Shown: piece after piece, positions 1-43,129 of the stretch
Position numbering within the stretch: the stretch's first letter is position 1
Layout of the letters: every line of letters begins with the position of its first letter
Assembly (NCBI GenBank): GCA_903858015.1
Contig: CAIOGZ010000044.1
Span: 1 to 43,129, forward strand
Direction of reading: 5' to 3'
DNA length: 43,129 bases
Source: an uncultured cyanobacterium
GTDB lineage: Bacteria; Cyanobacteriota; Cyanobacteriia; PCC-6307; Cyanobiaceae
Translations under genes and position numbers: made by a program
Notes under the pieces: generated by a model
Databases searched by the model: none
What the model was told of the DNA's origin: nothing
What the model saw: the letters and a program-made list of their open reading frames with translations, nothing else

Positions 1-3
1 CAA

Positions 4-3000
4 GTCACCACTCGCTGGTGGCACCTATTGATTGGAAACCCAGGTATCGCGGTCGCCCCGCAGCTGCTCATAGCGCTTGGTCACCACTCGCTGGTGGCAC
101 CTATTGATTGGAAACTATCAACATCCTGTAGGATTTTAAGTTTCAATTTAGGGTATGGTCACCACTCGCTGGTGGCACCTATTGATTGGAAACCCCGACA
201 ACACCGGTTAGCTTCAAAGTTAGAAATACAGCTTGAGTCACCACTCGCTGGTGGCACCTATTGATTGGAAACCACCGCTTCAGTAGCAATGCGTAAAGCA
301 TCGGCATCACTGAGGTCACCACTCGCTGGTGGCACCTATTGATTGGAAACCGTTGCCGATTCCCGATCCGTCCCAGCGCTGTCTTTTGGCGGTCACCACT
401 CGCTGGTGGCACCTATTGATTGGAAACCACACAGCTTGCTCGGCTGAGAGGAATTGGCCGGTGGTGGTCACCACTCGCTGGTGGCACCTATTGATTGGAA
501 ACCGCAAATGTTTGCAGACGCCTATAACCATAGGACCTCGCAAGTCACCACTCGCTGGTGGCACCTATTGATTGGAAACAACGCATCTGATCGACTTTCC
601 GCCGACAAGAAGAATCTGGGTCACCACTCGCTGGTGGCACCTATTGATTGGAAACCCGCCTGAACTCGGTTTTCTTGAGACTGTGGTAGTGAGCCGTCAC
701 CACTCGCTGGTGGCACCTATTGATTGGAAACTCCAGGACCAAAGAGAGCACGACAGCGAGGATCAGGTCGTCACCACTCGCTGGTGGCACCTATTGATTG
801 GAAACTTTCACAGTCTCAGGTAGCCAGAGAACTGTTATGGTCCCGCGTCACCACTCGCTGGTGGCACCTATTGATTGGAAACACTGACCGTCAGGCTCCC
901 ACGTAGTTCCAGCTTCCATGAGTCACCACTCGCTGGTGGCACCTATTGATTGGAAACGTCTTCTCCTCCAGATCGCTGGACTTCCTGAAATACTGGTCAC
1001 CACTCGCTGGTGGCACCTATTGATTGGAAACTACCCATGTGGATAACCTTGTTGTCGCCGTCTACGGAGGTCACCACTCGCTGGTGGCACCTATTGATTG
1101 GAAACCCATTGACACGGTGCCCTTGGATGCCACCTGCTGCAGGTCACCACTCGCTGGTGGCACCTATTGATTGGAAACGATCAACGAGGAAGGCGCACGG
1201 ATACCGCTCAAGGATGGGTCACCACTCGCTGGTGGCACCTATTGATTGGAAACATCGTTCTGTGCCGCCGCCGCTAAAACCAGGGCCCCGATGGTCACCA
1301 CTCGCTGGTGACACCTATTGATTGGAAACCTTGAAAGATATCTTCCAGGAAGTCTCCAAATATCCCTGGTCACCACTCGCTGGTGACACCTATTGATTGG
1401 AAACAACATATCCGTCGATCACGTACTGTGCATATTGCTGTATAGTCACCACTCGCTGGTGACACCTATTGATTGGAAACTCTGAACTTGGCTGTTTTGC
1501 TGTGAGCAAACATCTCGAGTCACCACTCGCTGGTGACACCTATTGATTGGAAACTTAATACTTCTTCAACAAAAGGAACGAAGTCATCATAGTCACCACT
1601 CGCTGGTGACACCTATTGATTGGAAACATTGTTGGGCGAATTTGGACCAGTGTTTTTCGCTTTGCAGTGTCACCACTCGCTGGTGACACCTATTGATTGG
1701 AAACGTCAGTTGCATTGTTTTCCGACCCTGACGTTGTTGTGTCACCACTCGCTGGTGACACCTATTGATTGGAAACCTGGGAGCCCCGGAAGATCACCGA
1801 AGCAGCGCCGGTGCCGGGTCACCACTCGCTGGTGACACCTATTGATTGGAAACAACTGTCCTAAACGGAAGGCTTAGGATTAGCTTTGAAAGCCGTCACC
1901 ACTCGCTGGTGACACCTATTGATTGGAAACCCGCTGCCATCAATGGCCCGCTAATCGCGCCGCCAGTTGAAGTCACCACTCGCTGGTGACACCTATTGAT
2001 TGGAAACCAGGTGTAAGGTCATCGCCAAATGGAATGTCCATTTTAACAAGTCACCACTCGCTGGTGACACCTATTGATTGGAAACTTAGGCCCCTTACCG
2101 CCTCCCTGGATGTCTCGATCCGCTGTCACCACTCGCTGGTGACACCTATTGATTGGAAACCAATTTTTGCGTAAAGCTGGACCAGCCTGGCGTCATTGTC
2201 ACCACTCGCTGGTGACACCTATTGATTGGAAACCTTCAACCCTTGGCACGTACGTGGTAGCGCCGCCGTTTTCGCGTCACCACTCGCTGGTGACACCTAT
2301 TGATTGGAAACGAGAAATCTCCCAGCCTGGGTGTTCACAGGATTGGTAAGTCACCACTCGCTGGTGACACCTATTGATTGGAAACTAGTGTTGGAGACGT
2401 AATCATGGCATGGATCATTGAAGGGTCACCACTCGCTGGTGACACCTATTGATTGGAAACGGGCGGGAGGTGGTATGGGTTCTGATTCACGCACGACTTG
2501 TCACCACTCGCTGGTGACACCTATTGATTGGAAACTGTAATAAACACAGTGGTCCTTGTGCTCTTCTCGGCGGTTGTCACCACTCGCTGGTGACACCTAT
2601 TGATTGGAAACGCATCCGAAAACACACCTTCCCGTGCCACGACAGAAAAGTGGTCAACACTCGCTGGTGACACCTATTGATTGGAAACCACGTGAGGGTG
2701 ACGGTGATGGTGTGACCGTCACCGTGTCACCACTCGCTGGTGACACCTATTGATTGGAAACCAGCACAAGGGCCGATTGCACCGGGCCTGGATCAATCGC
2801 CAGGTCACCACTCGCTGGTGACACCTATTGATTGGAAACCTGACGGAGATCCACTCGATTCCGTTCAGCACGCCTTTGTCACCACTCGCTGGTGACACCT
2901 ATTGATTGGAAACCGAATTCACTCCAAGGGTCTTTGACATTGAAAGCGTATCGTCACCACTCGCTGGTGACACCTATTGATTGGAAACTTGACATCGGAT

Positions 3001-3735
3001 GGTTTGAAATCAGTCGTTAGCATTAGAGGACACCACTCGCTGGTGACACCTATTGATTGGAAACTATTCGTCGGGATTGGGCACTTCAACCTGTTTTTCC
3101 ATGTCACCACTCGCTGGTGACACCTATTGATTGGAAACTTCAGGAACTGACGCGACTGCTCCATCTGATCCATCGCCGTCACCACTCGCTGGTGACACCT
3201 ATTGATTGGAAACCATGATAGTGTTTTTCAAGAATGTGCAACCACCTGCAAGCGTCACCACTCGCTGGTGACACCTATTGATTGGAAACCCGTCGTCGGA
3301 GATCAACCCAATAGGCACCGGCGAAAGTCACCACTCGCTGGTGACACCTATTGATTGGAAACTGTCGATGTCGAGCCTACGCTCGGTTAGCACGACATCA
3401 AGTCACCACTCGCTGGTGACACCTATTGATTGGAAACTTAGGCTCAAAGTGTTGTTTAATTGTAGAACCTTCAATCGTCACCACTCGCTGGTGGCACCTA
3501 TTGATTGGAAACCCTGCAACGAACAGGAACTGGGAACCTTGGCCAACGCTAGTGTCACCACTCGCTGGTGACACCTATTGATTGGAAACAACCTTTTCCA
3601 TGAGTGCCAAAGGCTTGCCATTCTGGTCACCACTCGCTGGTGGCACCTATTGATTAAAATCTAGATAGGCAGGTTTCTCTTTTGTGGCCTGATATTTAAG
3701 TCACCACTCGCTGGCGACACCTATTGATTAGAATC
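4..3735 (+). CRISPR. CRISPR array, 50 repeats and 49 spacers, truncated at left edge
   Basis: Fifty copies of a 36-nt repeat start at 4, 80, 158, 237, 315 and so on to 3554, 3626 and 3700. The repeat begins GTCACCACTCGCTGGTG and ends ATTGATTGGAAAC. Spacers are unique and range from 36 to 43 nt, a spread typical of type III and I-D arrays rather than I-E or II. The GAAAC end and the decayed last two repeats (3626 and 3700, with altered 3' ends) indicate plus-strand transcription, leader left of position 1 and trailer at 3735. Repeat positions 1-7 and 13-19 form a stem with loop CTCGC. Repeats 1-17, 47 and 49 have G at position 18; the others have A. Repeats 36 (2653) and 41 (3029) carry single stem changes. 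No cas gene is visible, so the subtype is inference. Confidence 0.98.
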
Positions 3736-3775
3736 ATCTCCTTGTTTTCTTGTGTTTTAGTCAAAGTAGATATGC

Positions 3776-3808
3776 GATCCTGCTGGCAACCTGTCGGCGG
3801 GATCTTTT
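3776..3808 (+). terminator. Possible terminator behind the CRISPR array
   Basis: GATCCTGC (3776-3783) can pair with GCGGGATC (3797-3804) through one T·G wobble across a 13-nt loop, followed by TTTT. It lies 40 nt beyond the last degenerate repeat and could end the pre-crRNA transcript before it runs into the convergent SAVED gene. The T run is short, so the call is weak. The rest of 3736-3963 shows no convincing gene; a 68-codon minus-strand frame there has no recognisable features. Confidence 0.3.
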
Positions 3809-3963
3809 CAAGTCAGAGGTGCCATTTAATGCCTGCCATCCAGGAGGCCCCGATCGAACTTCAAATTTAGAAGGAAGACGAGCAAATCGTCTGCCTGGAT
3901 TTCGCTTAGGCTGAATTGATCGTTCTTTCAGTCTCGGTCGCTGATCGCAAAGGCCTATTCCCC

Positions 3964-5073
3964 TCAAGTCCGCATGGCTGCTGAATAGCGGCGTGTAGAT
4001 GAACCAAACTCGAATTCATACACGGTCGTGGGGCCAAGTGCGGCAGCTTGCTGCCCCAACAGGGCCATCAGATTCACCGGAGCGGCCGGAAAGAGGTGCA
4101 GCCTCGGTGGGCGCTGCTGGCTCACCATTGCACCCAGCTGCTGGATCAGCGCATCCACCAACCAGCGGCCGTGGGCTCCATCCACGATCGTGTGTTGACC
4201 GGGTGGTTGCAGGGAGGCATGCACCAGGATGCCGATTGCACCGGGTTGGGCGGCCAAGTGATGGCGCACATCCAACAACACCTCGCGGCTCACCGACAGC
4301 GCCACCGCCAGCTCCTCCCCCTGCCCAATTTTCTCCTTGCTGAACGACCAGCCGGAGCCTCCCTCCGGGCACCTGGGCAAGGAGTCATCCCACACCATCA
4401 CTCGCATGCGGCTATCGAGCTGGCGCAACGTGAAAGCCACACCGGTTTTGGGCGGCAGCAGCGTTCCCAGGAACCAGGCGATCGAGAGATGGGCCTGGAT
4501 CTTCAACTCCAGCGGCCTGCTCAGGCCGGCGATGGTGGCTGTGGCCTGCCGCAGCCGCTCGGGGATGGTGGTGCTCCAGACCTCGGCATCCCGTGGCTGG
4601 CGATACTCAAACAGATCGCACAAATCAATCCCCAGCTGGCCTTCATTCTCGGCCACTGGATCCAGCGATCGAAACGAACGCAACAGCACCGTGGAACCGA
4701 TAGTCTGAGCCGGCGGCTCCAACAGCTCTGCCTGCTGCAGGAGCTCCCGCAGGCTCTCGGGCGTGTGGCGGGTGCGGCCCGTTTCGATCAGCCGCATGCC
4801 TAGATCGTCGTAGGCGCTCCAATCGGCACGAAACACCCTGGTGCCCGCCAATCGGCAGCGATCCTGCAACCAAGCCTCCGTGTCGGCCAGGGGAAGGGCC
4901 GATGTCTGGAAGCGCAAAGTCTGCAGAAACTCCGCGAATGCTTCTGCCGAGAGGGCATCACACACTTCCTGCCAGCGCTGGCGGATCTGGCCCACAGCCA
5001 GAAATGGCGTAGCTGATAACGCAACCCCTCCAAGCCAGGGTAGCCAGCACCCCCCAGGCGGCCGGTCGCCCAT
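3964..5073 (-). CDS. SAVED-domain protein with N-terminal hydrophobic segment
   Basis: 369 aa. The C-terminal part (about 127-369) reads as a SAVED domain, the cyclic-oligonucleotide sensor of CBASS effectors and some type III CRISPR ancillary proteins. Visible hallmarks are DLCDLFEYR (150-158), AHLSIAWFLG (194-203), a Trp near 228 and HLFPAAPVNLMALLG (326-340). Residues 9-28 (WLPWLGGVALSATPFLAV) are hydrophobic and could be a membrane anchor. Residues 30-125 look helical and match no nuclease, TIR or Lon protease that I recognise. An in-frame stop at 5104-5106 lies 30 nt upstream of the ATG, and no ATG, GTG or TTG lies between, so the start is reasonable and no larger effector is fused in frame. 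It converges on the CRISPR array. A role as a CRISPR-linked signalling effector is inference from domain and position. Confidence 0.8.
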   Translation of the reverse strand: MGDRPPGGCWLPWLGGVALSATPFLAVGQIRQRWQEVCDALSAEAFAEFLQTLRFQTSALPLADTEAWLQDRCRLAGTRVFRADWSAYDDLGMRLIETGRTRHTPESLRELLQQAELLEPPAQTIGSTVLLRSFRSLDPVAENEGQLGIDLCDLFEYRQPRDAEVWSTTIPERLRQATATIAGLSRPLELKIQAHLSIAWFLGTLLPPKTGVAFTLRQLDSRMRVMVWDDSLPRCPEGGSGWSFSKEKIGQGEELAVALSVSREVLLDVRHHLAAQPGAIGILVHASLQPPGQHTIVDGAHGRWLVDALIQQLGAMVSQQRPPRLHLFPAAPVNLMALLGQQAAALGPTTVYEFEFGSSTRRYSAAMRT

Positions 5074-5213
5074 GGGGAGTGCCGCGATCAGCCCTTCGCA
5101 TGGTCACCAACCTGATGGCCCCCATGGCGTCAGCCATCGACCCATCCGTACTGTTTTTAAAACCAAAAACTTCGCCATGGTCCTAGTTTGGGGCTGCAAC
5201 CGCTACCGGAACC

Positions 5214-5501
5214 ATGGGCGAGCAGCCTCTCAATGTGCTCCGGTCCGCCGAGCTCAAGCGGCGCGGCATCGCGGCGGTGGAGGAAGCCTTGCGCGCCGGT
5301 CCGGTGTATCTGCTCAAGCGCAACAGTCCGGCCGCCGTGGTGCTGAGTGCTGACGCTTATCAGGATCTGCAGCGCTCGGCGGCCCAGCCGGTCACGGCCC
5401 GCCCCTCCTGCCTGGAGTGGTTGCTGGATCTGCCACCAGCGGCGGCCGGCAGAAGTCGCGGCGTCATCGATGCAGAGCTCAACGAGCAGCGCGATTGGTG
5501 A
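5214..5501 (+). CDS. Type II antitoxin, Phd/YefM family
   Basis: 95 aa. The N-terminal half has the Phd/YefM pattern: a short strand (LNVL), a helix with KRRGIAAVEEAL, then GPVYLLKRNSPAAVVLSADAY, which forms the DNA-binding fold. The C-terminal tail (WLLDLPP to ELNEQRDW) resembles the toxin-wrapping helix. The stop codon overlaps the GTG start of the PIN toxin remnant (GTGA at 5498-5501), the usual coupling of such operons. Because the toxin is broken, the antitoxin is probably a relic or has been kept as an autorepressor. It is divergent from the SAVED gene, sharing a 140-nt upstream region. Confidence 0.8.
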   Translation: MGEQPLNVLRSAELKRRGIAAVEEALRAGPVYLLKRNSPAAVVLSADAYQDLQRSAAQPVTARPSCLEWLLDLPPAAAGRSRGVIDAELNEQRDW

Positions 5502-5765
5502 TCGCCTTTCTCGATGCCAGCGCCCTGATCTACCTGGTGGATGGTGATGCGTTGTCGGCGGTCAAGCAGCAGCTCTTGGAGCTTGCGGCAACGGCGCAAG
5601 CCTCTGGGTCTGGCATTCGACTGGCGATCAGCCGCCTGAGTTGGCTTGAATGCCGCGTGGGGCCCCTCCGCCGTGATGGTCACGGGCGATGCAGGTTTCC
5701 AGAGGGTGCCCGGTTTGCCGGTGGCGTTGGTGCAGGGTGGCCTTCCTCCACGCAGCCACTCCTGA
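5498..5765 (+). pseudogene. VapC-type PIN toxin, broken by internal deletion
   Basis: The GTG start at 5498 opens a PIN domain: IAFLDASALIYLVDGD with the first catalytic Asp, then ISRLSWLECRVGPL with the conserved acidic residue. After about 60 codons the frame becomes unrelated. In a different frame, from 5673, the typical C-terminal end of a VapC reads VMVTGDAGFQRVPGLPVAL, ending at a TGA at 5763-5765. The central region with the other active-site acids is missing and the two pieces are out of frame, so an internal deletion of very roughly 50-60 codons is the simplest reading. The original frame runs on to 5803 as a 101-codon ORF without PIN features. The gene should not give active RNase. 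Confidence 0.78.
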
Positions 5766-5840
5766 ACGAGCGGCCAGCCAGGCAGCTCTCGATCTTTGCT
5801 TGAACAGGGCTACGCGCAGGATCGGCACAGCAACGGCCGC

Positions 5841-6710
5841 TCACCCCCGCAACACCGCCGCCATTCGCACCACCTGCACGATCGGGCCCACATCATGAAC
5901 CCTCAAGATGGCGGCACCGGCGGCAATCGCCTGGCCGCAGACCGCCGCTGTGCCCCAGAGCCTGGCCCGGGGGCGCGGCTCCTCCAGTACGGCCCCGATG
6001 AAGCGCTTGCGGGAAGGGCCCACCAACACGGGAAAGCCATCGCCAGCCAGCTCGCTCAGGCGCCGCAGCAGTTCGAGGTTCTGCTCGGTGGTCTTGGCGA
6101 AGCCCAGCCCCGGATCCCAGATCAGCCGCTCACGGCGGATGCCCGCCGCCATCGCCCGCCCGCTGCTCTCCAGCAGCTCCTGGCGCACCTCCTGCACCAC
6201 ATCCCCGTAGACCGCCAGCTGATCCATGCTGGTGCTGTCACCCCGGCTGTGCATCAGCACATAGGGGCAATCCGCCGCCGCCACCACCTTCAAGATGGCG
6301 GGGTCGCGGCGCCCGCCGCCCACGTCATTGATCCAGTCGGCACCGGCCTCCAGGGCCGCAGCGGCCACCGGGGCACGGAAGGTGTCCACTGACAGAATGG
6401 CTTCGGGATGGGCGGCGCGAATCGCCGCCAGGGCCGGCAGCACCCGGCGGGCCTCCTCCTCGGGCCCCACATCGCTGGCGCCGGGCCGGGTGCTCTGGCC
6501 GCCGAGATCGAGCCCATCGGCGCCCTGGGCCAGCATCCGCCCGGCGGCCCGCAGCGCATCCTCCACAGCGGCGAGTCGGCCGCCATCGCTGAAGGAATCG
6601 GGGGTGAGGTTAAGGATCCCGATCACCCGCGGGACACCTGGGGCCGTAGGGAACGCGTTCGCGCTGAGCCAGGCGGCCAGGGAGGCGGGGCGGCGCGACG
6701 GCAGGCCCAT
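5841..6710 (-). CDS. folP: Dihydropteroate synthase
   Basis: 289 aa, normal length. It condenses p-aminobenzoate with dihydropterin pyrophosphate in folate synthesis, in the cytoplasm. Visible family motifs are GILNLTPDSFSDGG near the N-terminus, LDLGGQSTRPGA, SVDTF, WINDVGGG, LMHSRG, DPGLGFAKT and GPSRKRFI, forming the TIM-barrel pterin and pyrophosphate sites. It lies 17 nt downstream of tpiA on the same strand and is probably co-transcribed with it. It meets the degraded toxin region tail to tail. Confidence 0.97.
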   Translation of the reverse strand: MGLPSRRPASLAAWLSANAFPTAPGVPRVIGILNLTPDSFSDGGRLAAVEDALRAAGRMLAQGADGLDLGGQSTRPGASDVGPEEEARRVLPALAAIRAAHPEAILSVDTFRAPVAAAALEAGADWINDVGGGRRDPAILKVVAAADCPYVLMHSRGDSTSMDQLAVYGDVVQEVRQELLESSGRAMAAGIRRERLIWDPGLGFAKTTEQNLELLRRLSELAGDGFPVLVGPSRKRFIGAVLEEPRPRARLWGTAAVCGQAIAAGAAILRVHDVGPIVQVVRMAAVLRG

Positions 6711-6727
6711 CGTTATCGGCCTCTCCT

Positions 6728-7471
6728 TCAGGCGGCCACGGCCACTGGCTCGTAATTGACGATGCGCGCGAAGCTCTCCGGCTTCAGCGAGGCGCCGCCC
6801 ACCAGCACGCCATCGATCTCGCCCTGCTCCATCAGCAGGTCGATCGTTTCGGGGGTGACCGAGCCGCCGTACTGCACCACCACCTCGGGATGGCCCACCC
6901 AGCCACGGATCAGGCCACAGATGCGGTTGGCCTCCTCGGCGGCGCAGGTCTTACCGGTGCCGATCGCCCAGATCGGCTCGTAGGCCACGATCACCCGCAG
7001 CGGGTCGATGCCTTCGAGCCCCTGTTCGATCTGGCGATGAATCACCCGTTCGGTTTCGCGGGCCTCGCGCTGATCAAGGCTCTCCCCCACGCACAGGATC
7101 GGGATCAGGCCGGTGCGCTGGGCGGTGCGGGCACGCAGATTGATCTGCTCGTCGGTTTCGCTGTAGTACTTGCGCGGCTCGCTGTGGCCCACGATCGCGT
7201 GGGTCACGCCGTGCTCGATCAGCATCGGCGCCGAGATCATGCCGGTGTAGGCGCCGCTCTCCTCCCAGTGCACGTTCTGACCGGCAATCGCCACGCCGGC
7301 CCCCTCTAAGTGGCGGCAGAGGGTGGGAATCGATGTGAACGGGGGCGCCAGCACCACCTGGCGATTGCTGGGCAGATCGGCGATCAGGGGACGGAAGACC
7401 GCAGCGAACTCCCGCGTCTCGGCGCAGGTCATGTGCATCTTCCAGTTCCCGGCGATGACGGTCCTGCGCAC
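6728..7471 (-). CDS. tpiA: Triosephosphate isomerase
   Basis: 247 aa, full length. It interconverts dihydroxyacetone phosphate and glyceraldehyde 3-phosphate in the Calvin cycle and glycolysis. The substrate loop lysine sits in GNWKMH near the N-terminus, the catalytic His in [11 protein letters not shown], the catalytic Glu in [13 protein letters not shown] (flexible loop 6), and phosphate-binding YGGSV is near the C-terminus. The HSEPRKYY form is the cyanobacterial/plastid variant of the common HSERR. First gene of a probable tpiA-folP operon. Confidence 0.98.
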
Positions 7472-7576
7472 CGGCGGCTCCCCACAAACAACAATGGCGA
7501 CAGGCTAAAACCTCGTCCGCACCGCCGGCCCTGCCCCACCCCAGCCGCAACGCTGCAAACCGGCCCGGCCCGGCGA

Positions 7577-7813
7577 TCAGCCCCCAGCCGGGGGCCGGCG
7601 ATCCGGGGCCTTCAGCCCGGCGGCTTCGGCAGCAGGTGGCATCACGATCCTTTCGGTGCCGTCGATCTCCACCGCATCGCCAGGGGCGAGGTGGCGACCG
7701 CGCCGGGTTTCGATCGCCCCATTCACCTTCACATCGCCCCGCTGGATCCGTTGCTTGGCCTCACCGCCCGTGGCGGCCAGGCCATGCCATTTGAGGTACT
7801 GATCGAGTTTCAC
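7577..7813 (-). CDS. S4-domain RNA-binding protein (YbcJ-like)
   Basis: 78 aa from the GTG at 7813 (VKLDQYLKWHGL). The pattern LDQYLKWHGLAATGGEAKQRI, VKVNGAIETRRGR and LAPGDAVEI is the S4 RNA-binding fold seen in YbcJ-type small proteins, which are thought to touch rRNA or tRNA. The open frame continues upstream to 7960, but that stretch is Arg/Gly-rich, unconserved in appearance and overlaps the divergent ABC exporter start, so I prefer the short form. The target RNA is unknown. Confidence 0.85.
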   Translation of the reverse strand: MKLDQYLKWHGLAATGGEAKQRIQRGDVKVNGAIETRRGRHLAPGDAVEIDGTERIVMPPAAEAAGLKAPDRRPPAGG

Positions 7814-7903
7814 GGGCCTACCCACCACGCTGTTGACCCTGGCACGTCGCCGCCAGCCCTGGCTGGCCAGGGGCTTCCCTCCGCCCAGGCTTAGGGTGCG
7901 CCG

Positions 7904-9643
7904 ATGCTTGCCCCCTCGCCGGCCGGCTTCCGCCGGCTCTGGCCCCTGCTCAGGCCCCACCGGTCCCGCCTGTTGGCCGGTGGCTTTTGCATGCTCGTTT
8001 TCGTGGCCTGTTGGCCGCTACTGGCCGCCCTGGCCGGCCGCTTGATCCCGGCGATCGGGGCCGGTGACTTCCCGGCGGTGCTGCGCAACATCGGCCTCGC
8101 CCTGGCGGTGTTCCTGGTGCAGAAGGCCGCCCAGTTTGGCCAGGACACGCTGCTGGCCGGGCCCGCCCTAGCCGTGAGCCAAGACCTACGCCGCCAGCTG
8201 TTCGCCCGCCTGCAGCGGCTCGAATTCGGCGCCCTCGAAAAGCTCTCCGCCGGCGATCTCACCTATCGCCTCACCGAAGACGCCGACCGGGTCGGGGAGG
8301 TGATCTACAAAACCCTGCAAGACAGCACCCCCAGCGCCCTGCAGCTGGTCGCGGTGTTGGGCTACATGCTCTGGCTCGATTGGCCCCTGGCCCTGGCCAC
8401 CTTGCTCTTGGCGCCGGTGGTGGCGGTGATGGTGAGCCTGTTCGGTGCCCGGGTGATGGGGGCGGCCGAGCGCAGCCAGAAGCAGGTGAGCGAGCTGGCC
8501 TCCCTGCTCGGGGAGGCGATCGGCGGCCTGCCGCTGGTGCGCGCGTTTGCGGCTGAACCCTGGCTGCAGAAGCGTTTTGATACGGAAGTGGACCTGCACC
8601 GCCGCGCCCGGTACCGCACCTTGAGGCTGCTGGCCCTGCAGCACCCGGTGGTGGGCTTCATCGAAGCGGCCGGCATCCTGGCGGTGCTCTTGATCGGCGC
8701 CGCCCGCATCCACAGCGGCGGCCTCAGCAGCGCCGGCTTCAGCAGTTATGTGGCGGCGTTGCTGATGTTGATCGATCCGATCGCCCATCTCAGCACCAAC
8801 TACAACGAATTCCAGCAGGGTCAGGCCTCGCTGCGGCGGCTGCGGGCGATCGAGGCCGAACCGGTGGAGCCCCCCGATCGCCCCGGCGCCCGGCCGCTGG
8901 CCCAGGTGCGCGGCGAGCTGGTGCTGGAGGGGGTGAGCTTCGGCTACGACCCCGCCAAACCGGTGCTCCACCACCTCAATCTGCAGATCACGCCGGGTCA
9001 GATGGTGGCCCTGGTGGGCCCCTCAGGCGCCGGCAAGAGCACCCTGTTTTCACTGCTGCTGCGCTTCAACACCGCCCAACGGGGTCGGGTGCTGCTCGAT
9101 GGCCAGGATCTGGCCGACCTGCGGGCGCGGGATTTGCGCCGCGCCGTGGCCCTGGTGCCCCAGCAGAGCCGGGTGTTTTCCGGCACCGTGGGGGAGGCGA
9201 TTGCCTTTGGCCGGCCCGCCAGCGCTGAGCAGATCCGCCAGGCGGCTCGCCTGGCCAATGCCGATGGCTTCATTGAAGCGCTCAGCGGTGGCTACGGCGC
9301 CAGGCTGGAGGAAGGGGGCAGCAACCTCTCCGGCGGCCAGTTGCAGCGGCTGGCCATCGCCAGGGCCGTGCTCGGCAATCCGGCGGTGCTGCTGCTGGAT
9401 GAGGCCACCAGTGCCCTCGATGCCGAGGCCGAGGAGGCCGTGCAGCGGGGCCTGGAGCAGGCGATGGCGGGTCGCACCGTGCTGGTGATCGCCCACCGCC
9501 TGGCCACCGTGCAGGAGGCCCACCGAATCCTGGTGCTCGAAGCCGGGCGGATCGTGGAGGAGGGCAACCACGACAGCCTGATGGCCCGCGGCGGCCGCTA
9601 CCGCGACCTCTGCCAGCGTCAGCTGATCCGCAGCGAGGGCTGA
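7904..9643 (+). CDS. ABC exporter, fused permease and ATPase (MsbA-like)
   Basis: 579 aa half-transporter. The first ~310 residues form the six-helix exporter permease domain, with hydrophobic stretches beginning LLAGGFCMLVFVACWPLLAAL. The ATPase domain follows with Walker A GPSGAGKST, Q-loop region LVPQQSRVFSGT, signature NLSGGQLQRLAIARA, Walker B VLLLDEATSALD and the switch His in IAHRL. It should work as a homodimer in the cytoplasmic membrane. The MsbA/multidrug/lipid exporter class is clear; the substrate cannot be read from sequence. The ATG at 7904 follows closely the divergent S4 gene. Confidence 0.92.
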   Translation: MLAPSPAGFRRLWPLLRPHRSRLLAGGFCMLVFVACWPLLAALAGRLIPAIGAGDFPAVLRNIGLALAVFLVQKAAQFGQDTLLAGPALAVSQDLRRQLFARLQRLEFGALEKLSAGDLTYRLTEDADRVGEVIYKTLQDSTPSALQLVAVLGYMLWLDWPLALATLLLAPVVAVMVSLFGARVMGAAERSQKQVSELASLLGEAIGGLPLVRAFAAEPWLQKRFDTEVDLHRRARYRTLRLLALQHPVVGFIEAAGILAVLLIGAARIHSGGLSSAGFSSYVAALLMLIDPIAHLSTNYNEFQQGQASLRRLRAIEAEPVEPPDRPGARPLAQVRGELVLEGVSFGYDPAKPVLHHLNLQITPGQMVALVGPSGAGKSTLFSLLLRFNTAQRGRVLLDGQDLADLRARDLRRAVALVPQQSRVFSGTVGEAIAFGRPASAEQIRQAARLANADGFIEALSGGYGARLEEGGSNLSGGQLQRLAIARAVLGNPAVLLLDEATSALDAEAEEAVQRGLEQAMAGRTVLVIAHRLATVQEAHRILVLEAGRIVEEGNHDSLMARGGRYRDLCQRQLIRSEG

Positions 9644-9697
9644 TCGAGAGGGCCTACAACTCGCCGACTACAATCAGCCAGCATTCCGTGTTTTGTC

Positions 9698-9928
9698 GTG
9701 CAGACCCCCGATCAACAACCCCCCGTGCTCACCTTCGAGGGCAAGCGCTACGACCTCAACAGCCTGCCCGATGAAGTCAAGGAGTTGGTGCGGGGCATGC
9801 AGGTGGCCGACGCCCAGCTGCGGATGCACGAAGACACCCTCAAGGTGCTGGCCGTTGGCCGCCAGTCGATGGCGATGCAGCTGAACGATCGGCTCCAATC
9901 GATCGCGCCCTTGCCGGGCGAGGGCTGA
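9698..9928 (+). CDS. Small conserved protein, DUF6447-like
   Basis: 76 aa from a GTG start 54 nt after the ABC exporter. The segment LTFEGKRYDLNSLPDEVKELV resembles the DUF6447 pattern found in small cyanobacterial and cyanophage proteins, followed by a helical, Gln- and Met-containing tail (VADAQLRMHEDTLKVLAVGRQ). No catalytic motif, signal peptide or membrane segment. Function unknown. The short distance suggests, but does not prove, transcription with the exporter. The gap 9929-10075 to the convergent neighbour shows nothing definite. Confidence 0.7.
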   Translation: MQTPDQQPPVLTFEGKRYDLNSLPDEVKELVRGMQVADAQLRMHEDTLKVLAVGRQSMAMQLNDRLQSIAPLPGEG

Positions 9929-10075
9929 AGCCGGAAGGCCCCGGGCTGGTGGCAGGGCGATCAGTTCGCCCGGCCCGGCCGGCGGCTGGCGTTGATGGCC
10001 CGCTGAGCCCAGCGATGCAGGTCTGCGGGCCTACCCAATAGCCGTTCAAGCGATTGGCGGCCCAGGCAAGCCGGC

Positions 10076-10753
10076 TCAGGCGAGCGGGCTGAGGTCTTCG
10101 AAGCGGAAGGTTTGGCGGCTGTCACCGGTGGCAGCTGTGGGGTCGTCCTGGACGATCTGCCGCTCGGCCAGCACCCAGGGCCCTGCTGGTGTAAGGGGGG
10201 TGAAGGTATCGGTGAAGCGATTGACACTGCCTTTGGCCTCGCCGCTGGCCGGATCGCTATAGCGGCTGCTGTAGGTGTGGCTGAGGTAGCCGGATCCGGT
10301 GTCGGTGGTGCTGAGCGTGAAGATCGTCACCACGGTGCCGTGGATGTGGCGATGGACCATCGTCACCACATTGTCCTTGATGCGATAACGATCACCGGCA
10401 TTCTTGCCACCCACAATCACCTCGGTGCCCACCGCATCGGTGTCACCCGCCGTGAAGGTGTTTTCAGCATGGGTCTGGTCAAAGCTGCGGCGCACCCGGT
10501 GGATCGCCACTTCCCACAACTGGGAGGCCACCGCCTTTTGGATCTCGGCGTCGTCGATGCCTTCGACGCTGGCCTTGAGGTCGGAGCCCACCTGGAAGCT
10601 GCCCTCGACGCGGCGATCGCCCTGCTCCCACACGCAACGGCCCTGGTAGCCGCCGAAGCCCGGCTCCCAGGTGTAGCGGTTCTCGTAGGTGGCGCGGAAC
10701 AGCTCGCGCAGGTCGGTGCCGGGGGCGATGGGGGCATGAAGCGTTGCAGTCAT
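10076..10753 (-). CDS. DUF3386 family protein
   Basis: 225 aa, starting at the ATG of MTATLHAP. The sequence LRELFRATYENRYTW, GGYQGRCVWEQGDRRVEG and VEGIDDAEIQKAVASQLWEVAIHRVRRSF is characteristic of the cyanobacterial DUF3386 family, a soluble beta-rich protein of unknown function. No signal peptide or membrane segment. It follows the RES toxin gene on the same strand with a gap of about 107 nt, so it is probably transcribed separately. Confidence 0.85.
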   Translation of the reverse strand: MTATLHAPIAPGTDLRELFRATYENRYTWEPGFGGYQGRCVWEQGDRRVEGSFQVGSDLKASVEGIDDAEIQKAVASQLWEVAIHRVRRSFDQTHAENTFTAGDTDAVGTEVIVGGKNAGDRYRIKDNVVTMVHRHIHGTVVTIFTLSTTDTGSGYLSHTYSSRYSDPASGEAKGSVNRFTDTFTPLTPAGPWVLAERQIVQDDPTAATGDSRQTFRFEDLSPLA

Positions 10754-10860
10754 GGCGGGCAAATCAGCGGTGCAGGAGAGCCTAGGAGCGCGCGGCGCCC
10801 AGGCTCAGCACGCTGAGGTAGGGCTCCGTTGCCTGCCGCTGGACGAACCAGGCCTGCACG

Positions 10861-11436
10861 TTAAAGACGTCCCTGGTGCCGAACGAACGGCAGCAGCTCC
10901 GCAGGCGGCCGCCCTTGCTTCACGCAGGCCCAGCCCGCCAATAGCTTGGCCTCACACCAGAGCACGAACACTTGGGGCGGCTCGGGGAGGTCATCGTCGG
11001 CTTCCCCCCCATCGCTGCAGCGGCGACAGGAATGGGTGGATGGGTCTTGGATCGCCGCCGACAGGGCCCTCAGCCCCAGGGCCCCTTTGGCCTTGAGGTG
11101 TTCGATGGCTTGCTGGCGGCGTTGCCTGGCCCCCGCATCGGTGGCCAAGACATCGTCAATCTTCAGCTCCACCTCTGGCAGCTCTGCATCGCTCCAGGAT
11201 TCAGGAATCAGCACGGCCCACAGGGCTGCGGCCACACCGTCGAGATCTTCAGGGTCGGTGATCTCCTGTCCCCGAAGCCATTCGGCCCAGGCCACCAGGG
11301 GGGAGCTGGCCAGGTAGTGCACCGGCTCGTCTCCCTGCTGGTTCCAGCGTCCCGAGCGCTGGCCCGGACCACTCCACAGGAACGGATAGCGGCGATCACA
11401 AACCCGAAAGCCCAGCCGGTAAGGGGCCATGGCCAT
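10861..11436 (-). CDS. RES-domain toxin (NAD-targeting family)
   Basis: 191 aa. RES toxins are NAD+ glycohydrolases/phosphorylases that deplete NAD+. Seen here are an N-terminal YRLGFRV with an Arg/Tyr pair, RSGRWNQQGDEPVHYLA and SPLVAWAEWLR, which match the conserved Arg- and Glu-bearing strands of the fold. The catalytic Ser is not pinned by eye. The C-terminal half contains a clustered CRRCSDGGEADDD segment that looks like a loop insertion. Its ATG overlaps the stop of the upstream antitoxin by one base (TAATG), the coupling expected of a toxin-antitoxin operon. Confidence 0.82.
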   Translation of the reverse strand: MAMAPYRLGFRVCDRRYPFLWSGPGQRSGRWNQQGDEPVHYLASSPLVAWAEWLRGQEITDPEDLDGVAAALWAVLIPESWSDAELPEVELKIDDVLATDAGARQRRQQAIEHLKAKGALGLRALSAAIQDPSTHSCRRCSDGGEADDDLPEPPQVFVLWCEAKLLAGWACVKQGRPPAELLPFVRHQGRL

Positions 11437-12203
11437 TAGCTGGCCACCATGCCCGCCTGCGTGGCTTCCGCCAAGGCTTTGAGTCGGCGCGGGCCGGGAT
11501 GCTCCGGCAACCAGCTCCCTTCCAGCAGGGCGAGGGGGGTGGCCCCCGCGAGGGCTTGGCGGGGCCGGGCAAACCAGCGCCTGATGCCGATGGCGTTGTA
11601 GGAGCCCTCCAGCGCTTCCACCACCAGGGCCAGCCAGTGCAGCCGGGCTGCCACCCCATCGGGGCAGCGGCGCTCACCCGCCCCATAGCGGCGCAGGCTG
11701 GCATGGGAGATCGAGAGAATCTGGCCGAGGAGTTCATCGCCACACACCTCCCTCAGCCCGGGCCACTCCCCTGCGGGTGTGGGCGAGTCCTCCAAAAGTT
11801 GGTGGAAGGCCACCAGCAACGCCTGGCGCTGATCGGGATCGTTGGGCCCAATCCTTTGCCAGCGCTGGTTGATCCCATGGCATAGCCCAGCCTGAACAAT
11901 GGAGCCAATCACCACGTCGATCTCGGCTGCAGGATCAGGGAGCAAACCCATCCGGTTCACCCGAGCGCGCAGGGCCGCCTCGGCGGCGGAAATCCTTGTT
12001 GCTGACTCTGTAGGTGGTTTCGCGGTTGCAGCCTGGAGGGCTCTGGCTCCCCTGAAAGTCCCGCCGGATGGGAGAACATCCGCGGCCGCGGTATCAGCGC
12101 TCCTGGAAGCCGAGCGGGCGGCCATTTTGGTTGTAGCAGCAGCAACGTTCACGGCCTTTGGGGCGCGTCGTTCTGGGACGGATGCTTTTTGGACTTTCTT
12201 CAT
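11436..12203 (-). CDS. Xre/MbcA-type antitoxin with long basic N-terminus
   Basis: 255 aa. The C-terminal ~110 residues match Xre-MbcA antitoxins: a helix-turn-helix region around ILSISHASLRRYGAGER, then ALEGSYNAIGIRRWFARPR and TPLALLEGSW, the toxin-binding part. The first ~85 residues are unusual for the family: Ala/Thr/Ser-rich and strongly basic (MKKVQKASVPERRAPKA onward), probably disordered and perhaps an extra DNA-binding arm. A GGAG lies just before the ATG. It is first in the operon and likely autorepresses it together with the RES toxin. Confidence 0.82.
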   Translation of the reverse strand: MKKVQKASVPERRAPKAVNVAAATTKMAARSASRSADTAAADVLPSGGTFRGARALQAATAKPPTESATRISAAEAALRARVNRMGLLPDPAAEIDVVIGSIVQAGLCHGINQRWQRIGPNDPDQRQALLVAFHQLLEDSPTPAGEWPGLREVCGDELLGQILSISHASLRRYGAGERRCPDGVAARLHWLALVVEALEGSYNAIGIRRWFARPRQALAGATPLALLEGSWLPEHPGPRRLKALAEATQAGMVAS

Positions 12204-12348
12204 GCTCCGATCCTAGACCAGGTTCAAAGGATCGACATCCGAGCATCGTTTTGCAGCAGTGGCAGCCGGCGCGCTGCGATTGGTGGTTGGTCTGAACGAA
12301 TCAGAATGGAAAGGAATGCACTCACCACAGAGGAAAAATCCATACCAA

Positions 12349-12377
12349 GAAGGTCAATCAGAGCTAGCTTGACCTTC
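12349..12377. promoter_or_regulatory. Inverted repeat upstream of RES-Xre operon
   Basis: GAAGGTCAA (12349-12357) and TTGACCTTC (12369-12377) are perfect 9-bp inverted copies with an 11-bp centre. No T run follows on either strand, so a terminator is unlikely. It lies between the carB 3' end and the antitoxin start, about 145 bp from the latter, in an AT-richer stretch. An operator for the Xre protein is possible but unproven. The rest of 12204-12453 shows no gene. Confidence 0.35.
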
Positions 12378-12453
12378 AAGACTTAGGCAGCGCCAGGGCA
12401 GCAGGCATGAGCAGCGCCCCGTCAAGCCCACCCTCCAGCCTTGCCGCCGCCGC

Positions 12454-15789
<3,336 letters not shown>

Positions 15790-15985
15790 GGGCTGATCAC
15801 TGGCCAAACCTGCCCAGCCTCTCACGTCCCCAGTCACGCCTGGTGGTCATGCCTGCGGGTCCGGGGGCCTGCTGGCCCAGGGGCCTGCTGGTGGGCCTTG
15901 GTCGGCGATCACGCCATCGCCGGATCGATGCCGCATCGCAACGATCGCTAGTGTGAAGCACATCCAGCCGTCCAAGCCGCCGCCG

Positions 15986-16621
15986 ATGAGCGAACTCCAG
16001 CGCCTGAAGGGGCTATTGCCCCCGGAGATGCAGAGCTGGGTGTTCGTGGAAGCTTCCGCCTCCGTCGACCCCCCCTTGATCACGATCGAGGAGATCGGCC
16101 GCGATGAGGTGGAGATCCAGGTGGATCTCGAGAAATGGGATGCCTTGGCGCTCGATCACCGTAACTTGCTGTTCTGGCACGAGGTGGGGCGCATCCAGAA
16201 CGATGCCGTTCCCCGCGATGGCTGGGAGATGGCGGCCCTGGCGATCGGTCTGGGGGGGGCGATCGGCGAACTCTGGGTGCAAGACGCCATGCTGCTATTC
16301 ATGGCCCTGGGCCTGTCGGGCTTCGCCGGCTACCGCCTCTATCTCAAAAACAACTCGGAGAAGCGTCTGCAAGATGCGATCTCGGCCGACGAGCGGTCGA
16401 TCGATCTGGCCTGCCGCTTTGGTTACAGCCTCCCCAATGCCTACAAGAGCCTTGGCGGTGCCCTCAAGGAGTTGGTGGAGCAAACCCGCAAGAAAAAGAA
16501 GCGCTCCTTCTACGAAGACCGCTTGGAGGCCCTGCGCAAGAGCGCCGGCAAGGCCCGCGCCGAGATGGCCCAGCAGGAGGGCTCCCGCCAATCCGTGACC
16601 AGTGAGAACGTCTATGGTTGA
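15986..16621 (+). CDS. DUF3318 membrane protein
   Basis: 211 aa from the ATG of MSELQRLKGLLPPEMQ; a GTG at 15953 would add 11 residues. It matches the cyanobacterial DUF3318 family: an N-terminal soluble part with FWHEVGRIQNDAVPRDGWE, two adjacent hydrophobic segments (MAALAIGLGGAIGELWV and AMLLFMALGLSGFAGY), and a basic helical C-terminus (TRKKKKRSFYEDRLEAL). Function unknown; a membrane location is inferred. Its end overlaps the start of rsfS by 8 nt, so the two are translationally linked. Confidence 0.88.
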   Translation: MSELQRLKGLLPPEMQSWVFVEASASVDPPLITIEEIGRDEVEIQVDLEKWDALALDHRNLLFWHEVGRIQNDAVPRDGWEMAALAIGLGGAIGELWVQDAMLLFMALGLSGFAGYRLYLKNNSEKRLQDAISADERSIDLACRFGYSLPNAYKSLGGALKELVEQTRKKKKRSFYEDRLEALRKSAGKARAEMAQQEGSRQSVTSENVYG

Positions 16622-17108
16622 TTCCACTCCCCACCTGCCTGGCCCTGGAACTGGGGCCGCTGGAGCTGGGGCCCCTGGAGCTGAACCCTCCAACGCAGCC
16701 CGCCCTGCTGCTTCCGCCGACAGCGAAGCCCTGGCCCGGCTCGTTGCCGAGGCCTGCGACGATCGCAAAGCCGTCGATATCCGCTTGATTCGGGTTGAGG
16801 AGATTTCTTCCCTGGCCGATTGGTTCGTGATCTGCACGGGCCTCAGTGATGTGCAGGTGCGGGCGATCGCCCGCTCGGTAGAGGATTGCCTTGAGCAGGA
16901 GCTGGGCCGTCTGCCCTTGCGCCGCGAAGGTCAGAGTGAGGGGCGCTGGGTTTTGCTCGATTACGGCGAAGTGATCGTCCATGTCCTCACCCCCCAGGAG
17001 CGGGCCTACTACGACCTCGAATCCTTCTGGGGCCATGGTGACCAGGTGCGCTACGTCAGCCCGGTTGGTAAATCAGTCGGCAACCCAGTCGGCAACGGTG
17101 GCAGCTGA
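16614..17108 (+). CDS. rsfS: Ribosome silencing factor RsfS (Iojap)
   Basis: 164 aa. RsfS binds L14 on the large ribosomal subunit and blocks subunit joining in starvation. The domain starts near residue 40: LARLVAEACDDRKAVDIRLIRVEEISSLADWFVICTG, then EGQSEGRWVLLDYGEVIVHVLTPQERAYYDLE, all family hallmarks. The first ~35 residues are a Gly/Ala/Pro-rich tail produced by imperfect DNA repeats of the type CTGGAGCTGGGG, longer than usual. The ATG lies inside the end of the DUF3318 gene. Confidence 0.95.
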   Translation: MVDSTPHLPGPGTGAAGAGAPGAEPSNAARPAASADSEALARLVAEACDDRKAVDIRLIRVEEISSLADWFVICTGLSDVQVRAIARSVEDCLEQELGRLPLRREGQSEGRWVLLDYGEVIVHVLTPQERAYYDLESFWGHGDQVRYVSPVGKSVGNPVGNGGS

Positions 17109-17118
17109 GCCTGGCTTG

Positions 17119-17637
17119 ATGGCAGATCCCAGCTCCGACCTGCCCGTCCAGGACACCCCCTGTCCGGTGCCGCCTGAGCAGCGTCCCTTGGCTGAATACG
17201 GCCAGCTGCTGCGCTCCTGGTTCTTTGCCTGGCCGGCTGCAGGTTCTGCGCACTTGTTGCGTTGTCTTGGTCTCAGTTGGCTGTTGCTCTTGCCCCCCAG
17301 TCTGGTGGTGGCTAGCGGCAGCCTTACCCTCCAACATGACCACCTGCGACTGGGCATCGCGGCGGCCACCGCCGCCTTGTTGCTACCGGTGCTGTTGCTC
17401 TGCCGCCAGTGGCTGGGCTGGGCCTATGTGAGGCGGCGTCTGGTTGCGGAACGGGTGGAGTACGAGGAATCGGGCTGGTACGACGGCCAGGTCTGGGAGA
17501 AGCCGATCGCCTGGCGCCAGCAGGATCTGTTGGTGGCCCGCTATCAGGTCGATCCTGTGCTGCTGAGGCTGCGCCAGGGAGCTGCCCTGGCGGCCGCGCT
17601 GCTGCTGGCGGGAGCGGGGTTCTGTCAGGCTCTCTGA
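17119..17637 (+). CDS. CGLD27 family membrane protein
   Basis: 172 aa from the ATG of MADPSSDLP, 10 nt after rsfS. The motif ERVEYEESGWYDGQVWEKP with following DLLVARYQVDPVLLRLR is the signature of CGLD27 proteins (conserved in the green lineage and diatoms; DUF1230). Two hydrophobic stretches before it (LLRCLGLSWLLLLPPSLVVA and AAATAALLLPVLLLC) and one at the C-terminus suggest an integral membrane protein. A plant homologue has been linked to iron and photosynthesis phenotypes; the molecular role here is unknown. Confidence 0.92.
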   Translation: MADPSSDLPVQDTPCPVPPEQRPLAEYGQLLRSWFFAWPAAGSAHLLRCLGLSWLLLLPPSLVVASGSLTLQHDHLRLGIAAATAALLLPVLLLCRQWLGWAYVRRRLVAERVEYEESGWYDGQVWEKPIAWRQQDLLVARYQVDPVLLRLRQGAALAAALLLAGAGFCQAL

Positions 17638-17736
17638 ACCGCGCAGAGCTTTTCCCCTTCCCCAACCGCCCTTCCCCAGCCGCTCCTGCCCAGCAGCCGC
17701 CCCTGCCCAGCAGCCCCTCCCCAACCGCCCATCGCC

Positions 17737-18708
17737 ATGACCCTGTCCTCCAGCTTTACGGGATCGTCCCGGCCTGGCGTGCCGCCGCTGGATGTGCGGT
17801 TGCTGCGCAACGGCATCGCCGAATCCCGGCACCGGGTGCATGCGGTGGTCTGCGACCAGCGGGGCCGCGTGCTGTTGCGCGCCGGCGATCCCCAGCAGCT
17901 CAGTTTCATCCGTTCGGCCCTCAAACCGTTCCAGGCCACCACCTTTGTGGCCAGTGGGGCGGCCGATCGGGGCGACTGCGGCGAGCGGGGGCTAGCGATC
18001 GCCTGCGCCTCCCATGCCGGCACCGCCGCCCATGCCCGCGAAGCGTTTCGCCTGCTTTGGGGAGCCGATTTGGAGGCCGACCGTTTGCAATGCCCGGTGC
18101 CCCCTGGCGCCAGCAGTGCCCTTGAGCACAACTGTTCGGGCAAGCATGCCGCCTTTCTGGCCACCTGCCGCCAGATGCACTGGCCGGTGGAGAGCTACCT
18201 CCACCATGACCATCCCCTGCAGCAGGAGGTGGTAAAACGCGTGGCCGAATTGCTCGGTCTACCCGCCGCCGAGCTGGTGCAGGCCCGCGATGACTGCGGG
18301 GCCCCCACCCTCCAGTTGCAACTGGCCCAGATGGCCCTGTTGTTTGCCCATCTGGCCGCCGGCCAGCACCCCGATCTCGAACGGCTGAGCCGCGCGATGC
18401 TGGCCTATCCCGAGCTGGTGGCGGGCGATGGCCGTTTTGATACCGCCTTGATGCGGCTTGGCCATGGCCAGGTGCTGAGCAAAGGAGGGGCCGAGGGCAT
18501 CCAATGCCTTAGCCGCGTTGGGGAGGGCATGGGCGTGGCGATCAAGGTCGAGGACGGCGCCTCAAGGGCCAAGCATGCCGTGGCCCTCCATGTCCTCGAG
18601 CAACTGGGCTGGTTAACGCCGATGACCCTGGAGGAATTGGGTCAGGCCTTCCTTTCTCCCGGCCAGCACCTGAAGTTGGATGTGCGTGGCGAGCTCCGTT
18701 TCGATTGA
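17737..18708 (+). CDS. Asparaginase, Rhizobium-type (Asparaginase_II family)
   Basis: 323 aa. It is predicted to hydrolyse asparagine to aspartate and ammonia. It belongs to the Pfam Asparaginase_II (Rhizobium etli ReAII-like) family, not the bacterial type I/II or Ntn-hydrolase classes. Evidence: FIRSALKPFQ with the Ser-Lys pair, ACASHAGT, HNCSGKHAAFLATC with Cys/Lys, and RDDCGAPT. Length is usual. The 90 nt before the ATG are almost pure C/T and carry no Shine-Dalgarno motif. It is the last protein gene of the carB-side block before the initiator tRNA. Confidence 0.9.
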   Translation: MTLSSSFTGSSRPGVPPLDVRLLRNGIAESRHRVHAVVCDQRGRVLLRAGDPQQLSFIRSALKPFQATTFVASGAADRGDCGERGLAIACASHAGTAAHAREAFRLLWGADLEADRLQCPVPPGASSALEHNCSGKHAAFLATCRQMHWPVESYLHHDHPLQQEVVKRVAELLGLPAAELVQARDDCGAPTLQLQLAQMALLFAHLAAGQHPDLERLSRAMLAYPELVAGDGRFDTALMRLGHGQVLSKGGAEGIQCLSRVGEGMGVAIKVEDGASRAKHAVALHVLEQLGWLTPMTLEELGQAFLSPGQHLKLDVRGELRFD

Positions 18709-18879
18709 TCACCAACCCACCACCAAGCCCCAGGTCATGGGCAGCTGCGGTTGGTCAGCGGCGGTTGATCAGCAGCGGAAGGTGGGCTGGTAGGATTCAT
18801 CTGTCGGCAACACCCGACACGGGACCCAGATCCATCCATCCGGTCTAACCGCCCGGACACTGTGTGGTTTCTTGGCTGT

Positions 18880-18956
<77 letters not shown>

Positions 18957-18987
18957 CTTTTCCAACCAGCCGATCTGGCTTCGATCC

Positions 18988-19010
18988 CCCGGCCCAAGGC
19001 CGGGTTTTTT
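18988..19010 (+). terminator. Rho-independent terminator after tRNA-fMet
   Basis: CCCGGCC (18988-18994), loop CAA, GGCCGGG (18998-19004), then six T. A perfect 7-bp GC stem with T run, oriented for plus-strand transcripts from the tRNA. The 208 nt that follow up to the GMC oxidoreductase show no gene. Confidence 0.9.
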
Positions 19011-19218
19011 ATGGGTGCTGCCAGGGCCCCGCCTGGAGGGCCAAGGCGGTGCCGCCCAGGCGGCCGATCAACGGCGAGGATGCAGCAACGCCGTATCGAG
19101 CCCGTTCCTTTGCCATGGCGCCCTCCGACCCATCCTCCCTGCCGCCGCATCGGAGTGGCGCCTGGGGCTGCGGCGCTTCCTTGCCTAGGGATGCTGTCTT
19201 TCGGGGGGGCGCCCAGGC

Positions 19219-20916
19219 GTGAGCGTTCCTAGCCAGACCCCCAAGCCGGTGGCAACCAGCGGCAGCGATGGCGATCGACAAGTCGATGCGGTGGTGGTGG
19301 GTTCCGGCGCCACCGGTGGCGTGGCGGCGATGGTGTTGGCGGAGGCGGGGCTAAGGGTGCTGGTGCTGGAAGCGGGCCCCGAGCTCACGGCGGCCCAGGC
19401 CTTCGGCAGCGAACCCCGCAATACCCTGCAGCGGCTTGCCAACCTCAGCAGTGGTCGCCAGCGCCGGCAGGTCCAGCATCCGGGCTACTGGAAGCACAAC
19501 CCCGATCTGTTTGTCGACGAACAGAGCAACCCCTGGAGTACCCCGGCCGACGCCCCCTACCTCTGGACCCGGGGGCGCCAGGTGGGGGGACGCAGCCTCA
19601 CCTGGGGCGGGATCACGCTGCGCCTATCGGAGGCGGAGTTCCAGGCCGGCGCCCTGGAGGGTGGGGAGCCGGCCTGGCCGATCGGCACAACCGATCTCGA
19701 TCCCTACTACAGCCGACTGGAGCGGCTGCTGGGGGTGCACGGCCAGGCGGATGGCTTGCCCCAACTCCCCGATGGCCATTACTTGCCTCCCTTGCCGTTC
19801 ACACCGGCGGAGCAGCACCTGGGGCGGGCGATCGAACGGGAGCTGGGCCTGCCCCTGATCCACTCCCGCGGCTTCCGCCTGCATCGCTCCAGCCCTGCTG
19901 CAGCCTGGCCCCCCTCCAGCTCCTTGGGCATCACCCTGGCCCGGGCCCTGGCCACCGGCCGGGTTTGCCTGCGCAGCCAGGCTGTGGTCAGCCACCTGCA
20001 GATTGATCCAACCCGGCAGCGGGCCGAGGGGGTGGTGCTTGTGGATGGCCAGAGCGGCCGCCGCCAGCTGGTCAGGGCCCCGCTGGTGGTGCTGTGCGCC
20101 TCCACGATCGAGTCGCTGCGCATCCTGCTCCACTCCAGTCAGCACCAGGGTGAAGGGGGGCTGATCGACCCCTCCGGCTGCCTGGGCCTGCACCTGATGG
20201 ACCACATTTCCAGTGGCCGCTTCTTCTCCTTGCCTGGGATCGCCCCCCCCGAGACGCCTGCGGAGCTGTCGGGGGCCGGCAGTTGCTTTATTCCCAACAC
20301 CGTGAATCTCAAAGCCGATGAGGGCTTGGGTTTTCGTGGTGGTTACGGGCTCTGGACGGCGATCCAGCGCTTCGATCCCCCGGTTCCCCTGCGGCGGCGA
20401 CCCAGCGAAGCCGTGGGTTTTCTGATCGGTCACGGTGAAGTGCTCAGCAACCCGGCCAACCGGGTGCGCCTGCTCCCCGACCGACTCGATCGCTGGGGGC
20501 TACCGATCCCCCACATCGAGTGCCGTTGGGGCCCCAACGAGCTGGCCTTGGTGGCCCATATGCAGCAGCGGATGGCGGCGGTGGTGGCGGCGGCCGGGGG
20601 CACGATCCGGCCGCTTCAGGATCTGTTCCTCCTGCCGCTGGTGGAACCCCTGCTCAAGGCCAGCCATGCGCTGGCCCCCGGGGCCGCACCACCTGGGTAT
20701 TACATCCATGAACTGGGTGGGGCCCGCCTTTCCCGTACGCCGGAGCAGGGCGTTCTCGATCCCTGGAACCGCTGCTGGCAAGCCCCGAACGTGCTGGTGA
20801 CCGATGGCGCCTGTTGGCCCAGCTCCGGCTGGCAGAGTCCCACCCTCACCTCGATGGCGCTCACCTGGCGGGCCTGCGACGCTGCCGTGGCGCGGATGCG
20901 GCGGGGCGAAGGCTGA
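19219..20916 (+). CDS. GMC-family FAD oxidoreductase
   Basis: 565 aa from a GTG start. An N-terminal Rossmann fold binds FAD: VDAVVVGSGATGGVAAMVLAEAG then VLVLEAGPE. Further GMC marks are GRQVGGRSLTWGGITLR, VVLCASTIESLRILL, and the C-terminal active-site and FAD segment LVTDGACWPSSGWQSPTLT with TSMALTWRA. The usual catalytic His lies in HELGGARLS and is followed by a Ser-rich segment rather than the classic second His/Asn, so this is a divergent member related to bacterial sugar/choline-type dehydrogenases. No signal peptide. The substrate is unknown. Confidence 0.9.
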   Translation: MSVPSQTPKPVATSGSDGDRQVDAVVVGSGATGGVAAMVLAEAGLRVLVLEAGPELTAAQAFGSEPRNTLQRLANLSSGRQRRQVQHPGYWKHNPDLFVDEQSNPWSTPADAPYLWTRGRQVGGRSLTWGGITLRLSEAEFQAGALEGGEPAWPIGTTDLDPYYSRLERLLGVHGQADGLPQLPDGHYLPPLPFTPAEQHLGRAIERELGLPLIHSRGFRLHRSSPAAAWPPSSSLGITLARALATGRVCLRSQAVVSHLQIDPTRQRAEGVVLVDGQSGRRQLVRAPLVVLCASTIESLRILLHSSQHQGEGGLIDPSGCLGLHLMDHISSGRFFSLPGIAPPETPAELSGAGSCFIPNTVNLKADEGLGFRGGYGLWTAIQRFDPPVPLRRRPSEAVGFLIGHGEVLSNPANRVRLLPDRLDRWGLPIPHIECRWGPNELALVAHMQQRMAAVVAAAGGTIRPLQDLFLLPLVEPLLKASHALAPGAAPPGYYIHELGGARLSRTPEQGVLDPWNRCWQAPNVLVTDGACWPSSGWQSPTLTSMALTWRACDAAVARMRRGEG

Positions 20917-21037
20917 GGCGGCTCCGGCAGTGCTTCAGCCAGCCGATGCTGGGATCGCCCTTGCCCATGGGCCCGCAGCGGATGGGCCAACCGGTGTCAA
21001 CCACCACAGTTTTGACGGCATGCTTTGCGCACAATGA

Positions 21038-21107
21038 CTTTGCGACCTCTAACCGGGTCGGGCAAGGGAGAAACAGTAGGGCGGGGGTTGGCACCCTCGC
21101 CTTTTTT
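21038..21107 (+). ncRNA. Candidate Yfr2-like small RNA
   Basis: The block has a 5' hairpin (CGACC 21043-21047 with GGTCG 21056-21060), a single-stranded purine-rich centre with GAGAAACAGTA (21068-21078), and a strong 3' terminator. This matches from memory the Yfr2/Cyano-1 family, abundant cyanobacterial RNAs of 63-95 nt with an unpaired AGGAAACA-type motif; here one base differs. A possible promoter is CACAAT near 21030-21035, with CAGTTT 17 nt before it. It could instead be only the trailer of the GMC gene, 120 nt upstream. Confidence 0.5.
21080..21107 (+). terminator. Rho-independent terminator
   Basis: GGCGGGGGT (21080-21088) pairs with ACCCTCGCC (21093-21101) with one G·T wobble over a 4-nt loop, followed by six T (21102-21107). 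It ends the candidate small RNA and any read-through from the GMC oxidoreductase. Confidence 0.9.
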
Positions 21108-21288
21108 ATTTGGGGTTCCCCTGGGCCAAGCCAGAGCGGCAAGGCGCCCAATCCCACCGATGGCATCGCAACTGTGCTTGGCCCCAGGCTGAGGTGATCA
21201 CGACACCGCAACTGGCTATTGGGGAGCTGCTGCAGCGAGAACAGGGAGGATCAGGAGCCCTAGGGGAGGTCTTGGTCTATAGACTGAT

Positions 21289-21356
21289 TTGAATGACTAT
21301 TTAACTTGAATTACTGTTTAACTTGACTTGCTATTTGGTTTGAATGGCTGTTTAGC
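21289..21356. repeat. Four imperfect 17-bp tandem repeats
   Basis: Units at 21289-21305, 21306-21322, 21323-21339 and 21340-21356 follow the consensus TTGAATkrCTrTTTaac. They are AT-rich in a GC-rich region and end three bases before the DUF2811 stop codon, so they lie in the 3' untranslated region of that minus-strand gene. No coding frame is supported. Role unknown. The stretch 21108-21288 before it contains no recognisable gene. Confidence 0.85.
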
Positions 21357-21358
21357 CA

Positions 21359-21622
21359 TCAGTCATGCCGCAGAAAAAGGGCGTCGAGGTAGTGCTTGGT
21401 GACCATTTGATCGTTGCAGCCGTTTTGAAACAGAAAGCTGGCCAATGCTGAGCTGATCACGCTGTATTGATCCCAGTCGGGATGGTTGTGGATGAAGCTG
21501 CGCATGCCATCGAACAGCACCTCGGGCACCTCCGCTTCCAGGCTCACGGGGCTGCTGGGGTCAAACTCCGAGCCGGCTGGGCTGGGATCGTTCGACCAAG
21601 GCGACAGGCTCTGCATCGACAT
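21359..21622 (-). CDS. DUF2811 family protein
   Basis: 87 aa. The core VSLEAEVPEVLFDGMRSFIHNHPDWDQYSVISSALASFLFQNGC followed by VTKHYLDALF is the cyanobacterial DUF2811 pattern. A small soluble, mostly helical protein; function unknown. The first ~24 residues are Ser/Pro-rich and variable. Its 3' side abuts the 17-bp tandem repeats. Confidence 0.9.
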   Translation of the reverse strand: MSMQSLSPWSNDPSPAGSEFDPSSPVSLEAEVPEVLFDGMRSFIHNHPDWDQYSVISSALASFLFQNGCNDQMVTKHYLDALFLRHD

Positions 21623-22046
21623 CGCGAAGCGCTCATAAGTGCTCTATGGCCGTTACTAGGCCACAGCAAGGGGGCGGCTGTCAAAATGATCCGTGTAGGC
21701 CAAACTCATCTTGAATCGCGCTGAGATCGCTTGCGGCAGCCTTCTGGGGCTTTCAGCGCCCCAGCCTCCGGTCCGCCAACAGGATTCCGACAAGGGCTGT
21801 CAAGGTGCAAATGAACATAGCGATGTTTTCCACAGCACGCAGTCCATTGGCGGCCTGGAGGGCGAGTCCTGGGGAAAAACCCCTTCAAAACGGGGGAAAA
21901 AGACGAAGAAATGGGGAAATCGGCTATTGATCAGCAGAACTGATCATCCATGAACTGATCCGATTCGCCCCCAGGCGAGACGGGCGAGCTGGCTAAAACT
22001 TTGTCAATTCTTCTCGTTCGCCCCTTGCCGCTCGTGCCCTGGGCAG
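21623..22046. other. Gene-free stretch upstream of DUF2811
   Basis: No ORF here has a recognisable protein pattern; the short open frames look like chance. It contains the upstream region of the minus-strand DUF2811 gene and a small CCCC/GGGG hairpin (CCCCTTCAAAACGGGG, near 21882-21897) in an A-rich context. Nothing else is supported. Confidence 0.5.
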
Positions 22047-22094
22047 TTCAATCCGGGTTGACTTCAGTCCGGGTTCGCTTCAGTCCGGTCGTGG
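22047..22094. repeat. Three imperfect 16-bp tandem repeats at the cbiX stop
   Basis: Units TTCAATCCGGGTTGAC (22047), TTCAGTCCGGGTTCGC (22063) and TTCAGTCCGGTCGTGG (22079) lie head to tail. The third contains the stop codon of the minus-strand chelatase gene, so slippage here could alter the end of that protein. Confidence 0.75.
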
Positions 22095-23186
22095 CTGGCG
22101 GAGGGTGCGCGGGCCAAGGGGGTGGTCGGCGTGGGGATAGGGCGGATGGTGGTGCTGGTGGCTAGCAACCGCTACGGGCACGCCATCGGGCTGGCAGGCA
22201 CCGGTGCATTCCCGTTCGCAGAGCTTGCAGCTTTCCACCAGGCCCTCCACGTGGTGGTGGTGACTGTGCTGCGGCGCTCCCACCTCCATTTCAAAGCCCA
22301 GCACCTGGGCGCGATATTTGCAAAGCGAGCAGTTCATGTCGTTATCACCCCGCAGCACGTCTTCAACCCGTTCCTGGAAGGTGGCCAGCACCTCAGGATG
22401 GTCCCCCAGGTAGGCGGCATGGAGGATCTCCAGATCGGCATGGTCGGCGGCAACCCTTTGGCTGTGCTGCACGATGCGACTCACCAGCACACCGGAGAAC
22501 AGAAAGTAGGGAAACACCACGATGCGGCGATAGCCCAATTTGACCAGTTGGCGCAGCCCGGGTTCGACCAGGGGGAAGGTCACCCCCGAATAGAGGGTCT
22601 CTCCCCAGCCGAATCCGAAGCCTTCTACGAGCATGCGGGTGACCTTGGCCACGTTGGAGTTGGCATCGGGATCGGAGGCGCCACGGCCCACCACCACCAG
22701 CAGGGTGTCGTGGAGGGGCACAGGCTCTCTGCCGGCCCTGCCGTTTTGCGCGTCCGCCTGCTCCAGACAGCTACGAATCCGGGCCGCAGCGGCCAGGATC
22801 ATCTTGCGATCCACCCCGAGTTCGCGGCCGTAATCAATGCGCAGGCCCGTTTCAGCGGCGTAGGTGTTCAGCACCGAAGGGATGTCGTTTTTGGCGTGGC
22901 CCGCTGCAAACAACATGGCTGGAATCGCCAGCACATGGCGGACGCCCCGGCGGCGCAGGGCCTCGAGCCCGTCGCGCAGGATCGGTCTGGCGAATTCCAG
23001 GTAGCCAAACTCCACGGGAACCCTCCCCATCAGCTGCTGCAGTTGGCCGGCCAGGGAAGCGAACTCCTCCACCGCCAGTCGGTTGCGACTGCCATGGCCG
23101 CAGACCAGAACTCCGATCGGCCCATGGGGACCGACAAGCTCTTCCCGGCAATCAACCGCCGGAAAAGCACCGGAATGGGAGTTCAT
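22080..23186 (-). CDS. cbiX: Sirohydrochlorin chelatase, long CbiX-like form
   Basis: 368 aa from the ATG of MNSHSGAF; a GTG 12 nt upstream is possible. Two chelatase half-domains are visible: VLVCGHGSRN with FAAGHAKNDIPS (active-site His residues) and, in the second, VVVGRGASDPDANSN with FPYFLFSGVLVSRI. It should insert Co or Fe into sirohydrochlorin for cobalamin or siroheme. The C-terminus adds MNCSLCKYRAQVLGFE, a HSHHHH cluster, CKLCERECTGAC and an HQHHH/HADH tail. Cys- and His-rich tails are known in long CbiX proteins (an Fe-S centre and metal storage). Which metal is used here is not settled by sequence. Confidence 0.88.
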   Translation of the reverse strand: MNSHSGAFPAVDCREELVGPHGPIGVLVCGHGSRNRLAVEEFASLAGQLQQLMGRVPVEFGYLEFARPILRDGLEALRRRGVRHVLAIPAMLFAAGHAKNDIPSVLNTYAAETGLRIDYGRELGVDRKMILAAAARIRSCLEQADAQNGRAGREPVPLHDTLLVVVGRGASDPDANSNVAKVTRMLVEGFGFGWGETLYSGVTFPLVEPGLRQLVKLGYRRIVVFPYFLFSGVLVSRIVQHSQRVAADHADLEILHAAYLGDHPEVLATFQERVEDVLRGDNDMNCSLCKYRAQVLGFEMEVGAPQHSHHHHVEGLVESCKLCERECTGACQPDGVPVAVASHQHHHPPYPHADHPLGPRTLRQPRPD

Positions 23187-23323
23187 GGTCTGCTGCACCT
23201 GGTCAAGACCCTATTCCTGGCCGTGGCACGACGCAGCGCCCCGGCGGCCGGAGCGCTAGCCAGCAGCCGGGGCCGACGGATTCACACCGAAGGCGCAAAG
23301 ATGGCCCACTAACCTCTTTGACC

Positions 23324-23980
23324 ATGAGTCTGCGTCTTCCGCCCTATCAGCCCCTGCCGCCGCCCGCAAGCCAGGAGGGCTTGCAGGAAGTACTGATTGC
23401 TGATCTGCAGCCCACCCAGATGTGCGTGGGGCTGGCCGAGGTGCGAAGCCGCCAGGTGGATTTTTCCCAGGAATCGGGGCGGGAGCGCCGCCTTTATCTG
23501 GGCGGCAAACCGGTGCCCTTGGTGCGCAGTGGCGATGGCCAGTTCTGGATGGTGGACCGCCACCATCGCCTCAGGGCGCTGGTGGAGCTGGATCCAACCG
23601 CCTTCGCATTCGGTTATGTGGTGCTTGAGGTGCCCAGCGCTGACCGGGCCGTGGTGCTGGCGGCCCTGCAGGAACGCGGTTGGCTGTACCTGTACGACGG
23701 TCGCGGCCAGGGCCCCCTCGATCCCAGCGATCTGCCTAGCCGCCTTGTCGGCCTGCAGGACGATCCCTACCGCAGCCTCGTCTGGAAACTCAAGAAGGAA
23801 GGCCTGATCGAACCGGCCCCCCTGATCCCCTTCCATGAGTTCCGTTGGGGTGCCTGGTTGCGCAGCCGCTCCCTGCCGCCCTTCACCTCGTCCCGCCTCG
23901 ATCCAGCCCTGCCGGCCGCCCGCACCCTGGTCCGCTCAATGGCGGCCTCCCAGCTGGCCGGCTGGAGGGGACCGGCCTGA
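23324..23980 (+). CDS. ParB/sulfiredoxin-fold protein (ParBc_2-like)
   Basis: 218 aa from the ATG of MSLRLPPYQP; a TTG 6 nt upstream opens the same frame. The N-terminal part IADLQPTQMCVGLAEVRSRQVDF, then LGGKPVPLVRSGDGQFWMVDRHHRLRAL, is the ParB-like nuclease fold with its GxxRxxA-type loop replaced by DRHHRLRAL. The rest (EKKG-type helix, FHEFRWGAWLRSR) resembles the stand-alone ParBc_2 family. It lacks the HTH and dimer domain of chromosomal ParB and has no ParA neighbour, so partitioning is unlikely. Role unknown. Confidence 0.75.
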   Translation: MSLRLPPYQPLPPPASQEGLQEVLIADLQPTQMCVGLAEVRSRQVDFSQESGRERRLYLGGKPVPLVRSGDGQFWMVDRHHRLRALVELDPTAFAFGYVVLEVPSADRAVVLAALQERGWLYLYDGRGQGPLDPSDLPSRLVGLQDDPYRSLVWKLKKEGLIEPAPLIPFHEFRWGAWLRSRSLPPFTSSRLDPALPAARTLVRSMAASQLAGWRGPA

Positions 23981-24003
23981 TCCGAGCGGATTTGGGATCA
24001 GGA

Positions 24004-25350
24004 TTAATCCTGGTTGCGCGGCGGCAGGCCATCGCCCCGCTGCAATTGCTCCTGCCAGCGGTCGCAGCGGAAACCCAGCATCAGCCCGCCGCCGGCCAGT
24101 AGCAGGCCCGTGATCAGGCCCGCTGGGGTATGGACCAGAACGGCGAGCCCCAGGCCGATCCAGGCAAGCCAGCGCAGTAAGGGGCGCCAGCGACGGATGG
24201 TCTGCAGGGCCCCCCCGCAGGAGCGGCAATGGTCGGTATGGCTGTGCAGTCGGTCCATCAGCGCCGTGCGATCAAGCCGCGCTGGCAGCAGCTGGCCGGC
24301 AAAGGGTTCGCCGCCATAGCGATTCACCCACTCGTGCAGGGCCTTCACGTAGCCATCGGCTGGGGTGGCGAGAAAGAAGGCGCGGCCGGCGTTGGCGCTG
24401 CCGCCTTGGCGTTCGAGCGCCCGCTCCTGCCAGTGCAGGAAGATCTGGTCGTCCTCCAGGACGCGATGGTTGCCGAGGTGCTGCAGCCAGATCGGGCGTA
24501 AGCGCAGCAGCAGGGCCGGCAGCTTCTTTTCAAAGCGGAAGGGGAAACGGGCAAAGACCCGGCATTCGCCGCGGCGGATCGGCACGGCGTAGACCACCGT
24601 GAGAATGCGGGCGAAGCCGCGGGCGGTGAGGTCGTGCCAAAGCAGGCCAGGGGCCACAAACGTGGTGTGCTGGCTACCGAGCTTGCCGCGGCGCGGACCT
24701 TCCTCCCACAGCATCGTGAAACCCCCAGGGCCAAAGCTGGTGCGCTGGGCCCTCACCGGCGCGGCGTTTTCGCGGCGACCCACGGTGCGGTGGTGGGTGA
24801 AGGGCACATGGCTCACATCGAGCACGTTCTCCAACAGGGTGAGGGCGTCCATCGGCAGGTCCCGGAAGGTGTCCTGCACCAGCCAGTCGCCGCCGTCCTC
24901 GTCGAGGGCCGGCACCAGGGGGAGGGGCACGGCTGCAGCGGCGGCGGGATCGCCCGCGAACACGAACAGCAGGCCTTGGCCCTCCGCGGTGGCGTGGCGA
25001 CGGCAGCTGGAGCGCTGCGGGCTGGGTCTGGAGCCCGGCAGCGCCTGGGGGATGGCCGTGCAGCGACCCGTACCATCGAAACTCCAGCCGTGGTAAGGGC
25101 ACTCCAGCTCACCGTTCTGATTGAGCCGGCCCTCCGAGAGGGGCACCAGCCGGTGGGGGCAGATATCGCTGAAGGCCTGCCAGCAGGCGCTGGAACGCTC
25201 CCACCAGAGCACCAGGTCTTCGCCAAGCAGGGTGAAGGGGCTGGGCCGGGCAGGATCGAGATCGCGCAGAAAGGCCACCGGATACCACTGGTTCGTCCAG
25301 CTCTGCGGTGGCGCCTGGGCGGGGGATGGCGGGGCGGAAAGGGTCGTCAT
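24004..25350 (-). CDS. Rieske oxygenase, pheophorbide a oxygenase (PaO)-like
   Basis: 448 aa. The Rieske 2Fe-2S ligands are in CPHRLVPLSEGRL and CPYHGWSF (about residues 64-90). The mononuclear iron site lies in ENVLDVSHVPFTHH. The C-terminus has a CxxC (HTDHCRSCGGAL) followed by two hydrophobic helices, the arrangement of PaO/TIC55/PTC52 proteins of chloroplasts and cyanobacteria. It is probably a membrane-bound oxygenase acting on a tetrapyrrole or related ring; the substrate is not determinable. It meets the ParB-like gene tail to tail and is divergent from the UspA gene. Confidence 0.92.
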   Translation of the reverse strand: MTTLSAPPSPAQAPPQSWTNQWYPVAFLRDLDPARPSPFTLLGEDLVLWWERSSACWQAFSDICPHRLVPLSEGRLNQNGELECPYHGWSFDGTGRCTAIPQALPGSRPSPQRSSCRRHATAEGQGLLFVFAGDPAAAAAVPLPLVPALDEDGGDWLVQDTFRDLPMDALTLLENVLDVSHVPFTHHRTVGRRENAAPVRAQRTSFGPGGFTMLWEEGPRRGKLGSQHTTFVAPGLLWHDLTARGFARILTVVYAVPIRRGECRVFARFPFRFEKKLPALLLRLRPIWLQHLGNHRVLEDDQIFLHWQERALERQGGSANAGRAFFLATPADGYVKALHEWVNRYGGEPFAGQLLPARLDRTALMDRLHSHTDHCRSCGGALQTIRRWRPLLRWLAWIGLGLAVLVHTPAGLITGLLLAGGGLMLGFRCDRWQEQLQRGDGLPPRNQD

Positions 25351-25479
25351 GGCCCGATTCTGGCGGCGGGGAGGGCGGCGCTGCGGTGGGGCAACAGGCA
25401 GGCCAAAATCCTGCTCTGCCCCCTCAGCAACGGCCCGGCCTGGCCTGGCGACCTAGACAGGGTGAGACTCCCTTTTTCG

Positions 25480-25926
25480 ATGGTCTACACCCACCTGCTC
25501 GTTCCCACCGACGGCACCGAGCGCTCCCAGCGGGCGGTGGCTGAGGCGGCGCACCTAGCCACGGCCCTCGGCGCCAGGATCACCGTGCTCACCGTCCAAC
25601 AGGAACCGCGGATGCCGGTGCCGGGCATGGGCGAACGGCTGGATGGGGCCGCCCTCGCCACCCTGGCCCAGGTGGCTCGCCAGGAGGCCGAGCGGGTGGT
25701 GGCCGATGCCCTGGCGGTGGTGGCCGCAGCCGGGGTGGAGGCCCGCCAGGAACGGGTGATTGGCGAGCACCCCGATCGGGCAATTCTGGCGGCGGCCGAC
25801 CGCCTTGGCTGCGATCTGATCGTGATGGCCTCCCACGGCCGGCGCGGCATCAAAGGGGTTGTCCTGGGCAGCCAGACCCAACGGGTGCTGGTGCAGGCCA
25901 CGATTCCGGTGTTGGTGGTCCGCTGA
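25480..25926 (+). CDS. Universal stress protein, UspA family
   Basis: 148 aa, one Usp domain. THLLVPTDGTERSQRAVAEA opens the fold, and the ATP-binding signature appears as VMASHGRRGIKGVVLGSQTQRVL, close to the G-2x-G-9x-G-S/T pattern, so nucleotide binding is likely. C-terminal strand IPVLVVR is normal. The ATG at 25480 fits the family start. The ligand and physiological role are not specific from sequence. Confidence 0.95.
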   Translation: MVYTHLLVPTDGTERSQRAVAEAAHLATALGARITVLTVQQEPRMPVPGMGERLDGAALATLAQVARQEAERVVADALAVVAAAGVEARQERVIGEHPDRAILAAADRLGCDLIVMASHGRRGIKGVVLGSQTQRVLVQATIPVLVVR

Positions 25927-26047
25927 TCCGAATCGGGCCGGCTGCGCTGGGGTGGAGATCCTCACCTTGGGTCCAGCTTGGCTGACGGATCGAGCCAGGC
26001 GAGGATCAGCTCACAACACCCGCTTTCCGCAGGGCTAAAGCCACGCC

Positions 26048-26560
26048 ATGACCCGTGAACGCGATCCCTTCCGCATCCCCCAGGCTGGTGTCGAGGTCGC
26101 TCCCCTGGCAGGGCTAGCAGCGCTCGATCTGGGTATCGGCGGCTCGCTGGCGCCTGGTCGCTTTGTGAGCGAGTCCACCCTTGGCGGCATGGTGGTTTAT
26201 GGGGTCTACCAGGCCCTGCTCTGTGGCCTGCGCAGTGAAGCGCTGGTGCGCCGCGGTGAGCTGCGTCGCCGGGATCAGGCCGCGCTGGTGGCCCGCAGCG
26301 TGGGGCGATCGGTTCAGCGGGGTGCGGCCACCGGATTGGTACTGAGCCTGGTGCTGTTGATCTTCCCTTGGCTGAGTTTGCCCATGGCCTTGGCCGGCAT
26401 GGTGGGGGCGGGCAAGGCCTCGGTGGATCTGTTCCACGCCTTCTGGGATGGCCTCGATCAAAGCCAGAAGGAGGAACTGCACGAGGCTGCCTACCGGGCC
26501 GGGGTCAACCTGGGCCGGCTGGTGCATGGTGCGAGGACAGCCCTGCCGGAGCCTGAATAG
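26048..26560 (+). CDS. Conserved membrane protein of unknown function
   Basis: 170 aa. Not recognised. An N-terminal hydrophobic glycine-rich stretch (GLAALDLGIGGSLAPG and GGMVVYGVYQALLCGL) is followed by a basic segment (RRGELRRRDQAALVARSVGRSVQRG) and a long hydrophobic stretch (GLVLSLVLLIFPWLSLPMALAGMVGAG). The C-terminus is amphipathic with SQKEELHEAAYRAG. Codon usage and composition match neighbours, and the ATG start is clean. It is a likely real inner-membrane protein with no assignable role. Confidence 0.7.
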   Translation: MTRERDPFRIPQAGVEVAPLAGLAALDLGIGGSLAPGRFVSESTLGGMVVYGVYQALLCGLRSEALVRRGELRRRDQAALVARSVGRSVQRGAATGLVLSLVLLIFPWLSLPMALAGMVGAGKASVDLFHAFWDGLDQSQKEELHEAAYRAGVNLGRLVHGARTALPEPE

Positions 26561-26645
26561 GCTCCAGCCCTGGCGGTCCCAGCGAGTCCATCCCCGACCA
26601 GTCCAGCGAGCCGATGGCCGGCCGGGCAGGCATGCCGGGTAGCAA

Positions 26646-27704
26646 TCAAGTGCTGCCGTAGGCGACCTGGCAAGCCGCATTGAGTAGTTCCGCCTGGGCG
26701 GCACTGCTGGGTGCAACACCATCGATGCTGCCGACGGCGCAGTCGGCGGTCAGGTTGTAGGTGCTGCCGTCGACCTGCACCAGGAAGCTGACCCCCTGGC
26801 TACCCGAGGGCTGAACCGTGCCCCAGAGCAGTTGATAGCTGGTCTGGGGCACGACGATGTAGGTGCTGCTGCTGGCTACGGCGGAATCCACCGCAGCATT
26901 GATCACGGCGGCGGAAGCCAGGCTGGAAACCCCCCAGAGGGCGGCATTGGCACCCCACCATCCCCAGGCCGGAGTTGCCCAGCCGCCGTACCAGCCATAG
27001 GACCAGGGCCTGGCATAGCCCCAGCCAGAGCGGGCCCAGCCCGGTGAGAGATTCACGTTGTTGATATTGACATCGCGGTTCCAGTTGCGACTCACGTTGG
27101 TGTTGAAGTTTCGCTGTACCGGCCGGTTGAGACTGCCGTTCAGGTTGCGATCATCAGTTCCCAGGTTGCGATTGCCAGATCCCAGGTTGCGATTGCCGGC
27201 GATGCCGTCGCGATTGGGGTTGGCCAGGTTGGAGCGATCCAGGCTGGCTGGGGTGCGCTGAGCCGAACCGAGGCTGCCCGGGGTGCGGTTGGCGGCACCG
27301 AGCGTGCTGGGGGTGCGGTTGCCAGGAGCTTGGAGGCCAGGGTCTGGCCGTGCCGCTGGCCGTCCCAGGCCCGGGCTGGGGGCAGTGCTCCGCACCGAAT
27401 TGCTCCACCCACCGCTGGGACGGGTTGCGCCGCGGTTGAGGCCGCCGGCTTCACCACTGTGCTGGAAGCCGCTGCGGCCGCCGCCGCTAGCGCCACCGCC
27501 GCCGCGGTTACCGCCCCCGAAACCACCACCACCACCACCTCGGCCGCCGCCGCCGCCGCCACCGCGGGCGATCCAGTCGGCCTGCAGGTTGGATTTGGCC
27601 AGGGCTGCCAGCGGGGCGATCAGCGGGGCGAGCGCCAGCAGCAGGGCGAGCAGCAGGCCACCTTGACGCCGGCTGCGGAAGCTAGGGCTGTTGGGGGTGC
27701 TCAT
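26646..27704 (-). CDS. Secreted Gly/Asn-rich repeat protein
   Basis: 352 aa from the ATG of MSTPNSPSF. A signal peptide is clear (RSRRQGGLLLALLLALAPLIAPLAALA). The mature part has a poly-Gly/Arg tract with GGGGGGGRGGGG, then degenerate repeats of NRTPxSLGxA (three copies) and GNRNLG (three or four copies), then a Trp/Tyr-rich segment (WGYARPWSYGWYGGW). The last ~110 residues form a conserved-looking domain with INAAVDSAV and ILLWGTVQPSG-like strands. It is presumably an envelope or surface protein. Its ATG overlaps the stop of the upstream gene (ATGA), so the two are coupled. No enzyme motif. Confidence 0.75.
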   Translation of the reverse strand: MSTPNSPSFRSRRQGGLLLALLLALAPLIAPLAALAKSNLQADWIARGGGGGGGRGGGGGGFGGGNRGGGGASGGGRSGFQHSGEAGGLNRGATRPSGGWSNSVRSTAPSPGLGRPAARPDPGLQAPGNRTPSTLGAANRTPGSLGSAQRTPASLDRSNLANPNRDGIAGNRNLGSGNRNLGTDDRNLNGSLNRPVQRNFNTNVSRNWNRDVNINNVNLSPGWARSGWGYARPWSYGWYGGWATPAWGWWGANAALWGVSSLASAAVINAAVDSAVASSSTYIVVPQTSYQLLWGTVQPSGSQGVSFLVQVDGSTYNLTADCAVGSIDGVAPSSAAQAELLNAACQVAYGST

Positions 27705-28219
27705 CGCAGCACTGCCTCGCAACCGCTGTCCCAGCAGGAGGCATCGACCCGGCCATCAGGGCCAAAGTGCAGTTTCACAAGATCGCGACCCCGGAGCAGA
27801 TTCAAATCCTTGCGGTCTTCACGCACGCTGTTGAGGTAATTGGGATTGACCACGCAAAGCTCTCGACCGTTGAAGCAAATGCTATTGGTGGAGAACAGTG
27901 CCCCTACGGAGCGCAACGGTACCCAGGGCTTGCCAATGCCATCTTGGCGGGCCATCGTCACCGGCGAGTCGGTGATCCGGATCAAGATGGTCTGCGCTCC
28001 GATGCGATGCCGATAGATCGTGGTTGACCCCGCATCGATCGCTTCAACACGGCAGGCTTGGGCAGGGCCGCCAGCGATGCTGCACTGGGTGTCCAGGATG
28101 TAAAGCGTTTGGCCGGCGATTGGTTGCTCGCCTTGGCTGAGGGCTGTGGCCGGCGACAGGCAGGGAAGCAGCAAGCTGGCGGCGCAGGCCAGCAGGTTGC
28201 GGCAAAGCGGTGGGGGCAT
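27701..28219 (-). CDS. Secreted hypothetical protein
   Basis: 172 aa from the ATG of MPPPLCRNLL. The start MPPPLCRNLLACAASLLLP and following CLSPATALSQ form a signal peptide, possibly with a lipobox-like Cys, though the exact cleavage type is unclear. The mature part is a small beta-rich domain with several Cys residues (TQCSIAGG, AQACRV, ICFNGRELCV, SCWDSGCE), consistent with disulfides in an exported protein. Family not recognised. It is the first gene of a two-gene unit with the Gly/Asn-rich protein. Confidence 0.7.
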   Translation of the reverse strand: MPPPLCRNLLACAASLLLPCLSPATALSQGEQPIAGQTLYILDTQCSIAGGPAQACRVEAIDAGSTTIYRHRIGAQTILIRITDSPVTMARQDGIGKPWVPLRSVGALFSTNSICFNGRELCVVNPNYLNSVREDRKDLNLLRGRDLVKLHFGPDGRVDASCWDSGCEAVLR

Positions 28220-28852
28220 GGCGGGGAGGGTGCAATGGGTCAGCAGGGGGGCAGCAGTGGGGCCCGGCCAGAGTGCCAACCTACCCATCATCCCAGGGGA
28301 CGCTTTGTGGCAGGGGCTCCTGATCACAGAAGAGCTGAATCAAGCCTGCGAAACTTCCATTCATGCTGTCAAGTTTTGTTGGCCTCGCGATGGGAGAGTG
28401 CAGCTATGCGGCTCAATCCGCAGGACCCCAGCTCAGACTGGAGCAAGCGGGCCCAGCAACTGGCAGAGCCTTCTTGACTTCTTGAAGGGGTGTAGTTCGT
28501 TTGCCCATTAGGTCATGGCGATACCAACTAGGCTTGGTCCGCAGCCTTTTTCTAGGGGGATGGGATCAGCTCGAAACAATGGTTAAGCCGCCCTTGGCAT
28601 CTCCAGGCGCAAGCCAGCACGACCAACACTTTTTCTCGTTGTGCGATCGCGAAGTTATGGGATTATTCGGGCTGCGCTGAAATTATTCGCGGTGCCCTGG
28701 GATCGTTGCCAGATTGTTCGGAGACCATCGGAATGGGGATGTATTGATGCTGCGCTTTTGATTCTGTTTCGAATTTATCGTGAACCATGGGCGCAATCTG
28801 GTTTACCATGCCTCATTACCGCAGCTTCTCTCGATAGCCTAGGCAAAGATCA
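28220..28852. other. Long gene-poor stretch, AT-richer than surroundings
   Basis: About 630 nt without a supported gene. A 75-codon frame at 28641-28868 on the plus strand has no recognisable pattern or ribosome binding site and is left out. A GCGATCGC (HIP1 core) octamer lies near 28644. The left part holds the promoter of the secreted pair. The region may carry remnants of a lost gene, but nothing can be named. Confidence 0.5.
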
Positions 28853-28889
28853 AATTAAAAGCCGCTAGCGAATTGAGTTAGCTAGCAGC
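28853..28889 (-). terminator. Rho-independent terminator of the winged-helix gene
   Basis: On the minus strand GCTGCTAGC (28889-28881) pairs with GCTAGCGGC (28869-28861), 9 bp with one wobble, loop 11 nt, followed by TTTTAATTT. It sits 40 nt past the stop of the regulator. Confidence 0.65.
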
Positions 28890-28929
28890 AAGTTTTTCGA
28901 TTGGCTCTATCTTAGACCGCTTGGAGATT

Positions 28930-30285
28930 CTATTGGATCGTAGCCAGATCGAAATAGGGTGCCATTGCTGTGCGAAATGCCCCAACGGCTGCGCTCTGGT
29001 CGTAGCGCTGTAGCCCAGGCCAATGAAGCACGAACGGGGCAAGCCCACAGCGGGATCTCACCGCCTGCTCCAGGAGCCGCGATCCCACGCTCTCGTCGTC
29101 CAGGTGGACGGCCACCAGGCCCCAGATGCTGGTCATGTTGAGATCCTGGTCTCGAGTTCTGAGCGCCGACTTGAGCAGACTCTGAGCCCGCTCCCGCTCA
29201 CCGCAGAGAGCAAACACTTGGGCGTGCATGGCGTTGAGGCTGCCCTGCTTGGCTTCGTGCATGGGGCATTGGCTTAGTTCCTGCAGGGATTCATGGCTTC
29301 GGTTGAGCTGGGCCAGGATCAGGGAGAGGAGCAAGCGGGGGGCCCGCATCGAGGCGTCGAAACGGAGCTGGCTGCGCAGCATGGCTATGGCGCCCTCGAT
29401 CTGACCGAGCTGCAGCTTGGCCTGGCCAGCCAGCAACCAACCCGAGGGCGTATCAGGCGTGAGCTGGGGTTCCATTAGCGCCATGGCCTCGGTGGCCCTG
29501 CCGGTGGCCAGCAAGTGGCGCACCCAGGAATGGAGCGGAGCACCTGGGGTGAGCTGATCCGGCAGCCAGCTGGCGAAGCGCTCTTCGACAAGCTGGGCTT
29601 GCCAGTTGAGCAGGGTGAGCACCTCAACCCGCAGTGCCAACACCTGGTCAGGAACACTGCCGCTGGCTTCGGCCTGACTCAGCAGCCGCTCCACTTCGGT
29701 TTCGATCGCGGCGGCCGAGAGCTGACCCCATTGGTAACGGGCGAGCTGGGTGGCTGCCAATTGCACCAGGGCCGGACCAAAATTAGGGGTAGTTTTCAGG
29801 CATTCCCTGAAATGCTGCTCCGCGCGGGGTAGTTGGAGCGGATCGCGATGGCGAACCTGAACCAGCCCTTCGACGAAATGGACCAAGGCCTGGCTCGAGG
29901 GGAAATCGGCCCCTGCCCTGATGGGTCCGGCAGGCTCGGCCCCTGGTCGCTGGCTGACCGCTATTTCAAAACGGTAGCCACTGCCGTAGATGGTGCGGAT
30001 CACATTGGGGCCCAGCGGGCCTCGACCAAGGATGCGGCGCAGACCGTGGACGGCCCGAGCCAGGCTGACATCACTCACCTGGGTATGTCCCCAGACCTCC
30101 TGGAGCAGGGTTTCCTTCTCAAGCACCCTGCCGGCATGGCGGACCAGGGACACCAGCAAGCGTCGCTGCAGGGGAGAGAGGGCTACCGCAGAGGGACCGA
30201 GGGCCAGATGGCCATCGCCATCGAGGCTATAGGGCCCGAAGGACCAGACCGTGGCTTGGGACTGCTGGGAGAGGGAGGCGGTCAT
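28930..30285 (-). CDS. Winged-helix transcriptional regulator with TPR-like C-terminus
   Basis: 451 aa. Residues ~12-108 are an OmpR/ToxR-type winged helix (Trans_reg_C): SPLQRRLLVSLVRHAGRVLEKETLLQEVWG, VSLARAVHGLRRILGR and IRTIYGSGYRF. There is no receiver domain and no transmembrane helix, unlike OmpR or CadC. The remaining ~330 residues are helical with TPR-like periodicity (AEQHFRECLKTTPNFGPALVQLA, WLLAGQAKLQLGQIEGAIAML), as in HilA-type and other TPR-fused regulators. It is probably a soluble DNA-binding protein whose TPR part binds a partner. The target and signal are unknown; it stands alone with its own terminator. Confidence 0.87.
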   Translation of the reverse strand: MTASLSQQSQATVWSFGPYSLDGDGHLALGPSAVALSPLQRRLLVSLVRHAGRVLEKETLLQEVWGHTQVSDVSLARAVHGLRRILGRGPLGPNVIRTIYGSGYRFEIAVSQRPGAEPAGPIRAGADFPSSQALVHFVEGLVQVRHRDPLQLPRAEQHFRECLKTTPNFGPALVQLAATQLARYQWGQLSAAAIETEVERLLSQAEASGSVPDQVLALRVEVLTLLNWQAQLVEERFASWLPDQLTPGAPLHSWVRHLLATGRATEAMALMEPQLTPDTPSGWLLAGQAKLQLGQIEGAIAMLRSQLRFDASMRAPRLLLSLILAQLNRSHESLQELSQCPMHEAKQGSLNAMHAQVFALCGERERAQSLLKSALRTRDQDLNMTSIWGLVAVHLDDESVGSRLLEQAVRSRCGLAPFVLHWPGLQRYDQSAAVGAFRTAMAPYFDLATIQ

Positions 30286-30627
30286 GGCTTGAGTCGAGCA
30301 GCTGGTGGTGGCAGGGAGGCCTAAAACTGTTGGTGGCCAGGGTTGGGCGGCGGGTTGAGCTCAAACGGGGGACCGGAAACAAGGCCAGAGCTTTGTCCCT
30401 GCCCTGATTCTTACTTCAAAAGCCCGGACCCCACCCCCAGAAAACGCAGTGATTTGAAGCACTAAGCGGCGTCTTGGTTCGCCTGCGTTGGTGGCTCCCG
30501 TAGCCCCGCTTCGTTGTTGACCGGACTGCTGCAGCAGGTTGGAGTCTGGGCGAAGCCCTTGGGTGGAGGGCCGCCGCCGCGCTCGGCTGGCTCGACCCCG
30601 CGCCCAGGGGCTGCGCAGTCTGGATGC
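30286..30627. other. Intergenic stretch upstream of the winged-helix gene
   Basis: About 340 nt with no supported gene. It includes a perfect 12-bp palindrome CTGCTGCAGCAG (30526-30537) and the regulator's upstream region. A stretch rich in GCCGCCGCGCTCGG follows. No terminator is clear for the DUF202 gene ending at 30628. Confidence 0.4.
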
Positions 30628-31011
30628 TCAGGATACGAAGAACCCCACAATCAACAGAATCAAAGTTGCCACGCCGATCAGGGTGAGCAGCACTGCCGTG
30701 GCCAGGGCAATCGAAGGCTCCTCGTGGTAGTGGTAGTCGTGCATCCGCAGCCGGCGCAGGACCCGCCTGTGTTGGCGGGTGGCGGCCAGCATCGCCAGGA
30801 TCCCCGTGAGCACAAAGGCCATGGCCACCAGCCGCACCGAGATCTGGGCATGGGCCGCCATACCAAGGGCGTTGCTGCGGATGGCCGCAATGATTTTATC
30901 GAGGCCGAAGCCGAAGCTGATCAGCGCCAGGCAGGTGCGGATCCAGGCCATCAGCGTGCGCTCGGCCGCTGCCCGATTGCGTTCCTTGGCCAGTTCGTCA
31001 GTGATGCCCAT
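30628..31011 (-). CDS. DUF202 (YidH family) membrane protein
   Basis: 127 aa from the ATG of MGITDELAKERNRAAAERTLMAWIRTCLALISFGF, the exact signature of DUF202. Three hydrophobic segments follow (TCLALISFGFGL, VRLVAMAFVLTGILAML and ATAVLLTLIGVATLILLIVG). It is a small inner-membrane protein of unknown function. An in-frame extension of eight codons upstream is less likely because the conserved sequence starts at MGITDE. Confidence 0.93.
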   Translation of the reverse strand: MGITDELAKERNRAAAERTLMAWIRTCLALISFGFGLDKIIAAIRSNALGMAAHAQISVRLVAMAFVLTGILAMLAATRQHRRVLRRLRMHDYHYHEEPSIALATAVLLTLIGVATLILLIVGFFVS

Positions 31012-31123
31012 GGGCGCGAATGCTTCAAGCTGCAATCCTCGGCCCAGCTTGGCTGAGATTGCGCAGTTTCACCCAAGCAGGCCTTGGAATCAAGGCTAAC
31101 TTGAAACTGATCAGCCCGCTGCC

Positions 31124-31498
31124 ATGGCCGTACTCAACCGCTGTGCGATTGCCGTGGCGCCGAAGCCACCGATGCGGGAATGGAGTCGGCGGTTCTGGGG
31201 CAGGGAGGATAGGGAGGGCTATTCGGATGAACAAAGCCTTTATCTGATCCCCACCTACGACGACGAGACCTCAGCCCTGGAGCTGCTGGGCAGCCACTAC
31301 GAAGCGATCTTCGCGGCCGAGCTCGATCTCTGGTGCGTGGACGACAAGCTTTGGCCTTCACCCCGTAGTTTTGACCTTTTTCAGCGGTGGTTTTCGCTGC
31401 GCTTCTTTCCCCTGGTCGATGACTTGGGCCTGACGCCCCTGATCAGCTACGCGGTGCCGGGCAGTTTTCGCGATTCCGTGCAGGAAGCTTTGAGTTGA
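31124..31498 (+). CDS. Hypothetical protein
   Basis: 124 aa, or 108 from the ATG of MREWSRRFW. Not recognised. The core is WSRRFWGREDREGYSDEQSLYLIPTYDDETSALELL and LWPSPRSFDLFQRWFSLRFFPLVDDLG: a soluble, acidic protein rich in aromatic residues. Composition agrees with its neighbours and the frame is clean, and it is followed 54 nt later by the transglutaminase-like gene on the same strand, so a shared transcript is plausible. Confidence 0.65.
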   Translation: MAVLNRCAIAVAPKPPMREWSRRFWGREDREGYSDEQSLYLIPTYDDETSALELLGSHYEAIFAAELDLWCVDDKLWPSPRSFDLFQRWFSLRFFPLVDDLGLTPLISYAVPGSFRDSVQEALS

Positions 31499-31552
31499 CC
31501 CCCCATTTCGAGGCTGCAGGCAGCATCCTGGGGAGCTGGCCTGGCCTAAACC

Positions 31553-32407
31553 ATGCATTTTCGGATCCGGCACAGTCTGACCTACCGCTACGACCAACCG
31601 GTTTTCCTGGAGCCCCTTACGGTGCGGCTCATCCCCCGCCAGGACCCCAGCCAACGACTGCTTCATCACCGCCTGGCGGTGGAGGCCGAGGCGAGTGGCC
31701 GCAGCGAGGGTCTGGATGCCGATGGCAACGCCAGCGTGGTCCTCTGGTTTGACGAGCTTCGGGAGCGCCTCGATCTGAGCGTGGAGATGGAGGTCGAGAC
31801 CCTGCGGGTCAACCCCTTTGATTGGATCATGACCGATTCGGCTGCCGCCGTTCTGCCGGTCTCCTACCCCCCCGCCATGGCCCGCTCCCTGGGTCCATTT
31901 CTTGCCCAGGAAGCGATTGATCCAACCGTGGTGGAATGGGCGGCGTCCCAAGCGGCAGCGGTGAACCAGGCCACCCCGGCCTTCCTGATGGCCCTGGCCG
32001 ATACGATTCACCACGGTTTTCACCATGTGGGGCGGCCCGAGGGGGATCCGATCGATCCCGCCGAAACCCTCGCCCGCCGCAGCGGCGCCTGTCGCGATAC
32101 GGCCATGCTTTACGTGGCGGCCTGCCGCAGCCTTGGGCTGGCGGCCCGCTTTGTCAGTGGCTACTCGATGCACCATCCCCCCGAGGTCAGCGAGCACGAA
32201 CTGCACGCCTGGGCAGAGGTCTACCTGCCTGGTGCCGGCTGGAGAGCCTACGATCCCAGCCTCGGGCTGGCCGTGGCTGATGGCCATGTGGTGCTGGCCG
32301 TTGCTCCTGACCATCGCCTGGCGGCAGCGGTCAGCGGCAGCTTCCGTGGCACGGGGGTGGGCTCCACGATGGCTTATCGGGTTGAGCTGCAAGCCGGTCT
32401 TCGCTGA
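31553..32407 (+). CDS. Transglutaminase-like cysteine protease family protein
   Basis: 284 aa. The catalytic triad is visible: Cys in RSGACRDTAMLYVAACRSLG, His in ELHAWAEVYLPGAGW, Asp in RAYDPS. The N-terminal domain (FRIRHSLTYRYDQPVFLEPLTVRLIPR) is the strand-rich segment normal in bacterial transglutaminase-like proteins. It acts on peptide amide bonds, as protease or cross-linker; the substrate is unknown. No signal peptide. Its last 34 nt overlap the end of the convergent sigma factor gene. Confidence 0.92.
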   Translation: MHFRIRHSLTYRYDQPVFLEPLTVRLIPRQDPSQRLLHHRLAVEAEASGRSEGLDADGNASVVLWFDELRERLDLSVEMEVETLRVNPFDWIMTDSAAAVLPVSYPPAMARSLGPFLAQEAIDPTVVEWAASQAAAVNQATPAFLMALADTIHHGFHHVGRPEGDPIDPAETLARRSGACRDTAMLYVAACRSLGLAARFVSGYSMHHPPEVSEHELHAWAEVYLPGAGWRAYDPSLGLAVADGHVVLAVAPDHRLAAAVSGSFRGTGVGSTMAYRVELQAGLR

Positions 32408-33240
32408 GGTTCGAGCATCGGCAGCACCCGGCGCCGCAGCTTGTGAAAAGCCTGGCGTTCCAGCCGCTGCACCTTCTCCTTGGTGAGCCCCAGGCAATCG
32501 GCCGTTTTGGCGAGGGAGAGGGGATCCTCGGCCCGGAAGCGTAGGTGCAGCACCTCTTGTTCAATCGGCTCGAGTTGGCCTACCTCCCCATGGAGCCAGC
32601 CGTAATCCTCCTCGTAGGGAAGGGCCGAGGCGGTTGGAATTAGATCTCCCAGGCACACCTCCCCCTCCTCACCTCCCACCGGCTGATCGAGGGACACCGC
32701 ATGGGCTTCATGGGTGACCCGGAGCACGAAGGCCAACCGCTTCTCCGTTTCCCCCAACCGGGCCGCCAGATCAGCAAGCCGCAGCCCCCGGGCTTCGGAT
32801 GACTGTAGAAAGCGGGCCTTCATCGCCAAGCCAGTGACCTGAGAAGGTAGGCGGATGGCGCCGGACTGCTCATGCAGATGGCGATTCACCGCCTGGCGGA
32901 TCCACCAATAAGCATAGGTTGAAAACCGGTAGCCGCGGGTGGGAGAATAGCGTTCCACCGCCCGAATCAGCCCAAGGGTACCGGCCTGCACCACATCCAG
33001 GGGATCAAGCTGCAGGTGGCGGATGCGGGTTTGGTAATGACGAGTAACCGAAACGACAAGGCGCAGATTGGCTGTCACCATGCGGTCCATGGCGCGGCGA
33101 CCGCGGCGGGCCAGTCCAGGACTTGGCTTTGGGGTGGAGAGCCAGTGTTGTACTACTGTACCAAGGTGAAGTTCCTCGGCCGGAGTGAGCAAAGGAAGCC
33201 TACCAATACTGTGCAGGTAGTCGCCGAAGGCGTCAGACAT
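32374..33240 (-). CDS. RNA polymerase sigma factor, sigma-70 family
   Basis: 288 aa. Region 1.2 (DAFGDYLHSIGRLPLLTPAEELHLG), region 2 (NLRLVVSVTRHYQTR, LDVVQAGTLGLIRAVERYSPTRGYRFSTYAYWWIRQAVNRHL), region 3, and region 4 (LEPIEQEVLHLRFRAEDPLSLAKTADCLGLTKEKVQRLERQAFHKLRR) are all present. Region 1.1 is absent. This fits the non-essential RpoD-like (group 2) sigma factors that cyanobacteria use for stress and nutrient responses. About 210 bp upstream begins the 13-bp tandem repeat. The stop lies inside the convergent transglutaminase gene. Confidence 0.95.
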   Translation of the reverse strand: MSDAFGDYLHSIGRLPLLTPAEELHLGTVVQHWLSTPKPSPGLARRGRRAMDRMVTANLRLVVSVTRHYQTRIRHLQLDPLDVVQAGTLGLIRAVERYSPTRGYRFSTYAYWWIRQAVNRHLHEQSGAIRLPSQVTGLAMKARFLQSSEARGLRLADLAARLGETEKRLAFVLRVTHEAHAVSLDQPVGGEEGEVCLGDLIPTASALPYEEDYGWLHGEVGQLEPIEQEVLHLRFRAEDPLSLAKTADCLGLTKEKVQRLERQAFHKLRRRVLPMLEPQRRPACSSTR

Positions 33241-33449
33241 TCCGGCTCTGTGAATCGATTCTGAGCGATCATCGAATGGACTTGGATGAAATCTTTCCGT
33301 CGGCGCTCTTGTGCCTCATATTCGCTGCACATCCTGCTGCACTGATGATCCATTCCAGGAATGATCCGCGCGGCGATTGGGCCGGTTGGGTTCGGGCCGG
33401 TTTGGATCCATGGCCTAGGCCCGTGGTCCACGGCTGGCGAAGTTAAAAT

Positions 33450-33578
33450 GATTGGCTGATTTGATTGGCTGATTTGATTGGCTGATTTGATTGGCTGATT
33501 TGATTGGCTGATTTGATTGGCTGATTTGATTGGCTGATTTGATTGGCTGATTTGATTGGCTGATTTGATTGGCTGATT
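33450..33578. repeat. 13-bp tandem repeat, about 9.9 copies
   Basis: Nine exact copies of GATTGGCTGATTT run head to tail from 33450, with a tenth matching 12 of 13. The tract lies between the sigma factor start (33240) and the end of the Rad50-like gene (33616), in 375 nt of otherwise gene-free DNA. Unit length not a multiple of three, perfect copies and lack of a supported reading frame argue for noncoding, slippage-prone DNA. Palindromes GGCCTAGGCC (33412) and CCGTGGTCCACGG (33421) lie on the sigma-factor side. Confidence 0.95.
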
Positions 33579-33615
33579 GGATCGTTCCGGAAAGCCTGCC
33601 TCCTGCCAATGATCC

Positions 33616-36387
33616 TCATGGATTGAGGGGATGGCGGGCCTGGCCAGGGGCATCGAGGCGAATTTGATGGCCGTTGAGACTGGCGTAGTCGGCAGGGGAA
33701 CAGGTGAGCAGGATCACCTGCAGGCCCCGGGCCACCGCCGTGCTGAGCATCGCTTGCAACCCTGTCACCCGCTCGGGGTCGGAGTTGGTGAAGGCGTCAT
33801 CGAACACCAGCGGTAGGCAACCTCCATGGGCCTGCTTGAGTACATCGGCCATGGCCAACCGCAGGGCGGCACTGAGTTGTTCCCGCATGCCGCCGCTGAG
33901 GGCCGCAAAGTCGTAGTGGGCATCGCCGCGGCGCAGTTGCAGCCCTGAAAATCCCGTCGCTGGATCAAAGCGGAGCCGGCAGCGGGCAGCATCGGCAAGC
34001 AGGGGAGCCAGATAGGCGTCGACGGCGGCGGCAAGGGGCTCGCTATAGCGGCTCGACAGGTCAGCTTGGGCTTGGGTAAACAGCTGACGCAGTAACAATC
34101 GGGCATCGCAGTGGCGGCGGATCGAGGCAAGTTCGGCTTCTGCGCTCTCCAGCAAGGCCTGGGCCTGCTCCAGCACGGCGTAGGGATCGCCGCTGGCCAT
34201 GGCCTCGCACCGCTCCACGGCAGCACCGCGTCTAGCGGTGAGGGCCAGACATTCCTCCTGGAGACGGCCGATCTCCCGATCTAGTTGCTCGATTGCGCTC
34301 GGGCCGTTGTCCCCCTCCAGGGCCGTGAGTTCGGCCTGGAGGCTGGTCAATCCGGACTCGGCGCTGGCCCGTTCTGCCGCCGAGGCCGCCAGGGCCGCCG
34401 CCAGAGCCTCGGCGTTGCCGTGATCGGCCAGCAATTCGAGCTGGCGCTGCTGCTGGAGTTGGATCTCGGTGTCGAGTTGAGCCTGGCGGCGCAGGGCGCT
34501 CTCCAGGCCGTTACGGGTGATTTCGAGCCGCTGCCGCAGTTGACCGAGCTCCTGTTCGGCCTGGCGAAAGGGGGCGATGCTGAGTTGGTAGGTCTGCTGA
34601 AGTTGGCGGTGGAGGCGATCCAGGCCCTCCTGATCGCAAGGCAGGGGATCACGCCCTTCCTCCTCGCGTTGAACGCTGGCCAGGCTTTCTAGTTCCTGTT
34701 CAAGGGCGGCCCCATCGAGGGCGATGGCCTCGAGCCGCCGTTCCTCCAGGGTCGACTCGAGTTTCGATTCCAGGTTCGCATTGGCTGCGCTGCTGCCGGC
34801 TGCCTGCCCCGCCAGCTGCTGAAGCAGCGCTGCTCGCTGCAGGGCCAGCTGCTCGGCGCTGTCAAGGTCGTTGAGCCCTAGGGCCGCCAAGGCCGCAGCG
34901 AAGGCTGCCGATCGTTCCAACAGCACCCGCTGGCCCTCCGCCAGGGCCTGGCCCCCGCCTGGGCTGATGCGCACTCTGACCCCTTCGCCCACCCGGAGCT
35001 CAGCCACCTGGGTGAGCTGGCAATCTTGGCCGGGCTGCAGGGGCTGGCCATTCACTAGTACGGGCAGATCGCTTCGCAACAGCTCTACGCCCGCCGCCAG
35101 CGAGTCGATCCGAACCCGAGCTTCACCTGCGGCCCGTTCGAGGTCGCGCAGGCGCCTCAGTTCGGCCTCGCCTACGGGGGGCAGTTCAGCCAGCTGGCGC
35201 TCCAGGGCCCTGCGGGCTTCAGCTTGGCGCTGGCGTTGTTGCAGCGTGCTGAGGATCTGGAGTCGTTCTGATTCCAGCCTGGCTCGGTTCAGGAGCCGGG
35301 ACACCAGTTGACCCCGTTGTTCCAGGGCCTGCCGCTGGGCAGCTAGCGCTTCGCGACTGGCCTGGACCCGCTGTTGTTCGGCCTCGATCAGCTCCTGCTG
35401 GCGGCGCCCCTCCAGCACGCTGGCTTGCACCTGCTGCAGCTCCTGCTGGCGTTGGCGGATCGCGCTCGAAAGGTCGAGCAGTTTGGAGCTGCGCTCAAGC
35501 AGGGCTTGGTGCTGCAGGCGCAGGGGCTCGAGTTCACGGCTGCGCAGGGCCAGGTCATGGCGCAGCCGTTCGGTCCGCTGGCCGGCCCGTTGCAAGGCCC
35601 GACGCTGGCTTTCGCGCTCGGGCAGGGTCACCGTCTGCAGCTGATCTAGCGCCGCTTCGAGCTGGGCCAGTTCGTCGCTGGCAGATTCAAAGCAGAGCAG
35701 CCGGTCCCGGGCCTGCTCAAGCTCATTGCCCGCGCTATGGGCGGCCTGCTGGGCCGCCCATAGCGCCGATTGGCGGCGAACTTCCCCTTTTTTAGCGGTG
35801 AATGTTTCGGCCAGGATCTCGTCCAGCCGAGCGGCCACCCTCTGATCATGGCCCGATTGCAGCGCCGCGCCACCGCTGGCCTCCAGCCGCTCGATCAGGG
35901 TGTTGAGCTCGTAGGTGTCGCCATCGAGGGCCAGCGGGTTGTCGCCACCTCTGCCCTGGGTCACCCAGAGGTGGGCCCAGCGGCCTGGTAGGCGGGCCAT
36001 CTGTTTGCCGCCAAGGGTTTCCCCTACTGCTAACAGGGCCGCCAGCCGCTCTTCGGCGGCAGGACCGTGGAGGAGCTCACCAGCCTCCGATCGCAGTGTG
36101 GCACTACCGCTAGCGCCACTGAAGCGTTTAATCAGGGTCCATCGGTCTGCGGCCGTCTCAAAGCCGATCTCCACGGTGGGGTGACCGGCGTGGAGGTGGG
36201 AGCGGAGGGCCTCCACCGGTGCCCCTGCAGCGCTGGCCTTGAGGAAGAGGGTGCGATGCAAGGCTTCCACCAGGGTGCTTTTGCCGCTTTCATTGCCCCC
36301 CCCGATCAAGGTGAGACCCGGGTCGAAGCGCAGGGCTAACTCGGCGTGCAGGCGCACGTTCTGAACGCGGCAATGCAACAAGCGCAT
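33616..36387 (-). CDS. Rad50/SbcC-like ATPase without zinc hook
   Basis: 923 aa. An SMC/Rad50-type split ATPase. Walker A GGGNESGKSTLVEAL (about 33-47) is near the N-terminus, Walker B CLPLVFDDAF and signature ALSGGMREQLSAALRLAMAD are near the C-terminus, and a long coiled-coil region lies between, rich in Leu/Gln/Arg/Glu. I find no CxxC anywhere, so the Rad50/SbcC zinc hook is missing, as in Bacillus YhaN-type proteins. It follows the nuclease gene with a 4-nt gap. Likely role: ATP-driven DNA end processing with that nuclease. Confidence 0.88.
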   Translation of the reverse strand: MRLLHCRVQNVRLHAELALRFDPGLTLIGGGNESGKSTLVEALHRTLFLKASAAGAPVEALRSHLHAGHPTVEIGFETAADRWTLIKRFSGASGSATLRSEAGELLHGPAAEERLAALLAVGETLGGKQMARLPGRWAHLWVTQGRGGDNPLALDGDTYELNTLIERLEASGGAALQSGHDQRVAARLDEILAETFTAKKGEVRRQSALWAAQQAAHSAGNELEQARDRLLCFESASDELAQLEAALDQLQTVTLPERESQRRALQRAGQRTERLRHDLALRSRELEPLRLQHQALLERSSKLLDLSSAIRQRQQELQQVQASVLEGRRQQELIEAEQQRVQASREALAAQRQALEQRGQLVSRLLNRARLESERLQILSTLQQRQRQAEARRALERQLAELPPVGEAELRRLRDLERAAGEARVRIDSLAAGVELLRSDLPVLVNGQPLQPGQDCQLTQVAELRVGEGVRVRISPGGGQALAEGQRVLLERSAAFAAALAALGLNDLDSAEQLALQRAALLQQLAGQAAGSSAANANLESKLESTLEERRLEAIALDGAALEQELESLASVQREEEGRDPLPCDQEGLDRLHRQLQQTYQLSIAPFRQAEQELGQLRQRLEITRNGLESALRRQAQLDTEIQLQQQRQLELLADHGNAEALAAALAASAAERASAESGLTSLQAELTALEGDNGPSAIEQLDREIGRLQEECLALTARRGAAVERCEAMASGDPYAVLEQAQALLESAEAELASIRRHCDARLLLRQLFTQAQADLSSRYSEPLAAAVDAYLAPLLADAARCRLRFDPATGFSGLQLRRGDAHYDFAALSGGMREQLSAALRLAMADVLKQAHGGCLPLVFDDAFTNSDPERVTGLQAMLSTAVARGLQVILLTCSPADYASLNGHQIRLDAPGQARHPLNP

Positions 36388-36391
36388 GGCT

Positions 36392-37651
36392 TTAGGCCTC
36401 CGCAGCGGCTGCCAGGCGATGCAGCTCGCAGAGGGCTAGACGCAGGATGGCGGCCTCTTCCTGGCTGGCGGGATCGGGGCTGGTCCCACCGGCCGCTTCT
36501 GAGCCATTCCCCTGCGGGCTTTCCACCAGGCAGATCTGCTGGAGCCGTTGTTGCAGTTGTTGGGCCACGGCTGCGATCAGGGGATCGCCGTTGCGGCCCA
36601 CCAGCGCCGCCAGTTCCTCCTCCCCTGGGGCTTGGTCGCAATGCCCCTTAACACGGACCCGCAGCAGCTGGTCGCGTAAATCGGCCATGAGCCGATTCCA
36701 GCGGGCATGGCCGGCCAGGCTGAGGCTGCCGCTGACCTCGAGGCGGAGCAGGTCCCTGGCTACCCGATCGGCGATCCGCTGCCGCACCAGGCGTTCGAAG
36801 CGATCTAGGTCGTTGTCGGCGCTGAAGTGAAAGCGAAGACTGTGCCAGCCGATGCGGCCGGTGGGGATCACCGCGACCTGGGGAGCATCGCCGCGGTTGA
36901 CCTCCACCACCAGCACTTGGCCCCGTTGGTTGTCGTCCCCCTGGTCGAAGCGATCGGGTTCCGGCGTGCCCGCATACCAGCCCTTCGGGCTGACTTGCTG
37001 GCCATTGTGCCAATCGCCAAGGGCGATGTAATCGACCTGGGTTGCGTCGATCGCCGCCAGGTTGAGGCGATTCACAGCACCGGCTGGGGCCTCCTCATCG
37101 CCCCCGCAGGTGCCGCCGTAGTCGCGTCCACTGAAGCCCTGGATTCCGCCGTGGGCGAGCACGATCCGAGGTAAATCCGCCGGCAGGGTGCTCCAGTCGA
37201 AGCTGTGGAGCCAGGCGGCTGGATCGGCACTGTCCTGGTTGCGCAACAATGGACAGGGCAAGATCACCGCCGCTTCGCTCAACAGTGGCTGCCGCTCCAG
37301 CAGGAGCACCAGGTTGGGGGCGCGACGTTGCTGCTGGCGCAGAAAATCGTGGCGATGCCAGACACTGCCTGGGGCGCCATGGTCGTGGTTGCCGGGAATC
37401 ACCAGCACCGGCATGGCCAGAGTGCCAACCGCTTCGAGCACTTCCAGCACCGCATCGGCGGGCACGGTGGGGGAATCGAAGAGATCGCCCGCCACCAGCA
37501 CAAAGGCCACCTGCTCCTGGTGGGCGACCGCCGCGATCCGGCCGATCACCTGAAGGCGTTCCTGTTGCAGCCGGAAGCGCTTCTGCCCCTCAGGCAGCCG
37601 GTTGTATGGCTTACCGATTTGCCAGTCGGCGGTGTGGAGGAAGCGAACCAT
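36392..37651 (-). CDS. Mre11/SbcD-like metallophosphoesterase nuclease
   Basis: 419 aa from the ATG of MVRFLHTADWQIGKPYN; a TTG two codons upstream is also in frame. Calcineurin-type metal motifs are in order: DWQIG, VAGDLFDSP, IPGNHDHG, LAHGGI and ALGDWHNGQ. These bind two metal ions for phosphodiester cleavage. The C-terminal part is helical and variable. Translation is probably coupled to the Rad50-like gene 4 nt downstream. Together they form an SbcD-SbcC/YhaO-YhaN-like pair for DNA break processing. Confidence 0.92.
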   Translation of the reverse strand: MVRFLHTADWQIGKPYNRLPEGQKRFRLQQERLQVIGRIAAVAHQEQVAFVLVAGDLFDSPTVPADAVLEVLEAVGTLAMPVLVIPGNHDHGAPGSVWHRHDFLRQQQRRAPNLVLLLERQPLLSEAAVILPCPLLRNQDSADPAAWLHSFDWSTLPADLPRIVLAHGGIQGFSGRDYGGTCGGDEEAPAGAVNRLNLAAIDATQVDYIALGDWHNGQQVSPKGWYAGTPEPDRFDQGDDNQRGQVLVVEVNRGDAPQVAVIPTGRIGWHSLRFHFSADNDLDRFERLVRQRIADRVARDLLRLEVSGSLSLAGHARWNRLMADLRDQLLRVRVKGHCDQAPGEEELAALVGRNGDPLIAAVAQQLQQRLQQICLVESPQGNGSEAAGGTSPDPASQEEAAILRLALCELHRLAAAAEA

Positions 37652-38016
37652 GGCCAAACCCTATGGGTTGGAAGGGTTGGAAGCGGAGCTGGGGGGTGGG
37701 GTGGCGGTCGGTCGGAGCTGAATGCCGGGCAGCTTGCGGGAGGGGACCAATCGTGATGGCGGACTGGCCTGGCAGGGCTCCGATCTCGGTTGCAGGCGGG
37801 ACAAGGGAGCAGCCTGGACGTGCCTTGATTTAGCCCAAAAGTAGCCCTCAACCTGGCCGGAAGCAGCCGAGGACAACTCGGATCGACCGGGTCCCGCAGC
37901 GATGGCTCCGGCAACTGGGTCCTGGTGCCTTGCTTAAGCCTCCAGGCGCCCGAGAGCATTGGGTCAGAATCGGCCCGAAATCGCCACGGCATTGCTTCAG
38001 GATGCCCCACTAGCGG
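37652..38016. other. Divergent intergenic region
   Basis: 365 nt between the nuclease gene (minus) and the BacA-type transporter (plus). No supported gene; the frames here are shadows without family pattern. It must hold promoters for both units. A small direct duplication GGGTTGGAAGGGTTGGAAG lies at 37664-37682, just upstream of the nuclease start. Confidence 0.5.
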
Positions 38017-40203
38017 ATGCCGCCATTTTTGCTCGGTTTTGGGAATGATCTGCGCAAGCTGGCGGCACCCTTTTTGTTGCCGGTTGCCCGGCGCCGGGCC
38101 TGGCTCCGGGCCAGTGGCCAGATCCTGGCCGCCGCCGTCCTGGCCCTGGGTGCCACCACCATGTTGGTGGCTGCGATTGCGCTGGGCATCGACCAGCTGG
38201 TCGGGACGGCCCGGCGCCAGTTGATCTTTCCCTATCTGGGGCCGCTACTCAGCTGGGCCCAGCGGGGCGCGCACCTTCCCTTGGCGGTTTTGGTGGCCCT
38301 GCTGGGCCTGCTCGGCATCACGCTGCTTGCGCGGGGCCTGAGCCCAATTCTGCGCCGCCGCTGGCTGGCTCTAGCGGCCTTGTTGACCCTACTGGTGGTG
38401 TCCACTGCGGTGGATGTGGCCTTCACCGAGGGCAATGGCGCCGTGATGGATGCCCTTAATCAGAAGAATGCCGATGCTTTCTGGGGCACTGCGATTGGCT
38501 TGATGGCGATCTATCTGCTCACCTTGCCCATTCAGTTTCTGAATACCTATGGCCAGCAGCGCTGGGCCCTGGCCTGGAGGCGCTCCAGCACCGCCGATCT
38601 GATCAAGGGCTACCTAGGTAACCAGTCTTATTACCATCTCCAGGCTGATCCGGCCTTGAGCGAGCGCATCGACAATCCCGATCAGCGCATTGCCGACGAC
38701 GTGCAATTGGCGGTGAGCAGTGCCACGACCTTGTTCTTTGGCTTTTGCGCCTCCTTGCTATCCCTGGGAGCTTATATCCTTGTGCTGTTTAGTATCAGTG
38801 GCACCCTTGTGCTGAGCTTGGCCGTTGCCACCTTGCTTGGCAATGGGGTGATTGTGCGTTTGGTGCGGCGGCTGGGCCAACTCGGCATTCGCCAGCAGGC
38901 CCTGGAGGCCGACTACCGCTTTGCCCTGGTTCACATCCGCAGCCATGCCGAAAGCCTCGCCTTTCTGCGGGGGGAGCGGCCTGTAGCCCAGGGTCTGGGG
39001 CGACGTTTTCAAGCCCTGCTCGCCAATTTCGAGCGGTTGATTCGATGGCGCACGCTGGTAGAACAGAGCAGTGGGCTTTATGCCTTTTTGATGCAGTTTG
39101 TTCCCTATTTGGTTCTTTCTGCTGCGTACTTTGGGGGCAAGGTGAGTCTGGGTGACCTTACTGTCGGCAGTCTGGCCTTCGCTCAGGTGCAGGCCTCGCT
39201 CTCCTTTCTGATCGACCGGGCGGAGGCTGTGTCGGGTTTGTTCGCCAGTCTGCACCGCATCGGCGACCTGGACTCGGTGCTTGCGGCAGCCAAGGAGGTG
39301 GGCTTGTCCACTGCGCCTGCTTTCTTTCTAGCTTCAACTACTCCTGCTTCAGTTACTCCTGCTTCAGCTCCTGCGCCAGGGTCTGCATCTGCTTTGCGAT
39401 CTGAATCTTCAACGGCGTTGACGGTAGCCGCATTGCCTGATCCAGCCCAATTGGTGGTTCCGCTGCAAGGGGTTGACGCTTCTGCCGGAGTTGCCCCCGC
39501 TGCTGCGCTTGCCCCTGGGGCGGTTGGGCTGCGTATCAGCGACCTGGGCGTGCTCCATCCTGGCTTGGGCCGGCCCCTGCTGCAGGGCCTCGACCTGAAC
39601 CTGACGGTCGGGCAACGGCTGTTGATTACCGGTCCGAGCGGTTCCGGCAAGACCAGTTTGCTTCGGGTGCTTTGTGGTCTGACGCCGCCGGCCAGGGGCC
39701 GCCTGGAGCGTCCCGGGCCGGACCAGACCCTGGTGCTCCCCCAGCAGCCCTTCCTGCCCCTCGGCAGCCTTCGCGACCAACTTCTCTTCCCAGGGCACTC
39801 CGGCAGCGCCGATGTTTCGGATCAGGTGCTGCGCCAGCTGATGGATCGGGTCGGCCTGGTCGATCTGGCTGGGCGCCATGCCGATCTGGGGGTTGAAGAT
39901 GACTGGGGCCGGGTGCTTTCCGGCGGGGAGCAGCAGCGGTTGGGCTTCGCCCGCCTGTTGCTGCGGAGGCCTGGGTTGGCGATCCTTGATGAGGCCAGCA
40001 GCGCCCTTGATCTGGCTGCCGAAGCTTCCCTCTACGCCCTGCTGGTCCAGGCAGGTCCCACCGTGGTCAGCGTGGGGCACCGGCCCAGCCTGCGGGCTTT
40101 TCACCACACGGAACTCCAGCTTGATGGACAGGGTGGCTGGCGTCTCATCCCGATTGCAGCCCTGGTTGACCAGCCAAGCGTGGGCCAGGAGCTGAAGCTT
40201 TAG
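38017..40203 (+). CDS. ABC transporter of the SbmA/BacA-like (ABC_membrane_2) class
   Basis: 728 aa. Membrane helices begin near residues 35-60 (AAAVLALGATTMLVAAIALGI). The segment EGNGAVMDALNQKNADAFWG, then WRRSSTADLIKGYLGNQSYYHLQ and DNPDQRIADDV, is typical of the ABC_membrane_2 permease domain shared by BacA/SbmA, peroxisomal ABCD and Rv1819c. The ATPase domain has Walker A GPSGSGKTS, signature LSGGEQQRLGFARL and Walker B LAILDEASSALD. Between them (about 430-505) lies an Ala/Pro/Ser/Thr-rich linker, far longer than usual. Family members take up cobalamin or peptides; the substrate here is unknown. Confidence 0.9.
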   Translation: MPPFLLGFGNDLRKLAAPFLLPVARRRAWLRASGQILAAAVLALGATTMLVAAIALGIDQLVGTARRQLIFPYLGPLLSWAQRGAHLPLAVLVALLGLLGITLLARGLSPILRRRWLALAALLTLLVVSTAVDVAFTEGNGAVMDALNQKNADAFWGTAIGLMAIYLLTLPIQFLNTYGQQRWALAWRRSSTADLIKGYLGNQSYYHLQADPALSERIDNPDQRIADDVQLAVSSATTLFFGFCASLLSLGAYILVLFSISGTLVLSLAVATLLGNGVIVRLVRRLGQLGIRQQALEADYRFALVHIRSHAESLAFLRGERPVAQGLGRRFQALLANFERLIRWRTLVEQSSGLYAFLMQFVPYLVLSAAYFGGKVSLGDLTVGSLAFAQVQASLSFLIDRAEAVSGLFASLHRIGDLDSVLAAAKEVGLSTAPAFFLASTTPASVTPASAPAPGSASALRSESSTALTVAALPDPAQLVVPLQGVDASAGVAPAAALAPGAVGLRISDLGVLHPGLGRPLLQGLDLNLTVGQRLLITGPSGSGKTSLLRVLCGLTPPARGRLERPGPDQTLVLPQQPFLPLGSLRDQLLFPGHSGSADVSDQVLRQLMDRVGLVDLAGRHADLGVEDDWGRVLSGGEQQRLGFARLLLRRPGLAILDEASSALDLAAEASLYALLVQAGPTVVSVGHRPSLRAFHHTELQLDGQGGWRLIPIAALVDQPSVGQELKL

Positions 40204-40254
40204 AACCCAAATCGGCTAGAACCCAGAATCGGGTTACTCGCCGCTGCCGCTTCG

Positions 40255-40686
40255 ATGCTTCCACCCAAGCTGCCTAGCTTCCTCGGCATCGTCGAGCGCT
40301 TTGAGCGCATCCTCGCCCGGGTGCTGGCGTTGCTCTTGCTCGTGGTCCTGCTAGCCAGCACCTTGCAGCTGGTCCTGGCCACCGCCATGGCGCTGCTCAG
40401 GCCCGATCAAAACTGGCTGGATGCGGGCCTGCTCAGCTTGCTCGACAGGATGCTGCTATTGCTGATTGGATTGGAGGTACTCCAAAACGTCACCTCCTAT
40501 CTGCGCGACCACGCGATCCAGATGGAATTGGTGATGCTCACCGCCTTGACCGCCGTGGCCCGGAAGGTGATCGTGATGCCGCCGGGCCAGGAGAAGGACC
40601 CCCTCACCCTGGTGGGTGTTGGCGTGATCATTGCCTGTTTGGCGGGCGCTTATTTCCTGCTGCGGCTGAGTAGGCGGCGTGCCTGA
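40255..40686 (+). CDS. PsiE-like phosphate-starvation family membrane protein
   Basis: 143 aa. Hydrophobic helices at VLALLLLVVLLASTLQLVL and LLSLLDRMLLLLIGLEVL flank the loop typical of PsiE family proteins, followed by VTSYLRDHAIQMELVMLTALTAVARKVIVM and a last helix (GVGVIIACLAGAYFLL). It is an integral membrane protein, named from a phosphate-starvation gene of E. coli; no molecular function is established. It starts 51 nt after the ABC transporter and is convergent with mntH. Confidence 0.87.
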   Translation: MLPPKLPSFLGIVERFERILARVLALLLLVVLLASTLQLVLATAMALLRPDQNWLDAGLLSLLDRMLLLLIGLEVLQNVTSYLRDHAIQMELVMLTALTAVARKVIVMPPGQEKDPLTLVGVGVIIACLAGAYFLLRLSRRRA

Positions 40687-40707
40687 TCAGGGGCTGCGCG
40701 CCGCTGT

Positions 40708-42057
40708 TCAGCTTGGCCCTAATCCCGCCAGGCTGATCAGCAGTGCGCTGTTGATCACCACAATCAAGGCGGCGCAAGCCCAGGCCAGCAGCTCCAGCCA
40801 GGGGGGTACCCTCAGATCACCCATGAGCTCCGGGCGTCCGCAGAACCACACCAGCGGCAGCACGGCGAAGGGCAATTGCAGGCTGAGTACCACCTGGCTC
40901 AGCACCAGCAGTTGGCCGGTGGCTTGGTTGCCCAGCAGCAGCACCGTGAGCAGGGCAGGCACCAGGGCCAGGCAGCGGGTGAGCAGACGGCGTTGCCACT
41001 GGGGTAGCCGGATGTCGAGGAAGCCCTCCATCACGATCTGCCCCGCCATGGTGGCGGTGAGCGTGGAACTCTGGCCTGCCGCCAGCAGGGCGACGCCAAA
41101 CAACACCCCGGCGACGGTGGTGCCCAGCAGGGGACTGAGCAGGCGGTGGGCTTCCGCCAGATCGGTGACGGGGGCCCCGAGGCGGCCGTGGAAGCTGCCG
41201 GCCGCTAGCACCAGGATCGAAGCGTTGACAAGGAAGGCCAACCCCAAGGCGATCACCGTGTCGATGCTGGCGAAGCGAAGGGCCCGCTGACGGCTGCCAC
41301 CGGATTCGCTCCAGCGCCGGGTTTGGACAAGGGAGGAATGGAGGTAAAGGTTATGGGGCATCACCGTGGCACCGAGGATGCCTGCTGCGAGATAGAGCTT
41401 GGCGCCATCGCCCAGGGTGTTGACCCGGGGAACCAGGCCACCGAGCACGCCAATCAGTTCGGGTCTGAGCAGCAGCATCTGGACAGCGAAGCAGGCCCCC
41501 ACCAAGGCCACAAGGGCGATCACCAGGGCCTCGATGCGGCGGATCCCAAAGCGTTGCAACCCCAGCAGCACCAAGGTGTCGAAGGCGGTGAGCAGCACAC
41601 CGATCGGCAAGGGCAGGCCGAACAGCAGTTGTAGGGCCAGGGCTGTGCCGACCAGTTCGGCCAGATCGCAGGCCACGATCGCCACCTCAGCCAGCAGCCA
41701 GAGGGGCAGGGTCCAGGCGGCGGGGAGATGGCGGCGACAGGCCTGGGCGAGGTCGAGGCCGGTGGCGATACCGAGTCGGCAGCAAAGGGTTTGGAGCAGC
41801 ACCGCGATCAGGCTGGAGAGGGCCACCACCCAGAGCAGGCTGTAGCCGAAGGTGGACCCAGCCGCCAGGTCGGTGGCCCAGTTGCCTGGATCCATGTAGC
41901 CCACCGCCACCAGATAGGCCGGTCCGATCACCCGCAGCAGGGTGCCCCAGCCTCCTGCGCCAGCCGGAATGGTCACACTGTCTCGGCTGCGCTCCGCCGG
42001 CGCGGACGCTTGTGGGCTCAGAACCGCGCCGGGTTGTTTGGACTGGGGAAGCACCAC
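40708..42057 (-). CDS. mntH: Nramp-family divalent metal transporter
   Basis: About 449 aa from a GTG at 42057; the frame stays open to a TTG at 42189 (493 aa), and the exact start is unclear because the first ~75 residues of the longer form are not conserved in appearance. The core from RVIGPAYLVAVGYMDPGNWATDL carries the Nramp TM1 metal motif DPGN; TM6 has ATVMPHNLYLHSSLVQTRRW with the MPHNLYLHS motif. Ten or eleven hydrophobic helices follow. It takes up Mn2+ and related metals with protons. Manganese supply fits a photosynthetic cell. Confidence 0.93.
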   Translation of the reverse strand: MVLPQSKQPGAVLSPQASAPAERSRDSVTIPAGAGGWGTLLRVIGPAYLVAVGYMDPGNWATDLAAGSTFGYSLLWVVALSSLIAVLLQTLCCRLGIATGLDLAQACRRHLPAAWTLPLWLLAEVAIVACDLAELVGTALALQLLFGLPLPIGVLLTAFDTLVLLGLQRFGIRRIEALVIALVALVGACFAVQMLLLRPELIGVLGGLVPRVNTLGDGAKLYLAAGILGATVMPHNLYLHSSLVQTRRWSESGGSRQRALRFASIDTVIALGLAFLVNASILVLAAGSFHGRLGAPVTDLAEAHRLLSPLLGTTVAGVLFGVALLAAGQSSTLTATMAGQIVMEGFLDIRLPQWQRRLLTRCLALVPALLTVLLLGNQATGQLLVLSQVVLSLQLPFAVLPLVWFCGRPELMGDLRVPPWLELLAWACAALIVVINSALLISLAGLGPS

Positions 42058-42222
42058 CGCAGCGGCTCGGCAAGGGCCATCCGAAATGTTGGCAGCCCCA
42101 GGTGAACCCCGGCGGCGGTTTTCAAGGTTGTAATGCGCACTCCACAGGAACCTAGCCCAAGTGAGCAGCAGCGATGGGGCCGGTAGCAACCGACCTTCGC
42201 CAACTTCAGTACATCGCCAACG

Positions 42223-42528
42223 TCAGTGCACCTGGGACAACGGCAGCGCATCTTCGCTGCTTGCTTGGTCAGGGAGCAGGTCGGTCCCCGCCTGGACCTG
42301 GACCTCGTCGATCAAGAGCTCGTTGGCCATGAACGACTCCAGCAGATCGACCCCGTGCACCCCATGACTCCAGATCTGCACATCGCTGCTGGCTGGGCAG
42401 GAAAAAAGCCAGTCCTCAAAGGGGAAAATCACCTTTTCATGGAAGAAGCGATCTGGGCCGATGCAGCGCAGGATCACGATCTGCTCGCTCAGGTTGGTGT
42501 AGTGGCAGCAGGCGTGGGGGGATTCCAT
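42223..42528 (-). CDS. DUF1830 family protein
   Basis: 101 aa. [52 protein letters not shown] is the cyanobacterial DUF1830 pattern, a small soluble beta-rich domain of unknown function. The last ~25 residues are variable and acidic. It lies divergent from psbA across 372 nt. Confidence 0.87.
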
Positions 42529-42730
42529 GCAGACCGGTTAACAATCATGGCCAGCCTGGACTCCCCGGAGATTGGCCACTGTGTCAAGAGCAACCGTCGC
42601 CGCAAGCGGATGGGCCATTCGCGCAGCACCGGCGGCCCATCGTCGAGGGCGGGTCCGCCCTCACCACCTCACCGCCCTAGGCAGGCCCGCCCCTGGCCGA
42701 CCGCCGTGGGAGCCGCAGATGAAATCTCAC

Positions 42731-42759
42731 TTGGCAGTTGCGCAATGTTCTGTTACAGT
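42731..42759 (+). promoter_or_regulatory. sigma-70 promoter of psbA
   Basis: TTGGCA (42731-42736) and TACAGT (42754-42759) are separated by exactly 17 bp, so transcription would start near 42766. This leaves a leader of about 135 nt before the psbA ATG, with short GC-rich hairpins (GGCCTCGGCC, CCCGGTTTCGGG) and no Shine-Dalgarno motif next to the start. The remainder of 42529-42900 holds no supported gene. Confidence 0.7.
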
Positions 42760-42900
42760 GATTTTGATGCAACTGTTCCGGCCTCGGCCTGGCGGTTCGT
42801 CCTTCCATCCGTCCCGGTTTCGGGCCGGCGGGGGCTTCAAGACGTGGTTTCCGCGGCAAGCCTCAGCCTTCCGACCCTGCGGACATCCCCCCTCGAACTC

Positions 42901-43129
42901 ATGACCACCACCATCCAGAGGCGCTCCGGCGCTTCACCGTGGAACCAGTTCTGCGATTGGGTCACCTCCACCAACAACCGCCTCTACGTGGGCTGGTTCG
43001 GTGTGCTGATGATCCCGACGCTGCTGAGCGCCACCATCTGCTTCATCGTCGCCTTCATCGCCGCTCCCCCTGTCGACATCGACGGCATCCGTGAGCCCGT
43101 AGCCGGCTCCCTGATGTACGGCAACAACA
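42901..43129 (+). CDS. psbA: Photosystem II D1 protein (partial, 5' end)
   Basis: First 76 residues, cut by the window edge. D1 is the reaction-centre core protein of photosystem II in the thylakoid membrane. The start [20 protein letters not shown], the first helix with [17 protein letters not shown] and [20 protein letters not shown] are almost invariant in psbA. The D1 isoform marker at residue 130 is outside the window. Cyanobacteria usually have several psbA copies; whether others exist cannot be told here. Confidence 0.99.

Follow-up and report, generated by a model that had tools for sequence, protein, structure and literature searches.

A one-base switch between repeat blocks in a cyanobacterial type III-B CRISPR array

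What can a single base, fixed through one run of CRISPR repeats and exchanged for another in the next, tell us about the history of an array? The question is raised by the window studied here, 43,129 nt of contig C44 from the genome of an uncultured cyanobacterium (G000), which holds an array of 50 regular direct repeats, each of 36 nt, with spacers of similar length (36–43 nt; Table 1). The repeat consensus is GTCACCACTCGCTGGTG[G/A]CACCTATTGATTGGAAAC, in which the bracketed base is position 18, and this position is the sole difference between the repeats of the leader-side block and those of the older block. We consider it highly probable that the window carries the trailer-side part of a type III-B array in which an A-to-G change in the leader repeat was copied onward, with separate changes at repeats 47 and 49, a weaker hairpin and crRNA maturation by RNase E.

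Two repeat blocks and the leader end

An earlier note on this DNA counted 46 repeats, having missed four at the trailer end. Its border near position 1294 agrees with the repeat listing, and its assignment of G18 to repeats 1–17 and A18 to repeats 18–46 holds for these repeats but leaves out the trailer end of the array, where position 18 reads G, A, G, A across repeats 47–50 and the last two repeats have decayed.

Table 1. Coordinates of the features discussed (window, contig C44; L021 and L022, loci on contigs C91 and C20 of the same genome).
Feature	Location	Strand	Remarks
CRISPR array in the window	window 4..3735	+	50 repeats
Leader-side block, repeats 1–17	window 4..1253	+	G18 in every repeat
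Older block, repeats 18–46	window 1294..3437	+	A18 in every repeat
Repeat 36	window 2653..2688	+	private C5A; core stem pair broken
Repeat 41	window 3029..3064	+	private T2A; breaks the 2–18 pair
Repeat 47	window 3477..3512	+	G18 within the old end, otherwise unchanged; exception to the two-block picture
Repeat 48	window 3554..3589	+	A form
Repeat 49	window 3626..3661	+	G form with altered 3' end (31A, 32A, 35T)
Repeat 50	window 3700..3735	+	final repeat at the trailer; A form carrying 16C, 31A, 35T
Exact contig overlap	window 1..105		identical to the last 105 bases of C91, reverse complement
SAVED-domain protein, 369 aa	window 3964..5073	-	beyond the trailer; no other Pfam match
SAVED-domain effector beside array B	L021 3575-5155	+	weak N-terminal esterase-like (DUF676) match
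Cmr6-like protein, 734 aa	L021 9413-11617	+	N-terminal RRM_1, E 6e-17
NucC-like nuclease	L021 11614-12402	+	PADLOC E 1.4e-82; Pfam DUF6602; directly after cmr6
Orphan single repeat	L022 507-542		consensus save T18

The window cuts the array, starting inside it, and the array continues on contig C91, which is joined to the window by the 105-base overlap. C91 adds six G-form repeats, followed by the leader, cas2 and cas1 (Cas1 and Cas2 by both Pfam and NCBIfam models). The joined array, array A, has 56 repeats and 55 spacers, with position 18 in the order G23 A29 G A G A and the leader at the G end, where the only match of the Cas1 model in the whole genome is also found. The polarity that had been assumed is supported by the leader and cas1–cas2 adjoining the G end and by the decayed repeats lying at the opposite end. 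Position 18 forms 6 runs across the 56 repeats against a shuffled mean of 28.7, and none of 200,000 shuffles had 6 runs or fewer, so the block order is not due to chance.

A second array on C91, array B, has seven intact A-form repeats and then three decaying ones (position 18 being C, T, and A). Arrays A and B lie ~2 kb apart, on either side of cas1–cas2, and share a leader that is identical at 95 of the 100 bases adjoining the repeats. The genome in this way holds a small natural experiment, in which array B, still bearing the older base A behind an almost identical leader, can serve as the control. The orphan repeat on C20 has no second clear repeat beside it.

Cas genes, hairpin, and crRNA maturation

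The genes beside array B encode Cas10/Cmr2 together with the subunits Cmr3, Cmr4, Cmr5, and Cmr6, the combination of a type III-B system; a NucC-like nuclease and a SAVED protein that weakly matches an esterase are encoded there too. PADLOC calls Cas10b, Cmr4, Cmr5, and Cmr6, and Pfam gives Cmr2_N, Cas_Cmr3, and RAMPs above cut-off, with the NCBIfam matches falling below their curated cut-offs (Cmr2, 64 vs. 79.4 bits; Cmr4, 79.1 vs. 87 bits). The two-array locus has a SAVED-domain protein on either side, one in the window and one on C91; the two are 43% identical over 265 aligned columns of their SAVED part. The RRM of the Cmr6-like protein resembles the free-standing cyanobacterial Rbp proteins; among the matches listed from 99 genomes, its Cmr6 relatives begin to align at residue 78 or beyond, and no RRM was found in the four checked by Pfam. 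Neither an Rfam search of window positions 1–6000 nor a promoter scan of L021 450–1000 gave a hit.

The 5' half of the repeat is predicted to form an RNA hairpin with pairs 2–18 to 7–13, and position 18 faces T2 in the stem, as had been claimed. The stem itself is borne out by covariation in 19 distinct repeats, which support the hairpin with 91.7% of cells paired compared to 33–50% in slid controls. This set holds each distinct consensus repeat once and excludes forms of which only one or two copies are known; L048 entered by its second most common repeat form. Changes on both sides are seen at pairs 2–18 (U-A in 18 repeats, G-C in one), 4–16 (C-G in 11, A-U in four, U-A in four), and 6–14 (C-G in 18, U-A in one), and also at 1–19, which is unpaired in 10 of the 19 repeats and is thus placed outside the conserved stem. 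Four of five covariation measures exceed all 500 shuffles, which do not keep relatedness, and 30 of these shuffles attained the observed number of further pair types. One relative's array (L043) has five repeats with T6-A14 and a sixth with C6-G14, a compensatory double change within one array. In repeat 14 of another (L086, G413:C47), the loop CTCGT is replaced by its reverse complement ACGAG with the 7-bp inverted arms intact, as if the hairpin loop had been flipped in the DNA, an event that would be expected of arms acting at the DNA level too.

The earlier note held that the switch exchanges an A-U for a G·U pair without breaking the stem, and this stands for the lone repeat, which folds alike in both forms (A18, -11.5 kcal/mol; G18, -10.9 kcal/mol), but less so among the spacers. 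When 54 intact sites were folded with 40-nt flanks, the mean predicted stem probability fell from 0.82 with A to 0.61 with G, and the stem reached P ≥ 0.9 in 39/54 sites with A compared to 22/54 with G. The other five pair-keeping transitions gave 0.61–0.73 and pair-breaking changes 0.31–0.37. By these models, the change from U-A to U·G keeps pair 2–18 at a reduced predicted strength, and the weakening in context speaks against full neutrality of G18, although the change may still be near neutral. That pairing is kept at all was rejected as striking evidence by itself, since half of the core-stem transitions (6/12) leave all six core pairs in place anyway, as do 78/108 substitutions.

How such a stem may be processed is suggested by the missing Cas6. 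Three models (PF10040, TIGR01877, and PF01881) found no match in the genome, which is 99.93% complete, and the same models were positive in 2, 7, and 5 of 14 control genomes, respectively; Cas6-based maturation is not supported. As the three models found nothing, the Cas6-binding test that had been proposed may have no object. Together with the hairpin and a 13-nt tag, AUUGAUUGGAAAC, as seen by sequence and folding, this lack of Cas6 is what characterizes III-Bv or CRISPR3-like systems. The window's repeat ends in 13 nt identical to the tag that CRISPR3 crRNAs of Synechocystis are described as carrying, in mature forms of 42 and 48 nt (PMC3575380). RNase E is reported to recognize the CRISPR3 stem-loop and to cut downstream of it (Behler et al., 2018, as cited in the review PMC10989914), and a gene of the RNase E/G family is present in our genome. 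Because the tag is identical, maturation here is most likely through RNase E cutting after base 23. Such a cut would discard position 18 from the 5' end of the crRNA, and with spacers of 36–43 nt and crRNAs of 42 or 48 nt as in Synechocystis, it would be absent from the 3' end too; no effect on target recognition should then be expected. Covariation in the stem and the lack of a Cas6 match suggest that the RNase E route is used outside Synechocystis as well.

Origin of the border and competing explanations

The direction of the change was sought among relatives, in which A18 is found in 96 of 97 counted repeats and G in one. These come from the arrays of three same-genus genomes (G413, G018, and G016) and two further records, Synechococcaceae bacterium WB4_1_0192 (L031) and Synechococcus sp. 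ATX 2A4 (L033), and in any array of more than four repeats the final two were not counted. The repeats so excluded include the decayed G18 repeats with which two G413 arrays (L086 and L087) end and the C or T repeats of our own array B. The lone G015 repeat (A18) and a T18 match in G016 that is degenerate were left out as well. Since array B and the relatives both carry A, A18 is the older state, as had been proposed, and G18 reads as derived.

Duplication of the leader-end repeat with each new spacer is established elsewhere (PMC6895254, PMC4466440) and was probably also at work in the window's own organism. If spacers enter at the leader and each entry duplicates the first repeat, an A-to-G change at position 18 of that repeat would have been copied at every later insertion, giving the 23 consecutive G repeats that extend from the leader, with the sharp border at 1294 as its result. 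Judged by sequence, no fewer than 22 subsequent insertions inherited G18, and the array is youngest in its G block. The earlier note's single inherited mutation is retained for this block, but the G/A/G/A end requires more than one change at position 18, and one event does not explain G at 47 and 49 with A at 48 and 50. Strict first-repeat copying would need five changes along the chain to give G23 A29 G A G A; three A-to-G changes suffice if repeats 47 and 49 mutated privately, and we would read G18 in both as having arisen there separately, whether earlier or privately. As repeats 49 and 50 share 31A and 35T, which repeat 48 lacks, copying was not the only process, and an exchange or array reset at the old end is likely on this pattern. 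The time stamp that had been read into the border is right in kind, in that the border separates insertions that preceded one change from those that followed it, but it is an undated lineage marker rather than a clean single-event clock. If arrays of close strains were compared, the border could help to put spacer gains in order. Spacer targets were rejected as a clock: among 50,697 phage records, nothing matched the array's window portion at E ≤ 0.01, and the 26-base cores of two of the 55 spacers, both from the G block, had none in IMG/VR. The repeat itself was not found in IMG/VR either.

Block switches are ordinary, given that 10 of 31 related arrays show one, defined as adjacent runs, each two or more repeats long, in any one column. 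The repeat is present in 46 of 388 genomes of the class, from which 30 loci were taken in; these were cut to a few kb each, and many of the relatives' arrays are consequently partial. The 31 arrays, all of at least five repeats, comprise 29 from relatives across the cyanobacteria, some genomes giving more than one, and our own two. They omit arrays of fewer than five repeats, the few-repeat loci L037, L044–L047, L049, L059, L061, L062, and L066, and the same-genome duplicates L024 (for L064), L028 (for L089), and L032 (for L086). L033, for example, has nine C and then five G at position 27, with a leader motif preceding the C end, and others switch at position 26 (L042) or at positions 8, 11, and 26 (L048); several of the ten, including our array B, have short trailer-end runs only. 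Of the 17 switched columns, a third would be expected to fall within the core stem with its 12 positions, and position 18 of the window is the only one that does. This shortage is suggestive of constraint, although the columns of one array are not independent and position 15 of L041 carries, in repeats 2 and 4, a change that breaks the stem but formed no block. No published account of block switches in these terms was found in a search that lay mostly outside the subscription literature.

The G block could also have arisen by recombination, if a G-carrying array was fused with, or converted, the leader end of an A-form array, and two arrays with near-identical leaders only ~2 kb apart would offer the opportunity. 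The switch of a relative's array (L087) at positions 12, 23, and 24 together looks like exchange, and the two changes that repeats 49 and 50 share without repeat 48 are in keeping with this reading. However, our two blocks differ at position 18 only, the sister array is of the A form, and no G-form array was seen among the relatives' arrays counted, where G appears in a single one of the 97 repeats. We regard this origin of the border as unlikely.

It is less probable still that the G block spread by selection, with the weaker hairpin of the leader repeat altering either how RNase E matures new crRNAs or how fast spacers are acquired. The loss of sites with a firmly predicted stem is in keeping with this, and in E. 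coli a one-base difference in the leader-proximal repeat lowered acquisition by almost half (PMC5583386). The G-headed array also has 23 repeats since the switch, compared to seven intact and three decaying repeats in the whole of the A-headed array B, but array length depends on age and loss as well, and A was not replaced in array B. In a related and slightly more doubtful reading, the leader repeat acts as an inherited dial whose wobble pair loosens the stems of later crRNA precursors and alters acquisition, and the outputs of A- and G-headed arrays diverge. Were this so, two arrays fed by one Cas1–Cas2 could drift in output without any change in protein.

Most improbable is that position 18, at the center of GGTG-N-CACC, mutates so often that the border carries little history: all four bases do occur there in our genome (G, A, C at C91:2680, and T at C91:2604 and C20:507), but the C and the C91 T sit in decayed repeats, 52 leader-side repeats with one border would not be expected, and a hotspot is not supported by the 50 single-repeat deviations in 158 repeats (arrays A and B and relatives, ends excluded), two of which fall at position 18 compared to seven at position 12. 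Copying of a changed leader repeat is the explanation we favor, and none of these findings alters the known picture of adaptation.

Comparison with known systems

The closest known counterpart is CRISPR3 of Synechocystis sp. PCC 6803 (III-Bv; Scholz et al., 2013, PMC3575380), which, as described there, shares with our locus the 13-nt repeat end, a hairpin followed by a single-stranded tail, and cmr genes. No Cas6 was found here, and the CRISPR3 crRNAs of Synechocystis are reported to be unaffected by knock-outs of Cas6 genes (PMC3575380). Set beside these likenesses are features recorded at our own locus, namely the two arrays flanking cas1–cas2, the G/A blocks, the Cmr6 with an N-terminal RRM, the SAVED-type effector and the NucC-like nuclease.

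With leader-end duplication in general, as set out in PMC6895254 and PMC4466440, array A shares identical repeats on the leader side and changed repeats toward the trailer. Nothing essential differs from what these sources describe; the variant here lies in the stem and would mark at least 22 insertions. The CRISPR-I and CRISPR-II arrays of E. coli, as presented in PMC5583386, are likewise two arrays in one genome whose head repeats differ at one base. In that case, the one base pair proved to affect acquisition and is treated in the discussion as belonging to the leader-repeat boundary, whereas the base that changed here is in the stem.
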